Below, piece by piece: positions 1-39,602 of a stretch of DNA of 39,602 bases (its first letter is position 1; each line of letters starts with the position of its first letter). Source of the DNA: Nitrospira sp. (GTDB taxonomy: Bacteria > Nitrospirota > Nitrospiria > Nitrospirales > Nitrospiraceae); the NCBI GenBank assembly GCA_005116885.1, contig SWDP01000006.1:123835-163436 (forward strand). The letters run 5' to 3'. The position numbers and the translations under genes were made by a program. The notes beneath the pieces are model-generated. The model was not told where the DNA came from, did no database searches, and saw only the letters and a list, made by a program, of their open reading frames with translations.

Positions 1-718
1 CTTGTTGAAACACATCTCGGGATTTCCACATTTGATAGCACGTCGCCACGATCAGGGTCGGCAGGGCGAGAAAGAAAGAGTACTCCGTCGCCACTTTACG
101 GTCCAACCCTACCAAGAGCCCTCCGATGATGGTGGAGCCAGATCGGGACATGCCCGGGAGTAAGGAGGCGCATTGGGCGATGCCGATCCAGAATGCGGAT
201 GCCAGGCTCACCTGTTCCAGCTGATGGACTCGTGCTTGGTCACGGCGTGTTTCGACGGCGAGAATAATGAAGCCTCCGATGATTGAAGAGGCCGCCACGG
301 TTTGCGGTGTGAAGAGGTGGTTCTTGATCCAACTATGGGTGAGGAACCCGATTGCGGCGGCTGGTAGGAAAGCAAGTCCGAGTCCGAGGAGAAACCAGAG
401 ATTTTTGTGAGTCGCCAGGGAGGTTTTCAGAACGGTCGACCATGGGGTCGTTCCACGTGCTTGGATCATTGCGGAGATGTCCTGCTGCTCCCGGCCGGCT
501 TGTCCGATCATGGACATGAGCTTCTGTCGTTCATAGGCGATGACGGCCAGGATCGCGCCAAGTTGGATCGAAATTTCCGCGCTGGCAGCGAGGTCGCCTT
601 CGAACCCTAGCATGTGGCCGACGAGAATGAGGTGACCAGTCGAGGAAACGGGTAGAAACTCTGTCAGCCCCTCCACGATACCCAAGATCGTGGCGAGACC
701 AGGACCCCATTCATTCAT
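1..718 (-). CDS. uppP: Undecaprenyl-diphosphatase UppP (BacA), 3' end outside window
   Basis: Integral membrane phosphatase that converts undecaprenyl diphosphate to the monophosphate, recycling the lipid carrier for peptidoglycan and O-antigen; it is linked to bacitracin resistance. The frame opens with ATG at 718 (MNEWGPGLATILGIVEG) and stays open to base 1, about 239 residues. Both family signatures are visible: the EGLTEFLPVSSTGHLIL segment near the N-terminus and LLPGMSRSGSTIIGG near residue 195. Hydrophobic helices alternate with short loops as expected. The family is about 270 residues, so only the last helix or so is missing. No convincing Shine-Dalgarno precedes the ATG, but the family N-terminus fits it. 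It is transcribed divergently from the lipoprotein gene. Confidence 0.95.
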   Translation of the reverse strand, partial: MNEWGPGLATILGIVEGLTEFLPVSSTGHLILVGHMLGFEGDLAASAEISIQLGAILAVIAYERQKLMSMIGQAGREQQDISAMIQARGTTPWSTVLKTSLATHKNLWFLLGLGLAFLPAAAIGFLTHSWIKNHLFTPQTVAASSIIGGFIILAVETRRDQARVHQLEQVSLASAFWIGIAQCASLLPGMSRSGSTIIGGLLVGLDRKVATEYSFFLALPTLIVATCYQMWKSRDVFQQ

Positions 719-1005
719 GCGATAGCTTTCTGAGATTAGGTTGCGCTCCAACACGGCGAGTCTCAGGCATATTCACAAAGTGGCGGCAGCCCGTCAAGGG
801 CAGAGATACATCTTTGCAGCCTGTCACGATGAATTGGTGTGGGTACAGGACCTCAATTTTGTTGACAAAATGGAAAGCTTGACATACACCAAATACGAAG
901 CGTAGAGGTGTTGTCATGCAGGCTCATTCTCATCCGGTCTGTTGGATGAAAGAGCTGCGGGCGGCATCGATTGCAGAGACCACGCACAGTGGAGGGGAGG
1001 CACGC

Positions 1006-1710
1006 ATGAAGTTTCGATGGATGGCGGCGATCGTGATGATCGGCGCAGTCTCAATGGTTGGCTGTGTCAGTCAATCGAAGTATGAAGAGGCGATGGGTGA
1101 CGTCGATTCGGCCAAGTCCGAGTTGGCCTTGGCTCGTACGCAAAAGAATGCGTTGGAGCAACAAGTCAGGACGCTCAAGGATCTCAATGTGAAATTCGGG
1201 AGCGAAGCCCAGCTCGCTCGGGATGAACTTGAACGTATTCAGCATGGTCGTGACAAGGAACGCGGCGGTGTCGAAGATCGAGCCAAGGAACTCGAAGCGC
1301 ATACGCGCCAGCTCTCTGCTCAGAATCGGGCATTGCGTCATGAGTATGAGGATGTGAAGCGGCATAACGACACGCTGAAATCCTTGGTAGCTCGCTATCA
1401 AAAAGAGTTAAAAGATCAGTCACGTTCCGCGACAGGGGTTCCGGCACCATCTGTGTCGTCCGTGAGTCCCGCTCCATCTGCGGCGTCTGTTCCCCCGGCA
1501 ATGAAGGACTCTCAGCCCCTGTCTTCTTCTATGAATGTGAATAAGGCATCGGCCGGTGATATGGTGCTCGTGCTCGGTCTCTCCAAAGATGTGGCGGATC
1601 GTGTTGTGACGAATCGCCCATATCGGGTGAAGGGCGAGTTGGTTGCCAAGAATGTGTTACCCAAGGAAACTTTTGATTTGATCAAAGAGCGCATAAGCGT
1701 CAGTCCCTAA
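1006..1710 (+). CDS. Coiled-coil lipoprotein with C-terminal helix-hairpin-helix
   Basis: Not recognised as a named gene. The start at 1006 is preceded by GGAGGGGAGG and gives a lipoprotein signal peptide ending in VSMVGC, with Cys20 as the probable lipidated residue. An upstream in-frame ATG at 916 would bury this signal, so it was not used. Residues of about 25-140 are a charged, heptad-like coiled coil (KSELALARTQKNALEQQVRTL and onward), followed by a Pro/Ser/Ala linker. The last 55 residues resemble a ComEA-type helix-hairpin-helix: NVNKASAGDMVLVLGLSKD, then RVVTNRPYRVKGELV. The topology suggests an envelope-anchored rod with a small tail module. DNA binding by an exported HhH is possible but unproven. 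A likely terminator follows directly. Confidence 0.8.
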   Translation: MKFRWMAAIVMIGAVSMVGCVSQSKYEEAMGDVDSAKSELALARTQKNALEQQVRTLKDLNVKFGSEAQLARDELERIQHGRDKERGGVEDRAKELEAHTRQLSAQNRALRHEYEDVKRHNDTLKSLVARYQKELKDQSRSATGVPAPSVSSVSPAPSAASVPPAMKDSQPLSSSMNVNKASAGDMVLVLGLSKDVADRVVTNRPYRVKGELVAKNVLPKETFDLIKERISVSP

Positions 1711-1742
1711 TTGGAGCCATAGTCCGGTATGCCTGACAGGAC

Positions 1743-1775
1743 GTCCGCCGAGTGGCGGACGGTCTGTTTGTCTTT
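1743..1775 (+). terminator. Intrinsic terminator after the lipoprotein gene
   Basis: GTCCGCC and GGCGGAC (1743-1749 and 1754-1760) form a perfect 7-bp GC-rich stem with loop GAGT, followed by a T-rich tract (GGTCTGTTTGTCTTT). It lies 33 bp past the lipoprotein stop codon. The T-tract is interrupted by G and C, so efficiency may be moderate. Confidence 0.65.
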
Positions 1776-2005
1776 CCGGAGCCGGGAGTAGCAGCCTCCC
1801 TGTTCAGCCATTCGATAACGCGCATCTAATGGAGGGGCTGGTGCCCTTCGCCTGTCACCGGCTTGCTGTTTCTCTTCATCCCTGCACGTTTTACAAAGAG
1901 CCTTCATCAATCATGTGAGCTGGAAGTCTTGCTCGCCAGGTGATTCCCTCCTACCGTGTTGGTACAATGCTACGGTGTAGATAGAGGAAGTAGGGGAAGC
2001 AGTCG

Positions 2006-3283
2006 ATGCGCCGAGCTATTCTGATCATCAGTGTCCTGGCAATTGGACTGGCCATTGGAGGCTATGTGTTCTTCAATGGAGAGCGCAAAGCCCCAGTCCG
2101 CTATCGGACCGCCGCGGTCGAACGAGGTCCCGTGATTTCGCTCGTGACGGCGACGGGAACGATCAATCCTGTCGTGTCGGTTCAGGTGGGAACGCAGGTG
2201 TCCGGCATGATCAAGAGCCTGCATGCCGATTTCAATTCGGTGGTCAAAGCCGGCGACATCGTGGCCGTTATCGATCCGGAACCTCTCAGAGCGCGTCGAG
2301 ATCAAGCTGCAAGCAACCTTGAGATGTCGAAAGCGAATACCGCACGAGCCAGGACCGATCTGGCTCAACGTAAGCGTGAATTGGATCGGGTGCAATCGTT
2401 GGTGGCGCAACAGTTTGTCTCTCAGAACGACGTCGACGTGGCTGTGACGAATTCCCAGGCGGCTGAGGCGCAGATGAATGTCGCAGCGGCGCAAGTCAAA
2501 CAGGCCGAGGCGGCGTTGAATGCTGTGGAGTTAGAGTTGAAATACACCGTGATTCGCTCGCCGGTGAATGGAATTGTGGTTGCCAGAAACGTGGAGGTGG
2601 GTCAAACGATCGCGGCGAGTTTTGCCACACCGAACCTCTTCTTGATCGCTCTCGATCTGACGAAAATGCAGGTCGATACCAACGTCAGCGAGTCGGATAT
2701 CGGAGGGATTACTGAGGGGAAAGAGGCCACCTTCACGGTTGATGCGTACCCAGGGTATCAGTTTTCCGGGACGATCCGCCAGGTTCGCCTTTCGCCGATC
2801 AATGTGCAAAATGTGGTGACCTATAACGTGGTAGTCAACGTCGACAATCAGGATCTCCGCCTGAAGCCAGGAATGACTGCGAACGTTTCCATCGTGGTGG
2901 CCCAAAGAGATGCTGTGCTGAAAGTACCGAATGCTGCATTGCGATTCACCCCTCCAACGTCGGGCCAGGTCGATCGCACCAAGCTTGGCGGTACACCCAC
3001 CAAAGAGAAAGGCGCAGAGGCGTCGGCAGGAGCCGGCAGAGGGACTCAGGCACCAAGCCGCACAGTCTGGAGGCAAGGGGCCGCCGGGGAACTCGAGCCG
3101 ATTCATGTCCAAATGGGTATTTCTGATGGTGTGGTGACGGAGATCTTGTCGGAGGAGTTGTCTGAAGGCACTCTGGTCGTCGTGGGCATCGACCGCCCTA
3201 AAGGGGAACGTGGCGGAAGCGATCTGCCTCCAGGGTTTGGGAGCGGTGGGCAGCGGGGCTCCCAGCGCAACCGTGGAATGTAA
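2006..3283 (+). CDS. macA: MacA-type periplasmic adaptor of tripartite ABC efflux
   Basis: Membrane-fusion protein of the HlyD/MacA family, which links an inner-membrane MacB transporter to an outer-membrane TolC-like channel. The N-terminus has one membrane anchor (AILIISVLAIGLAIGGYVFF). The biotinyl-lipoyl half-motif VQVGTQVSGMIKSLHADFNS follows, then a long alpha-helical hairpin (about residues 95-170), the second lipoyl half (VIRSPVNGIVVARNVEVGQ) and the beta-barrel. The C-terminus carries a low-complexity Gly/Arg-rich tail (GGSDLPPGFGSGGQRGSQ) and a Thr/Lys/Gly-rich insertion near residue 335, both unusual. AGGGGAAG precedes the ATG. The two macB genes follow in the same direction; no tolC is present here. 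Substrate cannot be read from sequence. Confidence 0.92.
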   Translation: MRRAILIISVLAIGLAIGGYVFFNGERKAPVRYRTAAVERGPVISLVTATGTINPVVSVQVGTQVSGMIKSLHADFNSVVKAGDIVAVIDPEPLRARRDQAASNLEMSKANTARARTDLAQRKRELDRVQSLVAQQFVSQNDVDVAVTNSQAAEAQMNVAAAQVKQAEAALNAVELELKYTVIRSPVNGIVVARNVEVGQTIAASFATPNLFLIALDLTKMQVDTNVSESDIGGITEGKEATFTVDAYPGYQFSGTIRQVRLSPINVQNVVTYNVVVNVDNQDLRLKPGMTANVSIVVAQRDAVLKVPNAALRFTPPTSGQVDRTKLGGTPTKEKGAEASAGAGRGTQAPSRTVWRQGAAGELEPIHVQMGISDGVVTEILSEELSEGTLVVVGIDRPKGERGGSDLPPGFGSGGQRGSQRNRGM

Positions 3284-3295
3284 TATGTGTGAAGT

Positions 3296-3405
3296 GTATC
3301 TCGTGAAGCGTCGCTCGCAACAAGAATTCACACGCCCCGCCACATTCTTCGGCAGACAGCTTTTGTTCTTCTCAAACGCTTCACGCTTCACGCATCACGA
3401 GATAC
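3296..3405. repeat. REP-like inverted repeat between macA and macB ATPase
   Basis: The left arm 3296-3311 reads GTATCTCGTGAAGCGT. The right arm, 3376-3405, read on the minus strand, begins GTATCTCGTGATGCGTGAAG and continues with a second GTGAAGCGT unit. The arms are 64 bp apart and almost fill the macA-macB gap. The right arm ends one base before the ATG of the ATPase gene, so it occupies the ribosome-binding region. I recall similar CGTGAAGCGTGAAGCG units in intergenic regions of Nitrospira, but this is memory and not a search. Confidence 0.6.
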
Positions 3406-3406
3406 G

Positions 3407-4129
<723 letters not shown>

Positions 4130-5365
4130 ATGTCGGCGTTTGTGTGGCTCACCATTCTGACCGCGTTGCGGATTTTGGCTCGGAATCGAATGCGCGCCGG
4201 GCTGACGATGCTTGGGATCGTCATCGGCGTGGCGGCGGTCATTGCGATGGTGAGTATTGGTGAGGGCGCCAAGCAAGCTGTGCAAGCGCAGATTGCGACG
4301 ATGGGGACCAATGTGATCATCATCTTCCCCGGAGTGACCTCGGCAAGCGGCGTACGAGGAAGTCAGGGGAGTGCCGTGACGCTGACGGTGTCCGATGCCT
4401 TAGACTTAAAAAAGCGCATTCCCTTGCTGTCCGATACCGGATGGGCCAAGCGCGATGTCATGCAAATTGTCTATGGGAACCGAAACTGGAACGGGACGGT
4501 GAATGGTGTCTCACCGAGCTACCTCACCATTCGGGACTGGTCCTTTACGAGTGGCGATCCCTTCACGCAGACGGATGTGGAAAGCGCTGCCCGAGTCGCG
4601 CTCATCGGTCAAACGATCGTCGGAAATTTGTTTGAACCTGGCGAAGAGCCGGTGGGGGCAGTGATTCGCATCAAGAACGTCCCGTTTCGTGTCATTGGGG
4701 TGCTTGCGCCGAAAGGCCAGTCTGCGCAAGGGTCTGATCAAGATGACGTGATTTTCATTCCCTTCAGCACTGCGGAGCGAAAAGTATTCGGCACATCATT
4801 TATTGGGTCGGTCGGAGCGATGTTCGGCTCGACCGATCAGGTCGAGGATTTGCCGATGGCTGCGGAGCAGATTCGAGAGGTATTGCGGGCACGCCATAGG
4901 CTTCAGGCGGAGCAGGAAGATGATTTCACAATCAGGACGCAGGTCGATATCGGGAAGGTTCAGGAAGGGACCAGTGAGACCTTAACCATGATGTTGTTTG
5001 CCATTGCCTCCGTGTCCCTCTTGGTCGGCGGGATCGGCATCATGAATATCTTGCTCGTGTCCGTGACGGAACGGACGAGAGAGATCGGGGTCCGCATGGC
5101 GGTGGGGGCCAAACGCCGCCACATCGTGATGCAATTTCTGATCGAGGCTATGACGTTGAGCCTGGTGGGAGGTGTCTTGGGTATTATTCTGGGAGTAACC
5201 GGGGCGAAGTTGACGACGCTGATTGCCGGCTGGCCAACCATCATCTCCGGCAATGTCATTCTCCTCGCATTTTTCTTCTCGCTTGTAGTGGGTCTGTTCT
5301 TCGGATTGTACCCTGCCAACAAGGCCTCGCGCCTCAATCCTATCGAAGCGCTCCGGTACGAATAG
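4130..5365 (+). CDS. MacB-type ABC transporter permease (FtsX family)
   Basis: Permease of the MacA-MacB efflux system. An N-terminal transmembrane helix (MRAGLTMLGIVIGVAAVIAMVSIGEGA region) is followed by a large periplasmic MacB_PCD domain (about residues 50-270) and an FtsX domain with three helices. The latter contains SVSLLVGGIGIMNILLVSV and the conserved TERTREIGVRMAVGAKRRHI coupling segment, and ends in the family-typical ASRLNPIEALRYE. Length 411 matches four-helix MacB permeases. It begins directly after the ATPase stop. Together the three genes form a complete inner-membrane assembly minus the outer-membrane channel. The end converges with the HD-GYP gene 48 bp away. Confidence 0.93.
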   Translation: MSAFVWLTILTALRILARNRMRAGLTMLGIVIGVAAVIAMVSIGEGAKQAVQAQIATMGTNVIIIFPGVTSASGVRGSQGSAVTLTVSDALDLKKRIPLLSDTGWAKRDVMQIVYGNRNWNGTVNGVSPSYLTIRDWSFTSGDPFTQTDVESAARVALIGQTIVGNLFEPGEEPVGAVIRIKNVPFRVIGVLAPKGQSAQGSDQDDVIFIPFSTAERKVFGTSFIGSVGAMFGSTDQVEDLPMAAEQIREVLRARHRLQAEQEDDFTIRTQVDIGKVQEGTSETLTMMLFAIASVSLLVGGIGIMNILLVSVTERTREIGVRMAVGAKRRHIVMQFLIEAMTLSLVGGVLGIILGVTGAKLTTLIAGWPTIISGNVILLAFFFSLVVGLFFGLYPANKASRLNPIEALRYE

Positions 5366-5413
5366 CGCGGATCATCGAAAACAGATCTGGTGATGGATCG
5401 CTGGTGCAAGGCG

Positions 5414-6649
5414 CTAGGCCGCACGACGCGGTTCTTCCGATTCTGATGTGACCACCCGTTCAATGGATCGGAGAGGGGATTGGTTCTGGTTGGACAGATC
5501 GATGGTGAGCGGATCTCGGTAGGGACTGCCGGTTTCGTCGCACGTGAGCGCGACGATTGGTTGATGCAGGCTAGCGGAATTAATCGTGGTGATCATCCCT
5601 CGTTCCTTCGTGTTCAGCTCCACGGAGCTGTAGACTGGGTAGATGCCGACTAGCTTGATGAACAAGGAAACGAGACGATGGTCGAGACGGCCGAATTCTC
5701 CTTGTTGGAATAGTTGTTGAATTGCTGCGTGGGACGGCAACGGTCGGAGCCCTCCGAATCCGGTCAAGAGCTCATCGTATCGATCCGCGATCATCACGAT
5801 GCGACTTTCCTCTGCTGTGGAGTCTGCGGGTGTTTCTGAGGGATAGCCTTGCCCGTCGAGTGTGACATGGTGTTGGGCTGCTATTTGGCGAACTATCTGG
5901 GAGAAATCGTGTTGTGCCTCAATGGCAATGGCGCCGAGTCGTGGGTGATGGTGAAAGGCCGTGAGGTCTTCACCGGAGAGGAACGTTGATGTGCGGAACA
6001 GTCGATCAGGGAGTTGCAAGAGCCCGATGTCATGGAGTAATGCGCCGGTTGCCAACTCGTGGAGTTGCATCGGGTTATAGCCGAGAGCTTGGCCGATAAT
6101 CATCGCCAGTGTGCAGACGGTGAGGCTATGGTTGTTGAAGGATGCATCAAGATGCCGTCCATGGCTCATGGCCATGAATGTGGCGTGAGTGCTGAGAGTT
6201 CTGGTGACGATGGTGATTTCCTGCACGGCCTCGTTGACCGGTCCTGGTTTTGGGGCGCCCGTTTTACTGATTTCGTCGAACACAGTCTTGACCGACTGAA
6301 TCAACTTCTCACGCGTCTCTTGAGCGATCGTGAGTTCCTGACTCAACGTGGCAAGTGAGCGAGGTGCATCAAGGACTGGAGCTGCTTGAGTGGAGGTGCG
6401 TAAGCCGATCGTGTGAAGGGTCTCTTGCTCGATCGGGAAGAACGCCACGTCGAGCCCTTTGGAAGGGTCGATATCTACGGCTCGGGCATTGGATCGCCGC
6501 AAGCGCTCGATCTGCTCTTGAGTTGTAATCAGAAACCGATGTTTCAAAAATGGAGTTCGGAACCATGAGCAGTCGATACCGGCCACATACATTCCCACCC
6601 GGAGTTGCTGCAGAGAGATACGCTTACGCATTGCACACCGATCGATCAT
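5414..6649 (-). CDS. HD-GYP domain protein, putative c-di-GMP phosphodiesterase
   Basis: Probable cyclic-di-GMP hydrolase. The N-terminal 110 residues match the DUF3391 region that precedes many HD-GYP domains (RISLQQLRVGMYVAGID). The HD-GYP core runs from about residue 165 to 320 and keeps its metal ligands: NHSLTVC, the LLHDIGLL HD pair, the HHPRLGA His, AAQHHVTLDGQGYP (GYP motif) and the IADRYDELLTG Asp. All key residues are present, so it is probably active. An Arg/Glu-rich tail follows. ATG at 6649 is the first start; the internal ATG at 6631 (MRKRISLQQL) fits the family N-terminus better. Neither has a good Shine-Dalgarno. A PilZ protein at 23.8 kb is another c-di-GMP component of the window. 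Confidence 0.88.
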   Translation of the reverse strand: MIDRCAMRKRISLQQLRVGMYVAGIDCSWFRTPFLKHRFLITTQEQIERLRRSNARAVDIDPSKGLDVAFFPIEQETLHTIGLRTSTQAAPVLDAPRSLATLSQELTIAQETREKLIQSVKTVFDEISKTGAPKPGPVNEAVQEITIVTRTLSTHATFMAMSHGRHLDASFNNHSLTVCTLAMIIGQALGYNPMQLHELATGALLHDIGLLQLPDRLFRTSTFLSGEDLTAFHHHPRLGAIAIEAQHDFSQIVRQIAAQHHVTLDGQGYPSETPADSTAEESRIVMIADRYDELLTGFGGLRPLPSHAAIQQLFQQGEFGRLDHRLVSLFIKLVGIYPVYSSVELNTKERGMITTINSASLHQPIVALTCDETGSPYRDPLTIDLSNQNQSPLRSIERVVTSESEEPRRAA

Positions 6650-6778
6650 GAAATAGGTGTTGAGGAAGACCCGACACTCCCTTATCGGTTTGCCAGGCTC
6701 GGATATTGAGTGCGAGCAACTCGTATGAATCGTGAGAGATCGTCAAGAACGTGGGGAATCTTGGGGCTCTGTCGAGGG

Positions 6779-7333
6779 TCAAGTTGTCTTAGGTATTGTA
6801 GGGGTCAACTGTACTTCGATGCGAGGGTTGTCTTTGTCGATGTGCTTATAGAGATGGGTTTCGACGATGCGGTTGTCGTTGATCCCGAGCCCCTCACAGA
6901 GGGCATCCTGCGCGATCTTGAGCCCGCCATCGACGTCTCGTCGCAGGGCTGACGTAAAATAGAACCGGATGGACAGGGCGAGCCATTCTGACTGGAGTTG
7001 TGCGAGCAAGGACGCTCGGTGAGTGGACTGCGCCAGCTTGAGCCAGACAAGTTGTCCCACCTGGGCTTTATAGGCGCGACCGGCTGATGACATCAATCGT
7101 CGGCCATTGACGGTGGCATATTGATGGTTCACGCTGGGAGGTACGGGGAGGGTTAAGGCGACCGCATGGTTCTCGGTAGGGCGATGCGGTGTTGGGGGAG
7201 GCATACGGGATATCGGGGCCATTCTCTGGGCGAGACGTGGCATCGCAATTTTCTTGTCAGGGTTCCGGTAGGAGGTCACACGAACGGCCCGTGGAGAGGA
7301 AGGAATCCGGGGCGGACGCTGAAACGTAGGCAT
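6779..7333 (-). CDS. RusA-family Holliday junction resolvase with basic N-terminal extension
   Basis: The C-terminal 120 residues match RusA crossover-junction endodeoxyribonucleases: the LPVPPSVNHQY start of the fold, then RRDVDGGLKIAQDALCEGLG with the metal-binding Asp residues, and INDNRIVETHLYKH. RusA resolves four-way junctions as a dimer and is mostly of phage origin. The first 55 residues are Arg/Pro-rich and not part of the family; they may be an added DNA-binding tail or indicate a later start, though no good internal start codon is evident. It begins 12 bp after mraZ ends, as the third gene of an HTH-mraZ-rusA operon. This combination is unusual for RusA, which normally sits in prophages; no other phage gene is nearby. 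Confidence 0.8.
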   Translation of the reverse strand: MPTFQRPPRIPSSPRAVRVTSYRNPDKKIAMPRLAQRMAPISRMPPPTPHRPTENHAVALTLPVPPSVNHQYATVNGRRLMSSAGRAYKAQVGQLVWLKLAQSTHRASLLAQLQSEWLALSIRFYFTSALRRDVDGGLKIAQDALCEGLGINDNRIVETHLYKHIDKDNPRIEVQLTPTIPKTT

Positions 7334-7345
7334 GCGTGTCTGTGA

Positions 7346-7786
7346 TTACAGGAGATTGAGGATCTTGGACATGTTCTGGTCGTATCGCTCTTCAGATCGG
7401 CCGATATACCGACGCCATGTGCTTGGGTTCCAGATCTCCATACGATGATACAAGCCGACCAGGATGATTTCCTGGTCTTCATCCAACGGAATATTTTTCC
7501 TGAGCCGGCTTGGAATCAGAATGCGCCCGGCTTTGTCGAGTTCCGATGTCCCGGCTTCCGATACGACAAAGTGCATGAACAGTCGACTTTGATCTTCATC
7601 GAGCGTGGCCTTCGTCCGTTCGAGGACTTTTTCCCACTCTTTCATGGAGTAGATGAGCGTCGACTCCTCGGGGCCCTTGAGGAACACAACGGCTTGTCCA
7701 TCCGACTCGACTTGCTCACGGATCGGCGAGGGGACGATAAACCGACCCTTCTCATCTACTTTGCACAGATATTCACCGGCAAACAT
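7346..7786 (-). CDS. mraZ: MraZ-like transcriptional regulator
   Basis: MraZ is a ring-forming DNA-binding protein with two AbrB/SpoVT-type half-domains, normally the first gene of the dcw cell-division cluster and its repressor. Both halves are seen: MFAGEYLCKVDEKGRFIVPS at the N-terminus, and SELDKAGRILIPSRLRKN around residue 80. Length 146 is typical. The start is set at ATG 7786, preceded by AAGGACAGG; an adjacent TTG at 7789 is the alternative. No mraW, ftsL or other division gene follows. Instead it is flanked by an excisionase-like HTH gene and rusA, so this is either a second, relocated MraZ or a divergent cluster. Function at this locus is unknown. Confidence 0.85.
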   Translation of the reverse strand: MFAGEYLCKVDEKGRFIVPSPIREQVESDGQAVVFLKGPEESTLIYSMKEWEKVLERTKATLDEDQSRLFMHFVVSEAGTSELDKAGRILIPSRLRKNIPLDEDQEIILVGLYHRMEIWNPSTWRRYIGRSEERYDQNMSKILNLL

Positions 7787-7802
7787 CAATGGAACCTGTC
7801 CT

Positions 7803-8000
7803 TTACGAGGCTAACGTCGCTCTGGTGCGATTGCGAATCCATTGTTCCAGATCCGAGCGTACAAAGCGCCATTCTTTTCCAAGCTTGAAAGCGGGTATCT
7901 GTCGACTCTGTAAGTAACGATAGAGTGTGCGTTGGGTGATCTTGAGATACCGGCAGGTCTCCTCCGCCGTCATCAGCTCGCTCTTGGGCTCTTTGGCCAT
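7803..8000 (-). CDS. Excisionase-family helix-turn-helix protein
   Basis: A 65-residue DNA-binding protein of the MerR-like excisionase (HTH_17) group. The characteristic string is visible: MTAEETCRYLKITQRTLYRY, the QIPAFKLGKEWRF wing, and SDLEQWIRNRT. Such proteins act as small transcription factors or recombination directionality factors. It lies 16 bp upstream of the mraZ ATG in the same orientation and is probably the first gene of the HTH-mraZ-rusA operon. No integrase or att-like repeat is close by, so a regulatory role is more likely than an excision role. Confidence 0.82.
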   Translation of the reverse strand: MAKEPKSELMTAEETCRYLKITQRTLYRYLQSRQIPAFKLGKEWRFVRSDLEQWIRNRTRATLAS

Positions 8001-8114
8001 TACTAAACCTGGTTCGATAGAGATGCATATGCCTCACGAAGCCTCATGCTACAGTCGTCAGGGTAGGCAAACTCGAGCGATCTGTCAAGTGAAAATACAT
8101 GACATGTCAAGCCA

Positions 8115-8153
8115 AAGTAGAAATGTCCTCTTCCTCCCCAAGTAGAAATGTCC
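8115..8153. repeat. Direct repeat of insertion-sequence terminus type
   Basis: AAGTAGAAATGTCC occurs twice, at 8115-8128 and 8140-8153, with a 25-bp period. On the minus strand it reads as GGACATTTCTACTT, repeated just past the stop of a 41-codon frame that looks like a transposase C-terminus. I recall the same GGACATTTCTACTTTGG repeats at the ends of ISNCY/IS481-like elements, but could not check. Neither a second end nor a target duplication was found. Confidence 0.5.
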
Positions 8154-8156
8154 GGT

Positions 8157-8282
8157 TTAGGTTCTCACCACCGGCGCCTGTCTTCTCCGCTCGGGCTGCA
8201 GGCGTTGGCGCAAGGGATGATCCGGCCTCGGCGTGAGCGAGCGCCGGGGCAGAAGAACAGGTGTACCTGCCGTGGCCTTCAT
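8157..8282 (-). pseudogene. Transposase C-terminal fragment (insertion-sequence remnant)
   Basis: A 41-codon frame whose ATG overlaps the stop codon of the zinc-ribbon gene. It reads ...PRRSLTPRPDHPLRQRL... and is Arg/Pro-rich, like the C-terminal tails of IS481/ISNCY DDE transposases that end around a PDHPWR motif. It is followed by the repeated GGACATTTCTACTT sequence expected at the element end. The catalytic domain is absent, so only the last part of an insertion sequence survives. The alternative, a genuine small gene coupled to the zinc-ribbon gene, is less likely. Assignment rests on pattern memory. Confidence 0.4.
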
Positions 8283-8569
8283 AGGCCGAGATGGGATCGC
8301 GTGAAAGCCGAGATCTCCTTGCCCATCTTTGTCATAAATCGAGCCATGCTCTGCGGATCGTTTTCATCGAGTCCAGCTAGATTTTTTGGATCCAACGAGG
8401 CTTCGAGGCGCGCCTCTTCTGATTTTGGCGAGGCAAATCGAGACAGGAGCCGTTCAACCCGTGCACTCGCGCAATGGGAGCAGGTTGCCGGTGCCTGATT
8501 GGCGAGGCTCAAGACGAGGACGGTACTCCGTTTGTGACAGTCGAGGCAGAGGTATTCATACAAAGGCAT
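8279..8569 (-). CDS. FmdB-family zinc-ribbon protein
   Basis: Small protein with the FmdB/CxxC regulatory zinc-ribbon at its N-terminus: MPLYEYLCLDCHKRS carries the first CxxC, and ATCSHCASARVERLLSRF the second. The remaining 55 residues form a hydrophilic helix-rich tail (SMARFMTKMGKEISAF), as in many family members. Its molecular role is not known; the family was named for a putative regulator of formamidase expression. The ATG is 3 bp past the comF stop, so the two are co-transcribed and probably coupled. Its 3' end is the junction with an insertion-sequence remnant, but the reading frame seems complete. Confidence 0.85.
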   Translation of the reverse strand: MPLYEYLCLDCHKRSTVLVLSLANQAPATCSHCASARVERLLSRFASPKSEEARLEASLDPKNLAGLDENDPQSMARFMTKMGKEISAFTRSHLGL

Positions 8570-8572
8570 CGA

Positions 8573-9394
8573 TTATATTCCCAGGGTTGTGAGGGGTCGT
8601 CCAGTCTGTTCAGTTAACAAGCGATCCGGTACCAGGTCCGTCTCGACGGTTCTGGCTAACGTCAGGGCAAAGACTTGCTCGCTGCCGGCTTTTCGTAGGG
8701 TTTTTGCACATTCGTTCAGTGTGGTACCGGTGGTGAAGACATCGTCCACGAGGAGAATACGCTTTCCTGCAAGATCGTGTGGCCTACGGATCGTAAATGC
8801 ATTCCGTAGATTTCGTAGCCGTGCCTGTCGCGATAAGGCGGTTTGAGGATCGGTGAGGGCGGTTCTGACAAGGTTGGTGGCTGAAACGGGGCGGGACAGG
8901 TGACGACCGAGCTGATCGGCTAACAGCAACGATTGGTTAAATTCACGCGTGCGTAGGCGCGCCGGGTGTAAGGGCACTGGGATAACCACGTCGGCGTCGA
9001 GTCCCTGTGGTAGAGCGTTGATCATGAGTTGCGCGAGTGGCCGTGCGAGTGTCAGTTTGCCTCGGTACTTGAATGAGCAGATCGCGTCCCGCAGAGGTGG
9101 GAGATAAGGGAAGAGGGTCCAGGCGCGTTCAAAGTCAGGGGGCTGTTCCTGGCAGTACCGGCATTGATGGTTCGGTGTATAGGTCGTAGCTGCCGGTGAG
9201 ACGAACGGCTGATCGCAGCGGGCACACACCGGCTGATGGAGTGGGCGGATGGTGTGCCAGCACGCGGCGCAGAAGAAGGGCACTGGGTCGGTGCTGAGTG
9301 GGTGGCCACATGAGAGGCATTCCACTGGCAGGACGAACCGAAGGAGCTGACGACATCGTCCCATCAGCCGATCTTGTGTGTCTTCACGTAACAT
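8573..9394 (-). CDS. comF: ComF-family phosphoribosyltransferase-like protein
   Basis: ComF/GntX homologue, related to type I phosphoribosyltransferases and involved in DNA uptake in competent bacteria. The N-terminal zinc-binding part has several CxxC pairs (LSCGHPL, FCAACWH, CARCDQPF, CRYCQEQPP). The PRTase core includes VVIPVPLHPARLRTREFNQS and the PRPP loop ILLVDDVFTTGTTLNEC, both well conserved. Length 273 is slightly above the usual 230-250. The first ATG (9394) is listed; an internal one at residue 11 is possible. It starts the comF-fmdB pair and is transcribed divergently from the LolD-like ATPase gene across a 272-bp region in which I recognise no gene. Confidence 0.9.
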   Translation of the reverse strand: MLREDTQDRLMGRCRQLLRFVLPVECLSCGHPLSTDPVPFFCAACWHTIRPLHQPVCARCDQPFVSPAATTYTPNHQCRYCQEQPPDFERAWTLFPYLPPLRDAICSFKYRGKLTLARPLAQLMINALPQGLDADVVIPVPLHPARLRTREFNQSLLLADQLGRHLSRPVSATNLVRTALTDPQTALSRQARLRNLRNAFTIRRPHDLAGKRILLVDDVFTTGTTLNECAKTLRKAGSEQVFALTLARTVETDLVPDRLLTEQTGRPLTTLGI

Positions 9395-9666
9395 GAGTCG
9401 GGGAAGCGCTCCGATTACCGTGTGTGTTCCTTCTATGAGACTATCCTGCGTCCTTCAAGGTTGTTGCCCTGCAAACGGTTATGATATACGAAGGCGGTAG
9501 GATATTGAAACTACTCTGCCGGCGCAACCGGCTGTGATGGGCGAGAACAGATTGAGTGTCATGTTTGATGGCATTCGATGAACCCGATTGGAATACTCAG
9601 TCAGATAACGCGCGTGTCCATTTATCCCTACTGCGGATCCGAGTCTAGAGAGAGACGTCGATTGCC

Positions 9667-10365
9667 ATGGTGAGATTTGACCAGGTGTCGAAAGTGTACG
9701 AGCGGGGCGGTGACACCATCACCGGTCTCGATCGGGTCACGATCGAAGTGGGAAAGGGAGACTTCTGCGCCTTTATCGGTCCCAGCGGTTGCGGAAAGAG
9801 TACGCTGCTGAACCTGGTTGGTGGATTGGATGTGCCGACTTCGGGAGAGATTCTTCTCGGAGGGCGTTCGACCAGTGGATTTACGAGCGACGACTGGACG
9901 AGGGTCAGGCGGGAAACCATTGGGATTATCTTCCAAGCCTTCCATCTCATTCCAGGGTTGACGGCAGCGGAGAATGTCGCGTTTCCACTTTTGTTGCGCG
10001 GGGAGCGGGGAGTATCGGTCCAAGCCCGTGTTGCGGAGGTGATTGAATTGGTCTCGATGACCGCGCGACGACATCATCGCCCCAGCGAGCTCTCGGGCGG
10101 GGAGCAACAGCGTGTAGCGATTGCGCGAGCGATCGTGCATCAGCCCCAGATTATTCTCGCCGACGAGCCGACCGGTAATTTGGATTCCCAGCATGGGGCC
10201 GAAATCATCGCGCTTCTTCGGTCGCTCGTTCAGCGGGTTGGCCAAACGATACTATTAGTGACCCATAGCGCCGAAGCCGCTCGGGCTGCAGATTACGTCT
10301 GGGTCATGAAGGATGGGCGGCTGATGACGAGAACGCAGCATGAGCCGGTCACGGTCGTCGCGTGA
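9667..10365 (+). CDS. LolD-like ABC transporter ATPase
   Basis: ATPase of the LolD/MacB/FtsE class. Walker A (GPSGCGKST), Q-loop (IFQAFHLIPGLTAAENVAFP), signature ([14 protein letters not shown]), Walker B ([13 protein letters not shown]) and switch His (VTHSAEAARAA) are intact in 232 residues. The nearest partner is the double-FtsX permease at 11732-14338, on the same strand but separated by the dihydroorotate dehydrogenase gene and an inverted HTH gene. The pair resembles YbbA-YbbP type exporters. Its stop codon overlaps the ATG of the next gene by one base. Confidence 0.92.
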   Translation: MVRFDQVSKVYERGGDTITGLDRVTIEVGKGDFCAFIGPSGCGKSTLLNLVGGLDVPTSGEILLGGRSTSGFTSDDWTRVRRETIGIIFQAFHLIPGLTAAENVAFPLLLRGERGVSVQARVAEVIELVSMTARRHHRPSELSGGEQQRVAIARAIVHQPQIILADEPTGNLDSQHGAEIIALLRSLVQRVGQTILLVTHSAEAARAADYVWVMKDGRLMTRTQHEPVTVVA

Positions 10366-11291
10366 TGGATTTATCGACCACCATTGCCGGCGTACGATTT
10401 CCCAGTTGTTTTATGAATGCCTCGGGGGCGCTCTGTGTCACGCGTGAGGAACTACTGGCACTGGGCCGGTCTCGCGCCGGAGCCATTGTCACGAAGTCGA
10501 TGACGGTTGAGCCGCGAGACGGCAATCCCACGCCCCGGTACTATGCGTTTCCCGGCGGGTCCATCAACTCGATGGGTTTGCCGAATCTCGGATACCGGGC
10601 GTATGCCGCGCTCATTCCTGAATTGAAGAGTTTCGGAAAGCCGGTCATCGCCAGTGTGGCGGGTCTGTGTGAAGATGATTTCCCGACGATTGCGGCCATC
10701 ATCAATGCGGCGAAGCCCGACTTGATCGAAGTCAATCTTTCGTGTCCCAACATTCCTGGCAAGCCTCAGATCGGCTATGACGCTGAAGCGTCCGAGCGAC
10801 TGCTGAAGCGGGTTCGCAAGGTCATTACGGTCCCGATGGGGGTCAAGTTGCCTCCGTATTTCGACCCTGCCCATCATACAGCGATGGGAGAGGTCATTGG
10901 CCGTTGCGGGGTTGATTTTCTCAACCTGATTAACTCGGTCGGCAACGGGTTGGTCGTCGATCCTGAACGCGAGACGGTCGTCATCAAGCCCAAGGGCGGG
11001 TTCGGTGGGCTGGGAGGTACGATCATCAAGCCGGTTGCGCTGGCCAACGTGCGGGCTTTTTGGAAGATCTTCGAAGGGCAAATCTCAATCATCGGGACCG
11101 GCGGGGTCGTCCACGGTGTGGATGCGTTCGAACACCTGCTCTGTGGCGCGTCGGCTGTTCAGATCGGGACCGTGTTGGTGGAGGAGGGCGTGAGTGTATT
11201 TGGTCGATTGGAAACTGAATTGGCGGCTCAGCTCAGCAAGAAGGGCTATGCGAAGTTGGAGGACTGCCGGGGAAAGCTAAAGGAGTTATAG
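10365..11291 (+). CDS. pyrD: Dihydroorotate dehydrogenase, class 1A-like
   Basis: FMN enzyme oxidising dihydroorotate to orotate in pyrimidine synthesis. The sequence resembles class 1A (fumarate-using, cytosolic, homodimeric) enzymes: MNASGALCVTREELLAL, GSINSMGLPNLGY, the active-site VNLSCPNIPGKPQIGYD with the catalytic Cys, the GVKLPPYFD Lys, and IIGTGGVVHGVDAFEHLLCGAS for the phosphate site. Length about 308 is normal. ATG at 10365 overlaps the preceding TGA (TGATG); GTG at 10362 is an alternative start. Classes 1B and 2 are the common bacterial forms, so class 1A in a respiring organism is noteworthy. No pyrK is adjacent, consistent with 1A. It ends 2 bp from a convergent HTH gene. Confidence 0.88.
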   Translation: MDLSTTIAGVRFPSCFMNASGALCVTREELLALGRSRAGAIVTKSMTVEPRDGNPTPRYYAFPGGSINSMGLPNLGYRAYAALIPELKSFGKPVIASVAGLCEDDFPTIAAIINAAKPDLIEVNLSCPNIPGKPQIGYDAEASERLLKRVRKVITVPMGVKLPPYFDPAHHTAMGEVIGRCGVDFLNLINSVGNGLVVDPERETVVIKPKGGFGGLGGTIIKPVALANVRAFWKIFEGQISIIGTGGVVHGVDAFEHLLCGASAVQIGTVLVEEGVSVFGRLETELAAQLSKKGYAKLEDCRGKLKEL

Positions 11292-11293
11292 GC

Positions 11294-11566
11294 CTACTTG
11301 GCTCCGAACGTCTTGGCAAGGAGGCCCAGTTGCAGAGCCCGTCGGAGTAGTTGCGCGACGTTTCTCACATTCAACCGTCGCATTAAGTTGAATCGGTGCA
11401 CTTCGACCGTGCGCACGCTGATCTCCAGAACATCGGCAATCTCACGGTTCGTGTGTCCGATCGACACCAGGCGAAGGATTTCACGTTGCCGAGGTGTGAG
11501 GAGTTCGGCATCTATCTTCTCATGTCGCGGCTGGATTTTTCGGCTCAAGGCAGTGTGTGCGCCCAT
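11294..11566 (-). CDS. Small LuxR-type HTH regulator lacking a receiver domain
   Basis: A stand-alone GerE/LuxR DNA-binding domain of 90 residues: LTPRQREILRLVSIGHTNREI, then ISVRTVEVHRFNLMRRLNV. The start is set at 11566 because AGAGGGG lies correctly upstream and homology begins just after. The open frame continues upstream to 11710, but that part is unlike any domain I know. No receiver, PAS or ligand domain is present, so activity may be set by abundance. It lies in reverse between the pyrD-like gene and the large permease, splitting what looks like an ABC transporter locus, and could regulate the permease promoter in the 165-bp gap. Confidence 0.8.
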   Translation of the reverse strand: MGAHTALSRKIQPRHEKIDAELLTPRQREILRLVSIGHTNREIADVLEISVRTVEVHRFNLMRRLNVRNVAQLLRRALQLGLLAKTFGAK

Positions 11567-11731
11567 CGATCCCCTCTTTCCCTCGACTCCTGTGAGTCTA
11601 CCAAAGGTCCGTTTGACTGTAAACAAAACGGCTGATTTGTGCTGGGTTCCGTGCCAGACTCGAACCATTCGAGTCGTCCTCTCTCCCTCGTCCCGTAGGG
11701 TTCGCTCCATTCATCGCGCCCCCAGGATTCT

Positions 11732-14338
11732 ATGATTATACCACTCGCTTTAATTCGCGCTCATGCGTTCCAACGGCCATTTCGTACGCTACTTAGTGTC
11801 GCCGGAGTGGCATTGGGGGTTCTGGCCTCCGTGGCCATTGGGACCGCGAACGTTCAAGTGCTGCGATCCTTTGAGCAAGCGGTCACAACGGTAGCCGGTT
11901 CTGCCACATTGGAAGTGGCAGGCCATGATCTCGGGGTGGATGAGTCGGCCATCACGGCTATCCGTGCGGTCGAGGGGGTTGTGAGCGCCGCACCGGTGAT
12001 TGAAGAGTCGGTGGTCATCGCCCAGGGGGAAGCGCATGGCCAGGTGCTTCAGATATTGGGGCTGGATTTACTCTCAGAGGTTGGGGCGCGAGGCTTTCAG
12101 ATTCCGAAGGCTGAGGACCTCGATATGCTGGAAATGCTCCTCGCTCCGGACGCCCTGTATCTTGGCCGGCAAGTGGCGGCTGACTGGCACGTGGGAGTGG
12201 GTCATGTCCTCGAGGTGATGGTAGGAGGCCGTGTTGTACGGTTGAGGATCGCAGGGCTCATCCAAAACGAGGAGGCACGCTCGTCTCTCTGGGATCGGCT
12301 TGCCGTCATGGATATCGCAGCGGCGCAGCTGTTATTTCAATCGATCGGGCGGTTGGATCGGATCGATTTGGTGACGATGCCTGGCCGATCGCTCGACGGC
12401 ATCGCCGCCTCTCTGCGCGCAGTTCTGCCTCCCCATCTTGTTGTGCAACGGCCGGCACAGCGGACCAAGCAAGTCGAAAACATGGTCTGGGCCTTCCAGC
12501 TCAATCTGTCCGTCATGAGCTGGGTGGGGCTGCTCGTCGGGGTGTTCTTGATCTACAACACGATTGCCTTTGTTGTGGCGCAGCGTAGGCGGGAGATCGG
12601 TATCTACCGCGCACTCGGCATGACAGAGCGGCGAGTCATGGGCCTGTTTCTCATGGAAGCGGGACTGCTCGGTCTTTTAGGGGGGCTCTTGGGAGGCGTC
12701 GGCGGGGTGTGGCTGGCCAAGGGGTTGGTGTCACTCGTCAACCGGACGGTGTCCGATCTCTATGCGCCGGTCGTGTCTAGCGGGATGATCTTGTCGATGG
12801 ACATCCTGACGCTTACGGCAGTGGCAAAAGGAGTGCTACTCGGGACCGTGGTGTCGATGGTGGGAGCCTTGGGCTCCAGTGTGGAGGCTGGCAGGACTGT
12901 GACGGTTCGTGCGTTGTCGCCAGGAGACTATGAATCGACGAATCAGCTGAGGGCTGGGCTGTGGGGCTGGATCAGCCTCGCGTTGTTCGTGCTCGCAGGC
13001 CTCTGCTCGTTGATGGGTCCTGTTGGAGACTTGCCGCTCTTTGGTTATGTCGCGACCATGTGCCTTTTGGGGGCGCTCTCTTGTCTTTCACCGATGTGTA
13101 TCAAGGCGTTGGGATGGCGGCATCTTCGAGGAGAGAGCCAGACGATGCTGGTCGGAGGGAGCCTCCGGCTCATCGCGGCAGATCAAGCCGCGCGTCATCC
13201 GGGCCGGAATGCGGTAACGGTATCGGCGTTGATGGTGGGGTTGTCGATCATGATCGGTGTGGTCGTCATGGTTCGGAGCTTTCGTGACACGGTCGAGTTC
13301 TGGGTGGACGAAACCGTCATGGCCGATCTCATTGTGGCTCCACAGTCCTGGCTTCATGGAAAACAAGCAGGGCAGGCTTCGCGTGCCCTGCCGGGGACAT
13401 GGGATTCAACGCTATCGGCGATCGACGGTATTGCAGCAGTCGACACCTATCGTGAGGCGTATGTGGGCGTCGAGGGTCAATCGGTCGCGCTGGTGTCACG
13501 AGATCTTCGGCTCCATGCGCAACGCAGCCGGTATCTGATGGTCCATGGAGACTCAAGTGCGGCCTTGAGGCGAGCTGCCGAAACTGGAGGCGCTCTCCTG
13601 TCGGAAGTGTTGGCGACTCGGCTACAGCTTCGGGAAGGGGATACGGTCATGATTACAACGCCGGCGGGACCCGCCGCCGTGCCCGTTGCAGGGATTTTCT
13701 ACGATTACGCGACCGACGGTGGGAAGATGGTGATGGATCGTTCATGGTATCGGCAACAATGGCACGATGACCGGGTGACTGTGTATTCCGTCTACCTGGC
13801 TTCCGGGGCCGATGCTGAGCATGTACGGCAGTCGATTGTGACACATGTGGCTGGGTTGGATGGAATGACGCTCCCGCCGTTGGTCATCCGTAACCACGAA
13901 TTGCGGCGGGAAATTCTTGAGATCTTCGACCGCTCCTTCATCTTGACCTATGTCCTTGAAGCCATCGCCGTGCTGGTGGCCGTCCTTGGCATCGTCAACA
14001 CCTTGGTGACGGCCGTCCTTGAGCGGCGACGTGAATTTGCCGCACTGCGGGCGATCGGGGCCAGTACAAGGCAGGTGGAACGACTCGTGCTGTGGGAAGC
14101 GGCTTACCTCGGACTGATCGGGGCGGCGTTGGGCGTCGCGGGAGGCTTGCTGCTCGCGCTCCTGCTCATCCGCGTCATCAATAAACAATCCTTTGGCTGG
14201 ACGATCCAGATGACGGTTCCAGGTGGAGTGATTCTGCAAGCCGTAGGACTCGCACTCACGGCAGCCTTGGTGGCCGGCTACTGGCCTGCGCGTTGGGCAG
14301 CAAGACAACCGGTGGTCGAGGGGCTGAGAGAAGAATAG
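11732..14338 (+). CDS. Large ABC transporter permease with two FtsX domains
   Basis: Permease of the YbbP/LolE-like group, 868 residues. An N-terminal helix (LLSVAGVALGVLASVAIGTA) leads to a first extracytoplasmic domain and a first FtsX domain (MSWVGLLVGVFLIYNTIAFVV, with QRRREIGIYRALGMTERRV). A second helix and extracytoplasmic domain follow (NAVTVSALMVGLSIMIGVVV), then a second FtsX domain (VLEAIAVLVAVLGIVNTLV, with ERRREFAALRAIGASTRQV). The ending ARWAARQPVVEGLREE is typical. Both coupling helices carry the conserved RRRE motif, so each half can engage an ATPase; the LolD-like protein at 9667 is the likely partner. Substrates of such exporters include lipoproteins and hydrophobic compounds. 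It converges with lemA 18 bp downstream. Confidence 0.92.
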   Translation: MIIPLALIRAHAFQRPFRTLLSVAGVALGVLASVAIGTANVQVLRSFEQAVTTVAGSATLEVAGHDLGVDESAITAIRAVEGVVSAAPVIEESVVIAQGEAHGQVLQILGLDLLSEVGARGFQIPKAEDLDMLEMLLAPDALYLGRQVAADWHVGVGHVLEVMVGGRVVRLRIAGLIQNEEARSSLWDRLAVMDIAAAQLLFQSIGRLDRIDLVTMPGRSLDGIAASLRAVLPPHLVVQRPAQRTKQVENMVWAFQLNLSVMSWVGLLVGVFLIYNTIAFVVAQRRREIGIYRALGMTERRVMGLFLMEAGLLGLLGGLLGGVGGVWLAKGLVSLVNRTVSDLYAPVVSSGMILSMDILTLTAVAKGVLLGTVVSMVGALGSSVEAGRTVTVRALSPGDYESTNQLRAGLWGWISLALFVLAGLCSLMGPVGDLPLFGYVATMCLLGALSCLSPMCIKALGWRHLRGESQTMLVGGSLRLIAADQAARHPGRNAVTVSALMVGLSIMIGVVVMVRSFRDTVEFWVDETVMADLIVAPQSWLHGKQAGQASRALPGTWDSTLSAIDGIAAVDTYREAYVGVEGQSVALVSRDLRLHAQRSRYLMVHGDSSAALRRAAETGGALLSEVLATRLQLREGDTVMITTPAGPAAVPVAGIFYDYATDGGKMVMDRSWYRQQWHDDRVTVYSVYLASGADAEHVRQSIVTHVAGLDGMTLPPLVIRNHELRREILEIFDRSFILTYVLEAIAVLVAVLGIVNTLVTAVLERRREFAALRAIGASTRQVERLVLWEAAYLGLIGAALGVAGGLLLALLLIRVINKQSFGWTIQMTVPGGVILQAVGLALTAALVAGYWPARWAARQPVVEGLREE

Positions 14339-14356
14339 CGGCCTCGTGAGAAGTGT

Positions 14357-14944
14357 CTACGCTGCCACAGCCATACGATTGGCAAACGCGAGCGGCATGT
14401 CTTTGCGATCTGATGGCGCGATCGTTAGGAGTGGCCTCGTTGCGTGCCCGATCTCTTCTGCGACCCAACATGTCGGGATTTTTTGAATAGCGATATTGTA
14501 CAGGTTGACCGAGTCGTTATAGAACTCTCGCCGGTCGGCTATGGTGCTTTCCAGCGCCGAGATGCGCTGCTGAATGGCGACAAACTCTTCATTGGCTTTC
14601 AGGTCTGGATACTGCTCGGCCACGGCAAAGAGTGTTCCTAAAGCCCCGACGATCTGATTTTCCGCCTGCGCCTTGTCGGTGACATTCACGCTTTCGCGAT
14701 AGGCATTGCGGGCTTTGGTCACAGATTCCAGCGTTTCCCGCTCGTGTGTCATGAAGCTATTACAGACTTGAACAAGCTTGGGAAGTTCATCGTGCCGCTG
14801 CTTCAGGATGACGTCGATATTCGACCAGGCCTTGTTGATATTGTTCGCGAGCCGGACCAGCGTGTTGTAGACGGCCACAACATAGGTGATGAGCACAGTC
14901 ATGCCGCTCACAAACAGGCTTCCGATTATCAAGGTGCTGTTCAT
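14357..14944 (-). CDS. lemA: LemA family protein
   Basis: Membrane-anchored helical protein of the LemA family. One N-terminal transmembrane helix (STLIIGSLFVSGMTVLITYVV) precedes a long helical region with the family string VRLANNINKAWSNIDVILKQ, RHDELPKLVQVCNSFMTHER and LKANEEFVAIQQRISALEST. Function is uncertain; LemA homologues are associated with envelope stress and with small membrane proteins. The start is set at 14944, which has AGGAG at correct spacing; ATG 14950 is too close to it. It is the second gene after the GIDE-domain protein (25-bp gap), a neighbour pairing I recall from many bacteria. The C-terminal 30 residues deviate from the usual short tail. Confidence 0.9.
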   Translation of the reverse strand: MNSTLIIGSLFVSGMTVLITYVVAVYNTLVRLANNINKAWSNIDVILKQRHDELPKLVQVCNSFMTHERETLESVTKARNAYRESVNVTDKAQAENQIVGALGTLFAVAEQYPDLKANEEFVAIQQRISALESTIADRREFYNDSVNLYNIAIQKIPTCWVAEEIGHATRPLLTIAPSDRKDMPLAFANRMAVAA

Positions 14945-14969
14945 GGGCATTCTCCTCTTGGTATGGCGA

Positions 14970-16286
14970 TTACGATATTGTTCTCAGATAGTATTTAACG
15001 AAGACGATCAAACATAATGCCGTAAGTGCCAGGCCTCCTGCTCCATACGCCCACATGTGCCATCGCAAGTGGGACCGTAAGTCTTTTTCGCTTCGATCCG
15101 AGATAATAAACTCATGGCCCCGGTTGCTCCCAATGTAGAGACGAGCGGCGTTCTCGACGCGTTCTGTTGCGCCGAGGCGTTCCTGTGCTGTTCCGAGGAC
15201 GTAGACCTGTGCGTCTGGGAGGATGAATGATTCACGGCATCGAAGTGTTTTGTTTCCCAACCAACGTTCTGTTGAAATCCCCAGTCGATTCAGTCCGTCG
15301 ATCGTCGTGGGGGGCAATGCTTCGAGCCAATCGTTTCGAACGATGCATTCGTCTTGCAAGATCAGCTCGGCGTGAAGGGGTGCGACGAGCACGCGTCCAG
15401 TGGTATCACTGACGAAAAATGGCTGCTCCGATGTGCCTTTCGTAATGGTCTCCCACCGTATATGTTTTCCGGAGCCGACGCGCTCTTCAACGGCATAGGT
15501 ATAGAACACACAGGGAACCCCTCTGAATGGAGAAGAGAGAACCTGTTTTTCTGGCTGGGCCTGCCCACTGATCTCGACTAATCCGAGCGCTAGTGAACGG
15601 ATGGTCGAGGTTGGAATACTTTCGATCAAGTGCTTTCGTTGGAGAAGTAACCATCCTTCGGCGAAGAGCCAGAATCCTCCTAGGGTGCCGGCTGCCAAAT
15701 AGAGAAAGGGGTGATCCGGTGTCCGACTCCACAGAGTGGTTCTCAAAGTTTTGTCGATCCCGGCGGCGAAAATAATCCCTCCGATCCCGAGGGCGAGTCC
15801 GAAAAACAGTACCCAGAACCACAGACCTTGCGCGTGGGAGTGTGGTGTCTTGAGTCCGGGCTGATGGCCCGTATTGTTGCGTGTATGATGCCTCGCCGCC
15901 GCCTGTGCATACAGTTCGGTTTCGCCGACCTCGATTGGCACCGCAGCGCCTTGGTAGGTCTCATTCAGACGAGTGAGGCTTCCGTGAGGCAGCCACCAGC
16001 CGCGACAGGAATCGCAGCTCAGGAAGGATGTGTGCGCTACCGTTGCAGACTCCATGTGAGTCCCGCATCGAGGGCAGAGAGTCTCTGTTGTAACCGCGAC
16101 GCCTCCTGTATTACCAATCGCCCGCTTCAGCGAGGTGTAATCTTCGACAAAGAAGTTCACCTCTCCCACATCGAGCCAGAGTCCGTGTCCAGAGGAACAG
16201 ACATCGAGCCCAGGGCCATGGCTCGTTGGAACCTGAGTCAGGTCCTCCTGACAATCGGGGCATTTCATAGCAACCATCGTATTCAA
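14970..16286 (-). CDS. Membrane protein with twin TFIIB-type zinc ribbons and a GIDE domain
   Basis: A 438-residue multi-domain protein. Two N-terminal zf-TFIIB ribbons are visible: MKCPDCQEDLTQ with HGLWLDVGEVNFF, and LCPRCGTHMES with CDSCRGWWLPHGSL. Two transmembrane helices follow (about residues 150-175 and 190-215), then a GIDE/MULAN-like extramembrane domain (SSPFRGVPCVFYTYAVEER, ESFILPDAQVYVLGTAQER) and a C-terminal helix (MWAYGAGGLALTALCLIVF). GIDE domains in eukaryotes belong to mitochondrial E3 ligases that also carry RING; here there is no RING, and zinc ribbons sit at the other end. The gene is adjacent to lemA. ATG at 16286, 16277 or 16268 are all possible; homology starts at the last. 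A function cannot be assigned. Confidence 0.82.
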   Translation of the reverse strand: MNTMVAMKCPDCQEDLTQVPTSHGPGLDVCSSGHGLWLDVGEVNFFVEDYTSLKRAIGNTGGVAVTTETLCPRCGTHMESATVAHTSFLSCDSCRGWWLPHGSLTRLNETYQGAAVPIEVGETELYAQAAARHHTRNNTGHQPGLKTPHSHAQGLWFWVLFFGLALGIGGIIFAAGIDKTLRTTLWSRTPDHPFLYLAAGTLGGFWLFAEGWLLLQRKHLIESIPTSTIRSLALGLVEISGQAQPEKQVLSSPFRGVPCVFYTYAVEERVGSGKHIRWETITKGTSEQPFFVSDTTGRVLVAPLHAELILQDECIVRNDWLEALPPTTIDGLNRLGISTERWLGNKTLRCRESFILPDAQVYVLGTAQERLGATERVENAARLYIGSNRGHEFIISDRSEKDLRSHLRWHMWAYGAGGLALTALCLIVFVKYYLRTIS

Positions 16287-16537
16287 ACTGTAGCAAGAAT
16301 CGGGCAGGTGTCAACGCAAAGCGCTAGCAATCGCTTTGAGAAACAGGGGTTTCAGCGGGGTTATCAGCGGGCAATCGTGAAGCAGTGTGTGTCAGACGAG
16401 AGTCTCGGTCAGGACATGTGGCGCTGCTATCTGATGCACCTCGGTTGACTCATGATAAGACTCATACTTGAGCGCTTACCTCCGTTCCTGGAGCAGGGGT
16501 GGCAAACTCACCACCTTCACCTCTTACGCCGAACGGT

Positions 16538-17056
16538 TCACGTCTCATTCGGAGCAACGCAGGAATTGTCATAGACCGACCAGGCAGGGGCCAATGGACG
16601 ATACAGCGTATGATAATTGTTCCAACTGCGTTGAAAGCGTCGTAATACGTCTGCGCGAGGAATGTCATATCCGCCTTGGCGAACTCGGGACGCAATACGT
16701 TGAAGGGCAAGTTGAGGTGAAGTGAGGGTCAAGAATACGATGGTGATCTGATATCCCGCTGTCTTCCATCCTGTCAGAAGCCGCAGATAGGTTCTCCCGC
16801 TTAAGGTGCTCTCAAAAGCGAAATCCTTCCGTGCCTTCGCTAAACGAGTGAGTTCCATCAGGACAAGCCTGCCTGCTTGCCGTGCAGCCAGTTCAGGCCG
16901 AAGAGGCGAAAGTCTACCAGCGATGAGGTCGGCATTCACAAAATAAATGACACCGGTCTCGCGAAGAAGAAACTCCCTGGCGAAGGTGGTCTTCCCGGCG
17001 CCATTTGGTCAGGCAATGATAATGCAGCGGGGGGATCGAACGGTTTTTGTGCTCAC
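16538..17056 (-). pseudogene. Zeta-toxin-like P-loop kinase with in-frame stop in Walker A
   Basis: Predicted ABC-type-ATPase/zeta-toxin family (small P-loop kinases acting on nucleotide sugars or other small substrates). From GTG 17056 the frame reads VSTKTVRSPRCIIIA, then TGA at 17011-17009, then PNGAGKTTFAREFLLRETG and on through IYFVNADLIAGRLSP, FAFESTLSGRTYLRLL and SRVRQGGYDIPRADVLRRF to 16538. The TGA falls exactly where the family has the Gly of GPNGAGKTT, so one base change (GGA to TGA) explains it. The end, DNSCVAPNET, has Cys where Gly is usual. The gene sits 12 bp downstream of bioB. It is either a recent pseudogene or an assembly error. Confidence 0.75.
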
Positions 17057-17067
17057 GATCGAGCCTA

Positions 17068-18063
17068 TCAGCCTGCAACTGGCTGCTGGTAATTGACCTC
17101 TATCTTGAATCCAAGGTCCTCGATCATCCCCCAGACTTCCGGGGCCGGCTGGCCTGGTGTCGTGAGGTAACCATTTACGAAGATGGAGTCGGCTGGATAG
17201 AGCGCCAACGGCTGGAGACTGCGGAGGTTATGTTCCCGGCCTCCAGCCACGCGCAGTTCGGTGCGTGGGTGTAGGAATCGGAAGAGGCAGAGGATTTTCA
17301 AACAGCGTTGGGGAGTCAGGTTGTCACAGTCTTCCAGCGGCGTGCCTGTTGCCGGGTGAAGTGTGTTGAGTGGAATTGAATCCGGCTTTACGTCGATCAG
17401 GGCCATGGCCAGGTCGATGAGATCTTCATCCTTCTCTCCCATTCCCACGATCCCGCCGGAACAGATCTCCAATCCTGCCGCTCGGGCGTTTCGGATGGTG
17501 CTGAGCCGGTCTTGGAAGGTGTGCGTGGTGCAGATAGAGGTGTGAAAGGCTTCGCTGGTATTTAAGTTGTGGTTCACTCGATCGACTCCCGCCGCCTTCA
17601 GGCGCTTGGCCTGTTGTTCATTCATCAGGCCTAGCGAGCAGCAAATCTGAATCGGAACCTCCTGCTTGATCGAGCGAACGGCTCCGGCGATCTCGTCGAT
17701 TTCCCGATCTAACGGACTCCGACCGCTGATGACGATGCAATAGCGTTGGGCCTTCGAGGCCGCCGCTTGTCGAGCACCGTCGATCATCTGTTGTTGAGGC
17801 ACAAGGTTATAGCGTTCGATGGGAGCGGTAGAGATTGCGGATTGAGAACAGTAATGACAGTCTTCCTGGCAGGCGCCGCTCTTGGCGTTCTGCAACATCT
17901 GGAGGCGAACGGTCTTGCCGAAATAACGGGATCGGACGGTAAAGGCGGCTTGGAGGAGTTCCAGCAATTGTTCGTCAGGGGTATTGAGCACAGCCTGGCA
18001 CTCGTCTCTGGTCAGCGTTTCGTCGCGCAGGGCTTTGGCCGCGTAATCCTGATAGTCGACCAT
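17068..18063 (-). CDS. bioB: Biotin synthase
   Basis: Radical SAM enzyme inserting sulfur into dethiobiotin to form biotin. The radical-SAM cluster motif CxxxCxxC is intact (SGACQEDCHYCSQS). Other family segments include RYCIVISGRSPLDREID, ICCSLGLMNEQQAKRLKAAG, VDRVNHNLNTSEAFH, ICSGGIVGMGE and LRVAGGREHNLRSLQPLAL, the last carrying the Arg ligand of the [2Fe-2S] cluster. Length is about 331 residues. The start at 18063 has GGAG six bases upstream; ATG 18078 and 18075 in frame are alternatives without a clear ribosome site. No other bio gene is in the window. It runs directly into the broken zeta-like gene. Confidence 0.95.
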   Translation of the reverse strand: MVDYQDYAAKALRDETLTRDECQAVLNTPDEQLLELLQAAFTVRSRYFGKTVRLQMLQNAKSGACQEDCHYCSQSAISTAPIERYNLVPQQQMIDGARQAAASKAQRYCIVISGRSPLDREIDEIAGAVRSIKQEVPIQICCSLGLMNEQQAKRLKAAGVDRVNHNLNTSEAFHTSICTTHTFQDRLSTIRNARAAGLEICSGGIVGMGEKDEDLIDLAMALIDVKPDSIPLNTLHPATGTPLEDCDNLTPQRCLKILCLFRFLHPRTELRVAGGREHNLRSLQPLALYPADSIFVNGYLTTPGQPAPEVWGMIEDLGFKIEVNYQQPVAG

Positions 18064-18148
18064 GGGGCACTCCATCATGTGAAGAGGTTGAATTGGCGCG
18101 ATGCGGGTGGCTGTGTGTCTACGTCAGGCAGCCGGAGTCGCCGAAAAC

Positions 18149-19552
18149 CTACACGGTTTCGAAGGGAGATGCAATGCCTTGGTAGGGAACCGCTGAGACT
18201 GGGAGAGGGTTGTTGTCTGCATCGGGAACCGCTTGACCACCGGCATTTGGCAAGGGCAATGCAACCAACGTATTCCAGATCCCACAGCTTCTGCAGCGCC
18301 CAGACCATTCGGTCGATTCGTGTCGGCAGGCGGTACAGACATAGGGGACGACCACGCGTTTTTTGAAATGCAGGGCCTTCTTCAGTTCGGTGACGGCCAG
18401 TTCCATCTCCTGCTTGCGCAAATAGAGATTGGCCATGATTTTATGGTAATCGGCCAGCTGGTCCTGTACGCCTTCGACGGTCGAGAGGATATCGAAGGCT
18501 TCGTCGACCATTTCCAGACGGTAGTAGAGCTTGCCTAAATAGAACTGCAACGCAGGGTTGTTCGGGTCTTGCCTGAGGGCTTCCTGATAGACGCGGATAA
18601 TTTCACTAGGCTCGCCCTGTTCGAGAAAGAGTTCTTCGAGACGGTGCAGGATGATGTTGCTACGGGTCTTGGCATAGATCTTCTTGAGAATTTCTACGGC
18701 TTGCTTGGTCTTGCCTGCCCGGATCAAGATTGCGCCGATGCCAACGTAGGCCGGCAAGAACGTCCGGTCTCGTTTAATGGCGCCGCGGAAGTACCGCCGT
18801 GCTTTATCGGGGTGGCCTCGTTCCAGCAGTTGGCGTCCGACTTCATATGTGCAGCCAGTGAGGAGCTGGGCTTCGGCCAGCCGTTCCGGTTCAGGAAGGT
18901 TGGCCTTCAGGAGTCGATGTTGGATTTCGAGTGTCTCGTTCCATTTTTCGAGCCTGATCAGCAGATCTCGTTTCCGGATGAGCGCGGTCAGGTTGTCCGG
19001 CTCGACCTTGAGCATCTTGTGCAGGGTCTGTAAGGCGTCCTCATATCGCTTGGCGCCCTCCAAGTCGTTGGCCAGCTCTAACAGGATTTCGATGTTGCGC
19101 TCGTCGACGCGATTCGCTCGTTGATGGAGGCGGATCGCCTCTGCAAAATTGTGTTCCCCGCGATAAATATTTCCTAGCCAGAGCAGCGAATCGACACGAT
19201 TCGGGTCCATGGCCAGCGCGCGTTCGAATAGGGCAATGGCTTCGACGGTGCGTTTCGACATAATGGCATGGGTGCCTTCACGATGGAGCGCGTCGATTTT
19301 TTCTTTACGGCGCAACAACCGCGTGCTGCGCCAGTTGCCGATGACGTGGGCGGTCTGCCGCATGCCGACGACCAAGGCCACGAGCACGGCGCCGACAGCC
19401 ATGGAAAAGACGACGAGTGTGACAGGACTCATTTCGAATTGGATGGAGGGACTGGTTCGGACTGCAACCGTCCCAGGATTCAATTCGCGCGCGTAGCTGT
19501 AGAGAAAAATTCCGATGCTGACGAGGAAGATGGTAGTGAGCAATCGGAGCAT
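18149..19552 (-). CDS. lapB: LapB-like TPR protein fused to a LapA-like membrane module
   Basis: Homologue of LapB/YciM, the membrane-anchored TPR protein that in E. coli brings LpxC to FtsH for degradation. The N-terminus has two transmembrane helices (LLTTIFLVSIGIFLYSYA and SPVTLVVFSMAVGAVLVALV) with a LapA/DUF1049-like layout, then about nine TPR units (for example AIALFERALAMDPNRVDSLL). A C-terminal rubredoxin-type zinc ribbon follows (VPYVCTACRHESTEWSGRCR, then SCGIWNTL). In enterobacteria LapA and LapB are separate adjacent genes; here they look fused. It follows rsfS after 4 bp. The product may act with FtsH, coded at 34.5 kb. Confidence 0.85.
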   Translation of the reverse strand: MLRLLTTIFLVSIGIFLYSYARELNPGTVAVRTSPSIQFEMSPVTLVVFSMAVGAVLVALVVGMRQTAHVIGNWRSTRLLRRKEKIDALHREGTHAIMSKRTVEAIALFERALAMDPNRVDSLLWLGNIYRGEHNFAEAIRLHQRANRVDERNIEILLELANDLEGAKRYEDALQTLHKMLKVEPDNLTALIRKRDLLIRLEKWNETLEIQHRLLKANLPEPERLAEAQLLTGCTYEVGRQLLERGHPDKARRYFRGAIKRDRTFLPAYVGIGAILIRAGKTKQAVEILKKIYAKTRSNIILHRLEELFLEQGEPSEIIRVYQEALRQDPNNPALQFYLGKLYYRLEMVDEAFDILSTVEGVQDQLADYHKIMANLYLRKQEMELAVTELKKALHFKKRVVVPYVCTACRHESTEWSGRCRSCGIWNTLVALPLPNAGGQAVPDADNNPLPVSAVPYQGIASPFETV

Positions 19553-19556
19553 GGAT

Positions 19557-19937
19557 CTAGGCCTTAGTTTTTGCGGGCGCCTTTTTCCGCTTCACGGGCC
19601 GTGGGGTCACGGTGGCTTGTGTGACCGTCCGCTCGCTCGGGATGGTGACGCGCTTGGCGTCGGCCCATAACCGTTCGAGTGCATAATGCGACCGGATATC
19701 CTGCCTAAAAATATGAACGATTACATTGCCGAAGTCTATTAAAACCCACTGTGAAGACCGCGTGCCTTCGATTCTCAGCGGTTTGGAACCGGAGCGAGAG
19801 AGAACGGTATCGATATGGTCGGCAACGGCACTTGCTTGGCGATCCGAATCCACAGAGCCGATGACCAGGTAGTCGGCAACGGAGGTCAACGGCGCGACCT
19901 GGAGGACGAGCACGTCGGTGGCCTTCTTGTCGAGCAT
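19557..19937 (-). CDS. rsfS: Ribosomal silencing factor RsfS
   Basis: Binds L14 on the large subunit and blocks subunit joining under starvation. The core is clear: MLDKKATDVLVLQVAPLTSV, ADYLVIGSVDSDRQASAVAD, the QWVLIDFGNVIVHIFRQDIR segment and HYALERLWADAKR, plus a Lys/Pro-rich tail. The only canonical start is ATG 19937, which has no Shine-Dalgarno and cuts the first family helix: the residues before it in frame (ARSTALGIARA) still look like RsfS. That frame stays open to about 20030 with no ATG, GTG or TTG. An ATC codon at 19982 lies six bases after AAGAGG and could be a rare start. The upstream part overlaps the nadD 3' end. Confidence 0.9.
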   Translation of the reverse strand: MLDKKATDVLVLQVAPLTSVADYLVIGSVDSDRQASAVADHIDTVLSRSGSKPLRIEGTRSSQWVLIDFGNVIVHIFRQDIRSHYALERLWADAKRVTIPSERTVTQATVTPRPVKRKKAPAKTKA

Positions 19938-19965
19938 GGCCCGGGCAATACCGAGGGCCGTGGAC

Positions 19966-20838
19966 CTAGCTGTTGGTGCGATTACGGTCCTCTTGGTAGA
20001 GATGATGGTGAAGTATATAAGATTCCACTAAGGGCGGCAACTGATTTGCTGCCGGGAGCCCTTGGCGAATGCGAGCGCGAATATCCGATGCGGAAACTGC
20101 GCAGGGTGGTAGTTTGAGGCAGATCAGGCCGTGCGCCCCTATCGGCGCTTCGATTCGTGAAATCCGATTCGCATCCAGGTCCGCCAGTGAGGGATAGGGA
20201 ATTGGCGGAAGCCGTGCAACGGTCGAAAGGGAACGAAACGACAGGCCGGGCCTGGAAAGGACAACAAACGTGCAGAGTGTTAGTAATGTCTGGGGGTCAC
20301 GCCAGGAGGGAAAATCAAGAAAGGCATCGAGTCCGATCAAGAAAAACAGCTGGGTCTGCGCGCCATATTCTTGCTGGAGTAAGCGAACGGTATCGATAGT
20401 GTACGACTTGCCTGGCCGACGGATTTCTACATCCGAGATGGCGAAGGCGGGGTCTGAGGCGATGGCAAGGCGGGCCATCTCATAACGGTCTTGGGCTGGC
20501 GCTAGACTGCCGTTCGGCTTATGGGGAGGCTGACTCGTGGGGATGAAGAGAACTTGGTCGAGTCCGAGGGCTTCGCGTGTCTGGCGCGCAATGGCCAGGT
20601 GACCGTTGTGCACGGGGTTGAAACTGCCGCCGAGGAGGCCAATGCGAAGGGAGCCAGAGTGCTGAGTGTTGGGTGCCGAGAGCTGAGATTCAGAATCTGG
20701 CGAGGCGTACCCTCTGGGGCGCACGGTGCGACGAATAAGGAGCACCACGTCTGTGCGCGCCGCCGAGTGGTGAGGCGGCCGGGTCCCCGTTGAGGGTCTG
20801 AACGATGCGAGAACGACGCTGGCGGACGTTTTCAGCAT
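19966..20838 (-). CDS. nadD: Nicotinate-nucleotide adenylyltransferase NadD, start uncertain
   Basis: Adenylyltransferase making nicotinate adenine dinucleotide for NAD synthesis. The core holds the nucleotidyltransferase motif IGLLGGSFNPVHNGHLAIAR, then LFIPTSQPPHKPNGSL, the YTIDTVRLL segment with FFLIGLDAFLDFPSWRD, and the ISDVEIRR motif. A C-terminal SASDIRARIRQGLPAANQLP is typical. The core begins near 20649, but no ATG, GTG or TTG is in frame there; the nearest ATG is at 20838, 5 bp past proB. Using it adds about 63 residues (including VVLLIRRTVRPRGYASP and QLSAPNTQHSG) that are unlike NadD and look like translated intergenic repeat. An AUU at 20643 is the only near-cognate start beside the core. 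Confidence 0.9.
   Translation of the reverse strand: MLKTSASVVLASFRPSTGTRPPHHSAARTDVVLLIRRTVRPRGYASPDSESQLSAPNTQHSGSLRIGLLGGSFNPVHNGHLAIARQTREALGLDQVLFIPTSQPPHKPNGSLAPAQDRYEMARLAIASDPAFAISDVEIRRPGKSYTIDTVRLLQQEYGAQTQLFFLIGLDAFLDFPSWRDPQTLLTLCTFVVLSRPGLSFRSLSTVARLPPIPYPSLADLDANRISRIEAPIGAHGLICLKLPPCAVSASDIRARIRQGLPAANQLPPLVESYILHHHLYQEDRNRTNS
20650..20838 (-). repeat. Putative mosaic intergenic repeat between proB and the nadD core
   Basis: The 190 bp between the proB stop and the NadD homology start is open in the nadD frame but has no NadD similarity. It includes the minus-strand words CTCAGCTCTCGGCACC and AACACTCAGCACTC (repeated CTCAGC/CAGCAC units), and an Arg-rich part coding LIRRTVRPRGYASP. 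I recall such strings in intergenic repeats of Nitrospira genomes, but this is memory. No inverted terminal repeat or transposase is seen. Confidence 0.4.
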
Positions 20839-20842
20839 TCTG

Positions 20843-21964
20843 CTAGAGGATGACGAGGTTGTCCCTGTGTATGACTTCCTCATATTCCTGCGGGCCGAGT
20901 TGTCGTTGAATCTCGGTTGTTTTGAGTCCTTTGATCCGTGCCAGCGTTTCGGAAGAACAGTTCACGAGTCCTTTGGCGAACTCTTTGCCGTCCTGGTCGA
21001 GGCAGCTCACCGCATCTCCTGTGTCAAAGGGGCCGCTGACGTCTGAAATGCCTGAGGCCAACAAGCTTTTGCCCCGTCTCACCAATGCCTCAACGGCGCC
21101 TGGGTCGAGCGTCAGGGTCCCTTGTGGTCTGAGGGTGAAGGCGATCCAGTGTTTGCGGCTGGTGAAACGGCGTTCCTTCGCGAGGAAGAGGCTGCCGCCG
21201 GGGCCGCCGGCTAATACCTGTGGAAGGAGACCGGCTTCTTGCCCATTCAAGATCAGGGTGGACACGCCGTACTCACCGACTTTCTTGGCCGCTCTGACTT
21301 TTGTGGCCATCCCCCCGGTCCCCTCAAAGGAGCTGGACATGCCGGCCCGCCGCTCAATGTTTTCGGTGATGTCAGGAATCAATGGAATCAACGTGGCTGC
21401 GGGGCTCTTGCGTGGATCTTCGGTAAAGAGGCCGTCGATATCAGACAAGATGATCAGCAGTTCCGCGTCGACGAGATGGGCGACCTCGGCAGCCAGGGTG
21501 TCGTTGTCTCCCACCCGGATTTCATCCACGGCGACCGTGTCGTTTTCATTGATGATAGGGATCACTCCAAATCCAATCAGTGCATTCAGCGTGTGGCGGG
21601 CATTGAGGAATCGCCGCCGATCGGCGAGGTCGTGATGCGTGAGGAGGATCTGCGCCACCGTGACGTCGAGCCGTTCAAACGATTTTTCGTATGCCCACAT
21701 AAGCCGGCTTTGGCCGACCGCTGCGGCGGCCTGCTTCACGGGGAGGCTCTTGGGGTATTCTTTCAGGCCTAATTTTTTGATGCCGGAGACAATCGCACCG
21801 GAGGAGACGAGTAACACTTCTCGTCCGCTCGACCTGAGTGCTGCGATTTCATCGGCGAGCCGATCGATCCGTTCTGGGCGCAGCCCGGTGTCTCGGGACG
21901 CGATGAGACTGCTCCCGATTTTGATGACGATACGGGTGGCCTGTCTTAGGAGATCGTCTCGCAT
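20843..21964 (-). CDS. proB: Glutamate 5-kinase
   Basis: First enzyme of proline synthesis, phosphorylating glutamate; feedback-inhibited by proline in most bacteria. The amino-acid-kinase domain starts at IVIKIGSSLIASRDTG and includes EVLLVSSGAIVSGIKKLGL, IINENDTVAVDEIRVGDND, LIILSDIDGLFTEDPR and GTGGMATKVRAAKKVGEYG. A C-terminal PUA domain follows (about residues 280-360: RGTLTLDPGAVEALVRRGKS). The start at 21964 (MRDDLLRQATR) overlaps the obgE 3' end by 19 bp; the frame is open further upstream, but that part is antisense-like sequence within obgE. Length is 373. proA is not adjacent. The order obgE-proB-nadD-rsfS is a common arrangement. Confidence 0.95.
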   Translation of the reverse strand: MRDDLLRQATRIVIKIGSSLIASRDTGLRPERIDRLADEIAALRSSGREVLLVSSGAIVSGIKKLGLKEYPKSLPVKQAAAAVGQSRLMWAYEKSFERLDVTVAQILLTHHDLADRRRFLNARHTLNALIGFGVIPIINENDTVAVDEIRVGDNDTLAAEVAHLVDAELLIILSDIDGLFTEDPRKSPAATLIPLIPDITENIERRAGMSSSFEGTGGMATKVRAAKKVGEYGVSTLILNGQEAGLLPQVLAGGPGGSLFLAKERRFTSRKHWIAFTLRPQGTLTLDPGAVEALVRRGKSLLASGISDVSGPFDTGDAVSCLDQDGKEFAKGLVNCSSETLARIKGLKTTEIQRQLGPQEYEEVIHRDNLVIL

Positions 21965-22971
21965 AGTGTGGCTCGAAGCTGCGCGACCTGTTGGCCTACA
22001 TAGGTGACGAGTTCCGTCAGTCCCTCTCTCGTGGCGGCAGAGATCGGGAGGCACATATAGTGATGACGCGTACAGTACTTCTGTAACTCACGCAGGCGTG
22101 CCTTCTCACCAGCCACGTCGAGTTTCGTCGCGACCACCGCGAAGGGGCGTGTGGTAATCGGCTCATCGTAGGCCGCTAATTCTCGACGCATGATCTCGAA
22201 GCTCTTCACAGGTTCCTCGGGGGCCCATTCCGACACATCGATCATGTACAGCAAAAACGACGTGCGTTCGATATGTCGGAGAAATCGGAGTCCCAGTCCC
22301 TTTCCTTCATGGGCGCCTTCGATGATCCCGGGAATGTCTGCGACGGCGAAACTTCCTTTTTCTCCCCAGCGAACGATCCCAAGATTTGGCGTCAGCGTGG
22401 TGAAGGGATAATCGGCGATTTTCGGTCGTGCGGCTGAGATCGCGGCGATGAGCGTCGATTTTCCGGCATTGGGAAGGCCCACGAGCCCGACGTCGGCCAG
22501 CAGTTTCAGCTCGAGTCTGAGCGACCGTTCTTCGCCTTCTGTGCCGACTTCAAATTCCGTGGGTGTGCGGTTGGTCGATGTGGCGAAATGGTTATTCCCT
22601 CGTCCGCCCCGTCCCCCATGAGCTGCCACAAACCGCTGGCCGGCGGTGACCAGGTCGGCCAGCACCTCGCCGGTCTGATTGTCGAAGATGACGGTGCCGA
22701 CAGGAAGGGCGACCACGATATCTTCGCCGGTTCTTCCGGAGCAATTGGCAGCGCCACCCTGGCGGCCGACTTCTGCTTCATAGTGTTTTTGGTACCGGAG
22801 GTCGAGGAGCGTGGTCATGCGAGGGGACGCTTCAAATACGACGTTGCCGCCATGGCCACCGTCGCCACCGTCCGGGCCGCCGCGCGGCACGAATTTTTCG
22901 CGCCGAAAACTGCATGAGCCGTCGCCGCCGCGGCCGGCTGTGATATGGATACGGACTTCATCGACAAACAT
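21946..22971 (-). CDS. obgE: Obg family GTPase (ObgE/CgtA)
   Basis: Essential GTPase involved in large-subunit assembly and stress signalling. The Gly-rich Obg fold is complete (MFVDEVRIHITAGRGGDGSC, RGGPDGGDGGHGGNVVFE, RGGRGNNHFATSTNRTPTE). The G domain has G1 GLPNAGKSTL, G2 around YPFTTLTPNLGIV, G3 DIPGIIEGAHEGKGLG, G4 VATKLDVAGEK (TKLD) and G5 near PISAATREG. Length 341 lacks the long C-terminal OCT extension of some homologues. It lies downstream of rplU-rpmA on the same strand, the standard arrangement, with a 126-bp gap, and overlaps proB. No strong Shine-Dalgarno precedes its ATG. Confidence 0.97.
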   Translation of the reverse strand: MFVDEVRIHITAGRGGDGSCSFRREKFVPRGGPDGGDGGHGGNVVFEASPRMTTLLDLRYQKHYEAEVGRQGGAANCSGRTGEDIVVALPVGTVIFDNQTGEVLADLVTAGQRFVAAHGGRGGRGNNHFATSTNRTPTEFEVGTEGEERSLRLELKLLADVGLVGLPNAGKSTLIAAISAARPKIADYPFTTLTPNLGIVRWGEKGSFAVADIPGIIEGAHEGKGLGLRFLRHIERTSFLLYMIDVSEWAPEEPVKSFEIMRRELAAYDEPITTRPFAVVATKLDVAGEKARLRELQKYCTRHHYMCLPISAATREGLTELVTYVGQQVAQLRATLCETIS

Positions 22972-23097
22972 CGGTGCACCGTTTCAGTGTGATGACTGTA
23001 TGGGCATGACCTGCGAGGAACATCCCGTTGCACTAACAGTCATGCCGGGAGTCCTCGCGGTAATGAGGTTGTGACGAGAAAAGAGGAAAAGAATGTA

Positions 23098-23361
23098 CTA
23101 TGAAATCGCAGGCTCTGAGTAGACGCTGATCTTCTGCCGCCCGCGTCCGCGCTCGAACTTCACAATTCCTGTGATGAGGGCGAAGAGGGTGTGGTCTTTA
23201 CCGAGACCCACGTTGAAACCGGGAAAGAACTTCGTCCCACGCTGACGGATCAGGATTGACCCGGCCTTCACGGTTTCTCCACCGTAGGCCTTGACCCCAA
23301 GATATTGGGGATTGCTATCGCGCCCGTTTCTAGTTGATCCGCCGCCTTTATTTGTTGCCAT
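23098..23361 (-). CDS. rpmA: 50S ribosomal protein L27
   Basis: Large-subunit protein whose N-terminal tail reaches the peptidyl-transferase centre. The sequence [20 protein letters not shown], then [20 protein letters not shown], and [19 protein letters not shown] is canonical. The N-terminus starts directly MATNKGG, without the cleavable extension known from Firmicutes. It carries GAGGA upstream and begins 12 bp after rplU ends. Length 87 is normal. Confidence 0.98.
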
Positions 23362-23373
23362 GGCTGATCCTCG

Positions 23374-23688
23374 TTAGGCCGTTTCAATGCCGGTAATGCG
23401 CAATTTGGTAAAGCCCTGGCGATGGCCATTCGTTCGCCGATAGTTCTTGCGCCGTTGCTTCTTGAAGATCGTGATGGAGCGGGTTCGGCCTTGGTCGACG
23501 ATCTCGGCCTTGACGCTGGCCCCCTTCACTAACGGTTGTCCTACTTCCAGGCCCTTCTCGCCATGGACTAGCCGCACTTGGCCGATCTCAACCGTTCCCC
23601 CTACCTCTCCGGGAAGGGACTCCACTTGGACCAATGTCCCAGTTTCAACTCGATATTGCTTGCCGCCTGTCTCAATGATCGCGTACAT
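23374..23688 (-). CDS. rplU: 50S ribosomal protein L21
   Basis: Large-subunit protein binding 23S rRNA. MYAIIETGGKQYRVETGTLV at the N-terminus and the C-terminal IFKKQRRKNYRRTNGHRQGF with TKLRITGI are diagnostic. Length 104 is standard. It is the first gene of rplU-rpmA-obgE-proB-nadD-rsfS-lapB, all on the minus strand with short gaps. The 115 bp between it and the divergent PilZ gene must hold both promoters; I could not single out one reliably. Confidence 0.98.
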   Translation of the reverse strand: MYAIIETGGKQYRVETGTLVQVESLPGEVGGTVEIGQVRLVHGEKGLEVGQPLVKGASVKAEIVDQGRTRSITIFKKQRRKNYRRTNGHRQGFTKLRITGIETA

Positions 23689-23803
23689 AAGACCCCGTCT
23701 CCATTACAGAAGATGACTGTGTACCATAGGGATTTGAACCCTGTCAAGATAAAGGATTGGCGTATGCTATGCTTTCTCTGTTGAGATTCACAGATCGGAG
23801 ATC

Positions 23804-24178
23804 ATGATGGCCGATGCCCCGAAACATCCTTCCAAGCCGAAAGCTCGCCGATTCGTACTGCGCCCCTATCGTCGCGTACCGACCCAGCGTGTTCTATATT
23901 ATCTCAGCGGGAAATGTGTAGGAAAAGGCGTTGTGACCAATTTGTCCCAATCCGGCATGCGTGTTAGAGGAGAGCATGCGATTGAACCGGGCCTGGATTT
24001 GGCTTTGCGTCTCACCCTTGAAGATGATGGCCCGACAATAGACATTGACCGGGCCACGGTTCGGTGGGTAGATGGAAACGAGTTCGGCCTGGATTTTGTG
24101 CGCCTCAGTCCGTTAGCAAAGAAGCATATCAACAACGCATTGAACCAGCAGGTTCGCGCCCCTCAGTCGCCGGCCTGA
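23804..24178 (+). CDS. PilZ domain protein, putative c-di-GMP receptor
   Basis: A 124-residue single-domain protein. The PilZ c-di-GMP motifs are present: the RxxxR-type switch (YRRVPTQRVLYYL) and the NxSxxG loop (VVTNLSQSGMRVRGE), followed by the beta-barrel residues VRWVDGNEFGLDFVRLSP. The N-terminal 20 residues are Lys/Pro-rich. Two ATGs (23804, 23807) are in tandem. Such proteins relay c-di-GMP level to motility, polysaccharide or secretion systems; no target is coded next to it. It is divergent from rplU and is followed 122 bp later by ilvE. Confidence 0.85.
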   Translation: MMADAPKHPSKPKARRFVLRPYRRVPTQRVLYYLSGKCVGKGVVTNLSQSGMRVRGEHAIEPGLDLALRLTLEDDGPTIDIDRATVRWVDGNEFGLDFVRLSPLAKKHINNALNQQVRAPQSPA

Positions 24179-24300
24179 GTACAATCCCTTGCTCAGACGA
24201 TCTATGGGCCATGTCGAGCCCATTTGCTTGACGCTTCTTCCAGCCCGCTGCTATATTCCGATTTCACCGTTCGAGTGTTCACAGACTGCCTGCGATACCG

Positions 24301-25215
24301 ATGATTGAGCCACAAGGGAAAATTTGGATGGATGGGTCGTTCGTCGATTGGGCGGACGCGCAAGTCCATGTCCTGACCCATTCACTCCATTATGGACTGG
24401 CTGTGTTTGAGGGCATCCGCTGTTACAAGGGAACGTCTGGATCTGCAATTTTCCGACTACAGGAACATGTGGATCGGTTATTCGATTCCACCCATATCGG
24501 CATGATGGAGATGCCGTTCGACAAGAAGCAGGTCGCAGCGGCCATTGTGGAGACGGTGAAGGTGAATAAGCTGGAGGCCTGCTATATCCGCCCGCTCGTC
24601 TATATTGGGCATGGAGCGATGGGAGTCTATCCCGGCGATAATCCGATCAAGCTGGCCATTGCGGCCTGGACATGGGGCGCCTACCTCGGGGACGATGCAT
24701 TGGCGAATGGGATGCGGGCACGTGTGTCGTCGTACACGCGGCATCACGTCAATGTCTCGATGACGAGAGGGAAGATTTCCGGCTACTACGTGAATTCGAT
24801 TCTCGCGAAACGTGAGGCGAAGGTGGATGGGTACGATGAAGCGATTTTGCTTGATACCGAGGGCTACGTGTCCGAGGGAACGGGGGAGAATATCTTTATT
24901 GTTCGGAAAGGGCAGATCAAAACGACACCGCTCACTTCGATTCTTGACGGCATCACCAGAAGCTCTGTCATCGAGCTGGCGAGGGAGAAGCGTATTCCGG
25001 TGGTGGAGGAACGTTTTACACGCGATGATATGTATATCGCCGATGAAGTATTTGTGACAGGAACTGCTGCCGAACTGACGCCGGTTCGAGAAATCGACAA
25101 CCGCCGCATTGGAACCGGCAGGCCAGGTCCGATTACACAATCTCTACAAAAGACCTTCTTTGCCATCGTCCGCGGGGAAGACCTTTCCCACGAGGCGTGG
25201 CTTACCCGCATTTAG
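24301..25215 (+). CDS. ilvE: Branched-chain amino acid aminotransferase
   Basis: PLP-dependent class IV aminotransferase for valine, leucine and isoleucine. The N-terminal IWMDGSFVDWADAQVHVLTH and SLHYGLAVFEGIRCYKG are typical. The PLP lysine is in RGKISGYYVNSILAKREA, and the downstream EAILLDTEGYVSEGTGENIF and DGITRSSVIELA motifs are standard. Length 304 matches E. coli IlvE. A late EVFVTGTAAELTPVREID completes the cofactor site. No Shine-Dalgarno is evident before the ATG. It stands alone on the plus strand and converges with secG 156 bp later. Confidence 0.96.
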   Translation: MIEPQGKIWMDGSFVDWADAQVHVLTHSLHYGLAVFEGIRCYKGTSGSAIFRLQEHVDRLFDSTHIGMMEMPFDKKQVAAAIVETVKVNKLEACYIRPLVYIGHGAMGVYPGDNPIKLAIAAWTWGAYLGDDALANGMRARVSSYTRHHVNVSMTRGKISGYYVNSILAKREAKVDGYDEAILLDTEGYVSEGTGENIFIVRKGQIKTTPLTSILDGITRSSVIELAREKRIPVVEERFTRDDMYIADEVFVTGTAAELTPVREIDNRRIGTGRPGPITQSLQKTFFAIVRGEDLSHEAWLTRI

Positions 25216-25371
25216 TACGAGCTGAAGCAGGCTCAGTCCGTACTCCCCCTGCATACAACCTGAGAACAGACCGGTTACTTTGATCTAAATAGCAGGTCTC
25301 GTGAGTGCGCTGAACTCAACGAACTGGATAACCCAGCTCCCACCGAAGAGGATATGATTTTCAATGTCTTG

Positions 25372-25734
25372 TTAGTGTTTGCCGGAGGAAGAGTCGCTAG
25401 GAGTGTGGCTCTCCGCTGCTGGGGCTGCAGGCGTCGTAGCTGGAATTCCAGGGGTTGGCTGAGACGTCTCTTTCTTTTTGAGATCAATGACCGTGGAGGA
25501 AAACGTCCGTTCTTTGGCGAGCATAGCCAGACTCAGCGAAGTCAGCATGAAAATGGCCGCGACGACAACCGTGAATTTGCTCAAGAAATTTGCGGGCCCT
25601 CGGCTCCCGAACACGGTCTGGCTCGAGCCCCCGAATGATGCGCCGATTTCAGCGCCCTTCCCTGATTGCAAGAGGATGGCGCCGACCATGAGAAAACAGA
25701 CGAGGACATGAATGATAATGAGGACAATATACAT
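25372..25734 (-). CDS. secG: Preprotein translocase subunit SecG
   Basis: Auxiliary membrane subunit of SecYEG. Two transmembrane helices (MYIVLIIIHVLVCFLMVGAI, and FTVVVAAIFMLTSLSLAMLA) flank the conserved LLQSGKGAEIGASFGGSSQ and GSRGPANFLSK cytoplasmic loop. The C-terminus is a Pro/Ala/Thr-rich tail of about 40 residues, longer than in E. coli but common in other phyla. The start at 25734 has GGAG just upstream; the longer open frame to 25809 overlaps tpiA and was rejected. It ends the gap-pgk-tpiA-secG operon, 14 bp after tpiA, a widely conserved pairing. Confidence 0.95.
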   Translation of the reverse strand: MYIVLIIIHVLVCFLMVGAILLQSGKGAEIGASFGGSSQTVFGSRGPANFLSKFTVVVAAIFMLTSLSLAMLAKERTFSSTVIDLKKKETSQPTPGIPATTPAAPAAESHTPSDSSSGKH

Positions 25735-25748
25735 GGCACTCCGATCAA

Positions 25749-26519
25749 TTAGGCACGCGGGATTTGCGCAAAGGAAATAATTGTAGCAAACGAGTCTAGA
25801 TTGAGGCAAGCCCCTCCTACCAAAGCTCCGTCGATTGCGTCGCAGGCAAGGAGCGACGCAATATTCTGGGGCGTGACACTTCCGCCGTACAGAATTCTCA
25901 TAGCCGATGCGATCTCGCTATTCCATCCTGTTTCAATGAACAGCCGGATTGAGCGATGCACGGTCTCGGCTTGTTCTACCGTGGCGGAGCGTCCAGTGCC
26001 GATGGCCCAGACTGGTTCATAGGCGATGGTGATGGTCGCCAGCTCACGTACAGATAATCCTGTCAGGCTGCCGTTGAGTTGAGCGGTGATGACCGATTCC
26101 GTTCGGTCTGCCTCACGGTCCGCTAGCGATTCTCCCACGCATAGGATCGGAGAGAGCTCGTGTCTCAGCGCCGCGCGGACTTTCTTCTGGACATGCTCAT
26201 CCCGTTCGCCGAAGAGCGTACGCCGCTCAGAGTGGCCGACGATGACATAACGGCAGCCAAGATCGCGCAGCATCGGCGCAGACACTTCTCCGGTGAAGGC
26301 CCCCTGCGGCTCCCAATGTACATCCTGTGCGCCAAGGCTGACCCAGGAGGAGGGGCCGAGGGCATTTCGGGCCGATTCGAGCGCGGTAAAGGGTGGGGCA
26401 AGGACGACGTCGACGTGAGGCGATGCAGGGACTCGTTCACGGAAGTCGTGAATGAAGGCCGCAGCTTCCGAAGCTGTTTTGTTCATCTTCCAGTTGCCGA
26501 CGATAAGGGGTTTACGCAC
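25749..26519 (-). CDS. tpiA: Triosephosphate isomerase (GTG start)
   Basis: Interconverts dihydroxyacetone phosphate and glyceraldehyde 3-phosphate. N-terminal RKPLIVGNWKMNKTASEAA holds Asn and Lys of the active site; the catalytic His is in YVIVGHSERRTLFGE and the catalytic Glu in TIAYEPVWAIGTGRSAT. The phosphate loop is in ILYGGSVTPQNI and GALVGGACL. The start is GTG at 26519, giving 256 residues; the frame is open for about 149 codons more upstream, but that stretch overlaps pgk and has no similarity. It lies 53 bp after pgk. Confidence 0.97.
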   Translation of the reverse strand: MRKPLIVGNWKMNKTASEAAAFIHDFRERVPASPHVDVVLAPPFTALESARNALGPSSWVSLGAQDVHWEPQGAFTGEVSAPMLRDLGCRYVIVGHSERRTLFGERDEHVQKKVRAALRHELSPILCVGESLADREADRTESVITAQLNGSLTGLSVRELATITIAYEPVWAIGTGRSATVEQAETVHRSIRLFIETGWNSEIASAMRILYGGSVTPQNIASLLACDAIDGALVGGACLNLDSFATIISFAQIPRA

Positions 26520-26572
26520 CGGTGTCTCGATGTTCGAAGATGGTAGAGGCGAGGCACTCAACGATGAGCCGA

Positions 26573-27772
26573 TTACGCCATTCGATCCGGGAGGGCGGTC
26601 AAACCCGGGAGTTGTTTGCCTTCTAATAATTCCAGCGCGGCGCCGCCGCCGGTCGAGATGAACGACATATTGTCTGATTCGCCGGCTCGATGGACGGCCA
26701 GGGCTGTTTCGCCACCGCCGATGATCGACAGGGCATAGGCATTGGCAACTGCGTGAGCCATCGCGAATGTCCCTCGCGCGAAGGCATCGATTTCGAATAC
26801 ACCCATCGGTCCGTTCCACAGAATAGTTTTTGCGTTCTGAACTGCTTCGTTGAACAGTTTCACGGAGGCCGGGCCGATGTCGAGGGCATACCAGTCTTTC
26901 GGAATCTCCTGGACTGGAACGATCTTCGTTTCCGCCCCAGGCTCGCGGCTGACCGCGACGACACAATCGACCGGCAGGTAGAATTTTACGCCGCGGGAAA
27001 AGGCATGCTCCTCAATGCCTTTGGCGAAGTCCAACATGTCGTTTTCGACCAGGGAGTTGCCGATCTCTAGCCCCTTTGCTTTCAGAAAAGTAAACGCCAT
27101 ACCGCCGCCGATAATGACTTTGTCGACGCGTTTGCCCAAGTTTTCGATGACGCCGATTTTCCCCGATACTTTCGCCCCTCCGAGAATAGCGACAAAGGGT
27201 CGAACGGGATTTTCCACAGCGCCTTCGAGGTATTCGATTTCTTTCTTGAGGAGGAAGCCGGCGACCGATGCGGGAATGAATTTGGTAATGCCGACGGTGG
27301 AGGCATGGGCCCGGTGTGCAGCCCCGAATGCGTCGTTGATATAAACATCGCCGAGGGCCGCCAGCGCTTTGGAAAAGGCATCGTCGTTTTTCTCTTCTCC
27401 CTTATGGAATCGGAGATTTTCAAGGAGTAGCACGTCGCCCGGCTTCATCTTAGCGACAAGCCCTTCCACCGCCGGGCCGATGCAATCGGGTGCAAACAGA
27501 ATCTCCTTGCCCATAAGCCGGCTCAAGCGTTTTGCTACCGGAGCCAGACTGTACGTGGGATCGAACGTACCGTTCGGTCGTCCGAGGTGCGAACAGAGAA
27601 TCACCTTGGCGCCGTCGTCGATGGCTCGATTGATGGTCGGCAGGGTCGAGCGAATGCGGGTATCGTCGGTGATTTGGTGCGAATCATCCAGCGGGACGTT
27701 AAAGTCGGCTCGGATGATAACACGCTTGTCTCGCAGTACGACGTCGTCGATGGTTTGTTTACGCAGATTCAT
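26573..27772 (-). CDS. pgk: Phosphoglycerate kinase
   Basis: Transfers phosphate between 1,3-bisphosphoglycerate and ADP, or the reverse in autotrophic metabolism. The N-terminal domain has VIIRADFNVPLDDSHQITDD and HLGRPNGTFDPTYSLAPVAK. The C-terminal nucleotide domain has AILGGAKVSGKIGVIENL, ILWNGPMGVFEIDAFARGT and SIIGGGETALAVHRAG with FISTGGGAALELLEGK. Length 399 is standard. GGAG precedes the ATG. It is second in the gap-pgk-tpiA-secG operon, 84 bp after gap. Confidence 0.98.
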   Translation of the reverse strand: MNLRKQTIDDVVLRDKRVIIRADFNVPLDDSHQITDDTRIRSTLPTINRAIDDGAKVILCSHLGRPNGTFDPTYSLAPVAKRLSRLMGKEILFAPDCIGPAVEGLVAKMKPGDVLLLENLRFHKGEEKNDDAFSKALAALGDVYINDAFGAAHRAHASTVGITKFIPASVAGFLLKKEIEYLEGAVENPVRPFVAILGGAKVSGKIGVIENLGKRVDKVIIGGGMAFTFLKAKGLEIGNSLVENDMLDFAKGIEEHAFSRGVKFYLPVDCVVAVSREPGAETKIVPVQEIPKDWYALDIGPASVKLFNEAVQNAKTILWNGPMGVFEIDAFARGTFAMAHAVANAYALSIIGGGETALAVHRAGESDNMSFISTGGGAALELLEGKQLPGLTALPDRMA

Positions 27773-27856
27773 GACGGCTCCGTCAAATCGGCATTGTCAA
27801 GAACGGGAGTCAGCGTAAGAGAGAATTGGGCCGAGACTGCCATAGGCCCGCCATGC

Positions 27857-28919
<1,063 letters not shown>

Positions 28920-29130
28920 GAATGTGGCCGATAGTATCGACGCTCCTGGGGCCTTGTCAAGCCATACCAAGGCGGGTAACCCTGCCCTGGGTCACAAGAG
29001 TTTCCTCTATCACTCGAACCGGATGTTGACAGAATGGGTGAGGGCCTATGGATCTGTACCTTGCGTCTTTCTTGCCGGGTTCGTTAGAGTTTGTCGATTG
29101 TTGTGTCGGCTATCTTCCTATGAGGCGCCG

Positions 29131-31536
29131 GTGAATCTCTTCGAACAGACCACGATCGTACTGGAGTGGCCCAGGCTGCTCGATATCCTTGCCACTCACG
29201 CTCGATCGACAATGGGGGCGGCACGTTGTCGTGGCCTTGAATTAGCGACTAGCCTCGATGATTCGCAGCGACACCAGCAGGAAACCTCAGAGATGGGTCA
29301 GATCCAAGCATCCGGCGAGGCCCTGCCTGCCTTGTCATTTCCTGATATTCGTGACCCGCTCGTCCGGGCGAAGAAAGGGGCGGTATTGGAGGTTTACGAA
29401 CTGCGGGATTGTGCGATGGTGTTGGAGTTGTTGGAGGAGAACAGCCGTTTTATGAGAAGGCATCAACATGACATTCCTACGTTGACATCTGCCGCCTCGC
29501 CCCTACTCTCGGTCGACGCACTGCGGCCTCTGACGGTCGCGTTGGATGCAGCGATCCACCCCGATGGCTCGATCAAGGAGTCGGCGACGCCGGAGTTACG
29601 GCGTGTGACCCATCAGGCACAGGGGCTGAAGCAAGAGATGCGGCGCCGGGTCGATCAGATGCTGCACTCACGGCGCTATGAGGAGATCATCCAAGAAAAG
29701 TATTTCGCTCAACGAGAGGGTCGCTATGTCATTCCGGTGAAAGCAGATATGCAAGGGCGTGTCCTGGGGATTGTCCATGATGTGTCGGCTAGCGGGGCGA
29801 CGGTGTTTGTCGAACCACGCGAGCTGGTTGAGTTGAATAATTTGATCAAAGTGACGGATCTTGAGATCGAGCGGGAAGTGCGCCGTATCCTCCGCGAGTT
29901 GTCTGCCCTCGTTGCCACACAATCTGAGGTCATGTTGGCGGGGCTCGACGCGCTGGCTGTGCTTGACGGTATTTCGGCGCGGGCATCGTTTGGCCGTCAA
30001 TTGAAGGCACATCCAGTTAGGCTCAACGATGAAGGGCGCGTACGGCTTCTGCAGGCCAGGCACCCCTTGCTCGTGTTGTCGAAAGCGCAGGTGGTCGCCA
30101 ACGATATTTCTCTCGATGAATCGATTCAGGTGCTTGTCATCTCCGGCCCCAATACGGGCGGGAAGACCGTTACCCTCAAGATCGTGGGGCTCTTTGCCTT
30201 GATGGTTCGGGCCGGGTTGCACCTACCCTGTGATGCGGAGTCTGAGATGGCATTCTTTCCCGACGTCTATGCCGACATAGGAGATGCCCAAGATTTAGCC
30301 CGCGATTTGTCCAGTTTTTCTGCGCACATGACTCAGATGATTCAGCTGCTCGATGAAACGGATCGCCAGTCACGCGGTGATGAACAGCCCAAGCCGCAGC
30401 AATGGCTGGTTCTTCTGGATGAACCGGTCACCTCAACCGATCCAACTGAGGGAGCGGCCCTGGCCGAAGCCTTGCTCTGCCGCTTGGCCACGCTGAGAAT
30501 GAAAGTCGTCGCGACGACGCACTATGGATCGCTGAAAGCCTTGGCCCACACGATGCCGGGCTTTGCGAATGCCAGCGTCGAATTTGACGTGGCGACGCTC
30601 TCGCCGACCTATCGGCTCTTCATGGGGGTACCGGGCGGGTCTTCTGCGCTGGAAATTGCCGGCCGATTGGGGATGGATCGAGCGTTGCTGGATGAAGCGA
30701 GGCTGAAGCTCCATAAAGACGAGCGGGTTATGGAAACGATGCTCCACGATTTACAGGTCACGCAACGGCAGTTGACCAATGATCTGGCCCGAGCTGTTGA
30801 GGCCAGGCGTGAAGCGGAACAGGCAGAACAGCGGGCGAAGGTGCAGTTGGCTCACCTGGAAGAGACGGAACGGGAAGCGCAGAAGGGCCTCAAGCGAAAA
30901 CTCAGTGAACAGTTCAGTCGTGCACGGGCAGAAGTGCGAGCCACAGTCGATGCCGTCAAGGGCGAACAGAAGTTGATCAAAGCCAAAGCGGCCAAGCAAC
31001 GATTGATCGAGCTCGAAGCGCAGACGAGAGCTGAATTGACCCCACCCGGCATACTCATTCCGCTTGAGCAGTTGGGGGTGGGGGATCAGGTGGAGATCAG
31101 CGGGCTCGGCATGACCGGCATCCTGCTCGACGCACCACAAGGGAAGAAGCGCGTGAGGGTGAAGGTGGGAGAGGGGGAGCTGCTGGCCACCGTGGCGAAT
31201 CTTGTTGGCCTCGCGCGAGGTCAGGCAGCACCACCGCCAGTATTATCGAGTCCTCGACGGGTTTCGTCAGGAGGTGGGTTGGGGCTCGATGAACAGACGG
31301 TCGTGGATGTGCGAGGGAAGGTGGCAGACGAGGCATTGGATGACGTGATTGCGGCGCTGGATCGTGCGACGATGGCTGGCGCACCGTTTCTCCGCATCAT
31401 CCATGGCCATGGCACGGGGAAGCTCAAGGCGTCGTTGCGAGTCTATTTGAAAGACTCACCCTACATGGCGGAGTTCCGCGCGGGAGATCGGGCAGAAGGC
31501 GGAGATGGCGTTACCGTGGTTCGCCTTCGCTTATAG
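29131..31536 (+). CDS. mutS2: Endonuclease MutS2 (GTG start)
   Basis: MutS2-family ATPase with Smr nuclease domain; in different bacteria it limits homologous recombination or rescues collided ribosomes. The N-terminus VNLFEQTTIVLEWPRLLDIL matches the family; GTG 29131 is preceded by TGAGG, while the open frame upstream to 28876 is unrelated. The MutS core includes QREGRYVIPVKADMQGRVLG and the Walker A region VISGPNTGGKTVTLK near residue 340, then LLDEPVTSTDPTEGAALAEA (Walker B) and VVATTHYGSLK. A long coiled coil (about 510-640), a KOW-like segment and the Smr domain (DVRGKVADEA, IHGHGTGKLK) follow. Its 3' end overlaps the convergent S16 gene by 26 bp. Confidence 0.95.
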   Translation: MNLFEQTTIVLEWPRLLDILATHARSTMGAARCRGLELATSLDDSQRHQQETSEMGQIQASGEALPALSFPDIRDPLVRAKKGAVLEVYELRDCAMVLELLEENSRFMRRHQHDIPTLTSAASPLLSVDALRPLTVALDAAIHPDGSIKESATPELRRVTHQAQGLKQEMRRRVDQMLHSRRYEEIIQEKYFAQREGRYVIPVKADMQGRVLGIVHDVSASGATVFVEPRELVELNNLIKVTDLEIEREVRRILRELSALVATQSEVMLAGLDALAVLDGISARASFGRQLKAHPVRLNDEGRVRLLQARHPLLVLSKAQVVANDISLDESIQVLVISGPNTGGKTVTLKIVGLFALMVRAGLHLPCDAESEMAFFPDVYADIGDAQDLARDLSSFSAHMTQMIQLLDETDRQSRGDEQPKPQQWLVLLDEPVTSTDPTEGAALAEALLCRLATLRMKVVATTHYGSLKALAHTMPGFANASVEFDVATLSPTYRLFMGVPGGSSALEIAGRLGMDRALLDEARLKLHKDERVMETMLHDLQVTQRQLTNDLARAVEARREAEQAEQRAKVQLAHLEETEREAQKGLKRKLSEQFSRARAEVRATVDAVKGEQKLIKAKAAKQRLIELEAQTRAELTPPGILIPLEQLGVGDQVEISGLGMTGILLDAPQGKKRVRVKVGEGELLATVANLVGLARGQAAPPPVLSSPRRVSSGGGLGLDEQTVVDVRGKVADEALDDVIAALDRATMAGAPFLRIIHGHGTGKLKASLRVYLKDSPYMAEFRAGDRAEGGDGVTVVRLRL

Positions 31537-32194
31537 CTGAGTGTATCGGTGATGTGTCGGTGAGAGCATTCAAGGCGTCTTGTACCGATAGCACCGGTGA
31601 TATCTGGATCGAGATCGGAAGATTGTCTGCATGCTCGACAGCAGATGTTTGCTTAGAGACCACCACCCGGCGGAGTCTTGCCGTTCTTGCCGCCTGTATT
31701 TTTAAGGGGACAGATCCGGCCTGACCGATCTCACCATTGGGAGTGACTGTGCCGGTCAGAACATATCCAGCCGGTACAGTCTTGCCTTGCGCCATGGCTG
31801 CGATGCTGAGGCTTACCATCGCCGACATGCTATCTCCATAGATCGTCATGCCTGCATAGGGGACTGAGAGTTCAACCGTCCAGGAGTCGGTGGAGATCCC
31901 CAGGGATCGCCCGCTCTGTCTAATCCCCTGTTCGATCGAAGTCTGAGCCATCCGCGAAAATCGGCCGGGTGCCGTGTTGAAGTGCAGCATCAGACCTCCC
32001 TGGTCTTGCCGCTCCTCGAACGAAATCCTCACATAGGAGACAATGCCGATCTGGTTCTGGCCGGTCGTCACACCCAGGATGGGAATCAATTGTTCTCGTG
32101 AAGCGCCGTACCCTTGTCCTTCAATGAGAGAGATCAACAGCAAGCATGTCATGAGGCAGGCCAATGTCTGTGTCGATGGTAACCAGCGGAGCAT
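31511..32194 (-). CDS. Secreted Lon-type (S16) Ser-Lys protease domain protein
   Basis: A 227-residue protein with an N-terminal signal peptide (LACLMTCLLLISLIEGQGYG) and a stand-alone Lon-like proteolytic domain. The catalytic Ser122 is in MTIYGDSMSAMVSLSIAAMA and Lys165 in IGQAGSVPLKIQAARTARL. The 43-residue spacing equals that of Ser679 and Lys722 in E. coli Lon. The motif GDS resembles archaeal LonB more than the GPSAG of LonA. No AAA+ domain is present, so it would be an ATP-independent exported protease or a binding protein. CGAGGG precedes the ATG. It lies downstream of the plsC-like gene, on the same strand as the ftsH group, after a 321-bp gap. Confidence 0.75.
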   Translation of the reverse strand: MLRWLPSTQTLACLMTCLLLISLIEGQGYGASREQLIPILGVTTGQNQIGIVSYVRISFEERQDQGGLMLHFNTAPGRFSRMAQTSIEQGIRQSGRSLGISTDSWTVELSVPYAGMTIYGDSMSAMVSLSIAAMAQGKTVPAGYVLTGTVTPNGEIGQAGSVPLKIQAARTARLRRVVVSKQTSAVEHADNLPISIQISPVLSVQDALNALTDTSPIHSAISEGEPR

Positions 32195-32515
32195 GGAGCC
32201 CTCGTGTGGGATTGATCCTGTGAAGGGACGAGGGTGCTATCGGTCATTCAGGGAAAGTCTTGAGAGATCATAGGCACGGCGCGCGAGGATGAGCGAGAGC
32301 GGATACGAACAGACAGGATCCGAGTGAAAGAAGCGAGGACTGTCTGCTCTACCGCGAGTCTTCATTACGGTCTGTTCGTGATGGTTAAAAAAAACGGCAG
32401 CGGCCAGATGTCTTCCTTGCTCGCGGAACAGAGGAGGGGATGGAGACTGATGATCTTCTGTGCCCGCGCAACGCGCGGTCGCGGACTCCCCTCGTTGGAC
32501 GCGCGCAGTGGAAGA
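32195..32515. other. Intergenic stretch between plsC-like and S16 genes
   Basis: About 320 bp without a gene I can support. The part nearest plsC (about 32385-32515) stays open in a shifted frame and could be the decayed plsC 3' end. An A8 tract lies near 32390. A promoter for the S16 gene is expected here, but none was clear. Confidence 0.4.
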
Positions 32516-33064
32516 TCAACGCAACCGCGGGAAGCCGATTCTGTCCCGCGAGAGGGCTCGTGCTGTGCCGATGAGGCGGACCGGCACAAGTGGCGCGCCC
32601 GTCACGAGCGCCAGGCGCGCGGCGCCCCGGTGCCACACACGGTCGCCGTAGATGGCGCCTTGCGGGAAAATTGCGACTGCCTGTCCTGCTTCGAGCGCAT
32701 GTCGCATCCGGGCAAGAGCGAGATGGTCGCCGCAGCCACGCTTAATCCCAATTGCACCAAGCCCGTCAAGCACCCACCCAAGCAGTCGGGATTGCCAGAG
32801 TTCCGCCTTTCCGAGGAAACGCAGTTCCCGCGAAATCGCTGCTCCTAGGACGATCCCGTCGAGCACCGAGTCATGATTCGGTGCGATGACCATAGGCCCG
32901 GTGACGGGGAGGCGATCGGCCCCGATCACCTCGAGTCGATACATGGCGCGTACCAAGCTGCCGAAGAAACGGCGAGCCTGCATATAGGTCGGAGCGGAGA
33001 ACGATAGAAGACCCGCATCGTTGTTTGTCCGACGGTCGACAAGTGTATCCATCAATGATGCCAT
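32516..33064 (-). CDS. PlsC-like 1-acylglycerol-3-phosphate acyltransferase, short C-terminus
   Basis: Acyltransferase of the PlsC/LPLAT family, making phosphatidic acid or remodelling lipids at the inner membrane. The catalytic NHxSxxD motif is present (PNHDSVLDG, His64 and Asp69). The second motif, usually FPEGTRS, is changed to FPQGAIYGD (133-141), and the third, PVRLIGTARAL, is recognisable. AGGAGGAGG precedes the ATG. At 182 residues it is shorter than most (200-250): it stops right after RIGFPRLR, where homologues continue. In a shifted frame the next codons read VALIFHCARP, which could be the missing strand, so a one-base frameshift is possible. Activity is uncertain. Confidence 0.75.
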   Translation of the reverse strand: MASLMDTLVDRRTNNDAGLLSFSAPTYMQARRFFGSLVRAMYRLEVIGADRLPVTGPMVIAPNHDSVLDGIVLGAAISRELRFLGKAELWQSRLLGWVLDGLGAIGIKRGCGDHLALARMRHALEAGQAVAIFPQGAIYGDRVWHRGAARLALVTGAPLVPVRLIGTARALSRDRIGFPRLR

Positions 33065-33238
33065 CAGACCTCCTCCTCATTCATGACTTCCCTGTCTGAT
33101 CGTAGCAGTCAGCCATTTAGCCGTTTTGCTTCGATCCAGTGCTCTCTAGAGATTCCAGCTCAGCAACCGGGCATATGCGAAGCGTGGATTGTGTCCATCG
33201 CGCCATAGTCGGGCTCGCTGTCGCATAGGGGTGAGACG

Positions 33239-33484
33239 TTACCCCTTGCCTCGTTTCTCTTTTTTCCAGGCTTCCCAGGCATAGAAAAACCCAATCGGCG
33301 CACTGATGAGGCAAATAATCGCCAGAAGAGACGATTCTACGGCGAGCCACCCTCCAAGAGCGGTATAGATGGATGATCCGAGGAAATAGACATACCAGGG
33401 AATCCTGCGCATTTTTTTCGGAGGCCTGTCGGTGTGCGATGTCATGACGCTTAGACCTGCAGATTTGAGAAATTGTACAGACAT
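33239..33484 (-). CDS. Small two-helix membrane protein of unknown function
   Basis: Not recognised. An 81-residue protein with a basic N-terminal segment (TDRPPKKMRRIPWY), two hydrophobic helices (VYFLGSSIYTALGGWLAVES and LLAIICLISAPIGFFYAWEA) and a Lys-rich tail, so both ends are probably cytoplasmic. The layout recalls AtpZ/DUF-type small membrane proteins, but I see no signature. GGGAGGG precedes ATG 33484; ATG at residue 14 is an alternative. It lies 58 bp after the exported 193-residue protein in the same direction, within the ftsH-associated gene group. Confidence 0.6.
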   Translation of the reverse strand: MSVQFLKSAGLSVMTSHTDRPPKKMRRIPWYVYFLGSSIYTALGGWLAVESSLLAIICLISAPIGFFYAWEAWKKEKRGKG

Positions 33485-33542
33485 TGTCAGGGCCCTCCCT
33501 CTGGAATTGTGGACTATCTGGTGGATCGGAACGTCTGGTTTC

Positions 33543-34124
33543 CTACGAACGGATGCCTGCCCACCGATTCCGCAGCCACTTCGACCGTACGAGCTTGTAC
33601 CCGAGCCAGGCCATGAGCAGCACGCCGAGCAGTGGAACCACTACGGAATTCACCAACTTCTGATAATCGGTCATCTGGACTCGCAAGAGATACTGGTAGC
33701 GCAATGGCTTCTGTCCCTCCGCCGTAATGATGACCCGATACAGGCCTTCTTCCAGCGTGGTCTCGCCACTCACGACTCCAGTCGGATGGTGACTCGGACG
33801 CCAGTCTGCTACCGTCTGAGCTTCTGCCTCATTACTCCCGCTCCCCTTCACGATCCGCAGACCCACCGGCACGTTGCGCAATGCCGGATCCACGAGGTCC
33901 ACAACCAGGAAGGTTTCGCCTGTCTTGGGAATGTCCGTGCAGTATTGAGCTTTGAGCTCGTATTGCGGCTGGTAGGAACTGAAATGCACCGCGCTCTCAC
34001 CGACCCAGCGCACGCAAGGATCGACTTCCAGATCCGCTCCTTCATGTGCCGCGGCTGTGCCGGGGTACAGTGCGGCAACAAGTAGGAGCGCCATCAAACT
34101 TACTCGCGTCATGTGCCTATTCAT
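33543..34124 (-). CDS. Exported protein with C-terminal membrane anchor, unknown function
   Basis: Not recognised. A 193-residue protein with a clean signal peptide (VSLMALLLVAALYPGTAAAH, cleavage probably after AAA), an extracytoplasmic domain of about 120 residues with two Cys (DPCVRWVG, AQYCTDIPKTGETF) that may pair, and a C-terminal helix (LVNSVVVPLLGVLLMAWLGY) followed by a basic cytoplasmic tail (RSKWLRNRW). The central LVVDLVDPALRNVPVGLRIV with LEEGLYRVIITAEGQ suggests an Ig-like beta fold. AGGAGGG precedes the ATG, 17 bp after the zinc-ribbon gene, so the two are probably one transcript. Confidence 0.7.
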   Translation of the reverse strand: MNRHMTRVSLMALLLVAALYPGTAAAHEGADLEVDPCVRWVGESAVHFSSYQPQYELKAQYCTDIPKTGETFLVVDLVDPALRNVPVGLRIVKGSGSNEAEAQTVADWRPSHHPTGVVSGETTLEEGLYRVIITAEGQKPLRYQYLLRVQMTDYQKLVNSVVVPLLGVLLMAWLGYKLVRSKWLRNRWAGIRS

Positions 34125-34141
34125 ATGCCGGACCCTCCTGT

Positions 34142-34384
34142 TTAGAACCTCGAGGTGATCCGCTGCTCGATCCGGTTAAGGGGAAGGGAGCTACCCACGG
34201 GTATCACTATCGAGTTACATGCTGTTGTGCGCAACGTGACGCACTGATGCGCCGCAATCACGAGATCGACAATCGCGCCACAGTTGAGACAACGCCGCCC
34301 CCAAAATCCGTTGCCACAGGATTCGAGCCCATAATCTTTAAACTCCTCGATCACCATCAATCCTCCACAGCGTGCGCACCTCAT
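34142..34384 (-). CDS. Small zinc-ribbon protein
   Basis: An 80-residue protein opening with MRCARCGGLMVIEEF and, 25 residues later, RRCLNCGAIVDLVI, giving a CxxC...CxxC zinc ribbon. The last 35 residues are unlike a known domain. The start is ATG 34384, preceded at ideal spacing by AAGGAGG; GTG 34387 is in frame too. I recall short proteins starting CxxCGGLMV as frequent in Nitrospira, often near regulatory genes. Function unknown. It follows ftsH by 103 bp and precedes the exported protein by 17 bp. Confidence 0.75.
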   Translation of the reverse strand: MRCARCGGLMVIEEFKDYGLESCGNGFWGRRCLNCGAIVDLVIAAHQCVTLRTTACNSIVIPVGSSLPLNRIEQRITSRF

Positions 34385-34487
34385 CACAGACCTCCTTCCT
34401 TGAAGGGATTGTGCGTCTGCTACTTCGCAGCGTTCCCGCTGTTCTTCCTGCTAGAATTTCGAGCATCTGCATATGTGAGTTTGCATC

Positions 34488-36308
34488 TCAGTGATTGTCC
34501 ATGATGGCTTTAAGCTCACTGCCGCTGATCACCTCGCGTTCGAGCAGGACTTTTGCTCCTTCTACGAGTGCACGCTTCTTTTCAGCTAAGAGCCATCTCA
34601 CGCGATCGTATTGCTCGTCGATGATCCGGCGCACTTCACAGTCGATCTCGCGGGCGGTCTCCTCCGAGTAGTCGCCTTTCTCCTGAGTCGCCTGAATCTG
34701 CATGATAAGAGGCTGGCGTTCACGATCCAGGGTCACGGCACCCAGCTTCTCGCTCATCCCGTAGGATTTGACCATGCTCTTGGCAATGTCCGTCGCCCTG
34801 ACCAGGTCGTTCTGTGCGCCCGTGGAGGCCTCGCCGAAGATCAATTCTTCCGCATTTCGCCCTCCGAGTAAGACGGCAATCTTGTTCTCCAGCTCCGTCT
34901 TGGCCATCAGAAAGCGATCCTCCGTCGGGAGTTGAAGGGTATAGCCCAACGCGGCAATCCCTCTGGGGATGATGGAGATTTTCTGTATCGGGTCTGCGCC
35001 TGGGAATGACAACGCCACCAAGGCGTGACCCACTTCATGATGGGCGACTCGTTCCCTCTCCGTCTTGTTGAGCACCCGGTTCTTCTTTTCCAACCCCGCC
35101 ACGACCCGCTCTACCGCTTCTTGCAATTCCGAGTGACCCACCTGCTCTTTATTCCGACGCACGGTCAACAGTGTCGCTTCGTTGATGATATTCGCGAGGT
35201 CGGCGCCGGAGAACCCGGGGGTCATCCCGGCGATCACCTCAAGACCTGCGTCGGGACCCAGCGCCACCCGCTTCGCATGAACGTGCAAGATGGCCAGGCG
35301 GCCGATCTTGTCTGCACGATCGACCAGCACTTGGCGATCGAACCGGCCGGCCCGCAACAGTGCGGGATCCAGGATCTCAGGCCGATTGGTCGCCGCCATC
35401 AGAATGACGCCGATGCGGGGATCGAAGCCGTCCATCTCGACCAGCAACTGATTCAGGGTCTGCTCACGCTCCTCATGCGCCATGGGTCCCATCCCGCGGG
35501 CTTTTCCGATCGCATCCAGTTCGTCGATAAAGATAATACAGGGCGCTTTGACCTTTGCCTGCTCGAACAAGTCCCTCACGCGAGCTGCCCCGACCCCCAC
35601 AAACATTTCCACGAATTCGGACCCGCTGATGCTGAAAAAGGTGACACCGGCCTCTCCGGCCACGGCGCGTGCCAGGAGTGTCTTGCCGGTTCCAGGTGGG
35701 CCAACGAGTAAGATGCCTTTGGGAATCTTTCCTCCGAGACGCGTAAATTTTTCCGGTGTCTTGAGAAAGTCGATCACCTCGCGCAGTTCTTCCTTCGCCT
35801 CGTCCACGCCGGCCACATCCGCGAACGTCACCTTCGTGTCCTTCTCGGCATAAATCTTCGCCTTCGACTGCCCCACTGTCATGAACCCGCTTTGGCCCTG
35901 TCCGAACCGCTTCATGACAAAGAACCAAATGCCGACGAAGACCAGCGCAGGAACGACCCAGGAGAGGAGATCGCGCAAGAAGGTACTTTCAATCACGCCA
36001 CTAAACGTGACGTTATGTGCGTTGAGCTCCTTGACCAGATCGGGATCTTCAACCCGAATGGCCGTAAACAACTTCTGGTCTTTGGATACTCCTTCCGACT
36101 TCAGCTTCCCGGTCACTCTCTGGTTAGTGAGCGTACGAGTGACCGTGACTTCCGCCACGTTGCCGGCCGCCAGGAGCGTCTTGAATTCGCTATACGGAAG
36201 CTCTTCAAGCATCTGCATGGGCGTGATGAAATTGTGCACGAACAGGACGGCCCCGATCGTGAGAAAGGCACACAGGACTGAAAAGGAGATTTTTTTATTC
36301 ACTGGCAT
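34488..36308 (-). CDS. ftsH: ATP-dependent zinc metalloprotease FtsH
   Basis: Membrane-bound AAA+ protease degrading damaged membrane proteins and regulators. Two transmembrane helices ([40 protein letters not shown]) bracket the periplasmic domain. The AAA+ domain shows [14 protein letters not shown], the pore [30 protein letters not shown] and [20 protein letters not shown]. The zinc site is [13 protein letters not shown] (HEXXH), with a downstream Asp ligand region. Length 606 is slightly short at the C-terminus. AAAGGA lies upstream of the ATG. It follows the two small membrane peptides and a STAS gene with a sigma-54 promoter. Such a neighbourhood is not the usual tilS-hpt-ftsH-folP one, so this may be a second, conditional FtsH. 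Confidence 0.97.
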
Positions 36309-36484
36309 CGCGAGTTGTTCCTTTCTCTGTCACGACCCTAAGGTGGATCGAAGGATTGGGGCTGTTGCACTCACGCCCCTGTTTGCCGTGTTCCCTTTGG
36401 GCTTCTTGCTGACGTCCTAAGGCGACAGAATCTTGATACGCAATCTGGACATCTGGGCATCCGCCCACGCTGAGGATTCCCTTC

Positions 36485-36601
36485 TCAGCCTTTGAAGTAA
36501 CCAGTTGCAAGCACCAGACATATCAAAATCACGGCACCAAGAATGATGAAAATGACCCCCTTCATGGTGGGAACTCCTTGTTGAAAAACTATAGATGGCA
36601 T
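36485..36601 (-). CDS. Small single-helix membrane peptide, copy 1 (38 aa)
   Basis: Unrecognised small gene. From ATG 36601 it reads MPSIVFQQGVPT, then MKGVIFIILGAVILICLVLA and TGYFKG. The hydrophobic run of about 20 residues is one transmembrane helix. An internal ATG at 36565 has AAGGAG eight bases upstream and would give a 26-residue form. It is paralogous to the gene just upstream (36614-36730): both have a 12-residue lead ending in Thr before MKGVIFIILG, and ATG-to-ATG distance is 129 bp. The frame is conserved while leads differ, which supports coding. It lies 176 bp before ftsH. Function unknown. Confidence 0.7.
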   Translation of the reverse strand: MPSIVFQQGVPTMKGVIFIILGAVILICLVLATGYFKG

Positions 36602-36613
36602 TAGCATTCGGCA

Positions 36614-36730
36614 TTAGGGCCTGAGGAGGCCCGTTGCCAGTGCCAGGCACATCACAAGCACACCACCAAGAATAATGAAAATGACGCCCTTCATGGTGTG
36701 ATCGTTTTTTTGCACAGTAGTATTTGACAT
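36614..36730 (-). CDS. Small single-helix membrane peptide, copy 2 (38 aa)
   Basis: Unrecognised small gene. From ATG 36730, with AGAGGAGGG correctly upstream, it reads MSNTTVQKNDHT, then MKGVIFIILGGVLVMCLALA and TGLLRP. A hydrophilic 12-residue lead precedes one transmembrane helix with a single Cys, which copy 1 also has at the same position. Sixteen or more of the 26 core residues are identical between copies, and the differences are conservative (A/G, I/V, L/M). It is 54 bp downstream of the STAS gene and 12 bp from copy 1, on the ftsH strand, so all are probably co-transcribed from the sigma-54 promoter at 37087. Confidence 0.75.
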   Translation of the reverse strand: MSNTTVQKNDHTMKGVIFIILGGVLVMCLALATGLLRP

Positions 36731-36784
36731 TGGAATTCCCTCCTCTTGTGTGTGGGTCGATTTGGTTATCAGAACTGCACCGCC

Positions 36785-37051
36785 TTATCCTTCCCTGCCT
36801 TTCTCACGGATCATCCACTCCCGTATGTACGGCCAGCAATTGAGGAGCTCGACACCGCTTTCTTCACAGGCGTTCAGAAATCGAATGATCTCGACATCCA
36901 CGAGCGTCACTCCGTTGAGGTCCAGCGCAATCCGCGACCGAGCGCCTTCCATTTGCGCCTTCAATTCATCCAGATGCTTCGCTTGCAACCGACCGCTTAG
37001 ACAAATCATCGTCTTGAGACGGCGGGTTTCTTTTTCAAATTTTATTGTCAT
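36785..37051 (-). CDS. STAS-domain protein
   Basis: An 88-residue STAS (anti-sigma-factor-antagonist-like) protein. MTIKFEKETRRLKTMICLSG is followed by RLQAKHLDELKAQMEG, the IALDLNGVTLVDVEIIRFLN strand-helix element and GVELLNCWPYIREWM. The phosphorylatable Ser/Thr of SpoIIAA-type proteins would fall near TLVDVE; whether it is a target is unclear. The start at 37051 has AGAGG six bases upstream. About 24 bases before it lies the predicted sigma-54 transcription start. No anti-sigma kinase is adjacent. A decayed second copy is at 38777-38857. Confidence 0.82.
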   Translation of the reverse strand: MTIKFEKETRRLKTMICLSGRLQAKHLDELKAQMEGARSRIALDLNGVTLVDVEIIRFLNACEESGVELLNCWPYIREWMIREKGREG

Positions 37052-37086
37052 CTGTGACCTCTGCAACCTGGACTACATAAAAATAT

Positions 37087-37102
37087 TGCAATGAAGAGGC
37101 CA
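37087..37102 (-). promoter_or_regulatory. Sigma-54 (-24/-12) promoter of the STAS gene
   Basis: Minus-strand TGGCCTCTTCATTGCA fits the consensus TGGCAC-N5-TTGCA, with GG and GC separated by exactly 10 bases. Predicted transcription starts near 37076, about 25 bases before the STAS ATG. The same element, TGGTCTCTTCATTGCA, stands at the same place in the duplicated copy (38888-38903). Confidence 0.8.
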
Positions 37103-37145
37103 GCTATAAACCATTGAAATGTTTGTGTTTGGCGTGGATACTTCT

Positions 37146-37177
37146 GCCGAAGTTTCAGCATTTGCTGAATGATCGGC
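37146..37177. promoter_or_regulatory. 32-bp dyad, probable enhancer site for the sigma-54 activator
   Basis: GCCGA-AGT-TTCAGCA-TT-TGCTGAA-TGA-TCGGC: a perfect 7-bp inner inverted repeat with matching 5-bp outer arms. Its centre is about 85 bases upstream of the predicted start, where enhancer sites of sigma-54 activators lie. No T-tract follows on either strand, so it is not a terminator. It is conserved in the second copy at 38947-38978. Confidence 0.65.
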
Positions 37178-37266
37178 AAAAGAGGCAGGAGTATTCGGTG
37201 AAATTTCAATTCTCGGTCGGATTGCGTGGAGGATAGTGAGCGGGTGCTGGCTCAGAGGAGTCGTCT

Positions 37267-37306
37267 AAAACAAAAGCAATGATCCGCGAGAGGCCGGTTC
37301 TCGCGG
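37267..37306 (-). terminator. Intrinsic terminator after the truncated activator gene
   Basis: On the minus strand CCGCGAGA and TCTCGCGG pair as an 8-bp stem with a 7-base loop, followed by ATCATTGCTTTTGTTTTA. It lies 28 bases past the stop of the activator remnant and insulates the STAS promoter from upstream transcription. Confidence 0.7.
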
Positions 37307-37333
37307 GTGGCGCCCAAACAACTTTTGGCATTT

Positions 37334-37591
37334 TTACCGTGCGTAGTCGGTTTGTCGAGTCTTAAACTGATGTTTGTTAATTCCCAGGGCCGTGATTTTT
37401 GATTCAAGTGTCTGCCTCGGGAGTCCGAGCTTGGCCGCGGTGCCGGTAGGGCCGCTGACCCGGCCTCCGCAATCCGCCAACGCCGCTTCAATGATGTCAT
37501 TTTCATGCTCGGCTAGCGCGACGCCTACCGTCCTTTTACGGCTTTTCAGATCGCCTCGCCAATCTGTTGAAGCTAAAGCACTGATTTGCAA
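37334..37591 (-). pseudogene. Sigma-54 activator C-terminal remnant (Fis-type HTH only)
   Basis: An 85-codon frame whose last 60 residues (LAEHENDIIEAALADCGGRV and AAKLGLPRQTLESKITALGI) match the Fis-type DNA-binding end of the activator at 39135-39602. The first 25 residues (from MQISALASTDWRGDL) are unrelated and start at the duplication breakpoint. The AAA+ domain needed to act on sigma-54 is absent. If translated, it would bind the dyad without activating, so a role as a competitor cannot be excluded. It begins 23 bp after the SDR gene ends. Confidence 0.7.
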
Positions 37592-37614
37592 TTGACACTG
37601 CGAGTAGGCGTAAC

Positions 37615-38418
37615 CTAAGTGGCAGTAATGCTGTAGCGCACTGCAGGAGAATGGAGTGACAGCTTCGGTATCATGTTCTGCCGCGCCGCCTCATATGCCT
37701 CCCAGTCGGCGATCTCTGGCAGCGAAGGAATGGTTACGCTCTCGCCGCGGTCGAGTCCGACGAGCGCAGCGTCTACCATTTTGTCCACGTCCATCAGCAT
37801 GCTTGGCGGCAAGGTCGCGATGTCTATCCCGGCCTTTTCCCAAATCGCCGTCCGGGTCGCACCCGGCAGCACCACCTGCACGCGAACGCCCTTGCTCGCG
37901 ACTTCCTGTTGCAACCTCAAGCTCAGATTGAGCAGATAGGCTTTGGTGCCGCTATAGCTGCCGTTGAACCACTCCGGCGCGAGTGCCAGGACCGAGCTGA
38001 TGTTGATGAGGGTGCCACTGCCGCGCACGACAAATCCTGGAATCGCCGCTAGCGCCAGCAATGTCGGCGCCAGCACGTTGAGCTGAATCATGCTCTCGAG
38101 ACGATCGGGATCGGCATTGGCCAGGTCGCCAAACATGGCGATGCCCGCGTTGTTGACCAGGACGGTGATTGTGGCATCAGTGCGCAGCACCTGTTCGACT
38201 CGAGCGAGATCCGCCCTGTTGTTCAAGTCGGCAACGATAACCTCGACGGAACGGCCAGTGTCATTGGTGATTCGTGCCGCCAGCGAGTCGAGTCGTTCTC
38301 GATTGCGGGCGACGAGGATCAGATCATGCCCGCGACTGGCCAGTCGATCGGCATAGATCGCGCCGATCCCAGAAGAAGCGCCCGTTATCAGAGCGGTACT
38401 TTTTAGGCTTGTATCCAT
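37615..38418 (-). CDS. Short-chain dehydrogenase/reductase
   Basis: Classical SDR of 267 residues, NAD(P)-dependent, substrate unknown. The cofactor motif TGASSGIGAIYADRLASRG is at the N-terminus, followed by LVARNRERLD (Arg after the second strand suggests NADPH), NNAGIAMFGDL, the catalytic Ser in NISSVLALAPEW, and YSGTKAYLLNLS (YxxxK). PGATRTAIW is the usual post-catalytic loop. AAGGAG lies six bases upstream of the ATG. The gene sits between the two copies of the duplicated sigma-54 block, with no functional link to its neighbours that I can see, so it may have been captured during the rearrangement or by transfer. Confidence 0.92.
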   Translation of the reverse strand: MDTSLKSTALITGASSGIGAIYADRLASRGHDLILVARNRERLDSLAARITNDTGRSVEVIVADLNNRADLARVEQVLRTDATITVLVNNAGIAMFGDLANADPDRLESMIQLNVLAPTLLALAAIPGFVVRGSGTLINISSVLALAPEWFNGSYSGTKAYLLNLSLRLQQEVASKGVRVQVVLPGATRTAIWEKAGIDIATLPPSMLMDVDKMVDAALVGLDRGESVTIPSLPEIADWEAYEAARQNMIPKLSLHSPAVRYSITAT

Positions 38419-38776
38419 GTTGTTCTCCTTCTCTCAAATTGTGTGCCGGCAATTATATTCGATCGACCGTGACGGCAGCCAAGTCGATCGTAATTGGTGC
38501 GAAACCCTGGGTTGCGACGCTTCTGCCTTCGTGAAGGTGCACGAACTGTCTTATCGGAAATGCGACAACCGTCGAATGTTTTGTGCTCGTGCGTGTGGTG
38601 TGCGACCGGCGGTTTCTTCGTTACGTCAGGTGAATAGTCCCTACGCCGCTGCATGTGTGCGTCGTCGCAGCAGAAGGCCTGATCGGTATTGTGGTTCGCG
38701 ACGGTCTTTGTGAATAGCACCGCGAGGCGTCGCCACGTTTGCTCACCTTCGGTCCACGGGGCGATTTCTCGCGCCT
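38419..38776. other. Intergenic stretch upstream of the SDR gene
   Basis: About 360 bp with no gene I can support. Open frames occur on both strands, but their translations are Arg/Cys-rich and lack domain features. The SDR promoter should be near the SDR end; none was clear. The right end merges into the decayed STAS copy. Confidence 0.4.
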
Positions 38777-38857
38777 CCAGGTGTTTTGATTGTAGTCGAC
38801 TGCTCATTCAATCATCGTCTTGAGGGTGTGGTTTTCTCTTTCAATTCTTATTATCAT
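38777..38857 (-). pseudogene. STAS pseudogene fragment, copy B
   Basis: From ATG 38857, with AGGAA upstream, the frame reads MIIRIERENHTLKTMIE and stops at 38804. This matches MTIKFEKETRRLKTMIC of the intact STAS protein. In the next frame similarity resumes as SSRLQSKHLEAREI against SGRLQAKHLDELKA, showing a one-base deletion around 38810. After about 38777 similarity is lost, so the rest of the domain has been deleted or replaced. The promoter in front is still intact. Confidence 0.75.
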
Positions 38858-38887
38858 GTGCGATTCCTGCGACCGGATGAGAAATAA

Positions 38888-38903
38888 TGCAATGAAGAGA
38901 CCA
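38888..38903 (-). promoter_or_regulatory. Sigma-54 (-24/-12) promoter, copy B
   Basis: Minus-strand TGGTCTCTTCATTGCA keeps GG and GC with 10-base spacing. It lies 30 bases before the ATG of the frameshifted STAS copy, so it would now transcribe only a 17-codon fragment and the region leading to the SDR gene. Confidence 0.7.
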
Positions 38904-38946
38904 GATGTAAGCCTTTGATAGAGTGACACCTGGTCTGGTTTCGACT

Positions 38947-38978
38947 ACCGAAATTTCAGCATTTGCTGAATGATCGGC
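38947..38978. promoter_or_regulatory. Dyad, probable activator site, copy B
   Basis: The inner TTCAGCA-TT-TGCTGAA is identical to copy A; the outer arms ACCGA and TCGGC match in four of five pairs. It sits at nearly the same distance upstream of the copy B promoter as in copy A, which argues for selection on the site. Confidence 0.6.
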
Positions 38979-39066
38979 AAAAGAGGCAGCAGTATCCGGT
39001 GAAGCTTCGATTCTCTGTCGGATTGAGTGGAGGACGGTGAGTGGGTGCGGGGTCAGAAGAGTAATC

Positions 39067-39106
39067 TAAAACAAAAGCAATGATTCGCGAGAGACCGGCT
39101 CTCGCG
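39067..39106 (-). terminator. Intrinsic terminator after the sigma-54 activator gene
   Basis: CGCGAGA and TCTCGCG form a 7-bp stem around a GC-rich loop, followed on the minus strand by ATCATTGCTTTTGTTTTA. It lies 28 bases past the activator stop and is the counterpart of the copy A terminator. Confidence 0.65.
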
Positions 39107-39134
39107 GGTGGCGCCCAAACAACTTTTGGTCTTT

Positions 39135-39602
39135 TTACCGTGCGTAGTCGGCTTGTCGAGCCTTGAAGCGATGCTTGTTAATTCCCAGGGCCGTGATTTT
39201 TGATTCAAGCGTCTGCCTCGGGAGACCGAGCTTGGCCGCGGCGCCGGTAGGGCCGCTGACCTGGCCCGCACAATCCGCCAACGCCGCTTCAATGATGTCC
39301 TTTTCATGCTCGGCTAGCGTGGCGCCTAGAGGAATCACCGACCCCGACAGCCGGTGCTTTTCCCGTTTCAACCAGGTCTCGTCGACAGAAAATGTTTCGC
39401 TCTCGCACAGCACGATCGCTCGCTGGATGACATTCTGGAGTTCGCGAATGTTGCCGGGCCAGTCGTAGTCCTGAAACAGCTCCAAGGTCTCTTTCTGTAT
39501 ATTCTTGATTTTTTTCCCGGCCTTCTTCGCATAGCGTTCAATCAGGTAGGTGACGAGTAACGGGATGTCGTCTATCCGTTCGCGTAACGGGGGGATCTGG
39601 AT
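39135..39602 (-). CDS. Sigma-54-dependent transcriptional activator (NtrC family), 5' part outside window
   Basis: C-terminal 155 residues of an enhancer-binding protein; the frame is open to the window end. The end of the AAA+ domain is visible as IQIPPLRERIDDIPLLVTYL, with FQDYDWPGNIRELQNVIQRA (WPGNIREL signature). The Fis-type HTH follows: LAEHEKDIIEAALADCAG and AAKLGLPRQTLESKITALGI. The sensor domain and the GAFTGA loop lie outside the window. The gene is immediately upstream of a dyad and a sigma-54 promoter that are both duplicated next to the STAS-peptide-ftsH group, which makes it the likely regulator of that group. Confidence 0.9.
   Translation of the reverse strand: MQIPPLRERIDDIPLLVTYLIERYAKKAGKKIKNIQKETLELFQDYDWPGNIRELQNVIQRAIVLCESETFSVDETWLKREKHRLSGSVIPLGATLAEHEKDIIEAALADCAGQVSGPTGAAAKLGLPRQTLESKITALGINKHRFKARQADYAR

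Follow-up and report, generated by a model that had tools for sequence, protein, structure and literature searches.

Short predicted single-helix membrane peptides of Nitrospira are encoded in a conserved sigma-54 type locus with AmoD-family and lone amoC genes

Ammonia monooxygenase (AMO) performs the first step of nitrification, and to our knowledge little has been established about its accessory factors in comammox bacteria. Two small-protein systems from outside ammonia oxidation bear on the genes described here: SpoVM of Bacillus is a 26-residue peptide that forms an amphipathic surface helix and has a relation to FtsH, and the phage-shock (Psp) response combines a sigma-54 activator and small membrane proteins with a membrane protease nearby. 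Among ammonia oxidizers, the archaeal proteins AmoY (9.6 kDa) and AmoZ (12.8 kDa) are both found in native AMO complexes (PMC10030591). Proteins of the PmoD family have a signal peptide, two strictly conserved Cys residues and a C-terminal transmembrane (TM) helix, a CuA motif (Cx7MxHxnC) is limited to a subset of them, and a role related to pMMO/AMO is supported (PMC6189053). In the account of PMC6311188, every comammox genome has at least one non-operonal amoC gene, which in ammonia-oxidizing bacteria may serve the stress response.

The stretch analyzed (the window) comprises 39,602 nt from a Nitrospira sp. genome (G000; 3.19 Mb, 83.9% complete), and two adjacent small genes on its reverse strand are the only peptide matches of this family in that genome:

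36614–36730, reverse strand: peptide copy 1, 38 amino acids with a single predicted TM helix; MSNTTVQKNDHT (lead) followed by MKGVIFIILGGVLVMCLALATGLLRP (core)
36738–36745, reverse strand: Shine-Dalgarno GAGGAGGG of copy 1 (38-amino-acid start), pairing −13.1 kcal/mol; 1% of random window 20-mers reach −11.6 or stronger
36485–36601, reverse strand: peptide copy 2, full 38-amino-acid frame (40 amino acids if an ATG two codons upstream is used); MPSIVFQQGVPT (lead) followed by MKGVIFIILGAVILICLVLATGYFKG (core)
36566–36601, reverse strand: in-frame lead of copy 2, 12 codons, carrying a Shine-Dalgarno; pairing at the 38-amino-acid start is weak (−1.5 kcal/mol)
36574–36579, reverse strand: AAGGAG ahead of the internal ATG of copy 2, pairing −8.0 kcal/mol
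36485–36565, reverse strand: likeliest 26-amino-acid product of copy 2, stop included, from start-site pairing and from the copy 2 of G030, which has the 26-amino-acid form only

An earlier sequence-only reading had described a common core in these two genes, a single Cys in each, and leads that end in Thr, all of which is confirmed; the two copies also share one reading frame. Their leads do differ, as that reading said, but they are not unrelated, since the copy 2 lead MPSIVFQQGVPT resembles the lead MPSITFQKGDHT of the single-copy genes in G013 and G029. The predicted membrane helix in each is supported by Kyte-Doolittle maxima (19-residue window) of 2.64 and 3.04, indicating one hydrophobic helix of membrane-spanning length, and by an AlphaFold model of the peptide with a helix from residue 4 to 33 (mean pLDDT 77). 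Across 22 core sequences from 14 genomes, residues F18, I19, L21, G22, C28, L29, L31 and G34 are invariant, and a Met adjoins the invariant Cys, which lies within the predicted membrane helix, in 21 of the 22; the exception is the window's own copy 2. Pfam gave no match for copy 1 and two sub-threshold matches for copy 2 (E 0.12 and 0.21), an NCBIfam scan of copy 1 found no family, the PDB sequences searched with the family profile gave no match, and Rfam at gathering cut-offs found nothing in 33000–39602. Among open-access PMC papers, searched by title and start of abstract, none concerned the peptide or the locus. By these comparisons the two genes are members of a new family of predicted single-helix membrane peptides, 26–38 residues long.

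A profile search finds the family in 14 of the 32 genomes of the window's Nitrospira genus (G000 included), and a single 38-amino-acid query against 197 genomes gave clear matches in the same 14. The profile, run against 235 genomes of the order, returned nothing convincing outside the genus, the best match (E 0.0029) being part of a 576-amino-acid frame; matches outside the genus in either search (E 0.003 or weaker, mostly parts of longer frames) were set aside as chance. Twelve named records carry the family, including Nitrospira sp. CG24A, CG24C, CG24E, RSF3, RCB and palsa_1310, and CG24E is a clade B comammox organism (PMC6311188). In GTDB, clades A and B belong to separate genera, both also with non-comammox members (PMC12342949), and the mixed AMO content of the genus here fits that placement. 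Most of the genomes are gapped drafts or metagenome bins, and many are incomplete; the presence counts given here are lower bounds, and the statistics count related genomes as independent, except for the tree-based simulation that follows.

The core of 26 residues is under purifying selection. In the 14 copy 1 sequences, core codons 14–38 have a pN/pS of 0.43, where neutral simulation (on the STAS gene tree, with kappa 2.5 and the base composition of the test region) has a mean of 0.98 and reached so low a value in 2 of 1000 runs; the STAS control in the same simulation gave 0/200. The seven copy 2 sequences, one of whose alignment rows (G023) is short by one N-terminal residue, agree with a core value of 0.39, and their lead value of 3.0 comes from very few changes. 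The frame is kept in all 22 core sequences, and the coding nature of both genes stands. The particular argument made for it earlier, that frame and length are retained while the leads diverge, is not borne out: lead codons 2–12 of copy 1 have a pN/pS of 1.32, at or below which fell 834 of 1000 neutral simulations. These leads contain no stop and no length change in 14 genomes, and the spacer ahead of them ranges over 51–55 nt. Freedom from stops is weak evidence by itself, as none arose in 344 of 1000 lead simulations. An in-frame copy 1 lead without visible amino-acid constraint implies that the selected unit is the 26-residue helix.

The start sites suggest that the two forms are divided between the copies. 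Both signals noted earlier, the strong Shine-Dalgarno of copy 1 and the AAGGAG upstream of the internal ATG of copy 2, are present. At the 38-amino-acid start of copy 1, anti-Shine-Dalgarno pairing is −7.8 to −13.3 kcal/mol in 14/14 genes, and in copy 2 (7/7) it is only −1.5 to −3.6 at the 38-codon position and −8.0 to −8.5 at the internal start. Random 20-mers have a median of −3.2 and their strongest 5% sits at −9.0 kcal/mol, so that by energy the internal start is good without being extreme, and its AAGGAG has the standard spacing of 8 nt. The copy 2 of G030 has no lead at all, its Shine-Dalgarno overlapping the copy 1 stop codon, and its product is MKHIIFIVLGAIAVMCLVLATGYFKG. Thus the sites indicate that copy 1 is probably made as 38 residues and copy 2 probably as 26. 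Among single-copy genomes, G006, G013 and G029 have a good Shine-Dalgarno at both starts and G005, G018 and G031 at the first start only; at codon 13, 12 of the 14 copy 1 genes have ATG and two have GTG, both usable as starts. In all seven loci where copy 2 has a lead, its 38-codon frame starts 12 nt past the copy 1 stop, and the copy 2 lead would be translated only if ribosomes re-initiate after copy 1. In G023 the first codon of copy 2 is AGG instead of ATG and the next upstream ATG lies two codons earlier. An ancestral gene that had two starts was probably duplicated, its two forms then being split between the copies. A terminator-like hairpin (sense strand, 36555–36574, reverse) spans the copy 2 start codon, and may mask it or have arisen by chance from the repeat; that kilobase has four terminator-like sites where 1.0 is expected.

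Upstream of the peptides lies a regulatory region whose parts are as follows:

37087–37102, reverse strand: sigma-54 −24/−12 element TGGCCTCTTCATTGCA (GG-N10-GC), from a site scan and the 14-locus alignment
37154–37169, no strand assigned: palindrome TTCAGCAAATGCTGAA, putative activator binding site, lying 51 nt upstream of the −24 element; present at 14/14 loci with 0–2 mismatches
37334–37591, reverse strand: remnant of the activator C-terminus from a local duplication
39135–39602, reverse strand: C-terminal part of the sigma-54 activator, which continues past the window; an assembly gap breaks it in G000

The window holds three sigma-54 sites, and as many occur in 4 of 100 shuffles, so that a single site is weak evidence; the alignment, on the other hand, has TGG and TTGCA at constant spacing in 14/14 loci (the stricter TGGC form in 6/14), and the sigma-54 promoter that had been placed ahead of the peptide genes is thereby upheld as a conserved site of this type. 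The perfect palindrome occurs in G000 in two copies only, both in the window (this site and the duplicated remnant); with one mismatch allowed there are four per strand against two for the reversed control, a slight excess. It is probably the binding site of the activator. The intact activator of G025 has GAF, PAS, sigma-54 AAA and HTH_8 domains. Activator sequence lies upstream in 12/14 loci (none in G018 and G023): G005 has the C-terminal piece alone, G029 a piece at the end of its contig, and G000 pieces around the gap. G005, G018 and G023 have no close full copy elsewhere, only matches of 34–41% identity. G005, G018 and G023 keep the palindrome and promoter despite the lost or partial activator: in G005 the activator C-terminus alone is left, and in G023 and G018 other coding sequence after an FtsH-like piece replaces the activator beside STAS (L040:1–1650, L043:1–2300 and L044:1–760 for the three). 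In the window, a local duplication (37048–39340) repeats the activator C-terminus remnant, the palindrome and the STAS start around a short-chain dehydrogenase gene (37615–38418) that among the 14 loci is common to G027 only.

The row of genes behind this promoter also runs on the reverse strand and includes, besides the peptides,

36785–37051, reverse strand: STAS-domain protein, first gene of the row (STAS_2, E 6.6e-05, below the Pfam cut-off); orthologues in 14/14 peptide genomes
34488–36308, reverse strand: accessory FtsH, a second paralogue with 51% identity to the other copy in the genome; adjacent in 7/14 loci
34142–34387, reverse strand: small zinc-ribbon-like protein with CxxC pairs, read from the sequence; tblastn match at 12/14 loci
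33543–34124, reverse strand: PmoD/AmoD-family protein, 193 amino acids, with an N-terminal signal-like helix, two invariant Cys and a C-terminal TM; match at 14/14 loci
33239–33484, reverse strand: 81-amino-acid hydrophobic protein; tblastn match at 14/14 loci
32516–33064, reverse strand: PlsC-type acyltransferase (Pfam PF01553, E 3e-19); tblastn match at 10/14 loci

The palindrome, −24/−12 promoter, STAS gene, peptide and PmoD/AmoD-family gene are constant in 14/14 loci, always with STAS and then the peptide. Copy 2 is found in eight, ftsH in seven, the zinc ribbon in 12, the AmoD-like and 81-amino-acid proteins in 14 and PlsC in ten. Recurrence of the peptide beside STAS or ftsH genes, which the sequence-only reading had put forward as a check, is therefore complete for STAS and partial for ftsH (7/14). 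The zinc-ribbon-like gene has no Pfam match above cut-off and no tblastn match in G025 and G029. PlsC has no tblastn match in G006, G012, G018 and G029, and the G031 match counted among the ten is a 29-residue piece; a hydrolase gene occupies its position in G006 and G029, and the G012 contig ends there.

It is the AmoD-like gene and a lone amoC that relate this locus to ammonia oxidation. The 33543–34124 product has a profile match to PmoD (PDB 6cpd, E 7.2e-11 in a search of PDB sequences) and shares the features of that family, a signal-like helix, two Cys and a C-terminal TM; C37 and C62 are invariant in 12 sequences. Its model is poor (pLDDT 54) and shows N- and C-terminal helices, and the signal peptide was judged by eye. 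The CuA motif Cx7MxHxnC is absent from the window's protein, which reads Cx7AxH, and with Ala in place of the CuA Met a CuA site is doubtful there; the AmoD-like proteins of G018 and G030 do have the Met. The AmoD family occurs in 19 of the 32 genomes, all of them among the 20 that are AMO-positive (amoA or amoC), G004 being AMO-positive without AmoD; G000 itself has amoA and amoC matches. Past the activator and on the other strand there is a lone amoC gene at seven of the eight loci with enough contig, six of the 14 contigs ending too early to judge. It is essentially whole in G019, G025 (NCBIfam AmoC_BACT above cut-off) and G013, in pieces beside assembly gaps in G000, G026 and G027, and represented by its first 46 residues at a contig end in G030. 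G031 has no amoC in the 1,768 nt of contig before the activator, though amoC is found elsewhere in that genome. Five gaps between amoC and activator were scanned for sigma-54 sites and the palindrome: four, including a short and gapped one, match neither, and that of G030 has weak matches only, so amoC need not be co-regulated with the row.

The peptide itself is present in 14/20 AMO-positive and 0/12 AMO-negative genomes of the genus (Fisher p 1.1e-4, kinship ignored). The six AMO-positive genomes without it are G004 (92% complete) and G014, G016, G022, G024 and G028 (70–82% complete). In G024 (L113, about 9050–9421) the first 122 residues of the activator abut the AmoD gene, with no match for STAS, peptide, ftsH or zinc ribbon, and amoC, split by an assembly gap, remains. 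The intervening genes look deleted, by natural deletion or by misassembly, and as amoC is kept, the peptide would be unneeded for AMO in general if the deletion is real.

Other genes near the lone amoC include one for an SPFH/Band 7 lipoprotein-like protein adjoining it and one for a distant polyhydroxyalkanoate-depolymerase-like hydrolase (region of L075:5053–5910 and 6477–7472), both seen also at the G000, G019, G026 and G027 loci; the hydrolase lies on the PlsC side in G006, G029 and G031. A second, unrelated small single-helix peptide with a good Shine-Dalgarno (in G019, MDLIILVIMALVTLLWWASAARWRTAVAVRRQTGVGRSRVK; L115:3135–3260, forward strand) is encoded between another lone amoC, which it follows directly, and a zinc-ribbon gene, in the neighborhood of an AmoD gene; in L116 it lies on the reverse strand between amoC (3103–3828) and zinc-ribbon (2382–2705) genes. 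With a two-row profile it turns up in 21 of 175 family genomes, every one of this genus. Seven of these are AMO-negative, and small peptides here are therefore not AMO-specific as a class.

Earlier, the position between a sigma-54 promoter and ftsH had suggested a role in membrane stress, with SpoVM as an analogy. The FtsH context holds in part of the loci, and AMO is the better-supported context than either FtsH or SpoVM because of the lone amoC beyond the regulator and the PmoD/AmoD gene in the row. A role in AMO assembly or quality control is favored because the constant neighbors are AMO-related and FtsH is optional. It seems a little less than an even call that the peptide is an inducible single-helix accessory peptide for the assembly or quality control of AMO membranes, encoded in a switchable accessory ammonia-oxidation locus. 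The GAF-PAS sigma-54 activator would sense a small molecule or redox signal, bind the palindrome and switch on STAS, the peptide, copy 2 and FtsH where these are present, the zinc ribbon and the AmoD-like protein. The peptide would insert into the membrane as a single helix, likely act by helix-helix contact, and help to assemble, stabilize or hand over membrane proteins of an AmoC/AmoD-containing AMO under stress or restart, and copy 2, as the bare 26-residue helix, would be coupled to the accessory FtsH of the same row. A stronger and rather improbable version makes the peptide a lineage-specific inducible subunit or assembly factor of a bacterial AMO in which the lone AmoC and the AmoD paralogue are used, a bacterial equivalent of the small AMO subunits of archaea; the invariant Cys of the peptide, with the adjoining Met, might then aid copper handling, and copy 2 might be an FtsH-linked version that removes damaged complexes.

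Possible, but unlikely, is a general membrane-stress peptide in a phage-shock-like locus, in which case closeness to AMO merely reflects the many AMO-related genes of these cells. The sigma-54 activator and promoter, FtsH, the PlsC gene of ten loci and the SPFH-domain lipoprotein-like gene near the lone amoC would all suit it, as would the switch without the peptide in G219. This genome of another genus has together a related activator, a perfect palindrome, a −24/−12 site at the same spacing and STAS; no peptide was found there, and by eye the genes that follow resemble those for a cupin and a reductase. For the favored reading, G219 makes the switch a unit and the peptide its cargo; G061, with a weaker STAS match, is likewise without peptide. 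What such a general role leaves aside is the AmoD-family gene in every row and the lack of the peptide in all 12 AMO-negative genomes, and the activator reaches 280 bits against the PspF model, whose cut-off is 444.

A modulator that binds the accessory FtsH and tunes its proteolysis, after the pattern of SpoVM, is doubtful. Copy 2 and ftsH do go together, in 7/8 loci with copy 2 and 0/6 without (p 0.0047, indicative only as the genomes are related), and this is the part of the earlier placement of the peptides beside ftsH that stands; the other seven of the 14 peptide loci have no adjacent ftsH, so that ftsH is no fixed partner of the family, and no named family was found for the peptide. Accordingly the peptide was not accepted as a marker of ftsH loci, and the link between copy 2 and ftsH was retained. 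From a point within copy 1 to the first third of ftsH, a stretch of about 1,000 nt, G012 and G025 share 93–99% identity; over the rest of ftsH they share 85–96%, and over the 570 nt upstream 75–78%. Copy 2 and ftsH are both present in G023 and both missing from its close relative G018. The co-occurrence, the G012/G025 identity and the G023/G018 contrast imply that copy 2 and ftsH behave as a recombining cassette, and they look like a unit that was exchanged with its breakpoint inside the peptide gene (L037, L035, L040, copy 2 to ftsH). The spacer between peptide and ftsH is also matched in three of the seven ftsH-less loci (G005, G006 and G018; 0/300 shuffles each), which would suit an FtsH modulator, and not in G013, G029, G030 and G031 (84, 211, 98 and 157 of 300 shuffles); these data fit ftsH loss and later insertion alike. 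In G026 the 3′ half of ftsH is present twice in tandem (L034:8620–9504; 93.6% identical to the window protein), which may be genuine or arise from the assembly.

Type I toxins typically occur in tandem copies and are extremely hydrophobic, and the length of the peptide, its hydrophobicity and its duplication recall such toxins or a membrane-depolarizing peptide, as does the hairpin that could hide the copy 2 start. This is nevertheless very improbable, given the position behind STAS in 14/14 loci, the lack of any Rfam match, and the lack of an antisense sigma-70-like promoter over the genes (a consensus scan found one site, at 37114, with 0.7 expected). That the DNA is not a gene but a conserved spacer or RNA element, open by chance, would suit leads that evolve free of amino-acid constraint, but it is extremely improbable given the purifying selection on the core in this frame (2/1000), pN/pS values of 0.85 and 0.90 in frames +1 and +2, the kept start codons and Shine-Dalgarno sites, and the absence of an Rfam family.

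The peptide gene, conserved and too short for routine annotation, lies in a self-contained sigma-54 locus with AmoD and a lone amoC and is a testable candidate for an AMO accessory factor. The activator and its single-locus palindrome also provide a handle on the signals to which lone amoC loci respond.

Among the systems with which the peptide may be compared, SpoVM shares with it a length of 26 residues and a suspected relation to FtsH; it is, however, an amphipathic surface helix, whereas the peptide is predicted to be a hydrophobic membrane-spanning one, and regulation and context differ. Membership in a SpoVM type was rejected, as the Pfam, NCBIfam and PDB searches gave no similarity to a named family. 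The Psp response likewise has a sigma-54 activator, small membrane proteins and a nearby membrane protease, but the activator of this locus falls below the PspF cut-off and has GAF-PAS domains, and the neighbors are AmoD and amoC. The AmoC3 singleton stress system of Nitrosomonas europaea (Berube and Stahl 2012, cited in PMC6311188) resembles the locus in that a lone amoC is tied to stress regulation; in N. europaea, as PMC6311188 presents it, this is by sigma-32, whereas here there are a dedicated sigma-54 activator and a peptide gene. The 33543–34124 neighbor belongs to the PmoD/AmoD family, to which the peptide itself is unrelated. The archaeal AmoX, AmoY and AmoZ are, in the description of PMC10030591, small, mainly helical membrane proteins that are amo-linked and restricted to ammonia oxidizers. 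The peptide is different from them in having 26–38 residues and in being confined to part of one Nitrospira genus, and like them it is linked to amo genes, with a lone amoC at 7/8 readable loci and an AmoD-family gene at 14/14.
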